DNA of 64,000 bases from Hydrogenimonas sp. GTDB taxonomy: Bacteria > Campylobacterota > Campylobacteria > Campylobacterales > Hydrogenimonadaceae. Shown here one piece after another: positions 1 through 64,000 of the stretch. The number at the start of each line of letters is the position of its first letter. Within the stretch, counting starts at the first letter, position 1. Below the pieces are notes generated by a model. The model saw nothing but the letters and a program-made list of their open reading frames with translations, was not told where the DNA came from and ran no database searches. The stretch spans positions 310,001-374,000 of the forward strand of contig AP019005.1 of the NCBI GenBank assembly GCA_003945285.1. Reading direction: 5' to 3'. The translations under genes and the position numbers were made by a program.

Positions 1-31
1 GATATCAAGAGAGTTTTTGGGGGCCGGAGCA

Positions 32-832
32 TCAACTCTCGAAATAGTGCCCCTCTTTTGCAAGAATCGCAGCCCCCAGGGCAGTCGTAATCTGCGGGTA
101 GTCCGGGATGGCAATTTCGCGCCCCAGCTCATCTTCTATAGCTGCGACCAGTCCGGCATTGAGTGCCGGTCCGCCGTCGAAGTAGATTATGTCATTCAAG
201 CCGACTCTCTTTGCAAGGCGAATGATCCGTTTCGCGATAGAGAAATGGATTCCGGCGACTATATCCTCTCTGGAGTGTTCATTGCCGAGCAGGCCTATTA
301 TCTCCGACTCGGCGAAAACCGCACATGTGCTATTGATAGCTAGCGGTGTGCCGTCGGCCCTGAAGTGGAGTTCTCCAAGCTCTTCGACATCTATCTCCAG
401 CTTGGCTGCGGCAACATCCAGAAATTTACCCGTTCCTGCTGCGCATCGGTCGTTCATAGCGAAGTTGACGACATTACCCTCATCATCCAGGCCAATCGCC
501 TTGGAGTCCTGGCCGCCTATGTTGATAATGGTACGGATAGTGCCGAACTTTTCACCCGCCTTGCGAGCTCCGACGGCATTGGCGGTAATTTCGCTGATGG
601 TTTCGTCTGCCTCTTTGAAAAGTTTGCGCCCATATCCCGTAGATACGATATAGGCTATATCGTCCATTGAAATTCCGATATCTTTGACCAGCTGCCCAAG
701 GCTCTCTTTCGCATATTTGTAGAACATACTGCCGCTGCCGGAGACCTTTTGACCGACAATATCCCCGCTCTCATCTATGATAACTATTTTTATAGCGGTT
801 GAACCTATATCGATACCTGCAAAATATTGCAT
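32..832 (-). CDS. ATP-dependent activase of a 2-hydroxyacyl-CoA dehydratase-like enzyme
   Basis: A 266-residue member of the BadF/BadG/BcrA/HgdC activase family (ASKHA fold). Known family members are homodimers that bridge one [4Fe-4S] cluster and use ATP hydrolysis to push a low-potential electron into a partner enzyme. Seen here: the phosphate motif GIDIGSTAIK near residue 6, GGQDS at about 106, the two expected cluster cysteines C130 (DRCAAGTGKF) and C170 (STCAVFAESE), and the adenosine motif DGGPALNAG near the C-terminus. The open frame extends upstream to 1024, but the ATG at 832 gives the family N-terminus and overlaps the upstream stop as TGATG, implying translational coupling. The partner is almost certainly the preceding gene. 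It is the last complete gene of this operon inside the window; transcription may continue past position 1. Confidence 0.9.
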   Translation of the reverse strand: MQYFAGIDIGSTAIKIVIIDESGDIVGQKVSGSGSMFYKYAKESLGQLVKDIGISMDDIAYIVSTGYGRKLFKEADETISEITANAVGARKAGEKFGTIRTIINIGGQDSKAIGLDDEGNVVNFAMNDRCAAGTGKFLDVAAAKLEIDVEELGELHFRADGTPLAINSTCAVFAESEIIGLLGNEHSREDIVAGIHFSIAKRIIRLAKRVGLNDIIYFDGGPALNAGLVAAIEDELGREIAIPDYPQITTALGAAILAKEGHYFES

Positions 833-2196
833 CAACTCACTTCCCCTCTTTGATGGTTTTTTCGCCGTTTGCGAACTTTTAGCGACTCTACAAAGGCTTC
901 TATGCGCGTAGAGAGCTGCCCACCCTGCCCGGGGCTGTAGTCGGTCTCTACATAGAGCATAGGTATACCGAGTTTTTCCATCGCCTGCTGGATGCTTCTC
1001 TGCTCCATCTCGTAGACCTGGCACCCGGCGAAAGACTGGTAGATTACACCGTCAACCGCATACTGTTCGCACAGCTCTTTGAGACGACGTTTCCTGTCGT
1101 CGTTTTTGGTAAATATAGGGCAGGTGCACCCTTTGAGATAGCGGTCCGCCACGGCATCTACCATATCGTACATGAACCACTCGTCTACCGAAACCATATC
1201 GTTGAAGAGGCGGTTGGCCGAGCAGCTTTCGTCAGCCACTATAACGGCATCGGCCTGCTCTATCATATACGGCAGTTTCAGGTTCGGAAAAATAGGAGGA
1301 GAACCGGTATAGAGAATCCTCGGTGAGCGTCTGCCTGCGGCATTGAACCCCTCTTTTGCACGCTTCTCGACCTCTTCGCAGACTTTGAGCGTCATCTCTG
1401 TCCAGCGCTCGATATCGTCGAAAAAGAAGGCGTTGGTGATAAGGAAGATATCTTTTCCGAGTATCGGAACGGGATCGGATTTTCGAAGTTCATTGAGGCG
1501 ATGGTAGGCGAGCTGTGCACGTCCTACTTTGGTTATAGCCTCTTTGAGCCTGCCTCTGGTAATTTTCCGTCCGAGCCCCCTCGAGAGATCTTTGGTGAAT
1601 TTCCGTACGGTTCTGCGCCAGTACTCCCGGCTCTCTTCACTCTCTTTGACGCGCGGGAACTCCATGTGGTAGACGTCGTAATCCATCTCTTCGATAAGAG
1701 TGATAGCTTTTGTTTTCTGGTCGCATGTTGTCGGGTGGACCATGAAGTCAAGCTTCCCGACCGCGGGGATATCTTTTTGCTTCAGCATTCCCAGCGTAGC
1801 TTTGACCAGTGAGCACGATTTCGCGGGCATGAACTCTCCGCCGCTCTGCTCGTCCGTGTGGAAACCGTTACATAGCCTCACCGGTACGGCATCGATCGCA
1901 TAGATGATTTCATACGGGATCTGTATGCAGAGAGTTCCCACCGTCGGTTTTCCGCTGTGCAGAACCTCCCCGTTACAGTATACCCTCTCGAAGAGATCGT
2001 AGAAGTACTCCATTGATTTCAGAGGTTCGGTGAAGTCTCGGCGCAGATGGTCCAGCATCTTCATCGCTTCCATAGCTTCATGGCGCCTGTGGCGCGCTCG
2101 GGGATCTTCAACACGATGTTTTCGTCTCTGTACCTTTTTCGGCCCCTCTTCAGCCGTCGAATCTTTCTTTTTTACCGGTGCAGTCTTATCTCTCAT
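832..2196 (-). CDS. HgdB/FldB-like 2-hydroxyacyl-CoA dehydratase family protein (possible double-cubane cluster protein)
   Basis: About 454 residues related to the D-component of 2-hydroxyglutaryl-CoA dehydratase and to double-cubane cluster proteins, which reduce small substrates with electrons from an ATP-dependent activase. Family-like cysteine contexts are visible in order: GTLCIQIP, VRLCNGF, AKSCSLVK, HPTTCDQK, ADESCSANR, KGCTCP and FAGCQVYE. Only one dehydratase-type subunit is present, whereas the classical dehydratase has two (HgdA plus HgdB); a single-subunit protein next to its activase is the arrangement of double-cubane proteins. The N-terminal 50 residues are a highly basic extension. 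The ATG at 2196 is preferred over 2232 because it gives an 11-bp overlap with the upstream gene instead of a deeper one. The substrate is unknown. It could also be a true acyl-CoA dehydratase whose second subunit lies outside the window. Confidence 0.8.
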   Translation of the reverse strand: MRDKTAPVKKKDSTAEEGPKKVQRRKHRVEDPRARHRRHEAMEAMKMLDHLRRDFTEPLKSMEYFYDLFERVYCNGEVLHSGKPTVGTLCIQIPYEIIYAIDAVPVRLCNGFHTDEQSGGEFMPAKSCSLVKATLGMLKQKDIPAVGKLDFMVHPTTCDQKTKAITLIEEMDYDVYHMEFPRVKESEESREYWRRTVRKFTKDLSRGLGRKITRGRLKEAITKVGRAQLAYHRLNELRKSDPVPILGKDIFLITNAFFFDDIERWTEMTLKVCEEVEKRAKEGFNAAGRRSPRILYTGSPPIFPNLKLPYMIEQADAVIVADESCSANRLFNDMVSVDEWFMYDMVDAVADRYLKGCTCPIFTKNDDRKRRLKELCEQYAVDGVIYQSFAGCQVYEMEQRSIQQAMEKLGIPMLYVETDYSPGQGGQLSTRIEAFVESLKVRKRRKNHQRGEVS

Positions 2197-3169
2197 CGAA
2201 AAGATCCTTTTCAAGCCCCATCCGTTTGGCAAAACCGTCTTTGGTCGATCTGAAAAGCGCCATGTTGACTATATCCAGGTGAAGCGCATCCTCCTCCGGG
2301 CAGGCCGCTATGCACTTCAGGCAGAGTATACAGTCATCGCGCAAAATGTTTCTGCTTACCACATCGTCTGCTATATCGAATATCTGCATATCGCATACAC
2401 GGTAGCAGTCGCCGCATTTGGTACATTTGTCTCCCTCTTTTTTCAGTTTGAGAAGTGCGAAAGGGCTGAAAACGTAGTGCATGGCGCTCATCGGGCAATA
2501 GAAGCAGAAAAAGCGTTTTTTCACGAAAGAGCCGACAATGAATAGTGCGCTGAAAGCAATGCCGAACGTCGTCAGGAAGATAGCAGTATTGGATGAGAAG
2601 TCGATACTCCACTGGCTGAAGTCTCCTACGAAAAGCGGGGTAATGAGGCGGCCCGGGCACATTTTGCAAAAAGCGGCCCGCCACTCTCCGTCCAGCAGTC
2701 CGGCGCCGATGAGGAGGGGGAATAGTATGACGATAAGCAGAAAAATATATTTGATTTTTTTGAGAAATTTATAGTCGCTTTCGCTGTAGCTGCTGTAGGG
2801 AATGCGTAACCGTTTCCTGATCGCTGTTATCCAGTCCTGCATAGTCCCCAGCGGACAGGCGTATCCGCACCACGCCTTGTTGAACACCACAAACCAGAGC
2901 AGGAATGTCAGAAATGCGCCAAGGACACCGATGCTGGCCATGCTGAAGAGTCTATCCCATGGTCTTGCAAGCTGGTGCTGCAGCGGCATGAAATAGCATA
3001 CTCCCCCGGTTTCCCTGTTGTAGCCGCATGAGAATACGGGAATTTCACGTCCGAGATCGATCGCCAGATAGCCGCCGTAGACAAAAACAATGAAAAAGAG
3101 GAGTTGAATCCAGAATCGAAACTTCCTGATATCTACGCGGTTGATCTTTTGCAGAAGTCTATTTATCAT
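2186..3169 (-). CDS. NapH/CcoG-like membrane polyferredoxin
   Basis: A 327-residue inner-membrane electron-transfer protein. Several hydrophobic segments (about residues 20-40, 75-97, 125-145 and 190-210) surround two CxxxCP motifs (C101-x3-C105, then FYCPMSAM). A cytoplasmic C-terminal bacterial ferredoxin domain follows with two cysteine clusters, CTKCGDCYRVC and CILCLKCIAACP. This is the NapH/NosR-C-terminal architecture, in which quinol-derived electrons pass through the membrane to Fe-S centres. It lacks an N-terminal FMN-binding domain. The ATG at 3169 overlaps the stop of the upstream polyferredoxin by 11 bp. In this operon it could feed electrons to the activase (inference). Assignment to the NapH-like class is firm; the redox partner is not known. 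Confidence 0.85.
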   Translation of the reverse strand: MINRLLQKINRVDIRKFRFWIQLLFFIVFVYGGYLAIDLGREIPVFSCGYNRETGGVCYFMPLQHQLARPWDRLFSMASIGVLGAFLTFLLWFVVFNKAWCGYACPLGTMQDWITAIRKRLRIPYSSYSESDYKFLKKIKYIFLLIVILFPLLIGAGLLDGEWRAAFCKMCPGRLITPLFVGDFSQWSIDFSSNTAIFLTTFGIAFSALFIVGSFVKKRFFCFYCPMSAMHYVFSPFALLKLKKEGDKCTKCGDCYRVCDMQIFDIADDVVSRNILRDDCILCLKCIAACPEEDALHLDIVNMALFRSTKDGFAKRMGLEKDLFDER

Positions 3170-5498
3170 CTTTGATTACCACCTCTTTGAACGGTCTGTT
3201 TGTGCGGTAGCGATAGAGTGCGATTCCCCCTCCGATGACTATAAGAAGCAGAACGGTAAGCAGCAGGCCGTAGGCACTGGACTGGTATTCGCTTTTGGAT
3301 CGTCCGTAGATATCGGACTGTGTTACCCTGTAGAGGGTGCCGTTGTCGGTATATTTCGCCTCTACTATAAATCTTTCACGAAACCTTTTGTCGAACTTTT
3401 TCCATTCGGGATAGTAGTCTTTTATAAGAGTGAAGCTTGCAATACCGTTTTTGTCGGTTGTAACCATTTTGTTCCACCCGAACTGCGTGGTAAGAGTCAC
3501 ATCGGCACCTTTGACGGGATCTCCGTGAAGCAGCACCTTGAAACGTACCGTATCGCCGGTTACGGGGCGGGAGTAGAATGTTTCGTCCGCGGGACGCAGC
3601 CGGAGTATGTCGAAGGGTACGGAGTCGACGGTTTTGGCCATCATCTTTTCACGGTCGTATCTCTCCCGGCTGTGGTCGAAGCGCTTGAACTCATATTTTG
3701 CGACACGAACATGGCGTCGCTCTCCCTGATGTCCCTCATCGACATAATAGACTTTATAGTACCCGTTATTAGGCATTTTGAAAGAGACGCTGATACAGCC
3801 GCTCTCTTTCGGTTCTACCATCTGTGCCCGGTTATCCGTATCTACTATATAGAATGTTCCTGGCGCATCGGTTACACATGCCGGTCGTGATAAATCGCCG
3901 CCCAGAAGATAGACTTTGCGTGAAGGGATGCCGTTTCGGCCGCGGTGCATTCCGGCCCGCATACCCCGCTCGCCGTACCGTACCCCGGCCGGCCGCGGCA
4001 TATGGTCGCCAAGCCATACAGGATCATCTAAACCGACTTCAATTTTCGGTACATCGACCTTTTGTTTATAGATGGCTGCAGCGTGGCTGCCGCCGTGTGA
4101 TCCGTGACCGTTACGTGCTTTTCTGCCGTATGTGTCGATAACATAATCCCTGTAGATATTGATTCCTATGAAAAACAGAATCAGCATTGCCGCAAAAGGG
4201 TATGCGACAATCTTGCGTATTTTCGGCGCATCGATATATGCCATACGCCGATAGAGAATATAGAGGGCCCATGCGACGGCGATCCATCGGAAAAGGTGAA
4301 ATACCTGCAGCCATCTGTCTCCCCGTTCGGCGATGGGTGCAACGTCGATATGCATACCGAATCCCCACGCCAGACCCTCGACGATGCGCGCGGAGTTGCC
4401 GGTGAAAAAATACTCCAGCGCATGGCCCATCGACGCCAGGAGGAAGAGCGGTGCAAAGGCATAACCGAGCGTATAGAAGACTGTATTGAAATCTTTTTCA
4501 AGAATTTTCGACGCGCTCCACATGCCTGCCGCGACGGCTGCGACAGTGAAGAGGGTTGCATATAGAAAAGCGAAAAGTCCGGCCGGATCGACCGGTCCGA
4601 AGTCGATGAAGCTTTTGAAGAGATCCGCTGTTTTGACCCAGATCATTCGGTCCGCGATGTTGCTGCGTCCGAGTCCGTGATGGAACGCCATTGTGATAGG
4701 AATAGCGGCTAGAATCAGGATATATGCCCACACCTCCGCCTTGACTGTTTTGAACTTCTTATATATCGCGTGGCCCGGTTTAACCACTCTGAAGTTGATG
4801 GCTTCACAGGCATGGGTGCACTCCATACAGAGAGTGCAATCTTCCATGGAGTTTTTTTTGTTGAAGTTGAAGGGGCTCAATCCGTAGGGGCACGCTTTGG
4901 CGCAGTCAAAGGTCTTGCATTCGGCACATGCGGAGTTGTAAGAGCTGAACCATGTGAAGGAGAGTTTCCCGAATCCGCGCAAAGGTGTTCCTATGGGACA
5001 GATATATTTACAGTAGTCCATATCTTTGTAGAGATAGTAGAACAAGAATGCGACAACCGTCATGATACCAAACAGCATCGCCGTTCCCAGCGGGGTTCTG
5101 TATATGCCGGGGAAGGCGTAGTATATGCCCCACCAGCCGAGGAACAGTAGCATGACTCCTATAAAACGATTCTTCAACCATTTCGGCATACTCCTCTTTA
5201 GTCCATATCCGGTTATATATTTGCCCAGAAAACCGTGGGGGCAGATACCGCAGAAGATACGCCCGAATATCGGCAGGGTAGTGACTATGAAAAAGGGCCA
5301 GAAGATTCCCCAGAAGATGGCCGTTGTGAATATGTTATCTTTGGAAGAGTCGTAAAAACCCATGAAGATGGCGTAGAAAAAGAGAAAAGCAACAACTATC
5401 CGCAAGAGAAAAACGAACTTTCTGTTTTTAAAGATAAACCGGAAGAGACGGTTTTTGAACAGGTCGCTGTTTTCGCGTTTGATGAAATGCACCATCAT
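3159..5498 (-). CDS. Large membrane polyferredoxin with a His-rich, DUF4198-like periplasmic C-terminal region
   Basis: A 779-residue protein with three parts. Residues 1-235 form a polyferredoxin: CGICPHG (C83, C86), DYCKYICP (C163, C167), C191-x2-C194-x4-C199-x3-C203 and a classical ferredoxin cluster C221/C224/C227/C231, interleaved with membrane segments. Residues about 250-465 are further membrane helices resembling a b-type or redox membrane domain. Residues about 470-745 are soluble, with a His/Gly-rich stretch (GHGSHGGSH) and a beta-rich domain (PVKGADVTL, DKNGIASFTL) like the DUF4198/Ig-like domains of metal-related periplasmic proteins. One more membrane helix (about 750-770) and a short basic tail end the protein. 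The start is one of two adjacent ATGs at 5498/5495. The fusion of polyferredoxin and a possible metal-binding periplasmic domain is unusual and suggests electron transfer linked to a periplasmic metal or ligand (inference). Confidence 0.75.
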   Translation of the reverse strand: MMVHFIKRENSDLFKNRLFRFIFKNRKFVFLLRIVVAFLFFYAIFMGFYDSSKDNIFTTAIFWGIFWPFFIVTTLPIFGRIFCGICPHGFLGKYITGYGLKRSMPKWLKNRFIGVMLLFLGWWGIYYAFPGIYRTPLGTAMLFGIMTVVAFLFYYLYKDMDYCKYICPIGTPLRGFGKLSFTWFSSYNSACAECKTFDCAKACPYGLSPFNFNKKNSMEDCTLCMECTHACEAINFRVVKPGHAIYKKFKTVKAEVWAYILILAAIPITMAFHHGLGRSNIADRMIWVKTADLFKSFIDFGPVDPAGLFAFLYATLFTVAAVAAGMWSASKILEKDFNTVFYTLGYAFAPLFLLASMGHALEYFFTGNSARIVEGLAWGFGMHIDVAPIAERGDRWLQVFHLFRWIAVAWALYILYRRMAYIDAPKIRKIVAYPFAAMLILFFIGINIYRDYVIDTYGRKARNGHGSHGGSHAAAIYKQKVDVPKIEVGLDDPVWLGDHMPRPAGVRYGERGMRAGMHRGRNGIPSRKVYLLGGDLSRPACVTDAPGTFYIVDTDNRAQMVEPKESGCISVSFKMPNNGYYKVYYVDEGHQGERRHVRVAKYEFKRFDHSRERYDREKMMAKTVDSVPFDILRLRPADETFYSRPVTGDTVRFKVLLHGDPVKGADVTLTTQFGWNKMVTTDKNGIASFTLIKDYYPEWKKFDKRFRERFIVEAKYTDNGTLYRVTQSDIYGRSKSEYQSSAYGLLLTVLLLIVIGGGIALYRYRTNRPFKEVVIKDDK

Positions 5499-5505
5499 TT
5501 ATCCC

Positions 5506-6171
5506 TTAAAGTTTCAAATGTCCGGCCGCTACCATGACTCCGGCCAGAAGCAGGAGTACAGAAGCTGCGGTTTCTATATATAGTTTCTGTCGCTTGAACT
5601 GGATGAGCAGCTCTTTTGCAACAGCGCCGAGTATGAAGCCGTAGAAGAGGAGCGATACCGCTACACTGCCGAGTCCGAACGCCAGTCCGTACAGTGCTCC
5701 CCGGACCGGAGAAGCGCCGGCTGCAGATACAGAGACCAGTGAAAGGAGCGGGGCGCAGAGATTGAGTGACAGGAGCATCCCCATTGTGAAAACGGCACCG
5801 GGCCCGAACGAGTTGAAGCGTGATAACAGGCCGACCGCTCCGCATCGGCGTGGGGTGCGGTGAAACTGCCGGAAGATAAGCCAAACCGCCGTTGCAATCA
5901 TGATAGACCCCATCAATAACCGGGCACTCTCGGTGTCTGCAAGAGCCTCCCGTATGCCGGACGATGCGAATGAGGCAGCAGCAGCTATACCGCTGTAGGA
6001 GACGATTCGGCCGGCACTGAATATGCCGACCGTATACATAGAGTCCCTGACTGAACCTGAGTTGTGAACCAGAAGCGGCGCAAGTATCGGTGAACAGGAG
6101 AGCATACAGGCGCTCGACCCGTAAGCTACACCCATTAGAAAGATAGTCAGAACCGGAACAGTTTCCAACAA
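5506..6171 (-). CDS. CcdA/DsbD- or TauE/SafE-like small polytopic membrane protein
   Basis: A 221-residue, almost wholly hydrophobic protein with about six membrane segments. It carries a cysteine in the first segment (SACMLSC, followed by SPILAPLL) and another in a later one (LSLNLCAPLL), both beside prolines. That pattern recalls CcdA/DsbD-type thiol transporters and the related sulfite-exporter/UreH-like families, which move reducing equivalents or ions across the inner membrane. The start is a TTG at 6171 preceded by AGAGG at suitable spacing; I see no better ATG. It lies 9 bp after the TonB receptor gene and 7 bp before the polyferredoxin gene, so it belongs to the same operon. Family placement between CcdA and TauE/SafE is unsure. 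Confidence 0.65.
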   Translation of the reverse strand: MLETVPVLTIFLMGVAYGSSACMLSCSPILAPLLVHNSGSVRDSMYTVGIFSAGRIVSYSGIAAAASFASSGIREALADTESARLLMGSIMIATAVWLIFRQFHRTPRRCGAVGLLSRFNSFGPGAVFTMGMLLSLNLCAPLLSLVSVSAAGASPVRGALYGLAFGLGSVAVSLLFYGFILGAVAKELLIQFKRQKLYIETAASVLLLLAGVMVAAGHLKL

Positions 6172-6180
6172 TGGCCTCTG

Positions 6181-8364
6181 TCAGAAAGTGTACTTGAGTC
6201 CGACGTAGTATACGCGGCCGGGATCCACAGTGATACTTGCATCTTCTGCATCAAGTTGTCCATCCCCGTTTCTGTCGGAGAATAGATAGACGGTGCGATA
6301 GTATTGTTTGTCGGTGATATTGTCGCATCTGAGATAGAACTCGAAAGGATTGCCTTTGACTTTGGTGTTGTATCTCAGTTGAAGATTCATAATGCCGTAA
6401 CCAGGCATTTCGACGAGGTTGGTCTCATCGGCATAGTATCCTGACTGGCCGTAGTTTTCGGCTATAATCATCCATCCCGGCGCTGCTGTAATCGGTATGT
6501 AGGTATAGAGGTCGAACACATGTTTCGGAGTCCTTGGAAGCCGGTTGTTGCTGATGTCGTATGTGATATCCCCAGCTGATCGATAAACAGGATCCAAGTC
6601 GACCGTAAAGGGATCGTGGGAGGTATACTTTGCATCCAGGTAGGTATATGAGAGGTCGAAGTAGACAGGTTTGCTGCGATCGGTCTTCATGGAGAGCTCC
6701 AGGCCGCGGTTTCTGGCGTCTCCGACATTGTCGAAGTATACATCCCCGTTACTGTAGTATGTACCTGCGTTTTTGGCAATTATATCCTTTGTATCGAGCT
6801 GATATACAGAAAGTTCGTAACCTATTTTGTTATCGAATACCGTACGCCTGCCTCGAATTCCGATCTCGTAGTTGTAGGTTTTTTCCGTTTTGATATCGGG
6901 GTTGTTCCGGCTATACCTGTCAGGATCGAAATCGAATGCATAGAGCTCATAGACACGCGGGTTTCTGAATCCGCTGGAGATATTGGAGTAGAGTGTTGTA
7001 GAGTCGTCGAGTTGATATGTGAAACCTACACGGAAAGAAAAGTTAGTGAAAGAGTCTTCACGCGTTATAGCGTCGGTTGACCAGTCCGTCCCGTTATAAT
7101 CCTTGGCGAGATGGTCGAGCTCATAGCTTTCGTAGTCATACCGGCCGTTTAGAATGAATGCCAGAGCATTTGTAACCATATACTTGGTTTCGGCATAGAG
7201 CCCGAAACGATCTTCCGTCGTGTCGTCTCTGCTCGACTCGCCGACATAATAGTCGGTTCCGCGAGATGTATAGTTTACAGTTCTTACGTAGTAGTCTTTC
7301 AGCTCTCTTTGTCCGATATCCAGCCCCAGCATATATCCCAGCTTTTGATAGACTCCCCGATACTCCGACTTCAGACCGTACTGATAGGTATCTTCGCTGT
7401 TATCACGCGTCCAGTCGTCATCTATTCCGTCGCCGTTTAGATCCTGGGGAGAAGATTCGTACGTATATCTGTCCACATAGTAATATCCGTTTACCATCAG
7501 ATTGTCCGTATCCGTGAGATCTTTGCTGTAGGTCAAAAAGTATCGCTGGATATCGGAGTCGTAGTTGTGGTTGTACGGGAGGTCGTTATCGCTGGCACCC
7601 GTAGGATCTATCTGGGCATTGGTGACGCCTGTTACACTGCCGCGTGAACTCTCTTCGTACTTTTTTGTATATTCCGCACCTAAAGTAATATCACTCGTAT
7701 CATCAAGGAACCATGTCAGCTTTCCGTTTCCGGAACCAGTAGAGTTTTCGGTCATATCCCAGTATCCGTTTGTGTAACGATAGCTTCCGTTCAATATCAA
7801 AGCGTACTGTTCCGTCGCATGGTTGAGGGTAGCCTTGTAGTTCTGGTAGGCGTATGATCCATAGTCGGCGCTGACGGTTATATCATCGCGGCCTTTGGGT
7901 TTTTTCGTAGTGATGATTATCGCACCGGCCATCGCATTGGGACCGAAAAGATAGGAGGCTCCGCCCTTGATGACTTTTATACTCTCGATATTGTCGAGAT
8001 TGAATTTGACTTTCCCTCCGTTTTGAAGAACAGGTACCCCGTCGATGACGATTGCCACTCCTGTATCCTCCCACATGAACTCCTGCTGATTGACACCGCG
8101 TATATGGATCTCTACGGTATCGCCAGAGCGGACATCGGCGGTTACTCCCGGAATCGTCCGAAGCGCCTCGTTGATATTTTTCGGATCGATGATCTCATAT
8201 TTTTCCTCATCGATGATATTTACAGTAGATGCTTCCGTTTTGGGATCGGATGCCATATCCTCAATCGTTGAAGATTCAACTTCAACAGTTTCCAGGGCGA
8301 TATCTTCGGCAGCGGCTATCGAAGAAAAAAGTACCAGGCCCGAGAGCAGCAAAACTCTTTTCAT
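6181..8364 (-). CDS. TonB-dependent outer-membrane receptor
   Basis: About 727 residues. A signal peptide (MKRVLLLSG...SSIAAA) is followed by a candidate TonB box (LETVEVE), a plug domain (about residues 35-150, with RTIPGVTADV, HIRGVNQQEF, IDGVPV, IKVIKGGAS and GAIIITTKKP) and a 22-strand-type barrel ending in the terminal aromatic KYTF. The frame is open to 8406, but the ATG at 8364 has AGGAGA immediately upstream and starts the signal peptide. It is the first gene of the minus-strand operon and divergent from the multihaem cytochrome gene. The ligand cannot be read from the sequence; metal chelates, cobamides or haem are all possible. Its operon partners are redox proteins rather than an ABC importer, which is odd for a TonB system. 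Confidence 0.92.
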   Translation of the reverse strand: MKRVLLLSGLVLFSSIAAAEDIALETVEVESSTIEDMASDPKTEASTVNIIDEEKYEIIDPKNINEALRTIPGVTADVRSGDTVEIHIRGVNQQEFMWEDTGVAIVIDGVPVLQNGGKVKFNLDNIESIKVIKGGASYLFGPNAMAGAIIITTKKPKGRDDITVSADYGSYAYQNYKATLNHATEQYALILNGSYRYTNGYWDMTENSTGSGNGKLTWFLDDTSDITLGAEYTKKYEESSRGSVTGVTNAQIDPTGASDNDLPYNHNYDSDIQRYFLTYSKDLTDTDNLMVNGYYYVDRYTYESSPQDLNGDGIDDDWTRDNSEDTYQYGLKSEYRGVYQKLGYMLGLDIGQRELKDYYVRTVNYTSRGTDYYVGESSRDDTTEDRFGLYAETKYMVTNALAFILNGRYDYESYELDHLAKDYNGTDWSTDAITREDSFTNFSFRVGFTYQLDDSTTLYSNISSGFRNPRVYELYAFDFDPDRYSRNNPDIKTEKTYNYEIGIRGRRTVFDNKIGYELSVYQLDTKDIIAKNAGTYYSNGDVYFDNVGDARNRGLELSMKTDRSKPVYFDLSYTYLDAKYTSHDPFTVDLDPVYRSAGDITYDISNNRLPRTPKHVFDLYTYIPITAAPGWMIIAENYGQSGYYADETNLVEMPGYGIMNLQLRYNTKVKGNPFEFYLRCDNITDKQYYRTVYLFSDRNGDGQLDAEDASITVDPGRVYYVGLKYTF

Positions 8365-8399
8365 TCTATTTCTCCTGAATTGAAAGTTAAGCCAGAAAT

Positions 8400-8417
8400 T
8401 TAACAAGAATCTGTTAA
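8400..8417. promoter_or_regulatory. Candidate operator: 6-6-6 inverted repeat upstream of the TonB receptor gene
   Basis: TTAACA, a 6-nt spacer, then TGTTAA form a perfect dyad 36 bp upstream of the receptor start, within the 286-bp divergent intergenic region. Its size fits a dimeric helix-turn-helix repressor or activator site. No regulator gene is linked in the window, so the cognate protein is unknown. Confidence 0.35.
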
Positions 8418-8447
8418 CTATTTATTAAACAGCGGCGCAAAAGTTTG

Positions 8448-8476
8448 CAAAACCGCTATTTCACGTAATGGTTTTG
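8448..8476. promoter_or_regulatory. Hairpin or dyad in the divergent intergenic region
   Basis: CAAAACC (8448-8454) and GGTTTTG (8470-8476) are perfect inverted repeats around a 15-nt loop. A second dyad, CGGCTG (8493-8498) with CAGCCG (8513-8518), follows. Both lie between the divergent TonB receptor and cytochrome genes. They may be operator or leader structures; I recognised no riboswitch class. Confidence 0.25.
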
Positions 8477-8650
8477 TCAAAAGCCCTACAGTCGGCTGGG
8501 TACTGAAACCAACAGCCGGTTTGCAGAGTCTGTGCGAAAGAGATAAAATCAGTTTTATAAATCAATAAGTTCAGTAAAATTGAATAATTTAAGGAGATAT
8601 TTATCCGGCTTGAATTATAAATCTTAATATAAAAATATAAAGGAGGTATT

Positions 8651-11041
8651 ATGAAATTAAATAAACGATTATCTGTTTTTCTTCCAGTTATGCTTATGAT
8701 GCAAGCGGGGACCGCTGCTCTTTTCGGGGCGGCCGGAAGCGGTGTGAAAGAGGTGTCGTACCCGAAAGAGCCTCCTTTCTCCCTTTCGAAGCTGACACCT
8801 TCGAAAAAGGCTAAAGGGTTCTACGAGCCGCTCAACGGCTACAACGTTTTCGTCAACTACGAACTGGGTATGCACTGTGTCGGATTCGATATGAGTTACT
8901 GCTGCGTAATACCGCCCTACAACTCGATACAGGCGCAGGCTGTACGCTCAGGGCAGGGCGGTACCACTCCACGGCTTCTCTCGCCGTTCGACGATATAAA
9001 GCTCTACTACTACACAAAGGACAACAGCTACAGCGAGGGTAACAAGATGCGCTACTGGTCCGTTTCTAAAGATGTAGACGGTGACGGCCACTTCGATTCA
9101 GCGGGCGACAATATGGCAAACTATGTATGGACCCATCTTTTTATATACAAAGACCTCGAGGGCACTATTCCCGCGAAAGCTTCGCAAAAAGACAGGCTGA
9201 GAATAGGCCGCCAGATAAAGGTGCGCTACGACTCCGGCCCGAGCGGCAAGCCGATGGCGGGCGGATATATGGAGTACGCCGATAGGGACGGCTCCAATGT
9301 CGTCTTCACCGATACCCTCGTGCCGGCCGTGAAAAACGTACCTCTGACTCTTACCGTCGCCTATATCTGGGATGCGCTGGGGCTTCCGCTCACAGCCTTC
9401 AACGACAGCAGAAGGCGGGGGACCATCCGATCAGTTACGCAGAGCGACTTTCAGCCCTTCCAGTACTCTGTCGTGCAGCTTCGCACCAACGAGGGAAAGC
9501 CGCTTCTGGACGAGAAGATGAGGATAGTGGAGTATTTCGGTACCAACCCTGTGGATATTCCCAACTGTTATGCCTGCCACTCGCGCGAAGGGAAAGCCGC
9601 ACAGATGGCGAGAGAGGAGGGGTTGAACTTTTCCGACAAAGAGTACGACTACTGGAAGAGCTACCCCGACACGAGTGAGTATATGGCCCGTCTCGCGGAG
9701 TCTTCGATAAACATTCTCTCCCTGCACGACGCGCACCACGGTACGAAATTTCTCGCGGATTACAAACCGGACGCCCCGGGCAACAGGCTGGGCAAGGTCG
9801 GGCCGGTAAACTGTGCCGACTGCCACGGCGACAATATATCGGGCAATCTGCAGTCTCCAAGGCCTACCGCGACAGGGTACAAAACCGTAAGAGCCAAACC
9901 TCTGACCGAGGCTATACACGGATTCCATCTGGCAATGGTCCCGATGCCTGATGCGGCCGGGCGGAGCCAATCCTGCCAGGCGTGCCACCCTACACATTTC
10001 CAGGACCCCTCCATGAACGACGACATGAATCCGTTCAGGGTATTTGACCGGTACGGCAAGGCGCGTTTTTCAGATAAAGATGTGCGTCAAAGCGGAGGCG
10101 GATGCTATGTGCGGCGGGATGCCCACTCCAACCCGGAAGCCGAGCCCCCCTTCTTCCTGAACGAATATGGAAAGTATCTTCTGAAGGAAGTGAGCCTTAA
10201 GGATGAACGCGGCAAGAAGATATCCGAAATGCGCGGCCTCTACTGTACGAACTGCCACAACAGAGTGGCGCAGACTTTCTATCGTACAGACGATCTGTTG
10301 AGCGTACAGAGGCTGGAGGGCAGGACGCTTCGCAACCGGAGTATCGGTGAAATAGTCGCAGTAATGACCGGCGGTGACGAAAAGAGATTCAAAGAGCTTG
10401 CCGACCCGAAAACAGGCGGAGAGAATGAAGTTCTGAAGTTCTATACGGAGCACAAGGCGGCTACGCTGGTGAAAAACGTATCGGCCCAGGGTCTGGAGCT
10501 GAAGCCGTGGAACCATCCCGAAGGCAAAGCTATCCCCTACGATGCGGTCTCCGGCGGAAGCGACTGGTGGCTCAGCGCAAGCGAACCGCACTGTGCGGAT
10601 TGCCACTTGGCACCATTTGTCGAGAGTATGGGCGGCAAATACTTTCCGATAGATCAACCGAACAAACTCTCTTTGTACCGCTACTCCAAGGCGCACGGCG
10701 ATATAGCCTGCCAGAGCTGCCACGAATCGATTCACGGACTCTACCCGACCCGGTACGACGGTGACACCAAAACGGTAGACCTGACTACGAGAGAGCAGGC
10801 TCTGCAGTACAGCCCGGACGGAAAATACAGCGGACCGGTAACTTGTGCCGCATGCCATACCGTAAACTCAAAGGGTGTTCCCGTAGAGTTGGCCGGAACA
10901 GCCTATGCCGACGACTACTGGGCCTCTGTGACTCTTGCGCACTTCATGCGTTCCGGAGACCAGAAGCTCTCCCTCAAGGAGCTTTTGAAAAAGTATCCTT
11001 ATGAAGAGTCAAGCCGCATCGTCGAGAAGGGGTGGAGGTAG
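8651..11041 (+). CDS. Periplasmic heptahaem c-type cytochrome
   Basis: 796 residues with a signal peptide (MKLNKRLSVF..., cleavage near AALFGA). Seven CxxCH haem sites are visible at roughly residues 306 (CYACH), 388 (CADCH), 442 (CQACH), 533 (CTNCH), 648 (CADCH), 687 (CQSCH) and 733 (CAACH). The first 290 residues contain no haem site but carry a conserved-looking block, NYELGMHCVGFDMSYCC, which may form a metal or disulfide site. AAAGGAGG lies just before the ATG. It is divergent from the TonB/polyferredoxin operon, so it could supply or accept electrons for that system (inference). It is not a NrfA, Hao or octahaem Otr-type protein by visible motifs; the substrate is unknown. Confidence 0.88.
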   Translation: MKLNKRLSVFLPVMLMMQAGTAALFGAAGSGVKEVSYPKEPPFSLSKLTPSKKAKGFYEPLNGYNVFVNYELGMHCVGFDMSYCCVIPPYNSIQAQAVRSGQGGTTPRLLSPFDDIKLYYYTKDNSYSEGNKMRYWSVSKDVDGDGHFDSAGDNMANYVWTHLFIYKDLEGTIPAKASQKDRLRIGRQIKVRYDSGPSGKPMAGGYMEYADRDGSNVVFTDTLVPAVKNVPLTLTVAYIWDALGLPLTAFNDSRRRGTIRSVTQSDFQPFQYSVVQLRTNEGKPLLDEKMRIVEYFGTNPVDIPNCYACHSREGKAAQMAREEGLNFSDKEYDYWKSYPDTSEYMARLAESSINILSLHDAHHGTKFLADYKPDAPGNRLGKVGPVNCADCHGDNISGNLQSPRPTATGYKTVRAKPLTEAIHGFHLAMVPMPDAAGRSQSCQACHPTHFQDPSMNDDMNPFRVFDRYGKARFSDKDVRQSGGGCYVRRDAHSNPEAEPPFFLNEYGKYLLKEVSLKDERGKKISEMRGLYCTNCHNRVAQTFYRTDDLLSVQRLEGRTLRNRSIGEIVAVMTGGDEKRFKELADPKTGGENEVLKFYTEHKAATLVKNVSAQGLELKPWNHPEGKAIPYDAVSGGSDWWLSASEPHCADCHLAPFVESMGGKYFPIDQPNKLSLYRYSKAHGDIACQSCHESIHGLYPTRYDGDTKTVDLTTREQALQYSPDGKYSGPVTCAACHTVNSKGVPVELAGTAYADDYWASVTLAHFMRSGDQKLSLKELLKKYPYEESSRIVEKGWR

Positions 11042-11052
11042 GATTGGGATAT

Positions 11053-11122
11053 AGGTTATGGGTTTTAGGTTGTAGGTTTTAGGTTGTAGGTTATGGGTTG
11101 TGGGTTGTGGGGTGGGGGTGGT
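11053..11122 (+). repeat. Heptamer tandem repeat, about ten units
   Basis: Between the cytochrome gene and hemN the plus strand reads as consecutive 7-mers of the form RGGTTNT (AGGTTAT, GGGTTTT, AGGTTGT, AGGTTTT, AGGTTGT, AGGTTAT, GGGTTGT, GGGTTGT and two decayed units). The unit is G/T-biased on one strand and non-coding. A second heptamer array of different sequence is found at 17969-18038. Confidence 0.7.
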
Positions 11123-11233
11123 GTTTTTCAACTATTTGGAGCGGTTTAGCGCTTATTTATGGAAATTATGGGAAAATGCACTCAACTTTACGGCCGCGGC
11201 TGAGGTGCGGCGTTCAGAAGGAGTGGTTTTACC

Positions 11234-12601
11234 GTGATAGATTTCAAGCAGTTCATAAAATATTCCAAGCCGGGTCCGCGCTATACCAGCTATCCGACCG
11301 CGGTCGAGTTCAGTGAAGATTTCACATACGACAGGTATCTTGAGAAACTCAAAGGGCGTGACAGTTCAAAGCCGCTTTCGATCTACATTCACCTCCCCTT
11401 CTGCCGAAGTGCCTGCTATTTTTGCGGCTGTAACGTAGTCTTCACCTCCAAAGAGGATAAGAAGACGCGCTACATCGACTACCTGAAACGCGAATTCGAG
11501 ATTTTGGCCTCCAGCATGGATACTTCGAGCGAAGTCGTGCAGTTTCACTTCGGCGGCGGTACCCCCACCTTTTTCAGCGCCGAACAGCTCGACGATATCA
11601 TGAATACCGTAAAGGGGCACTTCCCCAATTTCACCGAAGATGCCGAGGTGAGCTGCGAGATAGACCCCAGGTTCTTCAACGAAGAGCAGATGAAGGTTCT
11701 CAAAAAGCACGGCTTCAGTCGGATAAGTTTCGGGGTGCAGGATTTCGAACCGGTCGTACAGCAGGCTGTCCACAGGATTCAACCCTACGATATCACCAAA
11801 GCGGCTGTCGATCTGGCACGCCGCTACGGCATAGAGAGCATAAACATCGACCTCATATACGGCCTTCCGTTCCAGACGCTGGAGAGTTTCAAAAAGACTC
11901 TGGAGCTTGCCCGCTCACTGGATCCGGACAGGCTTGCCGTCTTCAACTACGCCCACGTTCCGTGGCTCAAAAAGACGATGAGAAAGCTGGATGAGACGAC
12001 CATACCGAGCCCGGATGTGAAGCTTGCCATTTTGCAGTACACGATAGACTACTTCACCAACAACGGCTACAGAATGATCGGCATGGACCACTTCGCAAAG
12101 CCGGATGACGAGCTCTTCCGGGCGATAGAGAAGGGTGAACTGCACCGTAACTTCCAGGGCTACACCACAAGAGGCGGTGTGGATCTGCTCGGTATCGGGC
12201 TCACCAGTATCGGCGAGGGCGGGGACTACTATGCACAGAACTTCAAGGACCTCCCCGAGTATGAGGCTGCCATAGATGCCGGGAAACTTCCGTTCTGGCG
12301 CGGTGTGGAGCTTACCGAAGACGACCGTATCAGAAAGGCGGTCATCATGGATCTTATGAGCAACTTCAAACTCGACATAAAGAAGATCGAGAAGGAGTTC
12401 GGCATAGATTTCAGGAGCTACTTCGCAGAGGCTCTCAAAGAGCTGGAGCCGATGGTGGAAGAGGGTCTGGTTCAGATCTCGGACGATGCCATAACCGTCT
12501 CCCAGACCGGTACGCTTGTCATAAGAAATATAGCGATGCCTTTCGATGCCTATATGCAGAAGCATAAAGAGAGCAAAAAGACCTTCAGCAAGACGGTCTG
12601 A
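11234..12601 (+). CDS. hemN: Oxygen-independent coproporphyrinogen III dehydrogenase (radical SAM)
   Basis: 455 residues. The N-terminal motif PGPRYTSYPTA is typical of true HemN rather than HemW. The radical-SAM cluster is C57-x3-C61-x2-C64-x-C66 (CRSACYFCGC), followed by the HFGGGTPTF glycine motif near residue 105. HemN decarboxylates two propionates of coproporphyrinogen III in the cytoplasm during anaerobic haem synthesis. The start is a GTG at 11234 with AAGGAG about ten bases upstream. The GlpC-like gene follows 50 bp downstream; the same pair (hemN with glpC) occurs in Helicobacter pylori as I recall. Haem supply fits the adjacent multihaem cytochrome. Confidence 0.95.
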   Translation: MIDFKQFIKYSKPGPRYTSYPTAVEFSEDFTYDRYLEKLKGRDSSKPLSIYIHLPFCRSACYFCGCNVVFTSKEDKKTRYIDYLKREFEILASSMDTSSEVVQFHFGGGTPTFFSAEQLDDIMNTVKGHFPNFTEDAEVSCEIDPRFFNEEQMKVLKKHGFSRISFGVQDFEPVVQQAVHRIQPYDITKAAVDLARRYGIESINIDLIYGLPFQTLESFKKTLELARSLDPDRLAVFNYAHVPWLKKTMRKLDETTIPSPDVKLAILQYTIDYFTNNGYRMIGMDHFAKPDDELFRAIEKGELHRNFQGYTTRGGVDLLGIGLTSIGEGGDYYAQNFKDLPEYEAAIDAGKLPFWRGVELTEDDRIRKAVIMDLMSNFKLDIKKIEKEFGIDFRSYFAEALKELEPMVEEGLVQISDDAITVSQTGTLVIRNIAMPFDAYMQKHKESKKTFSKTV

Positions 12602-12651
12602 GCCTGTGGAGCGTAAGCGAGTGAATAATCTTGAAAAGTGGGGAGATCGAA

Positions 12652-13950
12652 GTGTCTGAACCCCGAAACATTTTTGAGTATACCAAGGTCAGCGATGCGT
12701 GCATAAAGTGCGGAAAGTGCATCCCCGTCTGTACGATACACCAGATAAACCCCGATGAGACGACCAGCCCGCGCGGTTTCATAGATCTTCTCGGTGCGCA
12801 CGAAAGAGGCGAACTCGATATCGACCTGAATGCGAAGCAGATATTCGAAAGCTGCTTTCTGTGCACCAACTGCGTAGATGTCTGCCCGAACGACCTGCCG
12901 ACAGATATGGTCATAGAGGAGGTTCGCAAAGAGATAGCCGACAAGTACGGAATCGCCTGGTTCAAGCGCCTCTTCTTCTTTCTGCTCAGGCACAGAAAGA
13001 TTATGGATATAGCGAGCAAACTCGGTTACGTCTTTAAAACGTGCGCCGTAAAGAGCGACGACAGAAGAGGCGGCCTGATACCGAGGTTCGATCTGCCTAT
13101 CATAAAGAAGGACCGGCTTCTGCCCTCTATGGCGAGTACCAGCGTGCTCAACTCATACAGAGAGAACCTGGATCACGGAGGGAAGGGGCGCGTGGCGATC
13201 TTCATAGGGTGTCTGGCGAACTACAACTATACAGGCATCGGCCATTCTCTCGTGAAGATTCTCAAAAGACTCGAGATCGACGTCTTTTTTGCTAAAGACC
13301 AGAAGTGCTGTGCCGCACCCGCATACTTCACCGGCGATTTCAGGACGGTGGAGGTGCTGGCGAAGAGCAACATAGAGTATTTCGAGAGCTTCATAGAAGA
13401 TGTGGATGCCATAATCGTTCCCGAAGCGACATGTTCGGCGATGATAAAGCATGACTGGGCCGTCTTTTTCCGCAACAGAGGCATGGAGGAGTGGGCGGAG
13501 CGTGCCGAGAAGCTGAACGAAAAGATATTCATGGCCACAGAGTGGCTTGCCAACAATACGGAGCTCTCATCCATACTCGAGAAGAGCGGAGTGGCGAGCG
13601 ACCTGCTGGTAACCTACCACGATCCGTGCCATGCGAGGAAGGTTCAGGGTATCTACAGAGAGCCAAGAGAGCTGATAGGGCGCAGCTACAGGATGAAAGA
13701 GATGAGCGACCCCAACAGATGCTGCGGTTTCGGAGGGGTGACGATGCAGACAGAGAAGTTTCATCTGGCCGAAGCCGCCGGCAAACCGAAAGCGGCGATG
13801 ATAAACGAGACGGGAGCCGACATAGTGGCAGCCGAATGCAGTGCCTGCCGGATGCAGATAGGAAATTCGCTCTATCAAGCCGACTCCAAAGCAATATTCA
13901 AAAATCCGATCGAGCTTATTGCCGATGCACTGGAGAAGAGTGATGCGTAA
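12652..13950 (+). CDS. GlpC/LutA/HdrD-like Fe-S oxidoreductase with two CCG domains
   Basis: 432 residues. An N-terminal ferredoxin domain has two [4Fe-4S] motifs: C17-x2-C20-x2-C23-x3-C27, and CFLCTNCVDVC near residue 71-81. Two cysteine-rich CCG-type domains follow, with CCAAPAYF near 222 and CCGFGG near 361, typical of GlpC, GlcF and HdrD subunits. Such proteins transfer electrons from a dehydrogenase partner to quinones or heterodisulfides. A TTG at 12631 extends the frame, but the GTG at 12652 has GGGGAG eight bases upstream and is the likelier start. No GlpA- or LutB-like partner is adjacent, so the donor is unknown. The stop overlaps the start of the next gene. Confidence 0.85.
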   Translation: MSEPRNIFEYTKVSDACIKCGKCIPVCTIHQINPDETTSPRGFIDLLGAHERGELDIDLNAKQIFESCFLCTNCVDVCPNDLPTDMVIEEVRKEIADKYGIAWFKRLFFFLLRHRKIMDIASKLGYVFKTCAVKSDDRRGGLIPRFDLPIIKKDRLLPSMASTSVLNSYRENLDHGGKGRVAIFIGCLANYNYTGIGHSLVKILKRLEIDVFFAKDQKCCAAPAYFTGDFRTVEVLAKSNIEYFESFIEDVDAIIVPEATCSAMIKHDWAVFFRNRGMEEWAERAEKLNEKIFMATEWLANNTELSSILEKSGVASDLLVTYHDPCHARKVQGIYREPRELIGRSYRMKEMSDPNRCCGFGGVTMQTEKFHLAEAAGKPKAAMINETGADIVAAECSACRMQIGNSLYQADSKAIFKNPIELIADALEKSDA

Positions 13951-14380
13951 TTTGATATTTTCGCTCCTTTTCGGAGCGCTCTTTTTCGCAGGATGTGCCG
14001 GAACCTCCGGCCCGCTGCCGGTTTCACATACAGGACTCTGCAGTGACAGGCTCTACGGAGTGAAGTGGAAAGTCGTTATGATAGACAACGACACCGTTTC
14101 ACTGAAAAGGGCCCCTTTCGTCACATTCTCCGCGGATGGAAAAATCGGAGGGTTCGGCGGCTGCAACAGCTTTTTCGGCGAAGCTTCAGTCACCGAGACA
14201 GCGATAGATTTTATCAAGATAGGCTCTACCAGGCGCTTCTGCAGCGGGGAAAGGGGAGTGGTTGAGCGCAGACTCTTCTCCGTTTTGAAAGGTACAAAAT
14301 GGTGGCAGTTCGACGAGGATGACAACCTGGTAATCTTCGACGACGAACATAGGATAGTTCTGGTAAAAAGCGGCCGATGA
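13943..14380 (+). CDS. META-domain lipoprotein (HslJ-like)
   Basis: 145 residues. A lipoprotein signal peptide ends in the lipobox FFAGC, with the lipidated cysteine at residue 18. The rest is one META domain ([10 protein letters not shown] near the start, [18 protein letters not shown] in the middle). META/HslJ proteins are small envelope proteins of uncertain function. The frame is open from 13919, but the ATG at 13943 begins the signal peptide and overlaps the previous stop by 8 bp. Its stop overlaps the lgt start (ATGATG), so it is coupled to the enzyme that would lipidate it. Confidence 0.8.
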
Positions 14381-15213
14381 TGGAGTATTGGCAGCATATA
14401 TATGAGCACTTCAACCCCATCGCATTTACGATCGGTCCGTTCAAGGTGCACTGGTACGGTATCATGTACGTACTTGCGCTCCTTACGGCGCTGTATGCGG
14501 CCAAACTCTATGTAAAGCATGACCGGTACCCGGTCGACAACAAAACGCTCGAGAGCTACTTCATATATGTCGAGATAGGCGTTATTCTAGGTGCGAGAAT
14601 CGGCTATATTCTCTTCTACGACCCACACACGGCATACTACCTTACGCACCCCTGGCAGATATTCAACCCGTTTCATGGCGGCACCTTCACCGGCATAAGC
14701 GGCATGAGCTATCACGGGGCGGTCATAGGCTTCGTCATAGCGACATGGATATTCGTCAAGAGAAGCAAGACATCGTTCTGGATGTGGATGGATCTTGTAG
14801 CCCTGAGTGTTCCTGTAGGGTATATATTCGGCCGTATCGGGAACTTTCTGAATCAGGAGCTTGTCGGACGCGTAACCGATGTCCCGTGGGGAATCTACGT
14901 AAACGGAACCCTGCGCCACCCTTCCCAGCTGTATGAGGCGTTCCTGGAAGGGGTGCTTGTCGCTCTGATTCTATTTTGGTACCGCAAAAGGCAGCGTTTC
15001 GAAGGCGAACTGATAGCCCTCTACGCCATCTTGTACGGTTTTGCACGTTTCATAGCTGAGTTCTGGCGTGAGCCGGATATTCAGCTGGGCTATATCTGCT
15101 GCGGATGGGTCACAATGGGCCAGCTGCTTTCGCTGGCCATGATAGCGGCCGGAGTCGTAGGCTACCTGCTGCTTGCCAGGCGATCCAAGCCTATTTTGTC
15201 AAAATCCCGATAA
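14377..15213 (+). CDS. lgt: Phosphatidylglycerol-prolipoprotein diacylglyceryl transferase
   Basis: 278 residues, inner-membrane, about seven membrane segments. Lgt transfers diacylglycerol from phosphatidylglycerol to the lipobox cysteine of prolipoproteins. Visible family features are [10 protein letters not shown] near residue 26, [10 protein letters not shown] near 71, the SYHGAVIG stretch, and the Lgt signature [14 protein letters not shown] around residues 150-163. Two ATGs (14377, 14380) are possible starts; the first overlaps the META lipoprotein stop. It converges with the thioredoxin gene and the 3' ends overlap by 23 bp. Confidence 0.96.
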
Positions 15214-15709
15214 TCTGTTCCAGGCTCTCTTTCGGGAGGTAGCCTGGTACTATTTTGACTGCGCTTCCGTTCTTGTCGAATATGACTGAAAACGGAAGAG
15301 CTCCTGTCCAGCCGGCTCTTTGCCCTATATAAGACACAAAGTCGGGGTTATCGGTCGATTCATATATGGGGTAGTTGAAGTGAAACCGTGCTTCCAGTCT
15401 GGAGCGCTCCCCGGGTGTCAGCGGTTGCTGTGCGTGAACGGCAACAACCTGGAAACTATTTTTATACTTTTTCTGCAACTCCACAAGATGCGGTATCTCC
15501 TTCATACACCATTTGCAATGTTTACCGAAAAAGTTCAGAAGAACAACTTTCCCTCTGTACTCATCGAAAAGAATGCCGTTTTCGGTCTCTTTTACGTGAA
15601 GTGTCGGAGCACCATTCCCTTTGAGGGTGAAGGTCGTTACGTTTTGGGCCATGGCCGGAGATACCGCCACGGCGACTAGGGCTGATAGCAGCAGTAGAAT
15701 TTTTTTCAT
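15191..15709 (-). CDS. TlpA-like periplasmic thioredoxin
   Basis: 172 residues. A signal peptide (cleavage after PAMA, about residue 21) is followed by a thioredoxin fold with the active-site pair C65-x2-C68 (KHCKWCMKE) and a cis-proline context ([10 protein letters not shown]). TlpA/ResA-like proteins reduce disulfides in the periplasm, often for cytochrome c or cuproprotein maturation. The frame is open to 16021, but the ATG at 15709 gives the signal peptide and overlaps the upstream stop as ATGA. Its redox partner is not in the window, although the CcdA-like protein at 5.5-6.2 kb is a possible reductant. Confidence 0.88.
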
Positions 15710-16779
15710 ACTTCTTCCTTTAGAGTGGTTTGTAACTGGTCGTACAGTTTCAGTATAGCTATAAATAGTGTAGTGATTGCGGGTCCGATTATCATTCCCC
15801 AGAATCCGAAGGTAGCCAGACCCGCTATGATCGAGAAGAATACGAGGATCTCGTTTAGAGCGTTGGTCTCTTTGAGAAGCTTGTAGTCTATCTCTTTTAT
15901 TATCATCGGTTTTATGAAGGTGTCGGCGATTATCGATATGACGATTATTGAATATAGAGCGACGATAATGGCGGCGGAGGCCCCCTGTGTACTCCAGAGA
16001 TAGAGCGATACGGGCACCCACATCAAGGCCCCCCCGATAACCGGAACCAGCGATGCGAAGCCGTACAGGATACCGAGTAGAACGGCATCGAGTCCGAAAA
16101 ACATTACGACGGCGGCAAACAGCGCCCCTTCGAATATCGCCGTGACGAGTATCGAGAAGAATACGACACCCATGGAGTTGGAGAGCTCGTTGAACAGAAG
16201 CTGCGTCTGTGCTGTATCGAGCGGGAGTATCCTCTTGATGAAATGGCCTACCGGTTCACCGTAGAGATAGGCGAAAAAGTAGAATATGAGGATAAGGACC
16301 ATATCTTTGAAAAATGCCGCGCTGTGTGCCGCCATGGTTCCCAGAAACGCCCCGGCGCTTTTGAGGTAGCCGTTTATGTGCTCCTCGCTGAAGATGGCCG
16401 AAATGGTATTATGGATAGACTGCTGATCCAGTTGCAGTTTATCGAGCCAATCCTGCGGCAGAGAGACCGACTGTAAAAAGCCCTCTATTTTGTGAATATG
16501 CCAAGTTATCGCATTTGTGTCGATGTTGACCACCAGAATTGCGGCCGCGTTTATCAGATAGACCAGCGGCGCGAAAAACATAAGGCCGAGCAGTATGGTC
16601 ATTATGGTGCTGACCTGCCAGTTTTTCTTGACTCTTTTGGCTATTTTCCGGGATATGCCGAGCGTGGCGAACATCAGCAGAATGGCTATGGCGATAGCTT
16701 GCAGAAACGGTTCGTATACAAGGTATACAAAGTAGCCGGAGATTACGAGCAGGAGAACTATGAAGTGCTGCGGTTTCAC
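15706..16779 (-). CDS. AI-2E/PerM family transporter
   Basis: 357 residues with about eight membrane segments in two groups and a long periplasmic-type loop (about residues 85-140), as in the AI-2E/TqsA/PerM superfamily. Substrates in this superfamily range from signalling molecules to Na+/H+ exchange, so none is assigned. The C-terminal motif ([20 protein letters not shown]) is family-typical. It overlaps ruvB upstream by 4 bp and the tlpA-like gene downstream by 4 bp (ATGA at both junctions), so the three are one transcription unit. Confidence 0.85.
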
Positions 16780-17783
16780 AAAAGCGTGCCTTGCGAATTG
16801 GGTGAAAGCCGGAAGTGTTCATATGTTTTCGGTGTGGCTACTCTTCCCCGTGCTGTTCTCTCTATATAGCCGTTGGCAAGAAGATAGGGTTCTATGACAT
16901 CCTCTATCGTCCCCTCGTCTTCGCTCAGCGCCGCTCCTATCGTGCTTAGCCCGATCGGTTTACCTTTGGCCTCCACCAGGAGCCTGAGAAGTTTTATGTC
17001 CAGCTCGTCGAACCCCTCTTCATTCACCCCCAGCTCATCGAGGGCATATTTTGTACGTTCCAGATGTATGCACTCTTCGTTTTCCACCTCGGCGAAGTCG
17101 CGTACACGGCGAAGAAGTCTAAGAGCGATCCGAGGGGTGCCCCTGCTTCTGCGCGCTATCTCCAGCGCCGCATCGTTGTCGCACGGCTTATCCAGCTTAT
17201 CGGCCGCCTGCCGGATAATTTCGGCAAGCTCTTTGGATGTGTAGAACTGCATTCGAAAGTGCATCCCGAAACGCTCTCTTAGAGGATTCGAGATCATCCC
17301 GGCGCGCGTGGTCGCACCTATGAGTGTGAAGCGGGGAAGATCCAGCTTTATGGTCTGTGCCGCCGGCCCGCTTCCTATTATGATGTCGAGCCTGTAGTCC
17401 TCCATCGCGGGGTAGAGGATCTCTTCGATAGCCGGAGAGAGGCGGTGAATTTCGTCAATGAAGAGGATGTCGCCCTCTTCGAGGTTGGTCAATATGGCGG
17501 CAAGGTCTCCGCTCTTCTCTATCATCGGTGCGGCGGTAACCTTTATGGCACTCTCCATCTCCGCGGCGATGAGGTAGGCAAGGGTGGTCTTCCCGAGGCC
17601 GGGAGGTCCGAAAAAGAGGACATGATCCAGCGCTTCGGAGCGCTTCTTGCTCGCCTCTATGAAGACCCGCAGGTTCCTCTTTATCTTCTCCTGGCCGATA
17701 TATTCATCCCACCTGCCGGGCCTCAGACTCGCTTCGTAACTGTTTTCGTAGTCGAACTTCTCTATCTCGACCATCCGTTCCAT
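16776..17783 (-). CDS. ruvB: Holliday junction branch migration helicase RuvB
   Basis: 335 residues. Walker A GPPGLGKT at residues 59-66, Walker B ([10 protein letters not shown]) near 107-116, sensor 1 ([10 protein letters not shown]) near 155, arginine finger region (NPLRERFG), and the C-terminal winged helix ([16 protein letters not shown]). RuvB is the hexameric motor that drives RuvA-bound Holliday junctions in recombination repair. Start ATG at 17783 (an in-frame ATG at 17774 is possible). ruvB lies downstream of panB, separated by 275 bp of repeat-rich DNA. Confidence 0.97.
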
Positions 17784-17806
17784 TTAAACTTGCCTCCGGC
17801 AAATAC

Positions 17807-17831
17807 GATATGCCGGCAAAGCCGGCATATC
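17807..17831 (-). promoter_or_regulatory. Perfect 11-bp hairpin upstream of ruvB
   Basis: GATATGCCGGC, loop AAA, then GCCGGCATATC. It lies 24 bp upstream of the ruvB start on the transcribed side and has no T-run, so it is not an obvious intrinsic terminator. It could be a decayed repeat arm or a leader hairpin near the ruvB ribosome-binding site. Confidence 0.4.
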
Positions 17832-17968
17832 TACGCTGACGCTGAGTCCGCTTCGGCAGCGGGCCCGCCGCGCCGGCGCGGCTTTTGCTTCGCTCACGCC
17901 GACTTTGGCTGATATCCGCTGCATTGCCGCGGCTGCCGCTTCGCTCGCCCAGATTTTAGCTGCTGACC

Positions 17969-18038
17969 ACTGCAAACTCCCTACTGCAAACTGCCTACTG
18001 CAAACTGCCCGCTGCCCGCTACCCGCTACACACTGAAG
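17969..18038 (+). repeat. Heptamer tandem repeat, about ten units
   Basis: The panB-ruvB spacer reads as ten consecutive 7-mers of the type NCTRCNN: ACTGCAA, ACTCCCT, ACTGCAA, ACTGCCT, ACTGCAA, ACTGCCC, GCTGCCC, GCTACCC, GCTACAC, ACTGAAG. It is non-coding and C-biased on the plus strand. Unit length and copy number match the array at 11053-11122, although the unit sequence differs. Confidence 0.7.
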
Positions 18039-18058
18039 CTGCGCTTTCGTAACAGTCA

Positions 18059-18853
18059 TCACTTGTAACAGTGCTCCTCGGCGGGAAATCTTCCCTCTTT
18101 CACATCGTCGGCGTATCTTTTCACAGCCTCTTTTACAAGCTTTGCGCCATCCAGGTACTCTTTTACGAATTTCGGCTTGAACTCTTCGAAAAAGCCTAGC
18201 ATATCGGACCATACGAGCACCTGTCCGTCGGTCTGTGCTCCGGCTCCTATGCCTATTACCGGAATCGAAAGCTCCCGTGTAACAGATTCGGCCAGTTCGG
18301 GTGTGACACCCTCTATGACCAGTGCGAAGGCTCCGGAGCTTTCGATGGCCGCGGCATCTTCGAGTACCTTTTGGAAACTCTTCTCATCCCGCCCCTTTAC
18401 CCTGTATCCGCCTTCCGATCTTACAGACTGCGGCAGGAGACCTACATGGCCCATAACGGCAATACCGTTCTCCACGAGATGGGAAACCATCGCCGCCCTT
18501 TCGGTGCCGCCCTCTATCTTTACCGCATCCGCCCGGGTACGCCGGAATATCTCGACGGCGTTTGCCAGAGCCTCATCTTTGGTATTTGTGCTTCCGAAGG
18601 GCATATCGCAGATTGTAAATGTCTGCGGAGCACCGTTGCATACGGCTTCGGTGTGGTAAATCATCTGATCGAGTGTGACGGAGAGTGTGTCGGGTCTGCC
18701 GCCGAAGCTCATATTGAGGCTGTCGCCTACGAGGATCATCTCCACTTCATCCGAAAAAAGGGAGGCGAAAAGCGCATCGTAAGCCGTGATCATAGTGAGT
18801 TTGCGGCTCCCCTTGGCGTCTTGAAGCGATGTTATCGTCTCTTTTTTGCGCAT
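18059..18853 (-). CDS. panB: 3-methyl-2-oxobutanoate hydroxymethyltransferase
   Basis: 264 residues. Family motifs: MITAYDALFA near residue 18, LVGDSLNMSFGG near 42, MPFGS, KIEGG near 115, GHVGLLPQS near 136, and GIGAGAQTDGQVLVWSDMLG near 200. PanB adds a hydroxymethyl group from methylene-tetrahydrofolate to ketoisovalerate, the first committed step of pantothenate and CoA synthesis. The ATG at 18851-18853 is used. No other pan gene is adjacent. Proximity of panB to ruvB is also recalled from Helicobacter. Confidence 0.96.
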   Translation of the reverse strand: MRKKETITSLQDAKGSRKLTMITAYDALFASLFSDEVEMILVGDSLNMSFGGRPDTLSVTLDQMIYHTEAVCNGAPQTFTICDMPFGSTNTKDEALANAVEIFRRTRADAVKIEGGTERAAMVSHLVENGIAVMGHVGLLPQSVRSEGGYRVKGRDEKSFQKVLEDAAAIESSGAFALVIEGVTPELAESVTRELSIPVIGIGAGAQTDGQVLVWSDMLGFFEEFKPKFVKEYLDGAKLVKEAVKRYADDVKEGRFPAEEHCYK

Positions 18854-18869
18854 CGAATCCCTTCTGTTT

Positions 18870-19032
18870 CCGATTTCCGAAAATTGGAACAGAACTAAAA
18901 CGCTGCGATGCTTGTAGTCAGGCTGTTTCGGAAAAATTTGAAGCGCACCTGGCGGGTGCGTCGATGATTTTTACGGAAGTGCTTGGCTGCAATTATCGTG
19001 ACGAATTCCTCTGTTTCCGTTTCGGAAATCGG
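18870..19032. mobile_element. Family-R hairpin-type repeat element, intact copy (163 bp)
   Basis: Ends are a perfect 13-bp inverted repeat (CCGATTTCCGAAA and its complement at 19020-19032). The whole element is an imperfect palindrome whose arms meet at CGCACC (centre about 18950) and GGTGCG. It aligns over its full length with the interrupted copy at 53916-54263 (about 75-80 percent identity by eye; equal length once the insertion is removed). No ORF of note and no transposase. It lies between panB and the Hpt gene, which are divergent. Confidence 0.8.
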
Positions 19033-19097
19033 GTTTGTTTGGTTGAGATCGATTCTATCCAAAAAATGGTATAATTGCAATCAAACAGGAGGCGCAG

Positions 19098-19496
19098 ATG
19101 GGTATCAGAAACAGGCTCGAGAGGCAGTTCGACTACGATATCGTCGATGAGTTTCTGGACCACTTCGACGTCATGACGGAAGTGATGGAACCGACCATCA
19201 TCTCTCTTGAAAAAGAGGATGTAAGAGAAGAGAAGATAAACGAACTCTTTAGAATCTTCCACAACATAAAATCGGCCTCCTCATTCCTTAAACTGGACCG
19301 GCTCCATCTGCTCTCCGAGCTTGCGGAAGAGACGATGGAGAGGCTCAGGGAGAATCCGGATGCCGTCAGTGAAGAGCTTATAGACTGGCTTCTTCTGGTG
19401 AGTGACCAGTTCCGCTCCTGGTATGCGGAGATATCCGGCGACGGAGAGCTGGAAGATATAAACCCGAAAATTCTGCTCGTTCCCCAGATAGGATAG
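19098..19496 (+). CDS. Stand-alone Hpt-domain protein
   Basis: 132 residues, mainly helical. The histidine phosphotransfer motif FHNIKSASSFLKL contains the probable phosphorylated histidine H55. Hpt proteins shuttle phosphoryl groups between receiver domains in phosphorelays. There is no kinase or receiver domain in the polypeptide and no kinase gene beside it. AGGAGG precedes the ATG at good spacing. trpA begins 6 bp after its stop, an operon partner with no functional link that I can see. A single-domain receiver (the CheY-like gene at 26.9 kb) is the nearest candidate partner. Confidence 0.75.
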   Translation: MGIRNRLERQFDYDIVDEFLDHFDVMTEVMEPTIISLEKEDVREEKINELFRIFHNIKSASSFLKLDRLHLLSELAEETMERLRENPDAVSEELIDWLLLVSDQFRSWYAEISGDGELEDINPKILLVPQIG

Positions 19497-19501
19497 ATAA
19501 T

Positions 19502-20242
19502 TTGAAAAAACTTGTTGCATATATTACCACCGGTTACCCGGATAAAAATTTTACCGTTGACCTCGCGCTTTCGCTGAAGGAGGCGGGAGTCGATTCGCTC
19601 GAACTGGGAATACCCTTTTCCGATCCGGTTGCGGACGGTCCCGTCATAGAGGCTGCCAACCTCTTTGCGCTCAGGAGCGGATTCAAAATATCCGACCTGC
19701 TGGAGGTGAGCGAAAAGATCGCACCCGAGATCGATACGCTCTGGATGGGGTATTTCAACCCCTTCTATCACAAAGGGGTCGACTACTTTCTCGAAAGAGC
19801 GCAGAGGTACGGGGTAAGCGGCTTCATAATACCGGACCTTCCACATGAAGAGGCGGCGGCATACAGAGACCGTTTCGATGAAAAAGATATCGCGCTCATC
19901 GAGTTCGTTGCCCCGACCGACAGTCGTGAACGAATAGCTGAAATCGTAAAAGATGCGAAGAAGTTCATATACATGGTCGCCTATGCCGGCATCACCGGAG
20001 CCGGCAGGAGCGAATCGCTCGAGGGTGTTATCTCTGCTGTGCGGGAACATACCGATACACCGCTTTACATCGGTTTCGGAGTTGATGAAAAGACAGCCAG
20101 AGAGAAGGCCAGATTTGTCGATGGCGTTATTGTGGGAAGTGCCTTTGTCAGGATCCTGCTTAAAGAAAACTTGACATACACCCAAAAAATAGATAATATA
20201 TCTACACTTGCGCGTTCGATCAAAGAGAAGATCAACGGGTAA
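19502..20242 (+). CDS. trpA: Tryptophan synthase alpha subunit
   Basis: 246 residues, TIM barrel. Motifs: LELGIPFSDPVADGPVI near residues 36-52 with the catalytic glutamate and aspartate in expected contexts, GFIIPDLPHEEA near 108, and YAGITGAG followed by IGFGVDEKTAR near 190. TrpA splits indoleglycerol phosphate to indole and glyceraldehyde 3-phosphate and channels indole to TrpB. The start is a TTG at 19502. trpB is not adjacent, so the trp genes are dispersed here. Confidence 0.96.
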   Translation: MKKLVAYITTGYPDKNFTVDLALSLKEAGVDSLELGIPFSDPVADGPVIEAANLFALRSGFKISDLLEVSEKIAPEIDTLWMGYFNPFYHKGVDYFLERAQRYGVSGFIIPDLPHEEAAAYRDRFDEKDIALIEFVAPTDSRERIAEIVKDAKKFIYMVAYAGITGAGRSESLEGVISAVREHTDTPLYIGFGVDEKTAREKARFVDGVIVGSAFVRILLKENLTYTQKIDNISTLARSIKEKING

Positions 20243-20259
20243 GATTTAGGTTTTTAGAC

Positions 20260-20629
20260 GGGGTTGACTTGGCTTCGACAGGAGCAGGTGATTTCCGGCT
20301 GCATGCCGATTTGGACACATCGTTAAACTGTCCGCAATGCAATAAACGCAAACAACACAGATTATCGCCCCGCTTACGCCGTAGCGTAAGTTTTAACCCT
20401 TACTGGGGCTGCTCTCTCCGCTGACGCCATATAGGCGGACTTCGAGAGTATCACAACCTTATGGCTATATCTGCAGGGTGCCTCGCCTGCAGACGAACCT
20501 TCGAGGCTCGCACGGCGCAGCTTTGGACATTGCGCGAAGCCGTGTTAAATCCAGCAATGTCGTCTAAGCATGTAGACGCCGGAAGTCGCTTGTTTCTGGA
20601 CAGGGGTTCGATTCCCCTCAACTCCACCA
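20260..20629 (+). ncRNA. ssrA: tmRNA
   Basis: 370 nt including the encoded CCA. The 5' GGGGTTGA pairs with TCAACTCC before the 3' ACCA, and the 3' T-arm GGGGTTCGATTCCCC is present. The 5' end GGGGTTGACTTGGCTTCGAC is highly typical. The resume codon GCA is at 20348, and the tag reading frame (20348-20389) encodes ANNTDYRPAYAVA followed by TAA. tmRNA with SmpB rescues stalled ribosomes and tags products for proteolysis. It is 17 bp after trpA on the same strand. One-piece arrangement. Confidence 0.97.
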
Positions 20630-20686
20630 CACTACTTTCTGCTTCAACCTTTCAAATGACAAATTCATAATTGCAGTCGTTACAGA

Positions 20687-21802
20687 TTAGAAGAGCATCC
20701 TGTAAGAGATGGATACCCCGATAGATGATGGATCTTTTATCGAGTCGCTTTTTAGGGATATCCGCAGCTCTCTCCAGGCCACATCGACTCCCAGGGTCGA
20801 GAAACGAAAGTCGTAACCCAGTGCGGCTGCAAAATCGTTTGTGAAACGGTTGCTCGCCGTGATATAAGGGAACCACCTCTCTTTGACAAAGTCTGTTCCG
20901 GCCGTGTAGATTGTCTCCCCTTGTCCGTAGGATGCTTCCGCTCTCCACTTTGCATAGAGCTTTTGGGTATGGTCCAGATACTTTTCCACTCCGGAGACTG
21001 TCGGGTTGTAGACTACAAAGCCGTTTTCATCGTAACTCTTGTTCGAGGAGTTTATGTTCACGTAACTGTAGGGCAGTCTTTTCCAGCGGATTCTTCCGAA
21101 AATATCGTTGGCCAGCAGCCGAAGCGAAATATCTTCAATGTCATACTCCATGCTTATATGTGTTGAATAGCCGAATCCGTCGGCTTTTTCCACATCTAGG
21201 TTATAGAGGTAGTTTTCGGTGTAGTAGTAGTCCGAAACGGCGCTGAAGTCGTAATCTTTCGAAGAGTTTGCCGTAGCGTACCCTTGCAGGTAGCCGTGCT
21301 GCATATTGCGTCCGCGCAGCAGCTCGAACCCCAAGCCGATTTTCAGATGCTTATTGTCCGAGTCGATGATATCGAAAGCGTTGGAGTATAGTATGCCGTC
21401 GGCTTCGAACCCATCTATGGAGATATCCAGATCGTACCTTTTGCCCGGTATGAATCCTGTATCGTTCAGTTGCTGCCATATAAGCAAGACGGTGTCACGG
21501 TTCGCCGCCGTAAACGACTGGTGTCTGTATGTATAGCCCAGATAGCCAAACTCTCCATATGTTGCGCCGATATCGGTCCTCACATCGTCTATGGCCAGGT
21601 TGGTCCCATCTTCGGGGTGAAACTCTCCGTGCCAATTGTCCAAAAGATCACTTAGCGAGACCGGATCGTCGGCTACGAAGGCCTGTATACCGGCAGAGAG
21701 ACCGTTACCCTCTTGCTGTTTAAGCGGGTCGTAAAAAGAGAATACTCCCGCCGCCGCATTTGTAAGCAGCAGCGGGAGAGAGAAAACTATGAGTTTTCGC
21801 AA
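20687..21802 (-). CDS. Putative outer-membrane beta-barrel protein
   Basis: 371 residues. A signal peptide (MRKLIVFSLPLLLTNAAAG) is followed by alternating polar/hydrophobic stretches rich in aromatic residues (YGEFGYLGYTYRHQSF, FAAALGYDFRF), ending in SYRMLF, a C-terminal phenylalanine typical of outer-membrane barrels. I do not recognise the family. The start is a TTG at 21802, 9 bp after the stop of the lipoprotein gene, so the two are co-transcribed. It may be a porin-like or surface-anchoring protein working with the lipoprotein (inference). Confidence 0.6.
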   Translation of the reverse strand: MRKLIVFSLPLLLTNAAAGVFSFYDPLKQQEGNGLSAGIQAFVADDPVSLSDLLDNWHGEFHPEDGTNLAIDDVRTDIGATYGEFGYLGYTYRHQSFTAANRDTVLLIWQQLNDTGFIPGKRYDLDISIDGFEADGILYSNAFDIIDSDNKHLKIGLGFELLRGRNMQHGYLQGYATANSSKDYDFSAVSDYYYTENYLYNLDVEKADGFGYSTHISMEYDIEDISLRLLANDIFGRIRWKRLPYSYVNINSSNKSYDENGFVVYNPTVSGVEKYLDHTQKLYAKWRAEASYGQGETIYTAGTDFVKERWFPYITASNRFTNDFAAALGYDFRFSTLGVDVAWRELRISLKSDSIKDPSSIGVSISYRMLF

Positions 21803-21811
21803 CTTAAAAGC

Positions 21812-24148
21812 TTAGGGGAGAGACTCGAAAGAGCCATCGATATATTTTATTCGCGGGATTCCTGTATCGTTGTCCAGTCTTCCGATAACCCTGCCGTCTC
21901 TTTCCAGCGGTGTCGTCGCATCGTAGTCGATGTCGCCGTTATTGAATATGACGGTCATGGTAACCCCGTTGCCGGATGTAATCGTAATGTTTCCATCTTC
22001 ACTGTTTTCATTGTATGTACCATCGATGTTTACGGTCATAGCACCGTATACGTATGCTACAGAACCGGTGTTTAGTCCTGTAGCCGGGTCGAATTCGTGA
22101 GTGATGTTGAGACTCAAATCATCGAGCCCAGTACGCTTAAGGACCCCGCTTACCACTGTCCTGGTGGCAGGTTCGTCATTGACATTGTCCGGGTTGCTTA
22201 GATTCATATCGGCGGCATTGAGCAGAGTGACTGCCACAGTTCCGTCCAGCTCGGTTCCGCTCTGAACATTTCTTATCGTTCCGTTGAGTGAGATGCTATT
22301 TGGAATATATCCGTTGTTTCCTACCTTCATATCGGCATCCACGTTAGACCAGAGTCCGTCTACGAAGGGGCTGGAGCCACTTGGGCATGATCCGATGAAT
22401 ATTATCGTTGCAGCACTGAAGTCGTTATAGTAGTACTCTTTTCCTTCGATAACTTTGCTGAAGCTTCCGCCGCTGTCCGTAACTATATCATACGAGGAGT
22501 TATCGTCCATGACGATGGTTAAGGATGAGTTGTTGAAGTCTCCATAATAGGCGAAGTTCGAGTCGTAGCAGCCTACATGGCCCCCTACATGGGTTGTGTA
22601 TACTTCGGTGAAACCTCCGTTTGTTGCAAGCGATGTATTCATCGTATATGCGACGTTAAGTGTCGCGGTAGCAGTGTAGTTGCTGTCGAGAGCGCCGTTT
22701 AGAGTGACTTCGTTCAGCTTGACATAGTTCAATTTGAATGGGTCGTTTATATTGCTTGCATTGTAGTCGTAACCTACATCGGCTTTGAAGCCTTTGATTC
22801 CAAGCATCGTACCGTCCGCCGTAGAGAGGTTTATGTCGCCGACCTCCATTTGTGCACCGTCGGTTGTCTTAGTCAGCGTGACATTTGCCTGGAAAGTCTG
22901 TTGAGACTGGTTGGTTTCATAGAGCATGGTTGCCGGAATCGTACCGTCGAAAGCTGCCGTCACTGTTGTGAAAGTGTTCGGATCTATAGTGGAAGGGTCC
23001 GCCGTCGGCAGTGTTATGGTTCCGCTTCCGGCTACCCATATGGTGCCGTTTTTATCGTCTGTTATAGTGTAGTTCCATACAGATGCGTTGAGATCAGTCC
23101 TGTTGAGGTTCGCCACTCTGCTGTCACCGTTTGCAAGGGTGACGAATGTGGTGTTTACATCTGTAAGGTTGTTGTCTATACTTGTAAATACCTCAAACAT
23201 GAGGTTTCCCAGCACCAAAGATGCCAGATCGCCGTTTACCGTAACGTTCTGTGTGGCTGAACCCATTGCTTTTGCTTCCGTATCGAACACTCCACCGTCG
23301 CTGAAGAGTGTGTTCCCCTGTGTTCTGAGGTCCTGGAAAAGTGCTTTTGCAACGGCTACATCGTCCGTTGTGCCTGCGCTGTCCGGTATGAACGTACCTA
23401 TATTGACTACAGCCTCTACGAACGGTGTGGTAACATTGCTCTCATCCATCTTCAGGGCGAGAGTTTCTGTGTATACACTGTCGTCACCAAGCTCTCCGTC
23501 GGCGGCATCTTCGGCTATATCTTCCACAAGCTGCTGAATTGGGAGGTTCGCATCTTCTGCCGCGGCATGGAAGGCTTCGATCACATCCGCATAGAGATTT
23601 TCAGTGGGATCGGAAGATATAGGGTCGGCGATACTGAATATTTGACTAACGGCATTGCGCGCCTCTTCGAGTTTCGTTCCATCTATTTCAGCATCCGTGT
23701 TCCCCTCCGTGGCCATCATGAACATAACGTGCGTAACGGGCGATACGTTAACCGTTATTTCGGTCCCCTCTGCTATGTTGGCCGCAGAGTAGAGATGTGT
23801 ATCGGTCGGGCACTCCGAGTAGGTGTTGGAGTCCGGAAAGTAAAGTCGCGAGTTTGCATCGCACCTTACCGATACGACAGCGACACCTTCATATGCCCCC
23901 GCATCTACACTGTATGTACCGTCGGTGGCACTTGTTCTTGCGCTTCATATAACCTCTCCCGCTGCGCTGCCTTTGTGAACTTCGACGACTCCGTCCAGTA
24001 TGAGTTCGTCTACCGCTTTTCCGGTTATGGTTACGCCTGCCGTCGTAGCCGTCGTAGTGGAGTCTCCACCGCCGCACCCGCTGAAGAGCAGGGAGCCGGC
24101 TACTATTGCGCCGGCGACAATACTGATTTGTCCGAATCGTGTCTTCAT
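21812..24148 (-). pseudogene. Large surface lipoprotein gene interrupted by one in-frame TGA
   Basis: Translated through one TGA at 23945-23947, the frame runs 778 codons without a shift. A lipoprotein signal (SGC, lipidated C25) is followed by a Thr-rich linker and an SpaA/carboxypeptidase-regulatory-like segment (GVTITGKAVDELILDGVVEV, then after the stop TSATDGTYSVDAGAYEG). The long remainder is Asp/Asn/Thr-rich and beta-repetitive, like secreted surface proteins. The stop falls inside the first small beta domain, so the 67-residue product would be useless. Either this is a recent nonsense mutation, a sequencing error, or the downstream ATGs near 23725 start an unexported remnant. Downstream codons remain open and gene-like, so decay, if real, is recent. 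Confidence 0.7.
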
Positions 24149-24381
24149 TGTTTACTCCTGATAGAATTTGCTTCTACATATTTCCATTATAGGAGAAGAT
24201 TCTTTAACAATAAATTAAACATATCAAAATGCATCAAGTCAATTAGCGATACTAATATATATTTAATTTATAAAAAGTTTTGGTCGGGACGTAGAGGGAG
24301 AGACTCTTTCCCGTTCGGTGGTCTGTATCCATATATATATGCCCGGAAACGCTACTGTTGGCAGTTACTGGTACGGACTCA

Positions 24382-25335
24382 ATGTTTTGCGCTACAATTC
24401 CGAATAAGAAAAGAGTTTTGACACAAGGGGATGTTTTGCAGATAAAAGAGATTCAACAGTACTCCGAGGTTCGTCCCAAGGCGAGAGCATATCTGTGCTA
24501 CCTGCTTTCGAGGAATATTCCAAACAGGACCCCGGAAGTTACCCTGGATACAATAGTTGCCGCTCTTAAGAAGATCAAGAAAGAGGTCAAGGAGATAGAA
24601 GTTCTCTATATTCTGGATTCAAAGGGACGGCAAGTCGGAAACAGCATAAGCCGTGTGCAGGCGTACCGGACCGGTGAGGGTGAAAACAGGGCGATGCGAG
24701 CCTACTACTACAGGGCTGCCAGGGAAAAAAGGTGTATTCTTACCGACCCGTACCCCTCCAAGATCGGCGGAGTTCTGGTTGTGACAGCGGCCTATCCGGT
24801 ATATAACGAGAAGGGGCAGCTGCAGTATGTCGTATGTGCGGATATACCGCTGGACAAGCTGCTCAAAATGGTACATCCCGCATCGGCGGAGACACTTTTC
24901 GGAAGATTTAGCAAGATCGGCTACGCAATGTTCTCCTTAGCGCTGCTGGCTGTGGCGCTGCTGCTGTTTTTGAACGGTATAAAGAGCTTTCTGACATACG
25001 GTTTCAACTTTATACATATCGACATCAAAGAGATGTTCGAAGCGACAATTCTGCTGACACTCTCTCTCGCCATTTTCGACCTTGTGAAAGCTATCTTCGA
25101 AGAGGAGGTGCTGGGGGAGCAGAAGAGAGGGGAGCATGACGAAATACACAAGACGATGATACGCTTCCTCGGCTCCATCATCATCGCTCTTGCGATCGAA
25201 GCTTTGATGCTGGTCTTCAAATTCGCTATAATCGACCCGGAAAAGCTGGTATACGCCGTCTACCTAATAGGCGGCGTTACGATGCTTCTTCTTGGGCTCT
25301 CCTTCTATCTCAGAAGCATCAGGAAAAGTGAATAG
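24382..25335 (+). CDS. PDC-type sensor domain membrane protein
   Basis: About 317 residues. An N-terminal soluble half (VRPKARAYLCYLLSRN, then LYILDSKGRQVGNSIS and LTDPYPSKIGGVLVVTAAYPV) has the fold pattern of a PDC/Cache ligand-binding domain. Four hydrophobic segments follow (about 190-210, 230-250, 270-290 and 295-312 of the longest form). There is no kinase, HAMP, GGDEF or methyl-accepting domain, so its output is unclear. Similar proteins occur in Campylobacterota, as I recall, without a settled function. Start uncertain: ATG 24382 lacks a ribosome-binding site, while an in-frame TTG at 24436 has AAGGGG at good spacing. hisH starts immediately after its stop. Confidence 0.65.
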   Translation: MFCATIPNKKRVLTQGDVLQIKEIQQYSEVRPKARAYLCYLLSRNIPNRTPEVTLDTIVAALKKIKKEVKEIEVLYILDSKGRQVGNSISRVQAYRTGEGENRAMRAYYYRAAREKRCILTDPYPSKIGGVLVVTAAYPVYNEKGQLQYVVCADIPLDKLLKMVHPASAETLFGRFSKIGYAMFSLALLAVALLLFLNGIKSFLTYGFNFIHIDIKEMFEATILLTLSLAIFDLVKAIFEEEVLGEQKRGEHDEIHKTMIRFLGSIIIALAIEALMLVFKFAIIDPEKLVYAVYLIGGVTMLLLGLSFYLRSIRKSE

Positions 25336-25953
25336 ATGGTTGCGATAATAGACTACAGGATGGGGAATCTCGCGAGTGTTAGAAACGCACTTGCGAAAAT
25401 AGGTGCAGATTCGGCTGTCGTATCGGATCCGCACGAAGTCAAAAAGTATGAAAGGGTGCTGCTTCCCGGGGTCGGAGCTTTCGGGGATGCCATGGTCCAT
25501 CTGCGCGAAAGAGGCATGGATGAGGCGGTAAAGGAGTTCGCCTCTTCCGGAAAACCGATGCTCGGTATCTGCCTGGGGATGCAGCTTCTCTTTTCCAAAA
25601 GCTTGGAATTCGGAATACACGAGGGGCTCGCCCTTATTCCGGGCGAAGTCGTCCCTTTCGATCCGAATCTTTTCGATACTCCGCACAAGATTCCCCATAT
25701 GGGCTGGAATGAGCTCTTCGTACAGAGAGATACGCCTATCTTGTCCGATCTTCCGAAGGAGTTCTATCTCTATTTCGTACACTCTTTTCACGCGGTCACG
25801 ACGGATGAGTACGCCATAGGCCGGACATGGTACGGTTACGAGTTTGTAAGCGCCGTTCAAAACGGTAATATATTCGGAATACAGCCGCACCCTGAAAAGT
25901 CTCATAACAACGGCTTGAAAATCTTAAAAAACTTTGTTGAATTTCAAGGATGA
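25336..25953 (+). CDS. hisH: Imidazole glycerol phosphate synthase glutaminase subunit
   Basis: 205 residues, class I glutamine amidotransferase. The nucleophile elbow [10 protein letters not shown] contains the catalytic cysteine near residue 80; GVGAFGDAM and the histidine/glutamate motif QPHPEKS near the C-terminus complete the triad. HisH supplies ammonia to HisF. The start ATG directly abuts the previous stop. hisA follows after 4 bp; hisF is not in this window. Confidence 0.96.
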
Positions 25954-25957
25954 CATT

Positions 25958-26677
25958 TTGGAAATACTACCCGCTATAGATCTGAAAGACGGAAAGGCCG
26001 TCCGGCTGACAAAAGGACTTATGGAGAGTGCGAAAATATACAGCGACGAGCCCTGGCAGCTTGCAAAAGCGTTCGAAGAGATGGGCTCGAAATGGCTTCA
26101 TCTGGTAGATCTCAACGGAGCGTTCGCCGGTGAACCTAAAAACCTGGAGCAGATTGAAAAGATTCGAAAAAACTGCAGCCTGAAAATGGAACTGGGCGGG
26201 GGAATACGGGACGAAGAGACGATAAAACGTTACCTGGACCTGGGCATAGAGAGGCTTATTTTGGGCTCCATCGCCGTTAAAGACCCAGATTTCGTCAAAG
26301 AGATGGCGGCAAAATACCCGATCGCCGTGGGGATAGACGCCATAGATGGTTATGTGGCCGTAGAGGGGTGGGCCGAAGTGAGCAGCATGAAGGCGACCTC
26401 CCTGGCCAAAGCGTTCGCCGAGTGCGGTGTGGAGGCCATTATATGCACCGATGTCGGCAGGGACGGTACCCTGGGCGGAGTGAACGTTCAGTTTACGGTA
26501 TCTATAGCAGAAGCGTCGGGAGTGGATACCATAGCGAGCGGCGGCGTACGCGACATGAGAGATATAGAGGCTCTGCTCGCGACCGGGAAGGTTGCCGGAG
26601 TCATCGTTGGCAAAGCCTTCTACGAAGGCACTTTGGACCTGAAAGAGGCGTTCGAAGCCGTTTCGCAGAGAGGATAA
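25958..26677 (+). CDS. hisA: ProFAR isomerase
   Basis: 239 residues, TIM barrel. N-terminal [16 protein letters not shown] includes the catalytic aspartate; the second half has [15 protein letters not shown] with the second aspartate, then IASGGVRDM and [11 protein letters not shown] phosphate-binding motifs. HisA performs the Amadori rearrangement of ProFAR in histidine synthesis. The frame is open from 25934, but the TTG at 25958 has AAGGA at good spacing and gives the normal N-terminus. It follows hisH in one operon. Confidence 0.95.
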
Positions 26678-26862
26678 TCCGCTTCGGCTCTCTGCTACCC
26701 GGTACTCTTAGCCCAAAATCTGCAGCTCCGGAAGGGGAGACTCCGTCCGGCGTGCAGATACAACCCGCCTCATTATATCAACGTGAAATTTTTCTTAATC
26801 TTAATTAAATGGTCCAGACGATAAAATGAGCAAAACATATTCTAATTGAAGAAGGATACCCA

Positions 26863-27240
26863 TTGAAGATAATGGTAGTAGACGACAGTTCGACAATGCG
26901 CAGGATTATAAAAAACACTCTCGGTCGACTTGGTTACAAAGATCTTCTCGAAGCCGAGGACGGTGTTCAGGCGTGGGAAGTGATGCAGCAGAACAAGGAT
27001 GATATCGGGGTTCTGATTACAGACTGGAACATGCCCAACATGAACGGCCTGGAGCTTGTGAAGAAGGTGAGAGGAGAGAGTGCCTTTGAGGATATTCCCA
27101 TAATCATGGTAACTACTGAGGGCGGAAAGGCGGAAGTGATAACTGCTTTGAAAGCCGGTGTGAACAACTACATCGTCAAACCATTCACTCCGCAGGTGCT
27201 GAAAGAGAAGCTCGAAGCGGTACTCGGCTTAAACGACTGA
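26863..27240 (+). CDS. cheY: CheY-like single-domain response regulator
   Basis: 125 residues, one receiver domain. Acidic pair D7/D8, phosphoacceptor D54 (LITDWNMPN), threonine in MVTTEGG near 86, and lysine in IVKPF near 109, all as in chemotaxis CheY. It would control flagellar rotation through FliM. The start is a TTG at 26863 with GAAGGA upstream. The stop overlaps the prmA start (TGATG). The order cheY-prmA-ftsH-psd-related-pssA is the one I recall from Campylobacter jejuni, which supports the CheY name. Confidence 0.92.
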   Translation: MKIMVVDDSSTMRRIIKNTLGRLGYKDLLEAEDGVQAWEVMQQNKDDIGVLITDWNMPNMNGLELVKKVRGESAFEDIPIIMVTTEGGKAEVITALKAGVNNYIVKPFTPQVLKEKLEAVLGLND

Positions 27241-28085
27241 TGCAGGAGACCTATCACGAGCTCAAAGTGACGCCTACGGCTCACCGGGAGCTCTTTCTCG
27301 ATTTTTTGCAGACCATCTTCGACGACACTATAGAGATAGGCAGGGAGAGTCTGATCATCCGCTCAAGCGATCCGCTTGACGAGATAGCATGGGGTGCAGA
27401 ACAGTTCGCCGCCGCTCTTTCCGAAAAACTGAAAGAACAGGTCGGCGTAGAGCTCGAGCTGGAGGAGAAGAGAAACGAGGACTGGATAGCCAGATACCGC
27501 GAGTCGATAAAGCCTGTAGAGGTTGGAGAGTTCTATCTCCATCCGAGCTGGGAGCCGGCCGCGGAGGGGAAAGTGAATATAATGATCGATCCGGCTCTTG
27601 CGTTCGGCTCCGGCCACCACGAAACCACCGCGGGTTGCCTGGAGGCCATCGGCAGATATGTCGGAAAGGGAGAGACCCTTTTGGATGTAGGATGCGGCAG
27701 CGGTGTTCTCGGCATAGCCGCAACCAGGCTGGGAGCGGTTGTGGATGCGTGTGATACCGACCCCCTGGCCGTGGAGAATGCCCGAAAGAACTTCGAGCTG
27801 AACCGTTGTGAGGCCAGATCTATCTGGGAGGGTTCCGTAGGAGAGGCGGAGGGCTCATACGACGTGGTGGTGGCGAATATCGTGGCCGACATCATAAAGA
27901 TGATAGCAAAAGATCTGAAAGAGCGCACCAGGGAGGGCGGCCTGCTTATACTCTCCGGTATACTCGAGACCAAAGAGGAGATGATAGAGGAGGCTTTCGG
28001 CGATATGGAGCTTCTTGAAACACTCTCCAAAAACGAATGGCGTACAAAAATCTATAAAAAGAACAAGGAAAAAAATGGCGGATAA
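27240..28085 (+). CDS. prmA: Ribosomal protein L11 methyltransferase
   Basis: 281 residues. The class I methyltransferase domain begins with AFGSGHHETT near residue 122, motif I LLDVGCGSGVLG near 147, and VVANIVADI near 205, matching PrmA. The N-terminal 100 residues form the L11-binding region. It trimethylates L11 on the ribosome. It overlaps cheY by 1 bp and ftsH by 11 bp. Confidence 0.93.
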   Translation: MQETYHELKVTPTAHRELFLDFLQTIFDDTIEIGRESLIIRSSDPLDEIAWGAEQFAAALSEKLKEQVGVELELEEKRNEDWIARYRESIKPVEVGEFYLHPSWEPAAEGKVNIMIDPALAFGSGHHETTAGCLEAIGRYVGKGETLLDVGCGSGVLGIAATRLGAVVDACDTDPLAVENARKNFELNRCEARSIWEGSVGEAEGSYDVVVANIVADIIKMIAKDLKERTREGGLLILSGILETKEEMIEEAFGDMELLETLSKNEWRTKIYKKNKEKNGG

Positions 28086-30078
28086 CAATCCAAAAAAAGA
28101 TCAGAACGATCAGAACTTTTTCAATAAAAACCCGCTTCTGACATTCGCTATCTTCTCTCTGCTGATCATCATACTCTTCAAGAGTTTCATAGATACGCAG
28201 GAGGGGCAGTTCGGAGCGCAGAACTCTACATCTATGGGCGGCGGTACTGCGATTACCCAGACCAAAACCGTTCCATACAGCGATCTGAAGAAGATGATAA
28301 AAGAGGGGAGAATAAAATATGTCTCGATAGGTCAGATGACCATCAAGGCCGTCTCCAACGAGGGGGGGTACAAAACCCTCTACATCGCCAAAAAGGTCGG
28401 TGAAGACAACACACTCATCCCGCTTCTGGACAAGATGGGTGTTGAGTACAGCGGCTACACGGAGAGCAACTGGGTCGGAGAGGTTCTCTTCGGCTGGGTT
28501 CTGCCGATACTGATCTTCTTCGGTATCTGGATGTTCCTGGCGAGTAGGATGCAGAAAAATATGGGCGGAGGCATTCTCGGGATGGGGAGTGCAAAGAAGC
28601 TTGTCAATTCCGAAAAGCCCAATGTCACTTTCGACGATGTAGCCGGCGTAGAGGAGGCCAAGGAGGAGGTGAAGGAGATCGTCGAGTTCCTGAAGTATCC
28701 GGAGCGGTACATCAGACTCGGTGCGAAGATACCCAAAGGTGTGCTTCTCGTAGGACCTCCCGGTACAGGAAAGACACTGCTCGCTAAGGCGGTGGCCGGC
28801 GAAGCGAGTGTTCCGTTCTTCTCTGTCAGCGGGTCGAGCTTCATAGAGATGTTCGTAGGTGTCGGTGCCGCCAGGGTGAGAGACCTTTTCGAGCAGGCGA
28901 AGAAGGAGGCTCCGGCGATCATCTTCATAGATGAGATAGACGCGATAGGAAAGAGCAGGGCCGCAAGCGGTCAGATAGGCGGAAACGACGAGAGGGAGCA
29001 GACGCTGAACCAGCTCTTGGCGGAGATGGACGGCTTCAGCTCCGACACGCCTATCATTGTACTCGCCGCGACGAACAGGCCGGAGGTTCTCGACCCGGCG
29101 CTTCTGCGTCCGGGACGGTTCGACAGGCAGGTTCTGGTTGACAAGCCCGACTTCGAAGGGCGTGTGAAGATATTGAAAGTGCATGTGAAGCATATCAAGA
29201 TGGCTCCCGATGTAGACCTGGAGGAGATCGCCCGTCTGACGGCAGGCCTGGCCGGGGCCGATCTTGCAAACATTGTAAACGAAGCGGCTCTTCTGGCGGG
29301 GCGCAAGAACAAGGAGCAGGTTGAGCAGGAGGATTTCCGTGAAGCTGTCGAGAGGGCCATCGCCGGCCTTGAGAAGAAGTCGCGTCGGATCGCTCCCAAA
29401 GAGAAGCGTATCGTAGCCTACCATGAGAGCGGTCACGCTCTGATCGCTGAGACTACAAAAGGGGCGAGAAAAGTTTCTAAAGTATCCATCATCCCGCGCG
29501 GACTGGCCGCATTGGGTTATACTCTCAATACCCCGGAAGAGAACAAGTACCTGATGCAGAAGCATGAGCTGGTGGCGGAGATAGATACGCTTCTTGGCGG
29601 CAGGGCCGCCGAAGAGGTCTTCATAAAAGAGATATCGACGGGTGCCAGTAATGACCTGGAGCGCGCTACCGATATTGTCAAGGCGATGGTCAGCCTCTAC
29701 GGCATGAGTGATGTAGCCGGTCTGATGGTTCTTGAAAAGCAGACGAATATGTTCCTCGGCAGCGGCATGACACAGAAAGATTATAGTGAAAAGACCGCGG
29801 AGCAGATGGACGAGTTCGTTCGAAACTTCCTTGGCGAACGCTACAAGCATGTCGTAAACAGGCTCAAAGAGTACAGCGAGGCTATCGAGAAGATGGTTGA
29901 GGAGCTTTTTAGGGCCGAAACCATCGAAGGAGAGAAAGTGCGCCAGATAATCCGTGAGTTCGAGAAGGAGCACGGCATAAAATCGCGTCTCGTCGATGAG
30001 GAGAGCGAGCTGGACGGCGGTGACGGAAGAGATAGAGAGGATAAAAAAGAGAAGAGAAACGAAGAGGCCGGAGAGTAG
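28075..30078 (+). CDS. ftsH: ATP-dependent zinc metalloprotease FtsH
   Basis: 667 residues. Two membrane segments flank a periplasmic domain (about residues 22-40 and 142-165). AAA+ module: Walker A GPPGTGKT near 226, Walker B IIFIDEID near 284, second region of homology ([20 protein letters not shown]). Zinc site HESGH near 449. C-terminal acidic tail. FtsH is a hexameric membrane protease for quality control and LpxC or transporter turnover. The frame opens at 28015, but the ATG at 28075 (M-A-D-N-N-P) is the sensible start inside the prmA 3' end. Confidence 0.97.
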
Positions 30079-30080
30079 TT

Positions 30081-30704
30081 ATGGGCGGTAACGGCACTTT
30101 CATGAAGATCGGTTGGCGCTATATTCTCCCGGTTTGGGGTATAACGCTCTTCGTTCTGATTTTCAGCGATGCTGTTCTGCTCAACCTCTTGCTGATAACC
30201 CTCTCCTTTTTGACGGCATATCTTTTCTACGTGCCGGAGCGTAGAGCCCCCGAGACATCTGAGAGTGCCATTTTGTCACCGGTTGACGGCACCGTTTTGT
30301 CCGTTGCGCAGGAGAGGGGCGGAAGATCTGTTGTGATCAGGAAGAAGATATTCGACGGCAGCGCCGCCGTCCGTGCCCCTGTAGCCGGTGAGCTGCTCGA
30401 AAAAAGTGTCACACACGGCCTCTTTCTCAAGGGTGAAGCTCCCCTGGCTTCAAAGCTGAACGAGAGCGGCACCGTCAGTTGGAAGACCGGTTCTGAAACG
30501 GTAACGATGAAAATAACCTGCGGCCTATACTCGCTCGGCCTGCCTCTGTTCGTTCCCGAAAATGGTACCGATGCAGGTGATCCCATCGCCCACCTTTCCG
30601 ACGGAGTAGTGAAGCTGCTGTTGCCGGCAGAGGTAAAAACGGAGGTCAAACCGGGTGACAGAGTCGTAGGAGGTTACTCACTGCTGGCTTACGGTGCCGG
30701 ATGA
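30081..30704 (+). CDS. Phosphatidylserine decarboxylase-related protein lacking the processing site
   Basis: 207 residues. Two N-terminal membrane segments are followed by a PSD-like beta domain (AILSPVDGTVLSV, RAPVAGELLEKSVTHGLF). The self-cleavage serine motif of real decarboxylases (LGST/GSS type), expected near the C-terminus, is not present; the region reads KPGDRVVGGYSLLAY. It probably does not form the pyruvoyl cofactor and may be non-catalytic or have another role in phospholipid metabolism. It sits between ftsH and pssA and overlaps pssA by 4 bp. C. jejuni has a similarly placed psd-related gene, as I recall. Confidence 0.75.
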   Translation: MGGNGTFMKIGWRYILPVWGITLFVLIFSDAVLLNLLLITLSFLTAYLFYVPERRAPETSESAILSPVDGTVLSVAQERGGRSVVIRKKIFDGSAAVRAPVAGELLEKSVTHGLFLKGEAPLASKLNESGTVSWKTGSETVTMKITCGLYSLGLPLFVPENGTDAGDPIAHLSDGVVKLLLPAEVKTEVKPGDRVVGGYSLLAYGAG

Positions 30705-31426
30705 TGGCTAAAAGAGAGTTTCAGCTGATCTACGTTCTGCCGAATCTCTTTACCGCAGCCTCCATCTTTACCGCTGTAATCGCGATTGTCTCGGCCTTGA
30801 ACGGCAAATTTGAAAAGTCCGCGTGGCTTATATTTCTCTCACTGGTGTTCGACGGCCTGGACGGACGTATCGCCAGGTTGACCCATACTACAAGCAGATT
30901 TGGTGTCGAGTTCGACTCGCTTGCCGATCTCGTCGCTTTCGGCGTAGCGCCGGCGGTTCTTTTCTACCTTTTCGTCGGTCAGGAGTATGGAAGGCTCGGC
31001 ACCCTGATTATGGCCCTTTTCATAATCTTCGGGGCTATAAGGCTTGCAAGATTCAACGTAATGAGTCCCAATACGGACCCGACGGTATTCATAGGTGTGC
31101 CGATACCTGCCGCGGCCATATTCGTATCTGTCTGGATATTGATGTTTGTTCAGTATGAGACTCTTCAGGCTTTCAATGCGGTTTTGCTTGCGGCGGTCCT
31201 CGCGGTCTCACTACTAATGGTAAGCAATATCCGCTACCCGAGCTTCAAAAAGATAAACCTGCAAAAACCCGCCCTGACCAAGACGCTCATAGTGCTGATT
31301 GTCACCGCATCGGCAATATACCTCTACCCGGTCGAAGGATTCGCCCTGATAATTACCATGTATATAGTGTGGGGAGTCGTGAGAGCGCTGCGTACACTTA
31401 TGACAAAAAGGGTGAAGAGAGGCTGA
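30701..31426 (+). CDS. pssA: CDP-diacylglycerol-serine O-phosphatidyltransferase
   Basis: 241 residues with about seven to eight membrane segments. The CDP-alcohol phosphotransferase signature is complete: DGLDGRIAR...GVEFDSLAD, starting near residue 50, supplying the metal-binding aspartates. PssA makes phosphatidylserine, precursor of phosphatidylethanolamine. Start ATG at 30701 or 30704, overlapping the preceding gene. It is the last gene of the cheY-pssA operon; repeats begin about 100 bp downstream. Confidence 0.93.
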   Translation: MMAKREFQLIYVLPNLFTAASIFTAVIAIVSALNGKFEKSAWLIFLSLVFDGLDGRIARLTHTTSRFGVEFDSLADLVAFGVAPAVLFYLFVGQEYGRLGTLIMALFIIFGAIRLARFNVMSPNTDPTVFIGVPIPAAAIFVSVWILMFVQYETLQAFNAVLLAAVLAVSLLMVSNIRYPSFKKINLQKPALTKTLIVLIVTASAIYLYPVEGFALIITMYIVWGVVRALRTLMTKRVKRG

Positions 31427-31459
31427 GTCTAAAGAGAAAAATTATCGACTAATAAAAAT

Positions 31460-31493
31460 AATTCAGCTTTTCAATCTCCCGATATGCTATACT
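31460..31493 (+). promoter_or_regulatory. Candidate promoter upstream of the leuA leader region
   Basis: TATACT at 31488-31493 resembles a sigma-70 -10 box in an AT-rich stretch after pssA. No convincing -35 is seen, which is common in Campylobacterota. If active, its transcript would run through the mobile elements at 31525-32030 before reaching the leader ORF and leuA. Confidence 0.3.
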
Positions 31494-31524
31494 GTCACAA
31501 TTGAAATCGGCTATATGCCGTCAA

Positions 31525-31588
31525 CTGAGCTTACGCAGACTCAGCCGGCGACAGGGAAACTTTCCTTGGCGTACAGATTTTGCGTAAC
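31525..31588 (+). mobile_element. Degenerate miniature relative of the CTGACC-end element
   Basis: Begins CTGAGCTTACGCAG and ends CAGATTTTGCGTAA, close to the terminal repeats of the full elements, but only about 64 bp long and lacking the final GGTCAG. It abuts the left target duplication (ATTGAAA) of the next element. ATTGAAA also occurs at 31500-31506 on its other side. Confidence 0.5.
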
Positions 31589-31698
31589 ATTGAAACTGAC
31601 CTTACGCAAAATTTGTCAGCCCCGGGATTTGAGCGGAAAAATATCGTTTAAAAAACCGCGCTTGCCCGTCAGGGCGCCGGAGGCGTCAGCGGTTTTCA

Positions 31699-31964
31699 GG
31701 GCACCTCTAAAGGCCCCAGGCATCCATAGCTATGAGAGCTTTTGCGCAGACAAGGCGCTTCGACGCAGGACTGGCCAAAGCCAATTCAAGGAGAAGCAAC
31801 GCAGTATGCGCAAAAGCTCTCATAGCCCGGAGGGAAGAGAAATAGAGCATCATCTTCCGCAAAATATCTCCTTGAGTTACCTTAGGGTAGCCCTGTGTCG
31901 ATCTTTTGCGAAATCTGACGCTCTCTTTCTCTTCTATGGGTGCCGGGGGCCTTTAGAGGTGCCC
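31699..31964. mobile_element. Inner element with 19-bp terminal inverted repeats
   Basis: GGGCACCTCTAAAGGCCCC (31699-31717) and its exact complement (31946-31964) bound a 266-bp segment absent from copy A at 38.3 kb. Copy B at 54.1 kb has only a short GGGCACCCC at the matching place, as if a remnant. Right flank TATA and left flank CA. Inside is a long perfect hairpin (31729-31825). No coding potential seen. Confidence 0.7.
31729..31825. repeat. Perfect 20-bp inverted repeat with 57-nt loop
   Basis: GCTATGAGAGCTTTTGCGCA at 31729-31748 is exactly complementary to 31806-31825. The loop contains GGCGCTTCGACGC and AAGGAGAAGCAACGC segments. It may be a third nested unit or the structured core of the inner element. 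Confidence 0.75.
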
Positions 31965-32052
31965 TATAGATATTTTGCAGCGTCCCGCAGGGCAAATCCC
32001 GTTCGGCGTGCAGATTTTGCGTAAGGTCAGATTGAAATAGAAAGGAGAGACA

Positions 32053-32142
32053 ATGCACGGAACCGATACCGGCAGAATAAAAGCTATCAAACATTTGCCG
32101 AAAATCGAGATTAAGAATACTCTCCTATCCCTCCGCCCCTGA
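32053..32142 (+). CDS. Putative leuA leader peptide (29 aa)
   Basis: A short ORF starting ATG CAC GGA, preceded by AAAGGAGAG at good spacing. Its C-terminus reads N-T-L-L-S-L-R-P, with three leucine codons (CTC, CTA, CTC) within four codons just before the TGA, 61 nt upstream of leuA. This is the expected layout of a leucine attenuation leader. A classical terminator hairpin with a T-run is not evident between the ORF and leuA, so regulation could act through translation or the ORF could be fortuitous. The ribosome-binding site begins only 4 bp after the target duplication of mobile element copy C. Confidence 0.55.
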   Translation: MHGTDTGRIKAIKHLPKIEIKNTLLSLRP

Positions 32143-32203
32143 TTTTAGACTATACCGCAAGAGACTGTTTATACAACAACCCTGAAAAATTTAAGGATAT
32201 ACG

Positions 32204-33760
32204 ATGATGAAAGATAAAGAGAGAGTATATATATTCGATACAACGTTAAGAGACGGCGAGCAGAGCCCCGGCGCATCCATGAACACCGAAGAGAAGATCA
32301 AGATCGCCGCACAGCTCCAGAGACTCGGTGTAGATATCATAGAGGCCGGTTTCGCAGCCGCCAGCCCCGGTGATTTCGATGCGATAAAACGCATATGCGA
32401 AGTTGTCGACAAGAGTGTGGTCTGCTCTCTCGCCAGGGCCGTGGAGCGGGATATAGTACTCGCCGGAGAATCCCTCGAAAATGCTAAACATAAACGCATA
32501 CATACATTCATAGCTACGAGCCCCATTCATATGGAGCACAAACTCAAGATGGCCCCGGATGAGGTTATTCGCCGTGCCGTCGAAGCGGTGAAGCTTGCGA
32601 AGAGTTTTACAGACGATGTGGAGTTCAGCTGCGAAGATGCCGGAAGAAGCGAAATGGGATTTCTCAAGGAGATTCTCGATGCCGTTATAGAGGCGGGCGC
32701 GACAACGCTCAATATTCCTGATACTGTCGGCTACAGACTTCCGCAGGAGATGGGCTCGATGATAAAAGAGCTTCATGAACATGTGGGTGAACGGGCGATC
32801 ATATCTGTACACTGCCACAACGATCTCGGGCTTGCGGTGGCAAATTCGCTCTTTAGTGTTATGAATGGAGCGCGACAGGTGGAGTGTACGATAAACGGTC
32901 TAGGTGAACGTGCCGGAAACGCAGCTCTCGAAGAGATTGTTATGGCGATGAGGACACGCTCGGATATATTCGGCAATATAGAGACCGGAATCAATACGAA
33001 AGAGATATATCCGACAAGCCGCCTTGTAGCAGCTATTACCGGCATAGAGCCGCAGCCGAACAAAGCCATAGTCGGGAAGAACGCATTCGCCCACGAAAGC
33101 GGGATTCACCAGGACGGAATGCTCAAGTGCCAGGAGACCTACGAGATAATGAGAGCGGAAGATATCGGTCTCGAGCAGAACCGTCTCGTACTCGGAAAAC
33201 ACTCCGGCCGCCACGCCTTCAAGGATAGGCTCGAGGCTCTCGGTTTCGAACTCACGGCGGAAGAGCTCGACAAGGCGTTCGAGCGTTTCAAGGCGCTTGC
33301 CGACAAGAAGAAAGAGATATTCGATGACGATATCAGGATGCTTATAGCGAGCGAAATAACGAACATTCCGCAGGCGTTCGAACTTGTAGGGCTCCAGATA
33401 GCCGACTGTTCGGCCGGTGTTCCCAGTGCTGCCGTAACGATACGCCATAAAGAGAGGAGCATAACCGATGCCGGAATAGGGGACGGTACAATCGATGCAA
33501 TATTCAAAACCATCGACCGCATAAGCGGACATGCCGGTGTGCTTAAAGACTACAGGGTGGAGGCGGTGAGCCAGGGTAAGGATGCACTTGCGAAAGTTGT
33601 AGTCAACGTACAGTTCGACGGGAGCAAAACGGCCGTCATAGGGCACGGTCTGAGTATAGATACGATGCTCGCCAGCGCGAAAGCCTATATAGGGGCTCTC
33701 AACAGCTACCTTTCGATGCTTCCGTCCGAGTGCAGCATAGAGAGTTGCGAGGGGGTATGA
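32204..33760 (+). CDS. leuA: 2-isopropylmalate synthase
   Basis: 518 residues. The HMGL-like catalytic barrel has [16 protein letters not shown] near residues 10-25 (metal-binding aspartate), [13 protein letters not shown] near 205 with the metal histidines, and [10 protein letters not shown] near 232. HESGIHQDG and [10 protein letters not shown] follow, then the C-terminal allosteric domain (residues about 390-510). It condenses acetyl-CoA with ketoisovalerate in leucine synthesis, normally with feedback inhibition by leucine. AAGGATATAC precedes the ATG. A leucine-rich leader ORF precedes it, and it converges with the TPR gene over a hairpin. Confidence 0.97.
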
Positions 33761-33766
33761 CCCCTC
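33749..33766. terminator. Bidirectional terminator-like hairpin between leuA and the TPR gene
   Basis: GAGGGG, loop GTATGA, CCCCTC overlaps the leuA stop codon and ends one base before the 3' end of the convergent gene. The T-run is weak (CTTACT), so strength is uncertain. Confidence 0.4.
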
Positions 33767-36091
33767 TTACTCCCTGCCCATCCCCGTAATATAGAAGTCG
33801 AAATATTCAGACTTGAAGATGCCGTCCGGGATCTTTGCAAACTGAATCGCGGCCGCATCGCTGTTTCCCTGCTCAAGATAGAGAAGACCGAGAGCATAGC
33901 GGCTCTCCAGGTTGTTGGGGTCTGTAAGCTTCGCGAGCTCCAGAAGGGCAGAGGCGTTTGCAGGATGGCCGGCACCCACAGAAGCTACGGCCGCCAGGAA
34001 AAGTGTACGGCTGTCGCGGTGCCTGTACTTGTCTACAAGCTGATTGAAGAGAACATACGCCTCTTCGAACTGTTTGAGATAGATATCGCTCAACCCAAGC
34101 GCCTCTATGATTCCCGAAGGGTCGTGCTGCTCCTCCAGCAGCTTCTGTTCGCTTAGCTCTTTGAAGCGGTAGAGGGTACCGGTGATGAAGCGAAGGTTTA
34201 TGTAGTTCTCCCTGGTAAAGGCGCTGCCGTAGTAGACAGCATCGAGATCGAGAGGGTGCCTCTTCAGGTAGAGTCTCGCCTTGGAACTGAAGGCTTTGAT
34301 ATCCAGATCTCTGTATGCTACCTCCATGAATAGCAGGTGCGCCAGAAGGTTTTTGGGCATGGTGTCCCGCAGTTTGCGTACCTTCTCTTCGGCTTCGTTC
34401 CACATTTGGAGATCTGCCGCAACGAGGGTGTCTAGCAGGAGATATATGGGTCTGTTGTCGTGCGGTGTACTCAGCCATTTGGAGGCGCCGGCACTGTTGC
34501 CCTGGTAGAAGTAGAGCAGATATTGGTAGAACTTCTGCCTGGTATCCGGGTTCTCTATCTGTTTGAGATCCTGCTGTATAAACTTTTCAACCTGCGGAAC
34601 CGGCTTGCCGGTGAAGGTTTCGCACATCAGCGCAAAGATGGCGGAAAGATAGTTGGATGAGTCGAGGTGATAGCTTCTGAGGAAATGTTTGTGGGCTTTC
34701 GTGAAGTTACCCAACTGTGCATATGTAAGGGCCAGGTTGTAGTGGAGAATGGAGTGGTTGGGGAAGCTCTTGAGAGCCTCTTGCAAAAGTGAGTTTGCCT
34801 CTCTCAGCCTGTTCTCTATAGCGGCTTTGATCGCTTTTGATATCAGGAGGTTTACACCGGAAATCTTCGAACTTCTGGAGAGATACCTGGATGCTTCCGA
34901 CTCCTCGTCGACATATATCGAGGCGTTCCCTTTCTTTATGTAGTTTATCGTCTGGTGGGCGTTGAAGACTTTGAAAGGGGCGAATTCGAAAATCAGCCTG
35001 AATGCGTCCGGTGCCTTGAGCATACTCTCCGCCGAGAACCGTTTCTGGGCCGCATCTATATCGTATACTGACGGGTGTAGACGTGTCTTTATCGGGTAGA
35101 GGTCGAGCCCTTTGCCATTGTAATCGTTTTTCAGTTCACGCAATATTTTCGATGCGCTCTGCACTCTCCTGTTTTTGAGATCTACAAGTGCGAGAGCCTT
35201 CTTGCTCTTTACGGGGTGTTGTGACTCCTCCGCCGCTTTTTTGAGATACTGGGATGCGAGGGTATAGTCTCCTATGCGGGCGTAAAGCTGTCCTAAGAAG
35301 AGGAAATCCCGGACTTCGGTACTGCGCTCGAGCAGATCGACCGATTTGAGAGGGCGGTCGAAGATCGTGTAGCTGACGGCACCGAGATGGTCGAGCTCCT
35401 TTCTGTAGAGGTCGGAAGAGGGGTGCTCTATCGCGCTGAGAATCTCGAAGAAGTTGCCTCTGTAGTAGTTGATCACGGCATAAAGATAGCTGTAGAGAGG
35501 AGAGTTGAAACTCTCGGGCAGATAGGCTTCGGCAAGCTGCAGATAGTACTCGAAACGTTTCGGGTCCTTCAGGTGGAGTGCGCACGCGGCGGCGTTCACG
35601 GCGCTTATTACCCGGTTTTCCCCGTTTTCTATCGCCTTTTTGAAGGAGCGTATCGCCTCTTCGTAGTGCATCTGCTTCATCTGGGCGACACCGAGGTTGT
35701 AGTTCGATATGGAGGCGCTGTAGGTGGCGATCTGTTCGAAGAGTCCGAGAGCCTCTTTCTTGTCCCCCTTCTCGTAGAGGATGTTCGCCTTTTTTATCAT
35801 TCTCTCCAGCTGGGACTGCGCCGCCAGCGGCTCTATCTTTTCAGCCGATTTTATTTTTTCAGCCAGCTCCGAAGCGCTGTAGCGCTCACCCTCTGCGCTC
35901 TTTTCCTTTGTGAAAAAGAGTGTAAGGAGCAGTGCAAGGAGGATGACGGCGGCACCGAGGGCGCCAAGAAGGGCGAATAGAAGCTTTCTGCTCCTTTTCG
36001 GACCTTTCTCTCCTCCATCCTCTCCCTCCTGTGGCGACGGCGGGCCCTCTCCCGGCTCCTCGTCAAGTATGATCACCTCTTCATCGGCCAC
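33767..36091 (-). CDS. Single-pass membrane TPR protein
   Basis: 774 residues. A short acidic cytoplasmic N-terminus (DEEPGEGPP...) is followed by one membrane segment at about residues 37-60 and a long helical region with repeated TPR-like motifs (GLFEQIATYSASISNYNLGV, AIRSFKKAIE, LHYNLALTYAQLGNFTKAHK, ALGLLYLEQGNSDAAAIQF). It lies directly upstream of nothing else and downstream of serS with a 10-bp gap. In C. jejuni the gene beside serS (Cj0390) is, as I recall, a TPR membrane protein needed for motility (FlgX); this may be its counterpart. That identification is from gene order and architecture only. Confidence 0.75.
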   Translation of the reverse strand: MADEEVIILDEEPGEGPPSPQEGEDGGEKGPKRSRKLLFALLGALGAAVILLALLLTLFFTKEKSAEGERYSASELAEKIKSAEKIEPLAAQSQLERMIKKANILYEKGDKKEALGLFEQIATYSASISNYNLGVAQMKQMHYEEAIRSFKKAIENGENRVISAVNAAACALHLKDPKRFEYYLQLAEAYLPESFNSPLYSYLYAVINYYRGNFFEILSAIEHPSSDLYRKELDHLGAVSYTIFDRPLKSVDLLERSTEVRDFLFLGQLYARIGDYTLASQYLKKAAEESQHPVKSKKALALVDLKNRRVQSASKILRELKNDYNGKGLDLYPIKTRLHPSVYDIDAAQKRFSAESMLKAPDAFRLIFEFAPFKVFNAHQTINYIKKGNASIYVDEESEASRYLSRSSKISGVNLLISKAIKAAIENRLREANSLLQEALKSFPNHSILHYNLALTYAQLGNFTKAHKHFLRSYHLDSSNYLSAIFALMCETFTGKPVPQVEKFIQQDLKQIENPDTRQKFYQYLLYFYQGNSAGASKWLSTPHDNRPIYLLLDTLVAADLQMWNEAEEKVRKLRDTMPKNLLAHLLFMEVAYRDLDIKAFSSKARLYLKRHPLDLDAVYYGSAFTRENYINLRFITGTLYRFKELSEQKLLEEQHDPSGIIEALGLSDIYLKQFEEAYVLFNQLVDKYRHRDSRTLFLAAVASVGAGHPANASALLELAKLTDPNNLESRYALGLLYLEQGNSDAAAIQFAKIPDGIFKSEYFDFYITGMGRE

Positions 36092-36101
36092 GTATCATCT
36101 C

Positions 36102-37346
36102 CTAGAGGTAGGCTCTCAACGGCTCCGGAATCAGGATGGTTCCGTCCTTTTGCTGATAGTTCTCCATTATGGCTATCAGGGTCCGCCCCACCGCCAGGCT
36201 GGAGCCGTTCAGTGTATGTACCGGCCGGTTCTTCTTCTCCTCTTTGTAGCGTATCTTCGCACGGCGCGCCTGGAACTCTCTGGTGTTGGAGATCGAGCTT
36301 ATCTCCCTGTACCTTCCCTGTCCCGGGAGCCAAACTTCAAGGTCGACGGTTTTGGCTGCGCTGAATCCCATGTCACCCGCGCAAAGAAGCATCTTTCTGT
36401 GGGGAAGTCCCAAAGAGGTGAGCAGATCTGATGCGCAGGCGACCATCTCCTCGAAGACTTCGTCGCTCTGCTCCGCCGTTGTAATAGATACCAGCTCCAC
36501 TTTGTCGAACTGGTGTTGTCGTATCATCCCCCTCGTGTCCCTGCCGGCCGATCCGGCCTCTTTTCTGAAACAGGGTGTATATGCGGTGAGTCTCAGGGGA
36601 AGATCCTCCGCCTTTAGAATTTCGTCCCTGAAGAGATTCGTCACGGGAACTTCCGCAGTGGGGATCATATAGAGATCCTCTCCTTCGATTTTAAAAAGAT
36701 CGTCGGCGAACTTCGGAAGCTGCCCGGTTCCGTACAGGGACTCCGGGTTGGCCATGAAGGGAACCCAAACCTCTTCGAAACCCCTGTTGCGGTTGAAGTC
36801 CAGCATGTAGTTGATGAGCGCCCTTTCGAGCCTGGCCCCTTCGTATCTGAGCGCACTGAAACGGCTTTTTGCGATCTTGACGCCTCTTTCGAAATCTATC
36901 CAGCCGTTCTCTTCGGCCAGCTCCCAGTGCTCTTTCGGCCTGAAATCGAATTTCGCCGGTTCGAGAATACGCTCTATCTCGACATTCTCCTCTTCGCTTT
37001 CTCCGTCCGGAACATCGGGGTCCGGAATGTTGGGTATTGTGGAGGCGAGTTCGAAAAGGCGCTCTTCAAGAAGCCTCAGCTCTTCGTTGAGTGTGGCGAT
37101 TCTCTCCTTGTTCTCGGCAACCTCTTTTTGGAGCTGTGAAATATCTTTTCCCTCTCTTTTATACTCGCCGAAAAGCCTGCTTTTTCTGTTCTGCTCCGCC
37201 TGGGCCGCTTCGACTCTTTTTTGAAGCTCTCTCTTCTCTTCGAAAACAACCTTCAGCTTTTCCAGAATCTTCTCGTCGACTCCACGCCTTTTCAGCGCGG
37301 CCGATACCGTTTCGAAATCTTTTTCAATCTGTCGGAGATCGACCAT
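36102..37346 (-). CDS. serS: Seryl-tRNA synthetase
   Basis: 414 residues. An N-terminal antiparallel coiled coil (residues about 25-105) binds the long variable arm of tRNA-Ser. The class II catalytic domain follows: [11 protein letters not shown] near 240, motif 2 [22 protein letters not shown] near 265-290, and motif 3 [19 protein letters not shown] near the end. Start ATG at 37346. The gap of 10 bp to the TPR gene suggests co-transcription. Confidence 0.97.
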
Positions 37347-37414
37347 CTGTATCCTTGAAAATTGGGTTCTGTTTTTTGTGTAATATCAGTATTTTACTCA
37401 AAATCTCTTTATTA

Positions 37415-38233
37415 TCAGATATTGTCGAACATATTGTATGCGGCCGCCGATACGGCTGAGGTGAAATAGACCGTCCAGATCAGAAGCAGCATTAAAAACG
37501 GAAGCAGTATCGGTATCGCAATAGTAAAGCCCATAAGGAAGCCGGCTCCGGTCAAAACGAGCATCCAGAGGGTTGCTAGTTTGAAATAGGCACCGGTAAA
37601 CGCCGCCTTCCAGAAGTTTGGGGAGAAGAACATGAAGACCGAGTTCAAAGCGTCGCCGAATGTACGCTGCTGTAGCGCGTAACCGTAAACAATCGGCCAG
37701 AGATAGCTGAAAAAGAGTGAGGTTGCAAGAATGAAGATTATGGCCGGAGTGCCGGCGTAAACGATCTGCATATAAAACTCCGATATCTGCTGGGGAGTAG
37801 CCCCGGGGCCCGGAGGGTTCTGGATATGGGTTATAACTTCGAAGCCGCCCGAGAGCCATAGAATCGCCACGGTTGCAAGAACCATTACAAGAGAAAAGAT
37901 TATGAAACCGAGATAGAAACCGGCTGCAGGTGAAAAAAAATCGAAGGTGATCGACCGTTCGGTTTCGTTTTTGATGCGCTCTTTGAACGACTCTATATCG
38001 GCACTTCCGTTCAAGCGGTCGGCCATCCAGTAGCCCATGGCGTAAAGAACGATGGATTGCAGGACCCCGAAGAAGATTCCCACTATGGGAACCAGCTGCA
38101 AAAATGCAAGTATGATAAGGGCCAAAGCCACGATCAGTGTATTTTTCCAGTTGCCGCTCATAGCTGCCCAGCTGTAATCCATAGCGCTCTTTATAGGATG
38201 GGCTGCAAGATTTTCGTCCCGGAGTATTCTCAT
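37415..38233 (-). CDS. Polytopic inner-membrane protein of unknown function
   Basis: 272 residues with about five to six hydrophobic segments (roughly 35-65, 110-135, 160-190 and two near 215-265). N-terminal RILRDENLAAHPIKSAMDYSW is polar and cytoplasmic. The arrangement recalls EI24/CysZ-like or DUF4013-like membrane proteins, but I do not recognise a firm family. The ATG at 38233 is preferred to a TTG two codons earlier. Mobile element copy A is inserted 28 bp upstream of its start, probably between its promoter and the gene. Confidence 0.6.
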   Translation of the reverse strand: MRILRDENLAAHPIKSAMDYSWAAMSGNWKNTLIVALALIILAFLQLVPIVGIFFGVLQSIVLYAMGYWMADRLNGSADIESFKERIKNETERSITFDFFSPAAGFYLGFIIFSLVMVLATVAILWLSGGFEVITHIQNPPGPGATPQQISEFYMQIVYAGTPAIIFILATSLFFSYLWPIVYGYALQQRTFGDALNSVFMFFSPNFWKAAFTGAYFKLATLWMLVLTGAGFLMGFTIAIPILLPFLMLLLIWTVYFTSAVSAAAYNMFDNI

Positions 38234-38260
38234 TTTCAAGACCTTTGGTTTAGTTGTTCA

Positions 38261-38424
38261 CTGACCTTACGCAAAATCTGCACGCCGAGCGGGATTTGCC
38301 CTGTGGGACGCTGCAAAATATCTAAAAACCGCTGACGCCTTCGGCGCCCTTTCGGGCAAGCGCGGTTTTTTGACGATATTTTTCCGCTCAAGTCCCGGGG
38401 CTGACATATTTTGCGTAAGGTCAG
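38261..38424 (+). mobile_element. CTGACC-end MITE-like element, copy A (164 bp)
   Basis: Bounded by CTGACCTTACGCAAAAT and ATTTTGCGTAAGGTCAG-type ends. The flanks TTGTTCA and TGCTTCA match at 5 of 7 positions, as expected for an old 7-bp duplication. Its interior carries ACCGCTGACGCCTTCGGCGC followed by a GCGCGGTTTTTT hairpin arm. It lacks the inner insertion seen in copy C, so it represents the basic element. Confidence 0.85.
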
Positions 38425-38470
38425 TGCTTCAGATACCGATTCTACACCAATTTAGATAAACGTTGTGTAA

Positions 38471-38534
38471 ATTCATAATCCGGAAACATAGAGGAACTCA
38501 TCACAATCATTGCAGCCATGCACTTTCGGTAAAA
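38471..38534 (-). mobile_element. Family-R element, partial copy (one arm)
   Basis: The stretch GGAAACATAGAGGAACTCAT and the following ATTGCAGCCATGCACTT match the right arm of the 18.9-kb copy in reverse orientation (GGAAACAGAGGAATTCGTC, ATTGCAGCCAAGCACTT). Similarity fades near GTAAAA, so about 60 bp survive. It lies 46 bp from the end of element copy A. Confidence 0.6.
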
Positions 38535-38549
38535 GCAACTGTGACCTAT

Positions 38550-38930
38550 CTAGCCGTAGAGCCTTTTGAAGAGAGCCATGCCGAATATCGTGGCGGTTAT
38601 GCAGAGGGCGGCGTTGAGTGTAATGTTTGCGACGGCCCGGCCCCACAAACCTCCCTGCAGCATCATAACAGTCTCCAGTGAAAAGGTCGAGAATGTTGTA
38701 AGTGCGCCCAGAAGGCCGGTTATGACCATCGCTTTTTGATGGGGTGAGACTACATTTTCGAAGTACAGTACGGCGAAACCGATTATGAAACTCCCGAGAA
38801 CATTGACGCTAAGGGTTCCGACGGGGAAGAGTGACGGGGAGAGCTTCTGTACCCACCCGCTCAGCAGATAGCGCAGTATCGCACCGGCAAATCCTCCGGC
38901 CCCTATGGCCAGCAGCAGGGAGAGCTGCAC
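38550..38930 (-). CDS. crcB: Fluoride exporter CrcB/Fluc
   Basis: 126 residues, four membrane segments. Fluc signatures: GGFAGAILRYLLS near residue 12, PVGTLSVNVLGSF near 41-53 with the conserved asparagine, and TGLLGALTTFSTFSLE near 71-86. It forms a dual-topology fluoride channel in the inner membrane. The start is GTG at 38930, overlapping the DUF190 stop by 1 bp. No fluoride riboswitch is seen; the gene is read with trpS and DUF190. Confidence 0.95.
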   Translation of the reverse strand: MQLSLLLAIGAGGFAGAILRYLLSGWVQKLSPSLFPVGTLSVNVLGSFIIGFAVLYFENVVSPHQKAMVITGLLGALTTFSTFSLETVMMLQGGLWGRAVANITLNAALCITATIFGMALFKRLYG

Positions 38931-39280
38931 TACCTCTCTCCGAAACCGGGATGTTTATAGGAGATCACCTCCACATCCGCCACTGTAACGAGCCCCTCCT
39001 CTATAACCCCGTCTACACTCTGCACGAACCCCGAGATCTTCTCTTCCGTATCTATAATCTCCACCACCAGCGGCAGTTTCTGCTTCAAAACCCACACATT
39101 GAAGGTGTGCAGCTGCGAATGTGCGCCGAAACCTGCAACCGCTTTCGTGACGGTGGCACCGGCTATTCCGCTCTCTTTCGCCCTCTTGAGAAGGACCTCC
39201 CAGAGGGGCTCTCCTTCGAATCTCTCATCATTGTCGATATATATTTTCAGAACTTTCCGTTTGCCGAGGTAGCGTTTCAC
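38930..39280 (-). CDS. DUF190 family protein
   Basis: 116 residues, small alpha/beta PII-like fold. N-terminal YLGKRKVLKIYIDNDERFEGEPLWEVLL and central GATVTKAVAGFGAHSQLHT are typical of DUF190, commonly encoded beside crcB. A regulatory or accessory role in fluoride export is often suggested but not proven. The start is GTG at 39280 in a GTGA overlap with the trpS stop. Confidence 0.88.
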   Translation of the reverse strand: MKRYLGKRKVLKIYIDNDERFEGEPLWEVLLKRAKESGIAGATVTKAVAGFGAHSQLHTFNVWVLKQKLPLVVEIIDTEEKISGFVQSVDGVIEEGLVTVADVEVISYKHPGFGER

Positions 39281-40275
39281 TTTCCGTTCCAGCCTGTACA
39301 GGATATTTCGAAGACTGCGTCGTTCACACGCTTCATAGTGGCCCCGGCCTCTCTCTGCGCCGCTTCGTTGCCTCTTATCATGATCTCTTCGATCTTCTCA
39401 TCGTCCAGAGAGGCTCTACGCTCCCGCATCGGTTCAAGAAGCCGTTCGATACTGGCCGCGCAGATCTTTTTGCAATCTACGCACCCTATTGTCCCGGCAC
39501 GGCAGTCTGCATCTATCTTCTGAACCGTGGTGTCTTCCGTAAGCGCTTTGTGGTAGTCGAATATCAGGCATACATCGGGATCGCCCGGGTCGTTGCGGCG
39601 TACGCGCTGCGGGTCTGTCTTCGCCCCCCTGAGTTTCTGCCAGACCTCATCCGGAGTGTCGCTCAGGTAGATCGCATTGTTGTAGCTTTTGCTCATTTTG
39701 CGTCCGTCGAGCCCGGGCAGCCTGGAAGCGGGCGCCAGTATCTCTTTCGGCTCGGTGAATATTTCGCAGCCGAAAAGGTGGTGGAACCTTCTGACGATCT
39801 CACGCGCAATTTCTAGGTGCGGCTTCTGGTCTTCTCCGATGGGAACGGCGTCGGCGTTGTAGATTACTATATCGGCCGCCTGAAGTACCGGATAGGTCAG
39901 AAACCCGGCGGTATGTATCTCTTTGTGCCGCATCTGCTCCAGCTGGTCTTTGTAGGTCGGGTTCCTCTCCAGCCACCCCAGTGGCGTAATCATGTTCAGC
40001 AGTACATACAGTTCCGCATGCTGTTTTACCGCACTCTGAACAAACAGTGTAGTCCGTTCGGGGTCGATACCTGCCGCGATCCACTCTTTCACCAGGTCCC
40101 GTCCCAGGACTTTCAGGTTGAGCTTCTCTTCGTAGCTTGTCGAAAGGGCATGCCAGTCGGCGACAAAAAAGCGGCAGTCGTTCTTCTCCTGCAGCTCGAT
40201 CCAGTTTTTCAAAACACCTAGGTAGTGGCCAAGGTGAAGTTTTCCCGTCGGTCGCATACCGCTAACGATTCGCAT
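39277..40275 (-). CDS. trpS: Tryptophanyl-tRNA synthetase
   Basis: 332 residues, class Ic. HIGH-type motif KLHLGHYLG near residue 12-20, KMSKS near residue 188, and the tryptophan-site region between them. The frame is open to 40305, but the ATG at 40275 (M-R-I-V-S-G-M-R-P-T-G) with AAGGAC upstream gives the normal start. It is the first gene of trpS-DUF190-crcB and divergent from the DUF6394 gene. Confidence 0.96.
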   Translation of the reverse strand: MRIVSGMRPTGKLHLGHYLGVLKNWIELQEKNDCRFFVADWHALSTSYEEKLNLKVLGRDLVKEWIAAGIDPERTTLFVQSAVKQHAELYVLLNMITPLGWLERNPTYKDQLEQMRHKEIHTAGFLTYPVLQAADIVIYNADAVPIGEDQKPHLEIAREIVRRFHHLFGCEIFTEPKEILAPASRLPGLDGRKMSKSYNNAIYLSDTPDEVWQKLRGAKTDPQRVRRNDPGDPDVCLIFDYHKALTEDTTVQKIDADCRAGTIGCVDCKKICAASIERLLEPMRERRASLDDEKIEEIMIRGNEAAQREAGATMKRVNDAVFEISCTGWNGK

Positions 40276-40422
40276 AATCTCAAGTCCTTCTCGATTTTCG
40301 GGCAATTATACCCGATCATCATTTTAGTGCGGTTTAATCGACATACTAATACAATTCAGGTAGATTCGATCGGAGCGGCAGAGTTTGACTCTTCAACGAA
40401 ATATCCTACAAAAAGGTTGCAG

Positions 40423-40800
40423 ATGAATTTGGAGAAGGTGATTTCGGGATTTTTCATCATCCTGGCGCTTACAATGAACTTCGGTTTTTTCTACGGTGAC
40501 CCCACTGTGCTGGAGCAGCACAACCGTTATGAACTTTTCGTCGCGATCATAGTCAACCTCATAGCGACGATCTACAAGCTCGGAGACAAGACCCACCTGG
40601 GGGCGGTGCTTCTTGCTACCAGTCTCGTCGCCGATATACAGCTTATAGCCGCGGCTTCCGTTTGGGCTCTCGGTGAGTATGTGACGGGATTGAATACCGA
40701 AACCGTCACGGCGATAGTTTCACTCTCGGGAGGCGCCCTTCTGGCCAACATCGTTTCGGTCGTGCTCTTTACCGGGGATGTGCTGAAGTCAAAGAGGTAG
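40423..40800 (+). CDS. DUF6394-like small membrane protein
   Basis: 125 residues with three to four membrane segments: residues about 8-25, 34-52, 60-85 and 100-118. EQHNRYELFVAIIVNLIATIYKLGDKTHLGA is the most distinctive stretch. I recall DUF6394 as the name for such proteins in Campylobacterota. The ATG at 40423 has AAAAGG upstream; the longer frame from 40225 runs into the trpS 5' end. The potassium channel gene follows after 6 bp, so this could be an accessory subunit of the channel (inference). Confidence 0.7.
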   Translation: MNLEKVISGFFIILALTMNFGFFYGDPTVLEQHNRYELFVAIIVNLIATIYKLGDKTHLGAVLLATSLVADIQLIAAASVWALGEYVTGLNTETVTAIVSLSGGALLANIVSVVLFTGDVLKSKR

Positions 40801-40806
40801 AGTCAG

Positions 40807-42516
40807 TTGCGCAACAATTCGCTATATCTGATCATAAAGCGGATGCGTACACCGATGTACGTGCTGATCGCTACCTTTTCCATCTCCATTCTCGGGATGG
40901 TTCTCATTCCCGGGGTGGATGACCAGGGGAGGGAGTACCACCTAAGCTTCTTCGACGCCTTCTACTTCGTATCCTATATGGCTACAACCATCGGTTTCGG
41001 TGAGAGCCCCTACCAGTTTACCTATCCCCAGAAGCTGTGGGTGGGATTTACAATCTATCTTACCGTCATAGGTTGGCTCTATGCCATCGGTTCGATCATC
41101 ACGCTGGTGCAGGACAGGGTGCTGGCCGCACAGATCGCCCTTGCGCAGTTTCAGCGTAAAATAAAGAAGATGGACGAACCCTTCATAATCTTCGTAGGCT
41201 ACAACTCTATGACGAAAGCCATAATAGACAAGCTGACCCAGGAGGGGATACGCAGTGTCATCATAGAGAAGAACGAAGAGAAGATAAAGCTGCTTGCGCT
41301 GGAGAACTACTCTATCGAGGTTCCGGCGCTGGTGGGCGACATAAGGGACCCCAACGTATTCAGAACCGCCGGAATACACAAGCACAACTGCAGGGCGGTA
41401 GTGTCGCTGTTCAACGACGATGTGATGAACCTTCATGTTGCCCTGTCGGCGAAGCTGATGAACAAGCATGTGACGGTCATAGTCGAAGCTACGGAGGAGG
41501 AGTATGCGCAGAACCTCAAAACCATCGGTGCCGATATCGTGGAAAACCCTTTCAAGATCATCGCGAAGAGGATCTACCTCTCTTTGAAATCACCCTCTCT
41601 GCTGATGCTGGAGCAGTGGGTCTACGGCGACCCGCTTGTTTTGAGGAAAAAGGACAGGCTGCCCAAGGAGGGGAAATATATAGTATGCGGATACGGCAGG
41701 ATGGGTACGGCGCTCGAAGTGGGCCTGAAAAGGGCCGGTATAGACTACATCTTCATAGAGGCGAGCCCGGAGAAAGCGGCGAAGGCCAAGCGCGGAGAGA
41801 AGGTTATGGTAGGTGATGCAGACGATAAGAAGATGCTTCTCAAAGCCGATGTGCAGGAGGCCGCCTGTATCATTGCAGCTACTAAAGATGACCTGCTCAA
41901 CCTCTCTATCATAATGGCCGCGAAGAGAATAAACCCGGATATATACACTGTCGCCAGGGAGAACAGGATCAACGATGCGGTGGTATTCAAAGCGGCCAAG
42001 ATAGACAGGGTGATAACCATAGAGACATTGATGGTGAAGAAGACATACAACACTATCGCACGGCCGCTTGCCGACCGCTTTATACGCCTGATCAGCTACC
42101 GCGGCGAGGAGTGGGGCAGACGGGTTGTAGAGAGTTTGAAAAGAAATATAGGAAACAATCCCGAAACCTACGAAACGGTGATAGACGAGAACCATGCATA
42201 TGCACTCGTGCGGCACATGAGGCTCAACGGTGAGGTGACCTACGAAGTTCTGACACGAAGAAGGGATGACTGGAGAAAGCGGAATCCTCTGCTTATACTC
42301 TATATACGCAGGGGTGATGATGAGATGCTTCTGCCCGATCCTTCTTTGACCATACAGTTGGAAGACAGGGTGCTTGTCGCCGGAGACAGGGACTCTTTCG
42401 ATGATATGGAGTATATTATGGAGAATATACACGAGCTTAGTTACGTACTTGACGGCAAAGAGTGTCAGCAGTCCATTTTAAACAGGCTGCTCTTCGGCCG
42501 GGGGGAGCCCTGCTAG
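40807..42516 (+). CDS. Potassium channel with two RCK (TrkA-N) domains
   Basis: 569 residues. Two membrane helices (about 20-40 and 85-110) flank a pore loop with the filter TIGFGE near residue 62. RCK domain 1 starts at IIFVGYNSMTKAI near 130 (degenerate glycine motif); RCK domain 2 starts at YIVCGYGRMGTAL near 292; a TrkA-C-like domain ends the chain (PSLTIQLEDRVLVAGD). Tandem RCKs on one chain suggest a tetramer with an eight-domain gating ring. The start is TTG at 40807. It overlaps the convergent der gene by 4 bp. Ligand and ion preference are inferred from the family. Confidence 0.88.
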   Translation: MRNNSLYLIIKRMRTPMYVLIATFSISILGMVLIPGVDDQGREYHLSFFDAFYFVSYMATTIGFGESPYQFTYPQKLWVGFTIYLTVIGWLYAIGSIITLVQDRVLAAQIALAQFQRKIKKMDEPFIIFVGYNSMTKAIIDKLTQEGIRSVIIEKNEEKIKLLALENYSIEVPALVGDIRDPNVFRTAGIHKHNCRAVVSLFNDDVMNLHVALSAKLMNKHVTVIVEATEEEYAQNLKTIGADIVENPFKIIAKRIYLSLKSPSLLMLEQWVYGDPLVLRKKDRLPKEGKYIVCGYGRMGTALEVGLKRAGIDYIFIEASPEKAAKAKRGEKVMVGDADDKKMLLKADVQEAACIIAATKDDLLNLSIIMAAKRINPDIYTVARENRINDAVVFKAAKIDRVITIETLMVKKTYNTIARPLADRFIRLISYRGEEWGRRVVESLKRNIGNNPETYETVIDENHAYALVRHMRLNGEVTYEVLTRRRDDWRKRNPLLILYIRRGDDEMLLPDPSLTIQLEDRVLVAGDRDSFDDMEYIMENIHELSYVLDGKECQQSILNRLLFGRGEPC

Positions 42517-43907
42517 AGGCTCTTTTGTTCCTCTTCCTCCTCCCTTTCGCCCCGCTTTTTCGGTACGAGAATGACCGGTGTGCCTTCAAGTTCGAAGCGA
42601 TCACGCAACCGGTTTGTCAAGTAGCGGATGTAACTGAAGTGAATTCCCTGCGGCCGGTTTGAGATAAGCGCTATCTTGGGCGGTTTTATAGCGTATTGGG
42701 AAGCGAAAAGAATATTGACCGGCCTCCCTTTGTGGCTTGGAATATGGTGCTTGATCGTGGCCTCTTTGATAACTTCGTTCAGCTCTCTGGTCGGTATGTG
42801 CCTTGTGTAGTTTTCGAAGACTTTCAGGATCATGTCGAAAATTTTGTGGACCCTCTTTTTCGATTTGGCCGAGACGGTTATGACGGGTGCCCATGAGAGA
42901 AACTTGAAGCGGTATCTGAGCTCCTCCACTATCTCTTCATAGCTTCCGAGCGCCTCATCCCACTTGTTCAGAACTATGATGCAGCCGAGCTTGAACTCGT
43001 CTACGAGACCAGCTATCTTCTCGTCCAGTTCACTCAGCGGTACACTTGCGTCAAGGACCAGCAGAGCTATGTCTGCGCGTTCGAGCATCTGGCGTGTGCG
43101 TCCGAGTGCGTAACGTTCGATTCCCTGTATCTTGCCGCGTCTGCGCAGTCCGGCCGTATCTACGAATGTGACACTCTTCTCGCCTACTATCATCCTCTCG
43201 TCCACAGGATCTATCGTAGTTCCCGCCACTTCGCTCACTACCGCTCTTTCGCTCCCGAGCAGGGCGTTGAGCAGGGAGCTTTTCCCGACATTGGTGCGAC
43301 CGATTATCGCCACCCCGATTTCACTCAGATCCTCATCCTCCTGCAGTGTTCCGCTTTCGTCGAACATCTCTATGAGATTTTCGAGAGCGTCAGCCTCCTC
43401 TGTATAGAGTTGTGCGACAGGCTCTTCCAGATGGCTCTTTACCCACTCGATCAGCTGCCCGATGCGCCTGTTGTGTGAAACGGAGACCGAAAACATATCT
43501 TTGGCTCCGAATTCACTGAACTCCCAGGCCCGCTCCTCCTCTTTGTCGTTGTCGATCTTGTTGACCACGAGTGCTATGGGCCTGCCCAGTCTCTGGAGTT
43601 TGTAGAAGAGATCTCTGTCGCGCTCATCCGGCAGTTTTTTCCCGTCGACCATATAGAGAATGATATCTGCCTCTTTGGCGGCTTCTATAGCCTTGTTCTT
43701 GACGCTTCTGAAGAGTTCTGAGCTCTCGTCGATACCGCCGGTATCGAGAATCTCGGCCTCTTTGCCGTCGAAGTCGATGAACTCCTTTTTTACATCCCTG
43801 GTGGTACCGGCGATATCCGAAGTGATCGCTATACGCCTTCTGGCCAGACGGTTGAAAAGGGAGCTTTTCCCTACGTTGGGCTGCCCCAGTATCGCTATTT
43901 TTTTCAT
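42513..43907 (-). CDS. der: Ribosome biogenesis GTPase Der (EngA)
   Basis: 464 residues with two GTPase domains in tandem, unique to Der. G1 motifs GQPNVGKSS near residue 8 and GRTNVGKSS near 204; G3 DTGGI and DTAGL; G4 NKID and NKWD; C-terminal KH-like domain (residues about 380-450) and a charged tail (KKRGEREEEEEQKS). It is needed for 50S assembly. Start ATG at 43907; converges with the channel gene. Confidence 0.97.
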   Translation of the reverse strand: MKKIAILGQPNVGKSSLFNRLARRRIAITSDIAGTTRDVKKEFIDFDGKEAEILDTGGIDESSELFRSVKNKAIEAAKEADIILYMVDGKKLPDERDRDLFYKLQRLGRPIALVVNKIDNDKEEERAWEFSEFGAKDMFSVSVSHNRRIGQLIEWVKSHLEEPVAQLYTEEADALENLIEMFDESGTLQEDEDLSEIGVAIIGRTNVGKSSLLNALLGSERAVVSEVAGTTIDPVDERMIVGEKSVTFVDTAGLRRRGKIQGIERYALGRTRQMLERADIALLVLDASVPLSELDEKIAGLVDEFKLGCIIVLNKWDEALGSYEEIVEELRYRFKFLSWAPVITVSAKSKKRVHKIFDMILKVFENYTRHIPTRELNEVIKEATIKHHIPSHKGRPVNILFASQYAIKPPKIALISNRPQGIHFSYIRYLTNRLRDRFELEGTPVILVPKKRGEREEEEEQKSL

Positions 43908-43983
43908 ATCCCTCTTTGGTTCACAGTAATTTACTATGATTTTATCGAAAATGTGATTAAATTAACCAGCGAAAGGATACCTC

Positions 43984-44730
43984 ATGAAGAAGTTGATATT
44001 TATACTCGCTCTGTTCGGTGTTGCGGCTTTTGCGGAGATGATACATGCAACCTATAAAATCGAGTATGGTATTTTCGGAAAAATGGGGGTTGCGGATGCC
44101 TATTTGACCGAAAAGGAGGGAGAGTACGAGATCAAGATGGTTGCAAAGGCGACAGGGCTCGCCAAAGTGCTGAGCGGAGGACGTGTGGAGGTTTACGGCA
44201 GCAGGGGACGCATCGTCGACGGAAAACTTATGCCTAAGACTTTTACGAAAGATATCAGACGCTCCGGAAAACGTCGTATAAAGGTCTACACTTTCGACCA
44301 TAATGCCAAAAGAGTGGTCTTTCATGAGGAGAACTACCGCGACGGGAAGCTGAAAGACGAAAAGAACGAAACGCTTCCCTATTATGCCGAAAACGATATT
44401 CTATCGCTATATTTCAATATCAGGAATATCATCGGGGAGTGCAACGAGCCTTTTGCGAAAGATCTGAAGGCGGTGGGTGCCGAGAAAAAGACGGGACGGG
44501 TGAGAGTAGAAACCGTTACCGGCGGTGAGAGAGACAGGCTTAAAAGGAGCCTGGGTGATGAGCCCTGTTATCTGAAGGTGACGATTTTTCAGAAACTCTT
44601 CGGATCGAAAGGGGGAGAACTCTATCTCTCTTTGAACAGGGAGTTCATAGTGCAGAAGGCACTCTTGAAAGATGTCATAATGTTCGGTGATATACGCGGC
44701 AAGATTATAGGTTTCGAAGAGAAGAGATAG
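43984..44730 (+). CDS. DUF3108 periplasmic protein
   Basis: 248 residues. A signal peptide (MKKLIFILALFGVAAFA) is followed by a beta-rich domain with ATYKIEYGIFGKMGVADAYL, DGKLMPKTFTKDI, and LYFNIRNIIGEC, as in DUF3108 proteins, predicted envelope proteins of unknown role. The next gene starts within 20 bp of its stop. Confidence 0.75.
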   Translation: MKKLIFILALFGVAAFAEMIHATYKIEYGIFGKMGVADAYLTEKEGEYEIKMVAKATGLAKVLSGGRVEVYGSRGRIVDGKLMPKTFTKDIRRSGKRRIKVYTFDHNAKRVVFHEENYRDGKLKDEKNETLPYYAENDILSLYFNIRNIIGECNEPFAKDLKAVGAEKKTGRVRVETVTGGERDRLKRSLGDEPCYLKVTIFQKLFGSKGGELYLSLNREFIVQKALLKDVIMFGDIRGKIIGFEEKR

Positions 44731-44748
44731 AGGGGTTTGAGAGAACGT

Positions 44749-45645
44749 ATGAGCCGGATAGACGCCGGCATAAGGTATATGCTTTTTGCCTCCTTCATGT
44801 TCGCCCTGATGGGGGTTTTCGCAAAACTACTGAGTCAGACCATGCCCTCTTTGGAGGTGGTCTTTTTCAGAAACATCTTCGGTGTCATCTTCATAGCGGC
44901 CACTCTTGTCAAGAGACCCATGAAGCATACGGGCGGAAAGGGATGGCTCCTCTTTTTCCGCGGGATGATGGGCTTTCTTGCCCTTTTGGCATTTTTTTAC
45001 AATATTGCGCACATACCTCTCGGCGACGCTATGACCTACTCCAAGACATCCCCTATCTTTACGGCCCTCTTCGCATGGATACTTCTGAAAGAGAGATTGG
45101 GAACTGTCGGGTGGACGGCTCTGTTTCTGGGGTTCGTCGGAATTCTCTTTATTGCCAGGCCAACCGGCCTCATACTCGACAAAACCGCATGGTTGGGCAT
45201 CTTCAGCGGAGCCGGTGCCGCTTTGGCCTATACCGCGGTAAGGGAGCTGAGAAACTACTACGACACAAGGGCGATAGTTCTCTCCTTTATGGTCATCGGA
45301 ACGGTCGGGCCGCTGATACTTATGGCCATCTCTCCATATGTCGATATTCCGGAGCTCGATATGCTTTTCGGCGAATTTGTCATCCCCCCTGCCGGGATAT
45401 GGCACTATATCGTACTTATGGGAGTTTTTGCGACGCTGGCACAGTTTTATATGACCAAGGCGTACGGGGTTGCCAGGGCGGGAGTGGTCGGAGCCGTAAG
45501 TTACAGCAATATACTCTTTTCTATACTCCTGGGCCTCTTTATAGGGGATCCACTGCCGGACCTGTCGACATGGATCGGCATAGCGCTCATCGTAGTTGCG
45601 GGAGTAGCTGTGGCGGCCGCCAGGGAGGGCAGAAGCGGGTCTTGA
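44749..45645 (+). CDS. EamA/DMT family transporter
   Basis: About 298 residues, ten membrane segments in two EamA repeats. Typical repeat motifs: VFFRNIFGVIFIAATL, YSKTSPIFTALFAWILLKERL near residue 100, and the second copy AGVVGAVSYSNILFSILLGL near 245. DMT exporters move small metabolites or amino acids across the inner membrane; the substrate is unknown. The ATG at 44749 is used; a TTG at 44737 in frame is the alternative. A 269-bp gap without a convincing gene follows. Confidence 0.88.
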   Translation: MSRIDAGIRYMLFASFMFALMGVFAKLLSQTMPSLEVVFFRNIFGVIFIAATLVKRPMKHTGGKGWLLFFRGMMGFLALLAFFYNIAHIPLGDAMTYSKTSPIFTALFAWILLKERLGTVGWTALFLGFVGILFIARPTGLILDKTAWLGIFSGAGAALAYTAVRELRNYYDTRAIVLSFMVIGTVGPLILMAISPYVDIPELDMLFGEFVIPPAGIWHYIVLMGVFATLAQFYMTKAYGVARAGVVGAVSYSNILFSILLGLFIGDPLPDLSTWIGIALIVVAGVAVAAAREGRSGS

Positions 45646-45914
45646 GGTTAAACGGAGCGGAAATTTCGGGTTTGCCGACGGGAGCAGCCCGATCCTGTGT
45701 GATTTTGGGTTTAATCCGATACATGGGCGGTTAAGTGAGAATATGGTAAAGTTAACAGTACTGTACAAGAAGATACCTCCCTGTTTTGCGCTTCATACTT
45801 TGATATTCGGGTGTCAGATCGTACGGTTCTGACAGCGGAAGCGTAGAGACGGGTGCCAATGTAAAAACTGCGGAAAGGAGCTTTACGCGTGAACTTTTTT
45901 GAGGCATACGTAAA

Positions 45915-46643
45915 ATGAACAATTTGGCGAACCGTAGACGATACAAAATTCTGGGCGGGCTGCTCGGAGGTCTCTTTCTTACGAGTGCAGCGGCGTGGCT
46001 GCCGGTGTTGACCGGCTTTTTGCAGAATCAGGGCTTAGCTCCCGAAAATGCAAAAGCGGCCGCCTACGCCATCTTTTTTCTCATCGCCGCATCTTTCTCC
46101 TATCTGTTCGTCACAGAGCTTATAAAGGCGCGTATCCAGAAAAGAAGATGTGACGAGATCCTGAACACCTCCATGCTATTCGAACTGCACGACAAACAGC
46201 TCTTTCATACGATGGGGAAAAAACAGGTCTATCTGGCCAAGCGTAACGGCTGGAGTGTAAGTATGATTGCCCTGTTGATTCAGCCGGCAAAGCGCATGAA
46301 AGGGGATTCCGATATCAGCTCTCATATCAAGGATATAGTGATAAGCGAACTGGAGAAAGCTACAAGATGCAGCGACCAGGTGGGAAGTTTCGCCAAAAAC
46401 GAATATCTCATCTTTTTGCAAAACTGCAGTGCCGAAAACGCCAAAGAGATAGCCCTGCGTTTCAAAAAGCAGCTTGCGGAGAGATACGTGACGGTGGACG
46501 GGAAGGTTTACAAATTGGAGTTCAAGTGCGGCATAGCCTCTCTCGACCCGGCCTCCGCCGAGTTGAAGAGACTTATGGAGCGTGCTTATGAAGCGATGGA
46601 TCGTGCGGTCGAGAAACCGGGTAGCACCATTGAGACGGCGTAG
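45915..46643 (+). CDS. Membrane-anchored degenerate GGDEF protein
   Basis: 242 residues. Two N-terminal membrane segments (about 14-34 and 48-68) precede a GGDEF-like domain. The signature is lost: the position of RxGGDEF reads QVGSFAKNEYLIFL, so diguanylate cyclase activity is not expected. The rest of the fold is recognisable (ISELEKATRCSDQ, ALRFKKQLAER, CGIASLDP...AYEAMDRA). It may bind nucleotide or act as a scaffold. It pairs with a second degenerate GGDEF gene 11 bp downstream. GAGG precedes the ATG. Confidence 0.7.
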   Translation: MNNLANRRRYKILGGLLGGLFLTSAAAWLPVLTGFLQNQGLAPENAKAAAYAIFFLIAASFSYLFVTELIKARIQKRRCDEILNTSMLFELHDKQLFHTMGKKQVYLAKRNGWSVSMIALLIQPAKRMKGDSDISSHIKDIVISELEKATRCSDQVGSFAKNEYLIFLQNCSAENAKEIALRFKKQLAERYVTVDGKVYKLEFKCGIASLDPASAELKRLMERAYEAMDRAVEKPGSTIETA

Positions 46644-46654
46644 GGGGAGATAGT

Positions 46655-47305
46655 ATGGATAGTGAGATTATGTATGCGGCAACAGCTCTGCTCACCCTCC
46701 TTGCGGCGGCTGAAGGCGTAATGTGGATGCGTTGTAGAAAGAGACTCAAAACGAGTCAGGCGGAGATAGAGTCTCTCAATGAGGAGATGCGGAATGTTCG
46801 CTCACTGGATGAAGCGACCGGGGCCTACAACTACCCCTTTTTCGTGAAGATGGCCAATATTCAGATAAAACTTGCAAGACGGCATAGGTGGCCGGTTACG
46901 CTTATGATCGTAGATATCGAGCAGTTGGAGAGTGTCAATCTCCGCTACAGCTTCAAAACAGGCGATGCCGTGCTTAAACATCTGAACGATTCTATCCGAT
47001 CCGTTGTTCGCACCAGCGACGTAATGGGGCGGTTCGGAGGATCCGGCATTTTTATTCTGCTCACTGAGTGCGATACGGAAAATATCGTTACTGTACGAGA
47101 GAGAATAGAGGAGTATATCGATAAGAACCCCCTAATGACTGGTGAAAAGCAGATAGAGTACCGCCGAAGCTACGGGGCGGTTACGATGTACGGAAAGCAG
47201 GTACACCTAAACAGAATGCTCGACCTAGCCGAAGAAGCGCTCGGCAGGGCAAAAGAGCAGAAAAAAGAGCTTGTAATTTTTGACAAAGAAGGATCTGAAG
47301 TATGA
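46655..47305 (+). CDS. Membrane-anchored degenerate GGDEF protein
   Basis: 216 residues. One N-terminal membrane segment (about 5-24), a short coiled region, then a GGDEF-fold domain ([41 protein letters not shown]). The active-site signature reads [12 protein letters not shown], that is GGSGI instead of GGDEF, so the catalytic acidic residue is missing. The inhibitory RxxD site is not obvious. GGGGGAG precedes the ATG. Its stop overlaps kdsA by 4 bp, which ties this signalling-like pair to a lipopolysaccharide gene. Confidence 0.75.
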
Positions 47306-48102
47306 TATTGATTGCGGGACCGTGCGTTATAGAGAGCCGGGAGAGTGTGATGCGCATAGCCGAGTCTCTGAAAAAGTATGATGAAGAGGACTCCATAGAT
47401 TTCTATTTCAAAGCCAGTTTCGACAAAGCGAACCGTACATCTCTGGAGAGCTACAGAGGCCCGGGACTCGAAGAGGGGATGAGGATTTTCGAAGAGGTCA
47501 AAAAGGTTTTCGGTTACAAGACCCTGACCGATGTGCACGAGTCGTACCAGGTTCCCGAAGTTGCCGAAACCGTCGATGTGCTGCAGATCCCCGCATTTTT
47601 GTGCCGTCAGACCGATCTGCTCGTCGCCGCGGCGAAAACCGACTGCATAGTCAACATCAAGAAGGGGCAGTTCATGGTCCCATCGGATATGGAGTATTCG
47701 GTTCTGAAAGTGCTCAAAACAAGGGGCTTCGAGAGTGCCGACTACGAGACGAGCGAAAAGGCGGGAGTATGGCTGACCGAGAGGGGCTCCACATTCGGTT
47801 ACGGAAATCTCGTTGTGGATATGCGCTCTCTGCCGATAATGCGGAAGTTTGCTCCGGTCATCTTCGATGCTACCCACAGTGTGCAGATGCCGGGGCAGGG
47901 GGGCAGGACCGGCGGCGACAGCTCGTTCGTACCCTATCTTGCAAGAGCCGCGGCCGCAACGGGCGTGGACGGATTCTTCTTCGAGACACACTTCGATCCG
48001 TCAAAGGCTCTAAGTGACGGGCCGAATATGATAAAACTCGATGCCCTCGACAGAGTACTCGCCCAGATCAAAGCGATAAGAGAGATTGTAGAAGGTTGTT
48101 GA
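47302..48102 (+). CDS. kdsA: 3-deoxy-D-manno-octulosonate 8-phosphate synthase
   Basis: 266 residues, TIM barrel. Motifs: [12 protein letters not shown] near residue 4, [12 protein letters not shown] near 37 (PEP and arabinose-5-phosphate site), LTDVHE near 75, [11 protein letters not shown] near 96, [10 protein letters not shown] near 116, [14 protein letters not shown] near 190. KdsA makes Kdo-8-phosphate for lipid A core synthesis. It overlaps the GGDEF-like gene. The stop codon lies in a dyad, TGACGTTA...TAACGTCA (48100-48126), which could act as a weak terminator. Confidence 0.96.
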
Positions 48103-48126
48103 CGTTAGGCAAAAAGTGTAACGTCA
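48100..48126. terminator. Dyad at the kdsA 3' end
   Basis: TGACGTTA (48100-48107) and TAACGTCA (48119-48126) are perfect inverted repeats around 11 nt; the first overlaps the kdsA stop. GAAATC-TGT-GATTTC (48131-48145) and GGGGAG-GGCCG-CTCCCC (48165-48181) hairpins follow before ribH. No T-run follows the first hairpin, so a terminator role is tentative. The three hairpins could form a ribH leader, but they lack the conserved FMN riboswitch segments. Confidence 0.3.
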
Positions 48127-48231
48127 TCTGGAAATCTGTGATTTCAAAGCTTCAGGTGGGTGCAGGGGAGGGCCGCTCCCCGGATCTATCTTTATGTTAA
48201 AATAGCGAAAATCAATATAGAAGGCGGTTTT

Positions 48232-48702
48232 ATGAACGTTATAGAAGGACAGCTCAAGCTTACCGGTTCCGAGCGTATCGCGATTATCGCGAGCCGTTTC
48301 AACCACATCATAACCGACAGGCTCGTAGAGGGTGCAAGAGACGCCTATCTGCGCCACGGAGGCATGGAGGAGAATCTCGACCTGATACTCGTACCGGGCG
48401 CATTCGAAATTCCGTTTGCTCTCCAGAAGGCTCTCGAGAGCGGAAAGTACTCTGCCGTATGTTGTGTAGGAGCCGTTATCAGGGGCTCTACCCCCCACTT
48501 CGACTATGTTGCGGCGGAGGCTACGAAAGGGGTGGCCAACACGACACTCAAATATGGAAAACCGGTATCGTTCGGTGTTCTGACGACCGACACCATAGAG
48601 CAGGCGATAGAGAGAGCCGGATCGAAAGCGGGCAACAAAGGGTTCGAAGCCATGACCGGCCTCATAGAGATGATCGATCTCTACAGAGCGATGGAGGGCT
48701 GA
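48232..48702 (+). CDS. ribH: 6,7-dimethyl-8-ribityllumazine synthase
   Basis: 156 residues. Family motifs: [10 protein letters not shown] near residue 21, [13 protein letters not shown] near 54, [15 protein letters not shown] near 81-95, and [24 protein letters not shown] near 113-136. It forms the icosahedral or pentameric enzyme of riboflavin synthesis. The ATG at 48232 is preceded by AGGCGG; the longer frame is not needed. The stop overlaps nusB (TGATG). Confidence 0.96.
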
Positions 48703-49115
48703 TGGCAACCCGTCACCAATCCAGAAGCGCCGTTATAGGCCTACTTTACGCCCATGATATAGGAAACCCGGAGGTGAGCCGTTTCGCGGAGGATCTGCTG
48801 GAGGAGAAGAAGATAAGGAACCGCCAAAAGGAGTTCGCCCTCGCTCTTTACAACGGTGTACTCGGACATCTCGAAGAGATAGACAAAGAGATAAGGGACC
48901 ATCTGAAAGATTGGGACTTCGATAGGCTGGACCATGTCGACAAATCGATAATGAGGCTGGGAACCTACGAACTTCTCCATACCGATCTCGACCGTGCAGT
49001 CATCATCAACGAAGCGGTCGAGCTCGCCAAGGAGCTCGGCGGAGACCAGTCGCCGAAGTTCGTCAACGGTGTACTGGATGCGATAGAGAAGTCTGCGAAG
49101 GGTTCCAAAGCATGA
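48702..49115 (+). CDS. nusB: Transcription antitermination factor NusB
   Basis: 137 residues, all helical. Typical NusB features: an N-terminal arginine-rich start (M-A-T-R-H-Q-S-R), GLLYAHDIGN, a central KDWDFDRLDHVDKSIMRLGTYELL, and the C-terminal INEAVELAKELGGDQSPKFVNGVLDAI. NusB with NusE binds boxA in rRNA leaders. ribH-nusB adjacency is common across bacteria. It overlaps mqnC by 4 bp. Confidence 0.95.
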   Translation: MATRHQSRSAVIGLLYAHDIGNPEVSRFAEDLLEEKKIRNRQKEFALALYNGVLGHLEEIDKEIRDHLKDWDFDRLDHVDKSIMRLGTYELLHTDLDRAVIINEAVELAKELGGDQSPKFVNGVLDAIEKSAKGSKA

Positions 49116-50158
49116 GCCGCATGAGCAAAGAGGAGGCGCTCGATCTCATAAGAAACGGCGATCTCAAAACCCTGGGGAGGATGGCAAGCGAGGTAAAAGC
49201 GAAGCTTCACCCCGAAAAGATCACCACTTTCATAGTCGACAGAAACATAAACTACACCAACGTCTGCTGGGTCGACTGCAACTTCTGCGCCTTCTACAGG
49301 CACGGGAAAGATGACGACGCCTATCTTCTGAGCTTCGAGGAGATCGACAGGAAGATAGAGGAGCTCCTCGCTATAGGCGGAACGCAGATACTCTTTCAGG
49401 GCGGGGTCCATCCCAAGCTGAAGATAGAGTGGTATGAGGATCTTGTAGAGCATATCCACGAAAAGTTTCCGACCGTTACAATCCACGGGTTCAGCGCCGT
49501 GGAGATAGACTACATAGCCAAGGTTTCGCGTATAGGCGTGGAAGAGGTTCTGAAGCGGCTTGCCGCGAAGGGGCTCAGCTCCATTCCGGGAGCCGGTGCC
49601 GAGATATTGAGCGACAGGGTGCGCGACATTATAGCCCCAAAGAAGATAGATGTGAAAGATTGGCTCAATGTCCACAGGCTGGCACATAAAAACGGGATAA
49701 AATCGACGGCGACTATGATGTTCGGAACGGTAGAAAGCGATGAAGAGATAGTCGAACACTGGCAGCATGTCAGAGACCTTCAGGATGAGACCGGCGGCTT
49801 CAGGGCATTCATAATGTGGAGCTTCCAACCATACAATACGAAACTGCAGCGCGAAGGGATAGTCAAATACAAAACGAGCCCCAACCGCTACCTGCGCCTG
49901 CTCGCGGTCAGCCGCCTCTTCCTGGACAATGTAAAAAACATACAGAGCTCATGGGTTACACAAGGCAGCTACATAGGCCAGATGGCACTGATGTACGGGG
50001 CCAACGATCTGGGTAGTACGATGATGGAAGAGAATGTCGTAAAAGCGGCGGGAGCGGCCAACCGGATGAACCAGGAGGAGATGATCCGTCTTATCAGGGA
50101 CATCGGTGAAAAGCCTGCGAAACGCAACACCGCGTATGAGATACTGGAGACTTTTTGA
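49112..50158 (+). CDS. mqnC: Cyclic dehypoxanthine futalosine synthase (radical SAM)
   Basis: 348 residues. The radical-SAM cluster is C52-x3-C56-x2-C59 (CWVDCNFC), followed by GGTQILFQGGVHP near 89 and IPGAGAEILSDRVR near 168, as in MqnC. It closes the spiro ring of dehypoxanthine futalosine in the alternative menaquinone pathway, the standard route in Campylobacterota. The ATG at 49112 overlaps the nusB end. The other mqn genes are elsewhere. Confidence 0.93.
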   Translation: MSRMSKEEALDLIRNGDLKTLGRMASEVKAKLHPEKITTFIVDRNINYTNVCWVDCNFCAFYRHGKDDDAYLLSFEEIDRKIEELLAIGGTQILFQGGVHPKLKIEWYEDLVEHIHEKFPTVTIHGFSAVEIDYIAKVSRIGVEEVLKRLAAKGLSSIPGAGAEILSDRVRDIIAPKKIDVKDWLNVHRLAHKNGIKSTATMMFGTVESDEEIVEHWQHVRDLQDETGGFRAFIMWSFQPYNTKLQREGIVKYKTSPNRYLRLLAVSRLFLDNVKNIQSSWVTQGSYIGQMALMYGANDLGSTMMEENVVKAAGAANRMNQEEMIRLIRDIGEKPAKRNTAYEILETF

Positions 50159-50214
50159 CCGCGCGGCTGTCCGCAAACGGCTGCATACAAGAGCAGTGAA
50201 CAGGGTGTGAATTT

Positions 50215-51516
50215 ATGAAAATATTTACCGGGATTCTCTTTTTTCTATCGGTTTTTCAAGGAGTTTTAATGAGTGCGATACTGGACAAGGTAGAGATCAA
50301 CGGTGTAGAGGTGCCGCTTATATTCGAGGAGGAGAGAATCCTTCCCATCGCCTCCATGCAGGTCGTTTTCCGCTACAGCGGCTCTCTCGCCGATGACGGT
50401 CACGCCGGTCTCGCCAAATTTTCCGCCAGAATGATGAACGAGGGGACCAAAAGCCTCGGAAGCACCGGCTTTGCAAAAGCGCTCGAAGAGAGGGCGATAA
50501 ACCTGAGCGCCCATACGGGTACGGAGACCTTCGTTTTCGAGCTGGGAAGCCTCAAAGAGGAGTTCGGCAAAGGTGTAGAGCTCTTCTCCTCCCTGCTCGA
50601 AGATCCGAATCTGACGCCGGAGAGTTTCAAAAAGGTTCAGGCTACAACCATAGGCTCACTGATGCGCAAGGAGAGCGACTACGACTACCAGGCGAGTCTA
50701 CTTCTGAAAAAGCTCCTTTTCGAGGGTACACCGCTGGCCAGGCCGGCGGACGGTACTGTGAAAGATATAGAATCTCTGAAGCTCCCGGAGGTGGAGAAGT
50801 TTTTGAAAGAGCACCTTGTTCTGCGCCGTGCAATCGTGGTCATCGGCGGGGCCATGAGCCTGAAGGAGGCGAAGGAGTATGCAAAACGGGCTCTGCAGAC
50901 ACTTCCGGCGGGCAGGTCGGAGCCGCTTCCCTACTTCAGCGCAAGCGGTGCGGCCAAAACGGAGATGGAAAAGAGGGCTACCGACCAGGCTTACATCTAT
51001 TTCGGGGCGCCGTTCGATATGAGGGTGGACGACCCTCAGAGCTACAAGGCAAAGGTAGCAGCTTTCATCCTCGGAAGCAGCGGTTTCGGCAGCAGGCTGA
51101 TGGAGGAGGTGAGGGTCAAGAGGGGGTTGGCATACTCCGCATACGGCCGCATCGTACTCAACAGGAGCAGCAGCTACTTCAGCGGATACCTTCAGACAAA
51201 GCTGGAGAGCCGGGATGAGGCTCTCAAAATCGTGAAGCAGGTGATCGGCGACTTTGTAAAAAAGGGGGCTACCGCCAAAGAGCTCGAGGATGCCAAGATG
51301 TTCCTGCTCGGCTCGGAGCCGCTTAGAAACGAAACACTCTCCCAAAGACTCGGCAGGGCGTTCAACGAATACTACAAAGGGCTCGGACTGGGCTACTCCA
51401 AAAAGCAGCTTGAGCTCATAGAGGCGCTCAAACTCGAAGATCTCAACAGTTTCATAGCCTCCCACCCGGAGATTTTGAAACTCTCTTTCGCCATCATCGC
51501 AGATGAGAAAAAGTGA
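50215..51516 (+). CDS. M16-family peptidase-like protein without the zinc motif
   Basis: 433 residues, two M16 half-domains. The place of the HxxEH zinc motif reads HAGLAKFSARMMNEGT, so two metal ligands are absent and the protein is probably not catalytic by itself. The substrate-binding R/Y pair of the second half is kept (SRLMEEVRVKRGLAYSAYG). Two starts are possible: ATG 50215 adds a signal-like hydrophobic N-terminus, while ATG 50269 has a strong AAGGAG five bases upstream and would give a cytoplasmic protein. No active M16 partner is adjacent, unlike the usual active/inactive pairs. recG overlaps its 3' end by 14 bp. Confidence 0.82.
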   Translation: MKIFTGILFFLSVFQGVLMSAILDKVEINGVEVPLIFEEERILPIASMQVVFRYSGSLADDGHAGLAKFSARMMNEGTKSLGSTGFAKALEERAINLSAHTGTETFVFELGSLKEEFGKGVELFSSLLEDPNLTPESFKKVQATTIGSLMRKESDYDYQASLLLKKLLFEGTPLARPADGTVKDIESLKLPEVEKFLKEHLVLRRAIVVIGGAMSLKEAKEYAKRALQTLPAGRSEPLPYFSASGAAKTEMEKRATDQAYIYFGAPFDMRVDDPQSYKAKVAAFILGSSGFGSRLMEEVRVKRGLAYSAYGRIVLNRSSSYFSGYLQTKLESRDEALKIVKQVIGDFVKKGATAKELEDAKMFLLGSEPLRNETLSQRLGRAFNEYYKGLGLGYSKKQLELIEALKLEDLNSFIASHPEILKLSFAIIADEKK

Positions 51517-53326
51517 GATTCCGGCAAAAGCCGGATTCTCCTCACTGCTCGAACTGGCTGTAAACATTCCCGTCTCCTACAGCGATACACGCCTATCCAA
51601 AGAGGTGAAGATTTCGCAGATCAATACAATAGAGGCGGAGATTCTTTCGGTATCGAGGCCTCCGAAGAGGCTTCAGGCGACAGTCAGGACACCTATCTGC
51701 GACCGCACCGTAGAGATAACCGTTTTCCACCCCAAACAGTACCACAACGCCCTCTTCAAACCGGGAATGAGACACTTTCTGCAGGGAAAAATAGAGAGAT
51801 TCGGCTCAAGGCTGCAGATGGTCAATCCCAAAATCGTCAAGAGAACCGGAGAGATCGTTCCGAAGTATAGAGGCGGCCTCAGGAGCGATCTGCACAGGGG
51901 CCTGGTGGAGAGAGCCGTGACGGTGGAGACCCTTATGGAAGAGGGGCTGGACAGGGTCAGGGCGGAGCTTATTGTAAGGGCGCACAGGCCGGACGGAAAG
52001 TGGTATGAACTCTATCTGAAGCATGGCGGAGTGGGGCCCAGAACCGTGGAGGCACTCAAGTTTGCGGAGGCGTTGGACTACTTTTCGAGAATGATGGGCA
52101 GGCGAATCAGGTTCGAAGCCAAAAAGAGGCTCGCCGGGAGCATCGAGCCATTTTTGCAAAGGCTTCCGTTCGAGCTTACGGAGAGCCAGAAACGCGCCAT
52201 AGCGGATATAAAAGCCGATTTAAACAGCGCTCTGGCCGCCAGGCGGATGGTGGTAGGGGATGTCGGATCGGGAAAGACGATGGTGATTCTCGCCGCGGCG
52301 ATGACGGCCTATCCCGACCTCTCTATCCTGATGGCGCCCACTTCGATACTTGCGAGGCAGCTCTACGAGGAGGCGAAGAGGTGGCTGCCGGAGTATATGA
52401 ATATCGCCCTCGTTACACAGGGGGGTGAAATCGGAGAGATCGGGGATGCCAACTTCATCATAGGAACACATGCACTCCTCTACCGTGACCTCCCCGAAGC
52501 GCAGCTTGTCATGGTGGATGAGCAGCACCGTTTCGGTACGGAACAGAGAAATATACTGGAAAAGATGCACTCCGGCAGCGGGGCCAAACCCCACTTCCTG
52601 CAGTTTTCCGCCACACCTATTCCCAGAACCCAGGCTATGCTCGATTCTGCGCTTATAGATATATCGATCATGGAGTCGGCGCCGTTTGTCAAGGATGTTA
52701 CGACGCAGATAGTCGGCAGGAGAGATTTTGCGAAACTGAAAGATCACATCGCCAAAGAGATTTCGCAAAAGAGGCAGGTTCTGGTGGTCTACCCGCTCGT
52801 CGAAGAGAGTGAGCATATAGGGTATCTCTCTTTGGAGGAGAGTGAAGAGTTCTGGAGAAGGAGCTTCGACGGAGTCTATGTGACCCACGGGAAAGACAGA
52901 CAGAAAGAGGAGGTTCTGCAGGAGTTTGCCCAAAAGGGAAACATTCTGCTCACTACGACTGTCATTGAGGTGGGTATATCTCTGCCTAGACTATCTACTA
53001 TCGTAATAGCCGGAGCGGAGAGGATGGGACTTGCGACTCTGCACCAGCTCAGGGGACGCGTGGGAAGGACCGGTCTAAAGAGCTACTGCTTTCTCTTTAC
53101 GAACGATACCGGAAACGAGAGGCTGAAGGCCTTCGTAAAGACAAAGAGCGGTTTCGAGATAGCGAAACTCGATCTTAAGTTCAGGAAGTCGGGAGATATC
53201 CTGGGCGGTAAGATTCAGAGCGGGAGAGAGTTCAAGTGGCTTGATATGGCTGAAGATGAAGAGATAGTGGAGATGGCGAAAGAGGCGGCGGCGGAGAGGC
53301 TCGGCCTCTCCGATTGGAATCAATAG
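51503..53326 (+). CDS. recG: ATP-dependent DNA helicase RecG
   Basis: 607 residues, shorter than the about 690 of E. coli RecG. OB-fold wedge domain (residues about 20-140), then helicase motif I GDVGSGKT near 252, motif II DEQHRFG near 337, motif III FSATPIPRT near 373, motif VI QLRGRVGRTG near 515, and the C-terminal TRG-like helical region. RecG remodels stalled forks and branched DNA. The ATG at 51503 lies within the preceding gene. It converges with hpf (7-bp overlap). Confidence 0.95.
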   Translation: MRKSEIPAKAGFSSLLELAVNIPVSYSDTRLSKEVKISQINTIEAEILSVSRPPKRLQATVRTPICDRTVEITVFHPKQYHNALFKPGMRHFLQGKIERFGSRLQMVNPKIVKRTGEIVPKYRGGLRSDLHRGLVERAVTVETLMEEGLDRVRAELIVRAHRPDGKWYELYLKHGGVGPRTVEALKFAEALDYFSRMMGRRIRFEAKKRLAGSIEPFLQRLPFELTESQKRAIADIKADLNSALAARRMVVGDVGSGKTMVILAAAMTAYPDLSILMAPTSILARQLYEEAKRWLPEYMNIALVTQGGEIGEIGDANFIIGTHALLYRDLPEAQLVMVDEQHRFGTEQRNILEKMHSGSGAKPHFLQFSATPIPRTQAMLDSALIDISIMESAPFVKDVTTQIVGRRDFAKLKDHIAKEISQKRQVLVVYPLVEESEHIGYLSLEESEEFWRRSFDGVYVTHGKDRQKEEVLQEFAQKGNILLTTTVIEVGISLPRLSTIVIAGAERMGLATLHQLRGRVGRTGLKSYCFLFTNDTGNERLKAFVKTKSGFEIAKLDLKFRKSGDILGGKIQSGREFKWLDMAEDEEIVEMAKEAAAERLGLSDWNQ

Positions 53327-53859
53327 AGTCCGAAACGGCCGTCACCGCGTCTGTAGAGTACGCGCATTCGGCCGTCGATGTCGTTGAATACCATAAACTG
53401 TTTCTCGGGAGACTCTTTGAGAAGCGTAAGGGCCTCTTCAATCTCGAGCGGCTTGTAGAGGTCGAGCTCCATAGGTACGATCTCGTCGGAGTCGTCAGCA
53501 AGCGCGGCTGCGATCTCCGCCTCATGTGCGGCCGCAAGCTCGTCGGGTCGGACGGATTTGTGCTCGGTCACCTTGTCGTGATGGCGTCTGAGCACCTTCT
53601 GCGCACGGTCGATCGCGAGATCCACGGCCGCATAGACATCTTTGTCCTTCTGGCGGATCACAACGGTGTTTTTGTTCGCCATATGGATGACGAATTCGAC
53701 ACTGTAGCCTTTCTTTCCGTTCTTTTCATCCGCGTCTACTACGACACGTGTGGATATAATGTCGAGATTGTACTTTTTCAGACCGTCGATAGCGTTCTCT
53801 ATATGGTCTTTGATGGCATCGGTCAGCTCGAAATGGCGACCTACGATGCTTATGTTCAT
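53320..53859 (-). CDS. hpf: Ribosome hibernation promoting factor, long form
   Basis: 179 residues. N-terminal S30AE domain (NISIVGRHFELTDAIKDHIE; DKDVYAAVDLAIDRAQKVLRRHHDK) and a C-terminal dimerisation domain (ALTLLKESPEKQFMVFNDIDGRMRVLYRRGDGRFGLY), joined by an acidic linker. Long HPF dimerises 70S ribosomes to 100S under starvation. ATG at 53859. It converges with recG; mobile elements lie upstream. Confidence 0.95.
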   Translation of the reverse strand: MNISIVGRHFELTDAIKDHIENAIDGLKKYNLDIISTRVVVDADEKNGKKGYSVEFVIHMANKNTVVIRQKDKDVYAAVDLAIDRAQKVLRRHHDKVTEHKSVRPDELAAAHEAEIAAALADDSDEIVPMELDLYKPLEIEEALTLLKESPEKQFMVFNDIDGRMRVLYRRGDGRFGLY

Positions 53860-53915
53860 CGTATAACTCCTTTATATAGTGTGTTCGGCAACATTGTATC
53901 AAACAACGGCTTAAG

Positions 53916-54263
53916 CCCAAATCTCGAAATAGAATAGTTTGAAATCGTTGCGATGCTTATAGTCAGGCGGTTTCGGAAAAATTTGAGGCGTACCCGTCAG
54001 GTGCGTCGACGGTTTTCTAGGAAGTGCATAGCTGTAATGATCGTAATGACTGACCTTGCGCAAAATCTGCACGCCGAGCGGGATTTGCCCTGCGGGACGC
54101 CGCAAAATATCTATAGGGCACCCCTAAAAACCGCTGATGCCTTCGGCGCCCTGACGGGCAAGCGCAGTTTTTTGAACGATATTTTTCCGCTCAAATCCCG
54201 GGGCTGACAAATTTTGCGTAAGGTCAGTTAATGAGTTCTTCTATTTCCAGTTCGAGATTTGGG
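53916..54263. mobile_element. Family-R hairpin-type element interrupted by CTGACC-element copy B
   Basis: Ends are perfect 13-bp inverted repeats (CCCAAATCTCGAA at 53916-53928, complement at 54251-54263), flanked by 5-bp direct repeats TTAAG at 53911-53915 and 54264-54268. Removing the 178-bp insert and one 7-bp duplication leaves 163 bp, exactly the length of the copy at 18870-19032, with which it aligns end to end. Its right edge abuts the stop codon of the pilin gene at 54264. Confidence 0.85.
54050..54227 (+). mobile_element. CTGACC-end MITE-like element, copy B (178 bp), inside a family-R element
   Basis: Ends CTGACCTTGCGCAAAAT and ATTTTGCGTAAGGTCAG; flanks GTAATGA (54043-54049) and TTAATGA (54228-54234) match at 6 of 7. 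The interior matches copy A, except for an extra ATAGGGCACCCCT at the site where copy C carries the 266-bp inner element. The host family-R sequence continues on both sides, proving insertion. Confidence 0.88.
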
Positions 54264-54701
54264 TTAAGGCTTTTGTATGGTGCGGCGGTGGTATCTGACC
54301 GTTTCATTGGTATCGATGTCACGGTAGGTCACAATCGTATCTATCAGAACGGTCCCGTTCGATTCGGCGGTTGCAACCGCATTGTCCAGGATGCGGTTTG
54401 GACTGCACGGCAGATTGTTTCCGAAATAGAAGAGTGACATATTGATGTCGAATACCGTACCTCCGTGAGGATATTGAAGATTGATCTGCTCGATGCAGTC
54501 TTTACTGTTGTCGTGTCCCGATATCGCAAGCAGAGCCAGCTCGGTAGAGCTCTTTGCAAGCAGCTGCGCCTGCTCTCTGAGGTAGAGGTCGCTTGTCTGT
54601 TTCGTCGTCTGGGAAGAGAGCGAGAAGGCGAGCATCATGAGGATGGCTATCAGGACCATAAGAAAAATTGCGGAAAGCAGGGTAAATCCGTTTCTCATCA
54701 A
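54264..54701 (-). CDS. Minor pilin/pseudopilin without Glu5 (PilX/GspK-like position)
   Basis: 145 residues. A type III signal (MMRNG / FTLLS) is followed by a hydrophobic helix (SAIFLMVLIAILMMLAFSL). The residue at position 5 of the mature protein is serine instead of the usual glutamate, as in GspK-type tip pseudopilins. One cysteine pair (DCIEQ, LPCSP). It is the last gene of a four-gene operon and overlaps the upstream pilin gene by 4 bp. A family-R mobile element begins right at its stop codon. Confidence 0.75.
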   Translation of the reverse strand: MMRNGFTLLSAIFLMVLIAILMMLAFSLSSQTTKQTSDLYLREQAQLLAKSSTELALLAISGHDNSKDCIEQINLQYPHGGTVFDINMSLFYFGNNLPCSPNRILDNAVATAESNGTVLIDTIVTYRDIDTNETVRYHRRTIQKP

Positions 54702-55606
54702 AACACCACCTTCTCTTTGCAGACAGAGATGTTGTTATCTATTATCTTCTCGCCTGCGCAGAGTTTTATGCGCATGACGTCTCCGTCCTGCTTGAATTTG
54801 AATGTCGTTACATTTTGGAGCAGCAGGTTTTTGAATACATTTTGAGCAGTGTCAAACCGTTCGCCCTTCCACGGCTGGTAGTTCCAGTATAGAACAAGAT
54901 CACAGTTGTTTTGACAATCCAGGGGGTCGGGAGCGATCGCGAATGCCGTCCAGACGAGTTTGTAGCGCTCATATATATCCGTCGGTCTGGTAGGGTCCGA
55001 TATCTCAAATGCGGTATCGGACGTTATGTTTATATTGAACACATAGTCGCTGTCGTTTCCGTACCATCCGAATCTGCTTATGTTGAAGTCACCCCCCGTC
55101 TCCGGGAAGATTATCGCGGCATCTCCGATATTTGCGCTGTCGTGTGAAAGAGTATCTATGAGATTCCACTCGGAGAGCAGACGGCTGCCCGGTGTGGATA
55201 TGACGGTCTGGGTGGAGTTGTCCACATCTATAAACCCGCTCCATATCGGTTGGAAATAGTTGAGGGTCGTGTCGTCGTATTCACCTCTTAAGCCTGTTTC
55301 GTCATAGCCTATCCACTCCAGAATTGTGTAGCTCTCGTCGAGTCTGGGGTCGGCGGTTGTTATGAAGTCGTCAAGATCCGACGTCACCCCGATGGCCGAA
55401 GACTTTATGCGGTACTGCAGCCTCTTGGCTATCTGCTCCAAAGCGATCTCCGTCTTTGTCTGCAGGGAGTTGATCGACCTTGTGATCAGGTAGTTTTCAT
55501 ATATCTTCGCATATATCTCGGATCCGATGGCTGCGACAATGCCGAAGACCAGTATCACGAAGGTCAGCTCGACAAGCGTAAAAGCTCTTCTCAGATATCT
55601 CATCAC
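54698..55606 (-). CDS. Minor pilin, PilW-like
   Basis: 302 residues. A short basic leader (MMRYLRRA) precedes FTLVELTFVILVFGIVAAIG, with Glu5 present, the class III prepilin cleavage site. The long C-terminal globular domain (about 260 residues) has two cysteine pairs (DCQNNCDL, LCAGEKIIDNNISVC). Size and place after a PilV-sized gene fit PilW. Overlaps both neighbours by 4 bp. Confidence 0.8.
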   Translation of the reverse strand: MMRYLRRAFTLVELTFVILVFGIVAAIGSEIYAKIYENYLITRSINSLQTKTEIALEQIAKRLQYRIKSSAIGVTSDLDDFITTADPRLDESYTILEWIGYDETGLRGEYDDTTLNYFQPIWSGFIDVDNSTQTVISTPGSRLLSEWNLIDTLSHDSANIGDAAIIFPETGGDFNISRFGWYGNDSDYVFNINITSDTAFEISDPTRPTDIYERYKLVWTAFAIAPDPLDCQNNCDLVLYWNYQPWKGERFDTAQNVFKNLLLQNVTTFKFKQDGDVMRIKLCAGEKIIDNNISVCKEKVVF

Positions 55607-56289
55607 GGCTCCACGTTCCGGTAGTAGTATTTTATCTCCCCTATATTGGTGCTGAAGGCCCTGAGGACGACCCTCTCCCCGTTATCGGAGATGACCGTAG
55701 ACTGCACCATCTTAATGTTGGTGGAAACGGTTGCCGGCGAGGTGCTGATAGTACCGCTTAGCGTTTTAAGGGTGTAGTCGAAATCATCGCTTATATAGGT
55801 GACGTTTATATCCGATGTGTAGGATCTTTTGTAGTCGGTTTTGCCCCCGGTTGCACTCTGCGCTATGAGGGCCTGTCCGCTACCCATCAGGTCGTCGATA
55901 TCGTCCAGGTCGCCGCCGTCGCTTCCGAGTTGGCCCGGGGGGGTGGCTGATCTCTGGGTGTTGTAGCACTTTCTTCTGTATGTCCCTTTGAAATTACCGA
56001 CTCTCCGTCTGCCGTCGGTAAAATCCCGGCACGAAAGATTTACATCACCGTCGGTATCGAGAATCTTGGCGTAACCGCCGTTTATGGTCTCGTTTGTCTC
56101 CTGCTCATCCCACCTGTAGCTGAGAATGTTGACGACCTGCGTCAGCCCAGCCATAACCGCCTCCTGTCTGAAAGAGGTCTCTACGTTTCTGGAAGTCTCC
56201 GCCAGAATCAGCGGTATGCTCATGAACGCTATACCGATAACGACGATAGATACGATAAGCTCTATCATCGAGAATGCCCTTCTCACCAC
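55603..56289 (-). CDS. Minor pilin, PilV-like
   Basis: 228 residues. Leader MVRRA precedes FSMIELIVSIVVIGIAFMSIP with Glu5. The C-terminal domain has Cys in LSCRDF and RRKCYN. The gene starts inside the 3' end of the giant protein gene (7-bp overlap), so its translation depends on it. PilV-like identity is inferred from size and order. Confidence 0.8.
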   Translation of the reverse strand: MVRRAFSMIELIVSIVVIGIAFMSIPLILAETSRNVETSFRQEAVMAGLTQVVNILSYRWDEQETNETINGGYAKILDTDGDVNLSCRDFTDGRRRVGNFKGTYRRKCYNTQRSATPPGQLGSDGGDLDDIDDLMGSGQALIAQSATGGKTDYKRSYTSDINVTYISDDFDYTLKTLSGTISTSPATVSTNIKMVQSTVISDNGERVVLRAFSTNIGEIKYYYRNVEP

Positions 56290-59200
56290 TCTATCCTTCT
56301 GTTCGTGCTCTTGCTGGCGTTTGTCTCCACCGTTTTACCGAGTACGCCTATGCCGGCCCATTGGCCCGCCACACCTTCGAAAGTCACATCGTAGTATACC
56401 CTTCCGTCCGTAAAAAACCTGTGATATCTAAGCCACGGCTCCGTGGTTACGATAACTCTTGTTTTATGGGGCCTGCTCTCTCCTGTATATGCGATTTTCG
56501 GTGAATACCTTCCGTTCGATATGATATGTTCGTAGGGGTCGTTCTGAGATAAATCGTTGATCATTACAGTCGTATCGGGTATGCTGAATCTTATCCTGGC
56601 TTCCAGTGCCGTTACATTGCCGTCATTTCCGGTATGGAGAGGGTTTATCCACCAGTTTACATCGTCTACGCTCTCCCTCCATCCATTCAGTGCGGTAATG
56701 CCGAAGCTTCCGCAGTCAACTTCAATGGGATCGCAATAGACCTCTGCGTAGATAGGTGTTTCGAATTCGCTCTCTTGCGTCCTGTAGTCTGGTGCATGGA
56801 GCCGTCCGTAATAGATGTATCTGCCGAATGTGACGCTCAGGTTGCCTTCCGGGTCGTGGTTGTTTTTCAACTCTGCAAAGTTTACGCACGACGCTGCATT
56901 CGAACAGGTTACGTTTATCTCTTGTATATCTATTCTCATCGGCTCTACTCTGACGGAGCTGTTTCTGTCGATGTTTAAGGCAAGATCGGCAAAGGAAGCG
57001 CCGTTTTTGAAGCGTGAGGCCGCTATAGTGTCGATATCTTTGTTATCGGTCGTGTTGGTTTCGGTCGAGTTGATATCGTAATATCTTAGAAGCGCCGGTT
57101 CGCTCAGCGTATTCTCCGCGGGATTCATCGCTCTTTCGAAGGTCAGGTCGATATCTTGAGAGTAGCACTGGGCGGAGAAGTTGGTCAGAATCGCACCGTT
57201 TCTTCCCCTGGCTAATACCGGGCCGCTGAATCTTATGGACATGTTGTAGTCCTCTCTCACATCGTTCATATATATGAAACTGTCGTTCGGGGCGGTTACA
57301 GAAATCCCGCTTATATCGAAAGAGTAAGGCCTGAATGAGATATTTATGTCTGTATGGTTCTGATCGAAATTGGAGGATATGATACACCCTACTGTCCCCT
57401 CCTGCGGTACGGCTGTATAGCCGTCATTGCCGAACGGGATACAGTCCTGCCCCCATCTGCCCGGATTGTCCACCCTGGTCCACTCCGAATCTCTCAGTAC
57501 GAATCTGTAATCCCCGACATTGTTGTGGGTGACCCTGTTGCTGCCGGAGCCGTTCCAGAATATGAGTCTGTATGTCCTGTTGTCGTCGTTGTTGCAGTTG
57601 AGTGAGGCGGGAAAGCTGCTTACGATCCCCACATTGGTAGAGTTCTCCTGAACGGGTCCGGCCGGGAAGAGTTCCGCAAATCCCTGTACGTATCGGTCGG
57701 CGGCACTATCGCTTCCATATCGGGTAGCGATATAGTCTACCGAATAGTTGTAGTCCGCCGCCAACGGAACCCTCAGCGTGGAGTTGTTCTCAGTTACAAA
57801 AGACCTTGTAGCGGAGAGGGAGTTGTTGTCGTCGTAAACGGTTATCCTGTAGCTCTCCGGCCTGATGGAGAAGTTGTCTCTCGAGCATATAGGTTTGCCG
57901 TAGTTCTTTCTAAGGCACCGGTAGCATGTGCCCGGGGCCTGGTTCCCGTCGCACTCCTGCTTGCAGAGAGTATCGAAAGAGGCGAATTTCTCATCGTAGA
58001 GATTTTTATAGCATGTTTCGTCGGTTCTGCTTCCGCACTCGTTCTTGACAAGAGTGCTTTCGTTGTCCTCGAGGTACCATATTCTGAAAGCGCTGTTTCT
58101 CATCGCCAGCAGTATGTTGTGGGATATGGCGTCCGTAAATGCACTGTCTTCGAATCTGGCGAAGACGGGATTCGATATATTTGAGTCGGGGTTGTAGCAT
58201 GAAGCGTTCGTGTCACTTTTGAAGAAGTTGACGTTTATAAGCTCCACCTCGATATCGGTCTTTATGCTCTTCGTTGTCTCGAGATCCGTATCGTAGAATA
58301 CCCCGAAAACGTTAAACGGCCTTCCCGAGACTTGCGTTGCAAGGTTGTAGGTACCTGGCTGTTCCGGGTCGCTTATTATGTTGAAGACTCCCCACTCGGG
58401 TGCGTAAAGCGTAGAGGTTGGGCACCTGCTCCCCTCGTTGAGCTCCCTGTATATCGTTACCGGACCGCTTCCATAGTCTACGGTGAAGTTGACGTCGAAG
58501 ATGAAAGATGTCTCCAGTCTCGGCTGGGAGTCGTTGGTGTCGTAGTCGAAGAGTATGTAGTGGCTCTCGTTGGAGTTGAGAGTACCGCCGTGCTCTGAAG
58601 TCGCATCGTTACCGAAGTAGAGACTGAAACCGGCGTCGCTTTCATAGTGGACAAGGTCGCCGGCAGGTTCATATTCGTTTATGTTGTTCGGCGCTATTTT
58701 TACACTGTCGCGCTTGTATGTCAGCATAGACTTGTCTTTAACGGAAGCGGTAAACTCCGCATTTTCAAGCGGGAAATCGCCCTCCAGACTTCTGATGAGC
58801 AGGTGGGTTCTTAGCGGCTTGCCCGGTGCCTGCAGGTGGAGGGTTGTGTTTACATCATTGGTTGCGCTGTCTAGAACGTATCCGTCTATATCGAACGTAT
58901 AGTCGTAGCATACGGCCGGTTTGTAGAGTTCGGCGGAGAAGGCCATCATGCTCGGTGTGATATAGTCGTTATTACTGTACATCTTTATATAGACGGCATT
59001 TATGTAGGGGTTGATGTCTCTATAGCCCTCCATAAGTTCGGAAATGTCGTAATTATCTACATCGACCCCGACATTGTTTATACTGAGGTTGTTGTCTACA
59101 CCGTTTACAATGTCGTCTCTCAGAATATTGTCGAGCCTCGCATCGAACATATTGTCCCTGTTACCTACGAAGGTTCCCTCCTCCAGCCCAGGCATATATT

Positions 59201-60872
59201 GATACTCGCCGTCTATGGCGTCGCTTATCTTCATCCAGTCTTCTGAGTTGTTGTCCGGTGTTCGGCCGTATCTATACTCCCCCTCTCCGGAGAAGACCGA
59301 TAGCTGGGCGGAGATCTTTCCTGTTTCCGGGAGCCTGAAGCCGCTTATCTCTATAGGGTCGTTGTTTAGCCCTATAGATATGAAGCCGTTGTAGATGGAT
59401 ATGTTTTTCGGGGTCCCTTTTTTGTAGTCTTCGGCGTATATTATCACCAGTGACCATCCCCCGAAGGCACCGGGTGATATCTCCCTTCCCTCCATCGTAG
59501 TCAGGTTTGCGACCGTGAAGGTGTTTTTACCGGGAGTTATGGCATCCCCTGAAAAGAGAGATGTTACATCAGCATATGCACTGTATGTATCTCCGTTACC
59601 GCTGGTATATACATGAAAAGTATTGGCTTTTACATCGTTGTAGCCTCTGCCGTTGATATCCAGTTTTATATCTGTTGCACCGGTAGCGGTTATATCGAAA
59701 TGGTCCAGGTCTATAGTCGTCCCCTCTCCTACCTCTACGAAGTCATACCCTGAACCGTTCTCCACCGCGTAATGGATCGGATAGTCTTTATCTACACTGA
59801 TACGCCCCTGCCAGAAGAGCCCGGCCCATATGATACCTGTTGAAGCGTTATATGAGTCTGGAATCATCACATATGAGGAGGTTGAGTTCCAGGTGGAGCC
59901 GTCGGTGTCGATATCGAGGTATTTGGCCACACGCATATTGCTTGTAATGTCCTGGTAGTCGGTGTCGCCATGGCACGTTCCCCCATACCCTTCCGTCTTT
60001 TCGGTAAGGCACAAAACCGTATTTCCGGCAATCTTGTAGTCTCCGACGAGGTTGCGTGAAGCTGGCGGGTTGACGATATAAAATGGGAGTTCGACGCCGG
60101 ATGTGAAGATGGTTTGAACCTCTATTGTTACGGTTGCCGTATCGGATAAGTTATTGTCGTCGGTTATCGTATATGTGAAGCTGTCCGTACCTATGAAGCC
60201 GGCATTCGGCGTGTATGTGAAGTTTCCGTCGGAGAGTATCTCCACAGTTCCGTTGGAGGGATCTGTGTGGGAAGTTACCGTTATGTTCGACCCGATGTCG
60301 TTTGCAAGGAGATTGTCCGTAAGGGGGTTGTCCGGTGTGGTGGTGAAGCTGTCGTCGGCCGCATCGATAACAATCTCCGTGGTGACTGTTATATTATCAA
60401 GCAGGAGTTTTTCATCCAGGGGTGCTGAAACGTCATACATGATTTCGAGAGTCAAATCTCCGTTATCGTCCGTTGTGGAAATGAACCAGTAACGGTTGTA
60501 GAGATATTCCGTACTTCCGTCGGCACCGGGGAAGACCTCCCCGTCGACAAGCGGTGACCCGTTGGCGGAGATGTAAATGTAGTCTATCGCCCCTCCGCTG
60601 CTCTCCCATCCTCCGACAGCCCATAGGTCTAATATTATATAGACCCTTTTGTTGGCATTGCTGGAGTTTAACTCATATGTTTTGCTCTTCCACTGTCTCT
60701 CTCTGTCTATTCTAAGGACTTGCGAATTCACCGGGTCGCCGTAGGTGACAAGAGATGTGCCTGTATCGGTCCATCCGTTTTTCGATGTTTCAAAGTCGTC
60801 CGTGAGCGTTGCTCCCCATACGGCACTCGTCAACAGAGTTATGCAGATTGCAAATATACCAAACAGTTTCAT
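56283..60872 (-). CDS. Giant secreted protein, possible pilus-tip adhesin
   Basis: 1529 residues. Signal peptide (MKLFGIFAICITLLTSAVWG). Residues about 22-170: jelly-roll, carbohydrate-binding-like region (DDFETSKNGWTDTG). About 175-265: cadherin/Ig-like Big domain (DDSFTTTPDNPL...NFTYTPNAGFIGTDSFTYT). About 270-580: a block with GIIWAGLFWQG, SAYADVTSLF, TFTVANLTT and GGWSLVIIYAED, which I recall from large surface proteins. About 930-1010: cysteine-rich segment (CKQECDGNQ, GTCYRCLRKN). The last 500 residues are beta-rich. No PilY1 propeller motif was recognised. AAGGAG precedes the ATG. It heads the operon with three minor pilins, which is the basis for the tip-adhesin proposal. Confidence 0.7.
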   Translation of the reverse strand: MKLFGIFAICITLLTSAVWGATLTDDFETSKNGWTDTGTSLVTYGDPVNSQVLRIDRERQWKSKTYELNSSNANKRVYIILDLWAVGGWESSGGAIDYIYISANGSPLVDGEVFPGADGSTEYLYNRYWFISTTDDNGDLTLEIMYDVSAPLDEKLLLDNITVTTEIVIDAADDSFTTTPDNPLTDNLLANDIGSNITVTSHTDPSNGTVEILSDGNFTYTPNAGFIGTDSFTYTITDDNNLSDTATVTIEVQTIFTSGVELPFYIVNPPASRNLVGDYKIAGNTVLCLTEKTEGYGGTCHGDTDYQDITSNMRVAKYLDIDTDGSTWNSTSSYVMIPDSYNASTGIIWAGLFWQGRISVDKDYPIHYAVENGSGYDFVEVGEGTTIDLDHFDITATGATDIKLDINGRGYNDVKANTFHVYTSGNGDTYSAYADVTSLFSGDAITPGKNTFTVANLTTMEGREISPGAFGGWSLVIIYAEDYKKGTPKNISIYNGFISIGLNNDPIEISGFRLPETGKISAQLSVFSGEGEYRYGRTPDNNSEDWMKISDAIDGEYQYMPGLEEGTFVGNRDNMFDARLDNILRDDIVNGVDNNLSINNVGVDVDNYDISELMEGYRDINPYINAVYIKMYSNNDYITPSMMAFSAELYKPAVCYDYTFDIDGYVLDSATNDVNTTLHLQAPGKPLRTHLLIRSLEGDFPLENAEFTASVKDKSMLTYKRDSVKIAPNNINEYEPAGDLVHYESDAGFSLYFGNDATSEHGGTLNSNESHYILFDYDTNDSQPRLETSFIFDVNFTVDYGSGPVTIYRELNEGSRCPTSTLYAPEWGVFNIISDPEQPGTYNLATQVSGRPFNVFGVFYDTDLETTKSIKTDIEVELINVNFFKSDTNASCYNPDSNISNPVFARFEDSAFTDAISHNILLAMRNSAFRIWYLEDNESTLVKNECGSRTDETCYKNLYDEKFASFDTLCKQECDGNQAPGTCYRCLRKNYGKPICSRDNFSIRPESYRITVYDDNNSLSATRSFVTENNSTLRVPLAADYNYSVDYIATRYGSDSAADRYVQGFAELFPAGPVQENSTNVGIVSSFPASLNCNNDDNRTYRLIFWNGSGSNRVTHNNVGDYRFVLRDSEWTRVDNPGRWGQDCIPFGNDGYTAVPQEGTVGCIISSNFDQNHTDINISFRPYSFDISGISVTAPNDSFIYMNDVREDYNMSIRFSGPVLARGRNGAILTNFSAQCYSQDIDLTFERAMNPAENTLSEPALLRYYDINSTETNTTDNKDIDTIAASRFKNGASFADLALNIDRNSSVRVEPMRIDIQEINVTCSNAASCVNFAELKNNHDPEGNLSVTFGRYIYYGRLHAPDYRTQESEFETPIYAEVYCDPIEVDCGSFGITALNGWRESVDDVNWWINPLHTGNDGNVTALEARIRFSIPDTTVMINDLSQNDPYEHIISNGRYSPKIAYTGESRPHKTRVIVTTEPWLRYHRFFTDGRVYYDVTFEGVAGQWAGIGVLGKTVETNASKSTNRRIEW

Positions 60873-60942
60873 TCTCTACTCCTTAAAGAGAGTGACGCAA
60901 GGCGATGTTTCCTCCGTTTAAAGAGGGTGTGAAGAGGAGTGC

Positions 60943-60966
60943 AAAACCGGGCACTGCCCGGTAGCG
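60943..60966 (-). terminator. Intrinsic terminator downstream of proC
   Basis: On the minus strand ACCGGGCAGTGCCCGGT forms a G+C-rich hairpin immediately followed by TTTTGC, 73 bp after the proC stop and before the giant-protein gene. It probably ends the fliW-proC transcript and separates it from the pilin operon. Confidence 0.6.
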
Positions 60967-61038
60967 TAAACTTTTCATCAACTGGTTTTGCCGACTCCGT
61001 ACAGCTGCTGCATGGAACTACCCGCCCCAATCTTATGC

Positions 61039-61803
61039 TCACTCCTGCCGGTCGCTCTTCGTGACTCCATATGCCCCCGAGACGGCTTTGATGAAGGCGT
61101 CTCGGGCTCTGCCGCTCTCCAGGGCCGCATATCCGGCCGCCGTAGTTCCGCCCGGACTCATCACCTCATCTTTTATCAGAGCGGGATGGCTATGGGCGAT
61201 CAGAGTGGAGAAGCCCTTGAAAAGGCCCTCTACCAATTTTGCCGCATCTTTGCGTTTCAGCCCCTCCTTCACCCCTCCGTCGGCCAGAGACTCAGCGACG
61301 AGAGAGAGAAATGCCGGCCCGCTTCCCGCTATGGCGGTCGCTATATCGAGCTCTTTCTCGCTGTCGACCCAGAGAGTCTCGCCGATGGAGCGGAACAGAT
61401 CTTCGGCTTCACCCCTCTTTGCGCTATCACCGGTCAAAGCGGTCATCGACGTTCGATAGGCTGCGGCAAGGTTCGGCATGGCCCTTACGTAGCTTTCTGC
61501 CTTTATCGATCTTTTCAGCTCCCTGATCTGCGTCCCCGCCAGTATGGAGTAGAGGGTGTCGGCCTTCCCTTTGAGCGATGCCGCAACCTCTTTAAGGGAG
61601 TGCGGTTTTACGCACAGGACTACGATCTGCCCGTCGATCTCGTACTTTTCCAGAAGCGCCGTCCTGGCGTGTTTCGAAAGCAGGTTTGTAAACTGCAGCA
61701 GCCTCTCACCGTCTCTTCCGACAATCGTCAGCTCATGCTCCTCCTCGAGACCTTTGGCCAGCGCAAGCGCCATTTTCCCGGGACCTATTATCGTTATCTT
61801 CAT
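61039..61803 (-). CDS. proC: Pyrroline-5-carboxylate reductase
   Basis: 254 residues. Rossmann motif IIGPGKMALALAKGL near residue 5, VKPHSL near 66, RAMPNLAA near 107, and the ProC signature SPGGTTAAGYAALESG near 215-230. It completes proline synthesis with NAD(P)H. Start ATG at 61803 overlaps fliW by 4 bp. The proC-fliW pair next to bamD and lon matches what I recall of C. jejuni. Confidence 0.94.
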   Translation of the reverse strand: MKITIIGPGKMALALAKGLEEEHELTIVGRDGERLLQFTNLLSKHARTALLEKYEIDGQIVVLCVKPHSLKEVAASLKGKADTLYSILAGTQIRELKRSIKAESYVRAMPNLAAAYRTSMTALTGDSAKRGEAEDLFRSIGETLWVDSEKELDIATAIAGSGPAFLSLVAESLADGGVKEGLKRKDAAKLVEGLFKGFSTLIAHSHPALIKDEVMSPGGTTAAGYAALESGRARDAFIKAVSGAYGVTKSDRQE

Positions 61804-62207
61804 GAAGCGTCCTCTTCTTTGTCCATAAAGTTTTTCAGCGGTGCGGCTATCTCGAAATCCGGGTATTTCCGGTTATCTAGTACTATCTGTCCCATCAGCC
61901 TCTTCTCCCTGTTGAAAAGCAGCGGTGCGAGGAAGTTTACACGGGAGTTCTCCAGCGGAGTATCTATTATCATGATATTAAGAACTTCTACCTGCTCCGC
62001 TCTTTCGACCTCCAGGCGCTCCACCGCGCTATCGGGAAGATCGAAGATGTAGTCGTCTCTGAGCAGCGACGGTCTGATCAACGTGAAAGAGGGAGTGCTC
62101 TTTCCGCTTTTGTCGTAAAGCCTGTAGATATTATCGTCTACCTGCTCGAGTGTAACCTCGCTGCAAGACTCGAATCCCAAAATCGGGATGACTGCTTTGA
62201 AATCCAT
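61800..62207 (-). CDS. fliW: Flagellar assembly factor FliW
   Basis: 135 residues. Family pattern: PILGFESCSEVTLEQVDDNIYRL at the start, a central PSFTLIRPSLLRDDYIFDLPDSAVERLEV, and NFLAPLLFNREKRLMGQIVLDN near 95-115. FliW binds flagellin and the translational repressor CsrA, linking flagellin level to translation. Start ATG 62207; divergent from bamD with a 98-bp shared promoter region. Confidence 0.92.
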   Translation of the reverse strand: MDFKAVIPILGFESCSEVTLEQVDDNIYRLYDKSGKSTPSFTLIRPSLLRDDYIFDLPDSAVERLEVERAEQVEVLNIMIIDTPLENSRVNFLAPLLFNREKRLMGQIVLDNRKYPDFEIAAPLKNFMDKEEDAS

Positions 62208-62305
62208 TGGAGCGCGTCCTTTGTCGGTGCCGGGAAGGCAGCCTTTAATGGGTAAGTAATAAAATATCGGTTAGAATCTGTAAAAGTTTATCAAAAAGGT
62301 CCTGA

Positions 62306-62953
62306 ATGTATCATATCGCTCTTAAGACAGTACTCATAATTTTTTCCGTTCTTCTTATCGGAGGATGCAGCACGAAGAGCGAACAGGAGTATGAAAAACC
62401 GGCACTCTACTGGTATCAGAAGATGATGCGGAGTGTTGCCGCCGGCAATCTAGAAAAGGCCGATGACTACTTTACCTCTCTGGAGAGTGAACACGTCGGT
62501 TCCCCGCTGATACCCGAGGCGATGCTGATTTTAGTACAGGCGCATATGGACGGTGAGGAGTATTTGCTGGCCAACTTCTATCTCGACGAGTATCTGAAGA
62601 GGTACGGAACCTCCAAGAACCGCGATTTTGTCGAGTTTATGAAGATCAAGGCTTCATTTTTCGGGCTGAAGTCTCCACAGAGAAACCAGGAGCTCATCGA
62701 GCAGACGCTGCAGAAGGCGAAAAGGTATATCCGTAACTTTCCGGAGAGTGAGTTCAGGCCGATGGTTGAGACTATAGAGGTGCGTCTGGAGATGACCAGA
62801 TATTTGATGAACGAAAAGATAGCCTCTTTATACGAAAGGCGTGACAAGCCGAAAGCCGCACGCATCTACCGTGACCGCAACGCCGCCAGCTGGATAGAAA
62901 AGGAGAATATGGTGCCCCCGTCGAAGAGCTGGCTCGGCCGTCTCTTCGAGTAG
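62306..62953 (+). CDS. bamD: Outer-membrane protein assembly factor BamD
   Basis: 215 residues. Lipoprotein signal with lipobox LIGGC (C21). TPR-type helices follow: ALYWYQKMMRSVAAGNLEKADDYF, HVGSPLIPEAMLILVQAHMDGEEYLLANFYLDEYLKRYG, EFRPMVETIEVRLEMTRYLM. BamD is the essential lipoprotein of the Bam complex inserting outer-membrane barrels. lon follows after 109 bp. Confidence 0.9.
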   Translation: MYHIALKTVLIIFSVLLIGGCSTKSEQEYEKPALYWYQKMMRSVAAGNLEKADDYFTSLESEHVGSPLIPEAMLILVQAHMDGEEYLLANFYLDEYLKRYGTSKNRDFVEFMKIKASFFGLKSPQRNQELIEQTLQKAKRYIRNFPESEFRPMVETIEVRLEMTRYLMNEKIASLYERRDKPKAARIYRDRNAASWIEKENMVPPSKSWLGRLFE

Positions 62954-63062
62954 CGTGAAACCGCTGTGCTTTTTGCGAACACTCTTCATGGCAGATCCAT
63001 ACTCTTGACAAAATAGGAAAAAATCACTATATTTAAGAAAATTTTAAAATTTTGGAGGTTAT

Positions 63063-64000
63063 ATGCAGCTTAGCGACTATGGTGCATTCCCGGCCGATAT
63101 CCCGGTGATAGTGGAGGATGATCTTTTTCTCTACCCTTTTATGATTTCACCGATCTTTCTGAATGACGAAAAGAACGTTCAGGCGGCTGTAGAAGCGGTC
63201 GAGACCAACTCTTTGGTATTGGTCTGCCCGACAAAGCCCAATCATGAGGGGGAACGCACTTTTGACGCGATCTACAATGCCGGGGTCGTAGGCTCCATAA
63301 TGAGGAAGGTCACCCTGCCGGACGGCCGCATAAAAGTGCTTTTCCAGGGGTTGGCTCGCGGCCGTATCGTGGAAGAGGTCTCATCCTCTCCGCTCGTAGC
63401 GAAAGTGGATATTATCAGTTCGAAACCATACAACGAAATGAAAATAGAGGCGCTTATGGAGGTTCTGCGCGAAAAGCTGCGAACCCTCTCGACGGTCTCC
63501 AACCAGTTTCCTCCCGACCTGATAAGAACGATCGAAGAGAATCATGAGCCGAATCGAATCGCGGACCTTATTTCGAGCACCATCAGAATAAAAAAGCCGG
63601 AAGCATACGAACTCTTCATAGAGGAGGATGTTGAGCAGAGACTTCTTCTGTTGATAGATATAATCAGTGAAGAGATCGAGGCAGGCAAACTCCAAAAAGA
63701 GATCCGCTCCAAGGTCCACAACCGTATAGAGCAGGTGAACAAAGAGTATTTCCTGAAAGAGCAGCTTAAACAGATACAGCAGGAGCTCGGTACCGATACC
63801 CAGCGTGAAGAGGAGATAGAGGAGTATTACAAAAAGCTCGAAGCCAAAAAGCCCTATATGAACGAAGATGCGTATAAAGAGGTGAAGAAGCAGATCGACA
63901 GATTCGCCCGTATGCACCCTGATTCCGCGGATGCGAATTTGATACAGAGCTATCTAGACTGGGTACTGGAGATTCCGTTCGGAAAGGTTGCGAAGAAGCA
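63063..64000 (+). CDS. lon: ATP-dependent protease Lon, N-terminal part (runs off the window)
   Basis: 312 full codons are visible with no stop. The start ATG at 63063 follows GGAGGTT. The N-terminal substrate-binding domain is clear: LFLYPFMISPIFLNDE near residue 21, VCPTKP, IMRKVTLPDGRIKVLFQGLAR near 80, then the helical part (EQRLLLLIDIISEEIEAG, FLKEQLKQIQQELG near 235) leading into VLEIPFGKV at the window end, just before the AAA+ module. The ATPase and Ser-Lys protease domains lie beyond 64000. Confidence 0.95.
   Translation, partial: MQLSDYGAFPADIPVIVEDDLFLYPFMISPIFLNDEKNVQAAVEAVETNSLVLVCPTKPNHEGERTFDAIYNAGVVGSIMRKVTLPDGRIKVLFQGLARGRIVEEVSSSPLVAKVDIISSKPYNEMKIEALMEVLREKLRTLSTVSNQFPPDLIRTIEENHEPNRIADLISSTIRIKKPEAYELFIEEDVEQRLLLLIDIISEEIEAGKLQKEIRSKVHNRIEQVNKEYFLKEQLKQIQQELGTDTQREEEIEEYYKKLEAKKPYMNEDAYKEVKKQIDRFARMHPDSADANLIQSYLDWVLEIPFGKVAKK

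Follow-up and report, generated by a model that had tools for sequence, protein, structure and literature searches.

A conserved operon joining a TonB-dependent receptor, membrane polyferredoxins and a predicted double-cubane reductase shares a putative promoter box with copper genes in Campylobacterota

Introduction

In pyoverdine recycling by FpvA, FpvG and PvdRT-OpmQ, import is followed by reduction in the periplasm and by export of the empty ligand through a tripartite pump. The haem system HmuYRSTUV also joins a TonB-dependent receptor to metal-removal machinery; we know of no hmu system that includes a double-cubane cluster protein (DCCP). In Bordetella, the copper TonB receptor CrtA is accompanied by CrpH, a PepSY protein and putative periplasmic copper reductase (PMC13038864), and CcoG, a cupric reductase of the polyferredoxin type, has a periplasmic domain that is Ig-like (PMC7558416). 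As described in these two papers, neither CcoG nor CrtA/CrpH includes an ATP-driven reductase. The DCCP of Carboxydothermus (6eno, 7yyl) is a single HgdB-like chain with an activase, and the physiological relevance of known DCCP reactions has been called unclear (PMC11971306).

Here we describe an operon of Hydrogenimonas sp. located in the window, by which we mean the whole 64,000-nucleotide stretch analysed (contig AP019005.1, positions 310,001 to 374,000). It shares with the Carboxydothermus DCCP the single HgdB-like chain, the activase, aligned pocket cysteines and a pass of the model NF040772, but the operon-linked proteins appear to form a separate clade that is tied to a TonB receptor and membrane polyferredoxins. 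Its 779-aa polyferredoxin has the architecture of CcoG/RdxA/FixG (PMC7558416), a membrane polyferredoxin with an Ig-like domain in the periplasm; however, it is longer, has no CcoG model among its NCBIfam matches and has an ATP-driven partner. CrtA-CrpH shows the same pairing of a TonB receptor with a putative membrane copper reductase, but there the reductase is a PepSY haem reductase instead of polyferredoxins and none is ATP-driven. In contrast to HmuYRSTUV, no HmuS/CobN-type chelatase is found in the window operon or among the common neighbours of the Campylobacterota loci, the CobN-like neighbours being those of three methanotroph loci. A literature search that left aside most subscription journals found nothing joining copper with TonB receptors and HgdB-type enzymes, or methanotrophs with HgdB-type enzymes.

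Results

Organization of the operon and its flanks

Six co-directional, tightly spaced ORFs on the minus strand make up the operon, with overlaps or gaps of at most about 11 bp given the starts assigned here. A preliminary description, made from the sequence alone, had read them in the order receptor, CcdA-like protein, polyferredoxin, NapH-like protein, HgdB-like protein and activase, and this order was borne out by the ORFs and by HMM searches:

32..835, minus strand: ATP-dependent activase (CoA_E_activ / BcrAD_BadFG; TIGR00241, PF01869)
832..2193, minus strand: predicted double-cubane-cluster reductase, HgdB-like, single subunit (NF040772; the ORF opens at 2232, with the likely ATG at 2193)
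2186..3169, minus strand: NapH-like membrane polyferredoxin (Fer4_5 and Fer4 matches)
3159..5498, minus strand: 779-aa polyferredoxin (Fer4_5)
5506..6171, minus strand: CcdA-like DsbD_2 membrane protein (PF13386, E 1.2e-19)
6181..8364, minus strand: TonB-dependent outer-membrane receptor (PF00593 barrel, PF07715 plug)
8414..8429, plus strand: degenerate, reversed copy of TTAAC-N6-TTAAC upstream of the receptor gene (9 of 10 positions)

On the other strand, the left flank carries a response regulator gene and then TolC, MFP and RND pump genes, which converge on the operon. This regulator-RND operon lies at L002 5404-12090 (genome 303404-310090) and is preceded by a perfect copy of the promoter box described below; its regulator has counterparts with 84-86% identity in two Hydrogenimonas-like loci (L053, L056). 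The RND pumps scored best as drug-type and not as CusA-type in HMM searches, a result consistent with an organic ligand being exported. A 796-aa multihaem cytochrome is encoded at 8651-11041 (plus strand), divergently from the receptor gene and with a common upstream region, and is followed by hemN (11234-12601). In methanotroph loci, CobN/HmuS-like chelatase genes lie beside the operon (L060, by HMM; L059 and L062, by position and size), and MacAB-like exporter genes adjoin it in L060 and L123.

The HgdB-like protein and its activase

The activase scored 237 bits with TIGR00241 (cut-off 125.4) and matched PF01869 with an E value of 5.8e-57. The HgdB-like protein reached 369.7 bits with NF040772, a curated double-cubane reductase model with a cut-off of 350, a value below which many of its operon-linked relatives fall (about 311-346 bits). 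Its closest solved structures are the DCCPs 7yyl and 6eno (E about 1e-79). The preliminary description had proposed comparing its cluster ligands with double-cubane structures; in the alignment with 6eno, seven cysteines (C102, C121, C140, C170, C337, C371 and C404) pair with cysteines and are thus putative cluster ligands, and this pocket set is invariant in 14 relatives. Furthermore, a scan of the entire 2.19-Mb, one-contig genome found one HGD-D gene, with the TIGR00241 gene adjoining, in agreement with the earlier reading of a single HgdB-like protein with its activase. No second dehydratase subunit was noticed in the left flank, where four genes were named by HMM. The two proteins are predicted to be an ATP-driven, low-potential reductase pair of the DCCP type. 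Ordinary acyl-CoA dehydration is disfavoured because the genome has a single HGD-D gene, and we consider dehydration by this pair very unlikely.

Membrane electron carriers and receptor

The 779-aa polyferredoxin has two cluster motifs and consists of an N-terminal ferredoxin part, a membrane part and a C-terminal periplasmic domain of DUF4198 fold. Its invariant residues are the ferredoxin cysteines, H274 and H359 in the membrane part and His609 and Trp675 in the periplasm, and Trp675 alone among them also holds in the short forms of the protein. The His-rich stretch of the periplasmic part, to which the preliminary description drew attention, is not conserved in relatives, and conservation across relatives revealed no invariant metal ligand set in this domain. 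A model of the domain (pLDDT 87.7) resembles the metal-binding Zcp and 9gcb, a Ni-bound DUF4198 protein.

With 82 bits, the NapH-like protein falls far below the cut-offs of the curated NapH models (213-234); the two genes above these cut-offs sit elsewhere in the genome. It carries two ferredoxin clusters and, across 32-75 relatives, invariant C48, C58, H65, C168 and C171, and the corresponding loops of the two true NapH-type proteins of the genome, read by eye, have no cysteines. Positive-inside reasoning, applied by eye, suggests that the four cysteines and H65 are probably on the periplasmic face; the AlphaFold model of the protein is of poor quality (pLDDT 68.8). In the CcdA-like DsbD_2 protein, C22, C26, C110 and C139 are invariant among relatives.

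The copper-receptor model TIGR01778 (NosA/OprC) is absent among the matches of the window receptor; for two other box-linked receptors it is the best match, below cut-off. In two other loci, the receptor gene is split across frames (L035 13962-16143, L046 3004-5080) by a frameshift or an assembly error. Selenocysteine was considered for broken-looking receptor and polyferredoxin frames and rejected, as no in-frame TGA accounts for them.

Conservation and phylogeny

A sample of 298 genomes of the phylum was scanned for DCCPs and yielded two groups: high-scoring proteins accompanied, where examined, by the activase alone, and lower-scoring proteins that lie in the operon, in 16 genomes. NosZ was weighed as sole client of the system and rejected as not obligatory, since 8 of these 16 genomes have NosZ (86 of 298 overall). 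A wider scan of collections, whose loci come nearly all from metagenome bins, placed the operon in Hydrogenimonas, Sulfurimonas, Sulfurovum, Sulfuricurvum, Nitratifractor and Arcobacteraceae. The gene order that the preliminary description had suggested looking for in other Campylobacterota was thus found there, and also outside the phylum (Methylococcales, Rhodocyclaceae, Thiodiazotropha and a Bryobacterales MAG), with 83 distinct loci in all.

The NapH-like gene adjoins the DCCP gene in 73 of 73 testable loci, and the gene order is therefore far beyond chance. The periplasmic-domain gene is present in 69/69 testable loci and the activase follows the DCCP in 77/82. Where both flanks were available (58 loci), a CcdA gene was found in 52, a TonB receptor in 53, ExbB in 20 and an RND gene in 18. 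In a tree of 110 DCCPs, a branch with SH-aLRT 100 separates the 78 operon-linked proteins from the 32 stand-alone ones; the tree was made by a quick method and has a few long branches, the operon label was taken from the locus list with linkage confirmed locus by locus, and stand-alone proteins were mostly viewed with 1.5-kb flanks (three with about 8 kb). The operon-linked DCCPs thus appear as one well-supported clade apart from stand-alone DCCPs.

A second form of the operon occurs in L037, L039 and L043-L045, where only the periplasmic domain of the long polyferredoxin is left and CcdA comes last; in L037 and L039, no activase gene adjoins it. Five genomes (G115, G256, G242, G121 and G088) contain fragmentary DCCP genes with in-frame stops that look like decayed stand-alone copies.

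A promoter box common to the operon and copper genes

The operon promoters have little in common beyond a direct repeat, TTAAC-N6-TTAAC, which takes the form TTAACA-N5-TTAACA in Campylobacterota. A perfect box was found in 28 of 42 Campylobacterota operon promoters, compared to 1.0 expected from shuffles, and 38 of the 42 match it at 9 or more positions, compared to 6.1 in shuffles. The box is absent from Methylococcales operon promoters. The copy upstream of the window operon agrees with the box at 9 of 10 positions and points away from the receptor gene; it proves nothing alone, because shuffles reach 9 positions in about 15 percent of promoters. As it is degenerate and reversed, the copper link of the window operon rests on its orthologues and on the perfect copy next door, upstream of the regulator-RND operon.

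When almost every position of the box was specified, only 9 matches were obtained across the 298 genomes, and looser patterns were therefore used. In nine genomes, TTAACA-N5-TTAACA yielded 40 sites versus 9 for reversed controls, several of these sites lying by unrelated genes or inside ORFs and not being copper-linked. An extended box in 61 Sulfurimonadaceae genomes gave 19 sites versus 1 reversed control. Four of the 19 belong to operon receptors, and another 13 to genes of three kinds, identified partly by HMM and partly by sequence likeness: DsbD_2 (6 sites, one of them shared with an HMA chaperone), copper-receptor-like TBDTs (4) and NosL (3). The last two sites are at a response regulator and an EF-hand gene. 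Other sites precede PCuAC, NosL, ccoN (with DsbD_2 beside it), ExbB-ExbD-TonB and a TBDT-PepSY pair. Besides the one at the neighbouring regulator-RND operon, the Hydrogenimonas genome itself has perfect boxes upstream of a TBDT-PepSY pair and of a copper-receptor-like TBDT with ccoN; the TonB receptor and PepSY_TM pair, which is CrtA-CrpH-like, lies under a triple TTAACA repeat (L156 7039-10526, genome C1:1611038 onward). Among the box genes identified, from the part of the sites scanned, there was no gene for copper efflux (CopA, CusA or CueO type), which suggests a role in copper uptake and allocation.

Of 106 distinct copies of the box (all loci, not operon promoters alone), 61 are followed by a -10-like hexamer at a distance of exactly 9 bases. 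A -10 hexamer 9 bases past the box is the geometry of a PhoB-type activator, and the spacing is as expected for a putative regulator of the OmpR/PhoB type. Upstream of the receptor genes, no Fur box scored consistently above shuffles, and no riboswitch (cobalamin included) or other Rfam RNA was found at the operons scanned. In H. pylori, CrdRS is a system that reacts to an excess of copper (PMC9449129), and the consensus of Campylobacter CosR differs from the TTAACA box (PMC3139631). These sequence comparisons indicate that the operon shares a putative copper-gene promoter box in the Campylobacterota relatives, and a link between the operon and copper is probable.

Discussion

We propose that the operon serves to acquire copper, with ATP-driven, low-potential electrons helping to release the metal once it is imported, a reading whose chances we judge to be close to even. 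The TonB receptor would bring copper into the periplasm, where the metal probably arrives bound to an organic ligand. In the cytoplasm, the activase and the DCCP would spend ATP to generate very low-potential electrons, which the two membrane polyferredoxins, possibly with the CcdA-like thiol carrier, would pass to the periplasmic side; the step from DCCP to NapH-like protein is putative. There, bound copper would be reduced and released, and chaperones such as NosL and PCuAC would take it over to supply cbb3 oxidase and N2O reductase. In loci with an RND or MacAB-like pump, this pump may export the empty ligand, and the system would be switched on by copper shortage. This import, periplasmic reduction and export of an empty ligand would parallel pyoverdine recycling, which differs in using iron and a PepSY reductase and no double-cubane protein, and RND linkage is seen here in only 18 of 58 loci.

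The preliminary description had combined the receptor, the membrane carriers and the ATP-driven reductase into one unit, and such a single functional unit is supported by the strict conservation of the entire gene set. Its inward route for electrons did not hold up as well: the outward direction is at least as likely because the NapH-like protein has invariant, probably periplasmic cysteines. Work on class I benzoyl-CoA reductase describes clusters below -600 mV and suggests that each ATP may contribute about 500 mV (PMC11971306), and since such clusters reach these potentials, outward low-potential transfer to free tightly bound copper is favoured. A polyferredoxin acting as a copper reductase has a precedent in CcoG (PMC7558416). 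We suggest tentatively that ATP hydrolysis at the DCCP could push electrons below about -600 mV outward and strip copper from ligands that hold it too tightly for reductants at the level of quinol or NADH, which would be an adaptation to sulfidic habitats poor in copper. Several points stand against the copper mechanism: the window box is degenerate and reversed, Methylococcales promoters are without it, the receptor falls outside TIGR01778, the periplasmic domain has no invariant metal ligand set, the H. pylori system CrdRS is triggered by too much copper (PMC9449129), and the chelatase in three methanotroph loci could suggest a tetrapyrrole.

The same copper system might instead run inward, the NapH-like protein donating electrons to the activase and the DCCP acting in the cytoplasm on the imported ligand or ligand-copper complex. 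ATP-dependent activation modules of the superfamily draw electrons from ferredoxin, known DCCPs reduce small molecules themselves (PMC11971306), and the NapH-like gene overlaps the DCCP gene. However, the gene set has no conserved cytoplasmic-membrane importer for the complex, and there would be no obvious role for the invariant cysteines that the NapH-like protein probably exposes to the periplasm; we consider this arrangement rather unlikely.

It is improbable that the cargo is a tetrapyrrole (haem, metalloporphyrin or corrinoid) whose ring or metal is acted on by the reductase in the manner of nitrogenase-like enzymes. HmuS strips iron from haem anaerobically (PMC12583661), CobN/HmuS-like genes adjoin the operon in the three methanotroph loci L059, L060 and L062, and one form-B receptor scores best against haemin models, but no CobN was seen near the Campylobacterota loci compared and no cobalamin riboswitch at the operons scanned, and the common box sits at copper genes with no haem gene seen beside it. 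The DCCP might also replace or protect a copper enzyme under copper shortage, for instance through the reduction of N2O or another small molecule, with the receptor merely co-regulated. DCCPs reduce azide, hydrazine and acetylene in vitro (PMC11971306) and the operon lies within the putative copper regulon in relatives; the receptor, periplasmic domain and CcdA are nevertheless nearly always linked to it, and only 8 of 16 operon genomes have NosZ, so that we give this explanation little credence. An ordinary 2-hydroxyacyl-CoA dehydratase or benzoyl-CoA reductase, for which distant homology speaks and nothing more, is hardly conceivable, as two different catalytic subunits are needed and the genome has one such gene, no second subunit was noticed in the left flank and the DCCP model NF040772 is passed.

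The preferred reading, copper acquisition, suggests a first physiological role for this enzyme class. DCCPs are well studied in structure and the relevance of their reactions is unclear (PMC11971306); the clade described here brings with it a receptor, electron carriers and a candidate regulon that make a role directly testable. What is new is the direct repeat at the operon promoter, a predicted element common to copper genes in Campylobacterota. The operon is conserved as a unit in many vent and sediment bacteria, organisms important for the turnover of methane, sulfur and N2O. If the proposal is true, it would give them an energy-driven way to obtain copper; few systems for the uptake of this metal are known in bacteria (PMC13038864).

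Follow-up and report, generated by a model that had tools for sequence, protein, structure and literature searches.

Organization of the locus

The DNA considered here, referred to as the window, comprises 64,000 nucleotides of the Hydrogenimonas sp. genome (G000:310001-374000), the chromosome of which is assembled as one contig of 2,193,435 bases. Between a gene encoding a CDP-alcohol phosphatidyltransferase (30701-31426; PF01066) and a leuA-like gene (32204-33760) lies a composite in which one MITE, termed here the inner element, interrupts another, termed the outer element. Two further copies of the outer element, copies A and B, are found in the same window (Table 1).

Table 1. Positions of the composite, its parts and the other copies of the outer element in the window
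Feature	Position	Strand	Remark
Left 5-bp target duplication of the composite, TTGAA	31590..31594	.	Identical to 32032-32036
Whole composite, outer MITE with inner MITE inside, 437 bp	31595..32031	+	Second full copy elsewhere in the genome
Outer element, left part, ending GCGGTTTTCA; hairpin core ACCGCG...AGCGGTTTT	31595..31698	+	Core shared with G013 and G007, both sister species
Left 4-bp target duplication of the inner element, TTCA (TTTA in several other copies)	31695..31698	.	4-bp duplication of the inner family
Inner element, 266 bp, ends GGGCACCTCTAAA, non-coding	31699..31964	+	Ends common to an IS5-family element
Left 19-bp inverted end of the inner element	31699..31717	+	Pattern search
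Right 19-bp inverted end of the inner element	31946..31964	-	Pattern search
Right 4-bp target duplication of the inner element, TATA, one substitution (original presumably TTTA); putative marker of a single insertion	31965..31968	.	
Outer element, right part	31969..32031	+	
Right 5-bp target duplication of the composite, TTGAA	32032..32036	.	Duplication test
Copy A, outer element, empty	38260..38425	-	
Copy B, outer element, scarred, exact 5-bp duplication CATTA	54049..54228	-	

An earlier, sequence-only reading of this DNA had described 266 bp bounded by inverted repeats at this site, and the 19-bp ends are indeed exact on both sides. In the window, no further place resembles these ends at up to three mismatches (chance expectation, 0.02). 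The sole ORF of at least 80 aa running across the inner element (31515-32024) yielded no match in a Pfam search. MITEs are under about 600 bp in size, a description into which the inner element, with its length and its lack of coding capacity, falls.

The outer element

When empty, the outer element is a MITE of about 166 bp, with 18-bp inverted ends (left, ACTGACCTTACGCAAAAT; right, ATTTTGCGTAAGGTCAGA), a 5-bp target duplication and about 40 copies in the chromosome. The 40 two-ended copies considered below are counted without L031, L039, L040 and the diverged relatives near 744936 and 485422. An exact 5-bp duplication flanks 15 of these 40, as compared to a mean of 0.67 and a maximum of 6 in 2000 shuffles, and exact duplications of 6 and 4 bp were found at three copies and one copy, respectively. 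Given that TTGAA stands on both sides of the composite in the window, these 437 bp moved as one unit. A second filled copy, 96% identical to the composite, is found at genome positions 1577437-1577872; the duplication test found no matching flanking duplication there.

Insertion of the outer element can also be seen directly, since a third repeat that is uninterrupted at L019 (TTTCTTTAGTAAATC; genome ~1338420-1338573) is split by the outer element, between TAGTA duplications, at L014 and L020. The family to which this repeat belongs (ACTGATGTTACGCAAAGC...GCGTAACGTCAGT) carries the outer element at the same point in both copies, scarred at L014 and empty at L020, which could reflect either two insertions or a single one that was duplicated, the short flank that they share being compatible with both. 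Nesting at L014 extends to three levels, namely, the third repeat, the outer element and a scar of the inner element.

The hairpin core of the outer element recurs in sister species G013 and G007 with other arms. Across these copies (L085-L111), the species have the core in common but differ in arms and ends, an arrangement resembling a single structural module fitted with different ends.

The inner element as a mobile unit

The proposal that a second mobile unit lies inside the first is borne out by the inner element occurring alone and generating its own 4-bp duplication. A lone copy, sharing 83% identity, is found in this genome at 571113-571380, with more decayed ones elsewhere, and 11 two-ended lone copies are present in sister species G007. 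In a search of a genome contigs database with the inner core, the sole match was to a Hydrogenimonas MAG, in a database from which the genome's own records may be excluded. Across 41 two-ended relatives of the inner element, drawn from the genus and the order and including short forms, an exact 4-bp duplication was found at 21 (shuffles: mean 3.75, maximum 11 of 2000), with no excess of 3-bp or 5-bp duplications. The commonest of the 21 exact duplications were TTTA (5), TTAA (4) and TAAA (3). IS5-group elements produce duplications of 4 bp.

A search for the ends elsewhere, as the sequence-only reading had advised, showed them not to be confined to one place, the 14-base end (GGGCACCTCTRAAA; at most one mismatch) being found at 40 places in the genome, as compared to one for the reversed-pattern control. 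Some of these 40 places fall within filled or scarred outer copies, and others lie outside them.

Empty, filled and scarred states of the outer element

Copy A corresponds to an empty site, reading GCGGTTTTTAGATATTTTGC, as had been thought. The short insert in copy B at the same point (GGGGTGCCCTATA), earlier likened to an excision remnant, is related to the inner element, because it contains 7-9 bases from the right of the inner end together with the altered right duplication. All three states that had been described are thus represented in this genome, with 24 of the 40 two-ended outer copies being empty, 14 scarred and 2 filled. These assignments combine 32 copies read by a script, L019 classed from a separate comparison and seven copies classed from sequence by eye. 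Five more scarred copies (L040, L113, L115, L117 and L019b) lie beyond the 40. Nineteen of the 24 empty copies read exactly TTTTTA/GATA, with the remaining five (L010, L028, L038, L130 and L131) being decayed or shortened. In the sister species, where 14 (G013) and 15 (G007) matches to the outer core were listed and nine of each were read, the empty site (GCGGTTTTTAG) is uninterrupted in 9/9 copies from G013 and 9/9 from G007.

The scars take several forms. Remnants of the left end of the inner element are retained in L004, L005, L006, L027 and L115, remnants of the right end in L014, L015, L021 and L022, and both ends in shortened form in L030 and L129, with the remnant of either end being no longer than about 20 bp in every scar measured. 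In L034, L035, L114, L036, L117 and L040, the deletion extends into the outer element. Scars retaining the right junction have TATA there, or TATG in the case of L027 and L117; L129 is cut after TAT, and the junction is lost in L005, L006 and L040. In L019b, a decayed right half, the junction reads TTTG, which could mark a separate event or go back to a stage at which the duplication was still TTTA. The left duplication in composites reads TTTA or TTCA and the right one TATA, with the two filled copies sharing TTCA and TATA. The inner element is found at the same point and in the same orientation in every filled or scarred copy read.

Identical scars are present at different sites (L005/L006 and L021/L022), pointing to either repeated deletion at the same repeats or movement of scarred copies. 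A tree of the outer copies is star-like, with filled and scarred copies not grouped (13 changes, as compared to 13.4 in shuffles), and no difference in divergence was found between filled and scarred copies, on the one hand, and empty copies, on the other (P 0.30).

Junctions left by loss of the inner element

Junction microhomology averaged 2.09 bp over 11 classes, as compared to 0.76 bp when break pairs were drawn at random from the same windows (P 0.0006). Classes were assigned by eye, with L129 placed with L030, L114 with L034/L035 and L113 with L115, whereas a script split L129 and L114 otherwise; L019b was left out of the sample. The L021/L022 scar, for which 5 bp is possible, was counted as having 2 bp of microhomology. 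For L036, the 4 bp initially scored span one mismatch; as the null counts exact matches only, this junction was recounted strictly, giving a mean of 1.73 bp (P 0.007). The scars of L015 and L115 may be variants, by one base, of those in L021/L022 and L004, respectively, such that the number of separate deletion types lies between about 9 and 12; leaving out these two possible variant classes in addition to counting L036 strictly gave 1.56 bp over nine classes (P 0.03). Two of the 11 classes present no microhomology.

The majority of break points are no more than 20 bp from an inner end. On the left, L034/L035, L036 and L117 have lost about 14-43 bp of the outer element as well, and on the right, the L040 deletion continues for about 40 bp beyond the inner element. 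As single-stranded DNA, the inner element is predicted to fold at -83 kcal/mol (z -12.3). Together, the microhomology and the strong predicted fold fit deletion between short repeats across a palindrome.

Proposed history of the nested elements

We consider it likely that the states described above stem from one insertion of the inner element, followed by spread of the composite and then by multiple losses of the inner element, mostly by slippage. Each element exists apart from the other and has its own duplication, the empty site is present in sister species, and the TATA marker is shared. As for the order of events, the inner element, a non-autonomous MITE of 266 bp with IS5-type ends, would have inserted once into one copy of the outer element, at the base of the core hairpin (GCGGTTTTTA/GATATTTTGC, as in the empty copies), duplicating TTTA, after which the right duplication would have mutated from TTTA to TATA. 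The composite would then have acted as one outer element, moving to other sites with its own 5-bp duplication at each, and at many sites the inner element, being a long palindrome, would later have been deleted, mostly between short direct repeats at or just outside its ends. Some scarred forms may have moved again. Replication slippage across a hairpin, the host-driven pattern termed "nearly precise excision" and known from Tn10, would be the simplest deletion route.

The sequence-only reading had held that the inner element targets or repeatedly hits the outer one. This does not fit the single insertion point and the same TTTA-to-TATA substitution seen in filled and scarred copies that keep the junction, L019b apart. 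Because this altered duplication, as TATA or in decayed form, is shared, one insertion explains the filled and scarred copies. Repeated insertion at the hairpin base as a hot spot would gain from TTTA, which stands at this point of the outer element, being the commonest exact target of the family (5/21), and from the TTTG junction of L019b, but is very unlikely in the face of constant point and orientation, the shared marker and the near identity of the two filled copies, down to their TTCA and TATA duplications. Scarcely credible is the converse view, namely, that the 437-bp form is ancestral and that all short forms arose from it by internal deletion. Deletion products are common among outer copies, yet the empty form is present in sister species and the inner element is found alone with 4-bp duplications of its own. 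Given the star-like tree, the case for a single origin is based on the common position and the TATA marker; the marker could have spread among outer copies by gene conversion, and precise reversion may account for some of the 24 empty copies.

The same nested history could also have ended differently, with a transposase excising the inner element and end joining then leaving the scars as footprints. The closeness of most break points to the inner ends, the match of these ends to an IS5-family element and the two junction classes lacking microhomology would all suit such a process. This is nonetheless unlikely, given the short direct repeats at most junctions, the deletions that run well into the outer element on either side and the finding of no PF01609 match in this genome, a search that covered PF01609 alone and bears on present content, past activity being possible. 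Host slippage following a single insertion thus appears to account better for the deletions than does transposase action.

Relation of the inner element to the IS5 family

In order-mate G219, an IS5-family element with inner-type ends occurs at several sites, seen in pieces on contig ends rather than whole. Its left end (GGGCACCTCTAAAAACCC) is found in L182, L184 and L185 and its right end (GGGCACCTCTAAAATCC) in L179, L180, L181 and L183. The transposase pieces match PF05598 and PF01609; against the NCBIfam IS5 model NF033581, one scored 173.6 bits (cut-off, 140) and the other 117.3 bits. At L181 (G219:C37), a Mutator-family transposase gene (PF00872) adjoins about 45 bp of the right end of the IS5-family element, as if that gene had inserted into the element.

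When inner-type MITEs were compared with the G219 and G274 pieces, shared stretches were terminal and 12-27 bp long in 160 of 214 match rows. Derivation of the interior of the inner element from the pieces compared found no support, the best interior match being 16 bp (E 0.022), and the true parent may be another element. Derivation of the interior from a parent IS by deletion is not required of all MITEs. PF01609 matches were found in 2 of 18 genus genomes; no resident IS5-type transposase was detected in the present genome by the PF01609 search.

The inner family across the order

The 14-base end is found in 74 of 398 genomes of the order Campylobacterales, the 18 genus genomes included, and in 24 of 87 genera, while the reversed-pattern control occurs once in each of 4 of the 398 genomes. 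Among the places listed, many pairs of ends lie 264-268 bp apart, and other forms are either shorter (48-56 and 110-210 bp) or longer (292 and 350 bp). The 48-56 bp elements L116, L148, L149 and L166 hold little beyond two inner-type ends; exact 4-bp duplications flank L148 and L166 and none flank L116 and L149.

The inner element is predicted to form an end stem and two long hairpins. Sixteen full-length copies (264-268 bp) from 12 genomes and 6 family codes align end to end. These represent 16 of the 19 full-length copies gathered, with L067 and L146 (extra copies of included genomes) and L169 (of unsure orientation) left out; further full-length copies exist outside the alignment, for example in G007. 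In the shared fold, 95.0% of cells pair and changes on both sides are seen at 76 of 98 pairs. The covariation score was 0.638, as compared to 0.188 for shuffles and at most 0.138 for slid controls, a large margin, albeit one obtained with a structure predicted from the same alignment and so biased in favor of covariation. Templated repair of imperfect palindromes is a source of compensating changes, and such changes are expected both under such repair and under selection on the fold. A comparison of RNA and DNA pairing on the strand on which the structure was chosen gave 78 G-T and 34 A-C cells, and 27 and 26 pairs, respectively. A structured RNA of known family was also considered and set aside, with no Rfam match up to E 1 in window positions 31400-32200 and with the six Rfam matches from four relatives, all to microRNA hairpins, falling below gathering.

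It is conceivable, and is offered tentatively, that the inner elements are a mobile family of one order, the length of 264-268 bp and branched fold of which are kept by selection on DNA self-pairing. What is conserved across at least six families would then be the fold rather than a transposase gene, and the same fold would ease loss of the element, leaving scars.

Comparison with known systems

Correia elements are linked to an IS5-family element. The inner element resembles bacterial MITEs with IS5-family ends, Correia elements among them, in being non-coding, in having inverted ends and a target duplication and in being present in many copies, and differs from them in its 4-bp A/T-rich duplication, 266-bp length, end (GGGCACCTCTAAA) and an interior unrelated to the IS5-family pieces with which it shares ends. 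The Correia elements of Neisseria are given as the best-known bacterial MITE (PMC10969869). ERIC elements are, like the inner element, palindromic, non-coding, found across related bacterial families and of stable predicted fold, but are 127 bp long with TA at their ends (PMC2229807, PMC10969869), unlike the 264-268 bp, IS5-type ends and branched fold seen here.

Nesting and imprecise loss are each known kinds of event. In the open-licence literature searched, no description was found of the inner element family or of a loss series of one bacterial MITE inside another. In precise and nearly precise excision of Tn10, an element with inverted repeats is lost when the DNA between short direct repeats located at its ends or close to them is deleted. 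Losses of the inner element are alike in this respect, and differ in forming a natural series of outcomes inside a multi-copy element rather than in a laboratory assay, with the mechanism here being inferred. For what seems to be one and the same insertion, empty and filled sites and about a dozen kinds of scarred site coexist in one genome, providing a natural and unusually complete record of how a palindromic insertion is lost in bacteria. Moreover, the inner element marks a structured MITE family spanning many genera of one order, such that one can now ask whether movement requires the fold or whether the fold instead results from imperfect-palindrome repair or benefits the host.

Additional arrangements

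Other arrangements involving these elements were noted. Directly upstream of the composite, at window positions 31524-31594, lies a shorter stretch that resembles a repeat and has related ends (ACTGAGCTTACGCAGA ... TTTTGCGTAACATTGA), and the outer element seems to have landed beside another small element. L113 (genome 35600-36200) combines an inner-type left end with an outer-type right end, with the left half of the outer element being absent. Finally, at L151 and L152 (G007:C1:430200-430700 and 2053100-2053600), GGGCACCTCTAATACC, in which an inner-type end is joined to the start of the element itself, precedes an outer-core element; the two families may have met on another occasion, leaving these fusions as scars.

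Follow-up and report, generated by a model that had tools for sequence, protein, structure and literature searches.

A minor-pilin and giant-protein cluster of Hydrogenimonas is probably a detached tip module of an MSHA-type pilus

In one Hydrogenimonas genome, a very large exported protein is encoded together with three minor prepilins at a site where no pilus machine adjoins them. Which pilus, if any, would such a set serve, and what would the large protein do there? The window, meaning the whole 64,000-nucleotide stretch that was analysed, is C1:310001-374000 of a complete 2.19-Mb genome, and the genes that raise the question, with their conserved neighbours, are as follows (window coordinates):

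56283..60872, minus strand: giant exported protein of 1529 aa, MshQ-like (open reading frame with a ribosome-binding site; C-terminal domain links to MshQ/DUF6701)
55603..56289, minus strand: minor prepilin V, PilV/MshD position, 228 aa (TIGR02532 above cut-off; match to the V pilin of the genome's own MSHA locus, E 2e-18)
54698..55606, minus strand: minor prepilin W, PilW/MshO position, 302 aa (N_methyl above cut-off; match to the W pilin of the own MSHA locus, E 5e-21)
54264..54701, minus strand: minor prepilin X without Glu5, PilX/GspK/MshP position, 145 aa (weak GspK match; match to the X pilin of the own MSHA locus, E 1e-21)
61039..61803, minus strand: ProC (pyrroline-5-carboxylate reductase), conserved neighbour (P5CR_dimer, E 2e-30)
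61800..62207, minus strand: FliW, conserved neighbour (PF02623, E 6e-24)
53320..53859, minus strand: HPF/RaiA ribosome hibernation factor, conserved neighbour (PF02482, E 2e-20)

The original prediction described an exported 1529-residue protein translationally coupled to, and placed ahead of, prepilins of PilV, PilW and PilX size, and this anatomy holds: the giant, V, W and X are four successive minus-strand reading frames running in that order from 60872 to 54264, with overlapping starts and stops. The giant begins with an ATG preceded by a Shine-Dalgarno-like AAGGAG, and the overlaps, whose lengths vary with the start codon chosen, are 7 bp (GTG at 56289) or 4 bp (GTG at 56286, 'GTGA') between the giant and V, 4 bp (GTG at 55606) or 1 bp (ATG at 55603, 'TGATG') between V and W, and 4 bp (TTG at 54701) or 1 bp (ATG at 54698, 'TGATG') between W and X. 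ProC and FliW lie upstream, and HPF/RaiA lies downstream, followed by RecG on the opposite strand. Between ProC and the giant, a G+C-rich hairpin with TTTT after it (z -1.84) suggests that the giant cluster is a transcription unit separate from ProC; a consensus promoter and terminator scan of the cluster region gave matches no more often than chance. The gap between X and HPF (53860-54263) is made up of intergenic repeats of ~130 and ~180 bp that are dispersed in the genome, with partial copies, 78-95% identical, at window positions 18897-18999, 31594-32030 and 38260-38425 and also in L039, L040 and L041.

Structurally, the giant can be divided into the following parts:

60813..60872, minus strand: putative Sec signal peptide, giant residues ~1-20, MKLFGIFAICITLLTSAVWG before A (read by eye from the sequence)
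60108..60368, minus strand: Big_9/cadherin-like domain, giant residues ~169-255 (PF17963, E 3e-20 at 171-250)
58893..60107, minus strand: middle region, giant residues ~256-660 (distant relation to part of a Thermus DUF11-domain protein)
56286..57935, minus strand: C-terminal MshQ-like domain, giant residues 980-1529, ending ...NRRIEW (alignments, hhalign and a survey of C-termini)

The cadherin-like and Cys-rich parts that had been predicted are both there, the former as the Big_9 match and the latter, by eye, as a stretch around residues 900-1000; the predicted lectin-like part (residues 21-168) is unsupported, matching no family in the window giant, and LamG lectin-fold domains are found in its paralogue and relatives. 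Residues 266-659 align with T. thermophilus plasmid records at 23-24% identity (tblastn, E 1e-9). The predicted lack of a PilY1-type propeller extends from the protein to the genome, and PilY1 identity for the giant was rejected: PF05567 has no match in the giant, and its best match genome-wide (E 0.04, below cut-off) falls in a reading frame with a stop. Direct searches of Pfam, NCBIfam and PDB left the C-terminus unnamed and found no solved relative.

From a genomic perspective, the machinery for pili and secretion is present, with three secretins, three PilB/GspE ATPases, two PilT-like ATPases and one prepilin peptidase, and with two MSHA-type machines and one type II secretion system. The full MSHA-type locus at C1:162.5-177 kb holds a LamG giant, V, W, X and a GspH-like pilin, then I, J, K, L, M, N, E and G; its secretin falls just under the cut-off of the MshL equivalog TIGR02519 (241.9 against 250.2). 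The locus at C1:954-964 kb, read from the sequence as MshI-J-K-L-M-N-E-G in order, has a secretin that passes this equivalog (259.9 against 250.2) and no minor pilins beside it; the window cluster is most probably the Q-D-O-P module detached from it. Among the marks of an MSHA tip module, an MshL-type secretin with MshE, G, M and N is thus present in the genome (at C1:954-964 kb), and minor pilins in the MshD/O/P positions adjoin the giant; a single locus is not found, the cluster lying ~590 kb from that machine. The third locus, a type II secretion system at C1:1855-1875 kb, has a secretin that passes GspD and its own prepilins, including a 301-aa GspK-like protein. The MshE of the full MSHA locus (L039:9886-11568) scores above the cut-off for the c-di-GMP-binding MshE motif NF053729, which the MshE of the orphan machine (L040:5549-7291) does not reach, although it has the MshEN domain, and from this motif difference the two MSHA-type pili may be regulated differently. 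Two unlinked prepilin genes at G000:C1:252153-253323 (L073) are each a candidate for the orphan machine's major pilin.

The prepilin signals predicted for the trio are present on V and W, both of which match the TIGR02532 prepilin model above cut-off (with Pfam N_methyl, W is above and V slightly below), and K/X-type pilins normally lack Glu5, as X does (GFTLLSA); its best match is a weak one to GspK (E 1.4e-4, below cut-off). Each of the three matches the pilin in the same position of the MSHA locus at C1:162.5-177 kb (E-values listed above), and profile comparison of the two sets was position-specific, at 99.6% for V with V, 100% for W with W and 99.7% for X with X, the off-diagonal matches being weaker and covering mostly the N-terminal helix. 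By position and order, V, W and X would correspond to MshD, MshO and MshP, following the V. cholerae MSHA gene order (PMC4624765). Profile comparison with Aeromonas MshD and MshO aligned mainly the N-terminal helix, and with Aeromonas MshP X gave no convincing alignment; since these alignments are weak, the MSHA identity of the three pilins rests on the genome's own MSHA locus.

Evolutionarily, the C-terminal ~550 residues of the giant are, on the profile evidence, a divergent MshQ domain (DUF6701, PF20419). The window giant alone gave no significant match to the DUF6701 profile and did not reach the curated cut-off, so its membership of the family rests on profile-profile links. One member of the same-genus set matches DUF6701 directly (1e-12), and in other genera several of the giants at this locus carry it above Pfam's cut-off; the C-terminal set aligned with these syntenic giants by hhalign at 100% (E 1e-64, hhalign E-values referring to single comparisons) over 472 columns, against 0.2% for the reversed control. 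The equation of DUF6701 with MshQ was tested on the MSHA locus of Aeromonas caviae, reached by a tblastn search with an MshL query against plasmids, where mshQ follows mshD-O-P and precedes an mreB-like gene; the gene is split by transposase reading frames, and only its C-terminal piece was used. That piece matches DUF6701 over nearly its full length (6e-99), and DUF6701 is therefore the MshQ domain. A combined Campylobacterota profile (A3) aligned with the same piece at 96.7% over 291 columns, with a YGRL stretch in common, and the controls, one reversed and 12 shuffled, all stayed at or below 0.5%; a control from the middle region of the giants was excluded, because in that part L031, a shorter relative, overlaps the C-terminus. 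A tblastn search of plasmids with the giant's C-terminal domain gave no match. The Aeromonas record (NZ_AP026896.1, L088:17896-24432), in which two transposase frames interrupt mshQ, is 4.9 Mb long and filed as a plasmid, and it resembles a chromosome.

The protein ahead of this C-terminus is variable. Complete giants range from ~800 to 4078 aa and join unrelated N-terminal parts to a common C-terminus; at this locus within the genus they run from 1380 to 4078 aa, and distant members have hardly more in common than the C-terminal ~430-550 residues. In L036 and L037, from other members of the genus, the giants at this site reach 4036 and 4078 aa. The N-terminal modules are LamG, DUF11, Calx-beta, CUB and H-type lectin domains in the relatives and Big_9/cadherin in the window giant. 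Among three close relatives, though, the middle region is 70-87% conserved against 57-67% for the C-terminus, so the C-terminus is the most widely common part, not the slowest-evolving nor simply the most constrained, and the head seems to be swapped out rather than to drift faster.

A search for the same cluster in Campylobacterota found the arrangement FliW/ProC–giant–V–W–X–HPF in most genera examined, a recurrence that is far beyond chance; gene calls in the relatives are mechanical reading frames, and the sampled genomes are not independent. We read 54 loci of the detached type from many genera, chosen for having a W match. The giant stands directly upstream of V in 46 of them, and in all 46 the giant's last residue is tryptophan, mostly preceded by one or two basic ones; giants beside a full MSHA machine end in FR. 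In the other eight the giant is not adjacent to the pilins; seven of these genomes encode one elsewhere, and the remaining one is a draft. V, W and X were likewise missing beside five orphan machine loci, in five other genomes. Matches to the W pilin were found in 158 of the 298 genomes of the phylum, and across all 298 an orphan-type MshE and a detached W occurred together in 120, the machine alone in 21, W alone in seven and neither in 150, at thresholds of E <=1e-175 for MshE and E <=1e-46 for W that were set after the score gaps had been seen; the resulting Fisher p of 3e-51 is not a probability, given related genomes and post hoc cut-offs. A weaker W match is present in 19 of the 21 machine-alone genomes, and all seven W-alone genomes belong to one family (f5). 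In this family (L057, L058, L062, L069) the DUF6701 giants stand alone near MurI and Rho genes, three of them in tandem in one genome (G057), and the FliW-HPF locus keeps the pilin trio and lacks a giant. In G114 and G219, which belong to different families, this search showed a single secretin, related to MshL, one MshE at threshold, and one giant with V, W and X at the FliW-HPF site.

These observations can be read in more than one way. The module could be an alternative tip for the second MSHA-type machine at C1:165-177 kb or for the two together, a reading that draws on both being MSHA-type and on the homology of V, W and X across the two sets; we think it unlikely, because that locus has its own giant, V, W and X and the one at C1:954-964 kb has none, and because genomes of other families with only the latter type of machine still carry the detached module. 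It is more doubtful still that V, W and X are GspI/J/K-like pseudopilins and the giant a secreted effector of type II secretion. The genome does hold a GspD-type secretin and GspE at C1:1855-1875 kb, and X is weakly GspK-like, but that is the sole match to a GspI, J or K model, the trio is not linked to GspC-F, the secretion locus is supplied with prepilins and a GspK-like protein of its own, and the two sampled single-secretin genomes keep the module with only an MshL-related secretin. Least credible to us is the reading that the tip protein was replaced by an adhesin of a truly new class, related to neither MshQ nor PilY1: the window giant's want of a significant direct DUF6701 match and the long N-terminal parts without family matches would suit it, but it is opposed by the profile links, backed by clean controls, that tie the giant to Aeromonas MshQ and to the DUF6701 giants of this locus. 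The original prediction's new class thus falls away in favour of a divergent MshQ/DUF6701 C-terminus beside MSHA-type V, W and X, and its tip-adhesin role, here read as modular, stands as the best reading; likewise, its comparison with PilVWX and PilY1 was right that pilins and giant form one set, and the proper comparison is with MshD-O-P-Q of the MSHA pilus.

We posit, with good though not full confidence, that the window cluster is a detached tip module (Q-D-O-P) of an MSHA-type type IV pilus, that the giant is a divergent MshQ with an exchangeable adhesive head, and that the machine is most likely the one at C1:954-964 kb. Against this count the window giant's missing direct DUF6701 match, the eight loci of 54 without an adjacent giant, the weaker conservation of the C-terminus than of the middle region among close relatives, and the seven f5 genomes with W and no machine-type MshE. 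Mechanistically, the giant would be exported by Sec to the periplasm, where V, W and X may form a priming complex as PilY1's minor pilins do; its C-terminal ~550-residue domain would cap that complex, and the giant would pass out through the MshL secretin on the tip of the pilus and display its replaceable N-terminal head for surface binding, with MshI-J-K-L-M-N-E-G, a set without minor pilins of its own, as the presumed machine. We infer the tip position, the C-terminal docking, the adhesion and the pairing from the gene anatomy, family links, conserved synteny, co-occurrence and part swapping observed here. Whether Campylobacterota as a whole maintain a PilY1-independent family of MSHA tip adhesins, with a constant docking domain and terminal tryptophan tail, heads exchanged wholesale, and an adhesin-swapping locus at a constant place in the chromosome, apart from the machine, is to us an evenly balanced proposition.

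MSHA systems in Epsilonproteobacteria were known beforehand (Denise et al. 2019, PMC6668835), and the cluster belongs to this poorly understood pilus type, in which MshQ is counted as an MSHA-specific component of unknown function (PMC9815625) and differs in length between two Shewanella strains (PMC7439477). The same survey, in which no mention of MshQ was found, reports MSH almost always in one locus (PMC6668835), and annotation methods with that expectation would miss the tip module. The literature searched contained no mention of DUF6701 and no paper combining MshQ with the phrase 'tip adhesin'; as far as the searches reached, the phylum-wide detached Q-D-O-P locus, the assignment of its giants to MshQ and the head-swap pattern appear new. 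This reading gives MshQ a testable role as a modular tip adhesin in place of PilY1, offers in the giants a series of naturally swapped heads on a common base, and would explain why vent and other Campylobacterota carry orphan minor-pilin genes at a distance from their pilus machine.

Among known systems, MshQ with MshD-O-P of Vibrio, Shewanella and Aeromonas is closest, sharing a trio of minor pilins that agree in size and order, a large exported protein of modular build whose C-terminal domain is related, and the MshL/MshE/MshG machine that the window genome also encodes; it differs in that the window order is Q-D-O-P, the module is detached from the machine locus, and the window-type C-terminus, very divergent in sequence, ends in W (often R-R-x-x-W-like) rather than in the IYRREVLH of Aeromonas. 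The FimU-PilVWX-PilY1 complex of T4aP, in which PilY1 and the minor pilins occupy the tip of the pilus and prime it (PMC7541494), is alike in principle, as a minor-pilin complex with a large non-pilin tip protein for priming and adhesion, but the window genome lacks the PilY1 propeller and has an MshL-type secretin. The genome's own second cluster (C1:162.5-167.6 kb, L045/L039) repeats the LamG giant, V, W and X with coupled starts and is homologous at every position, yet it adjoins a full MSHA machine, includes an extra GspH-like pilin, and has a giant that ends in GVKLFR.
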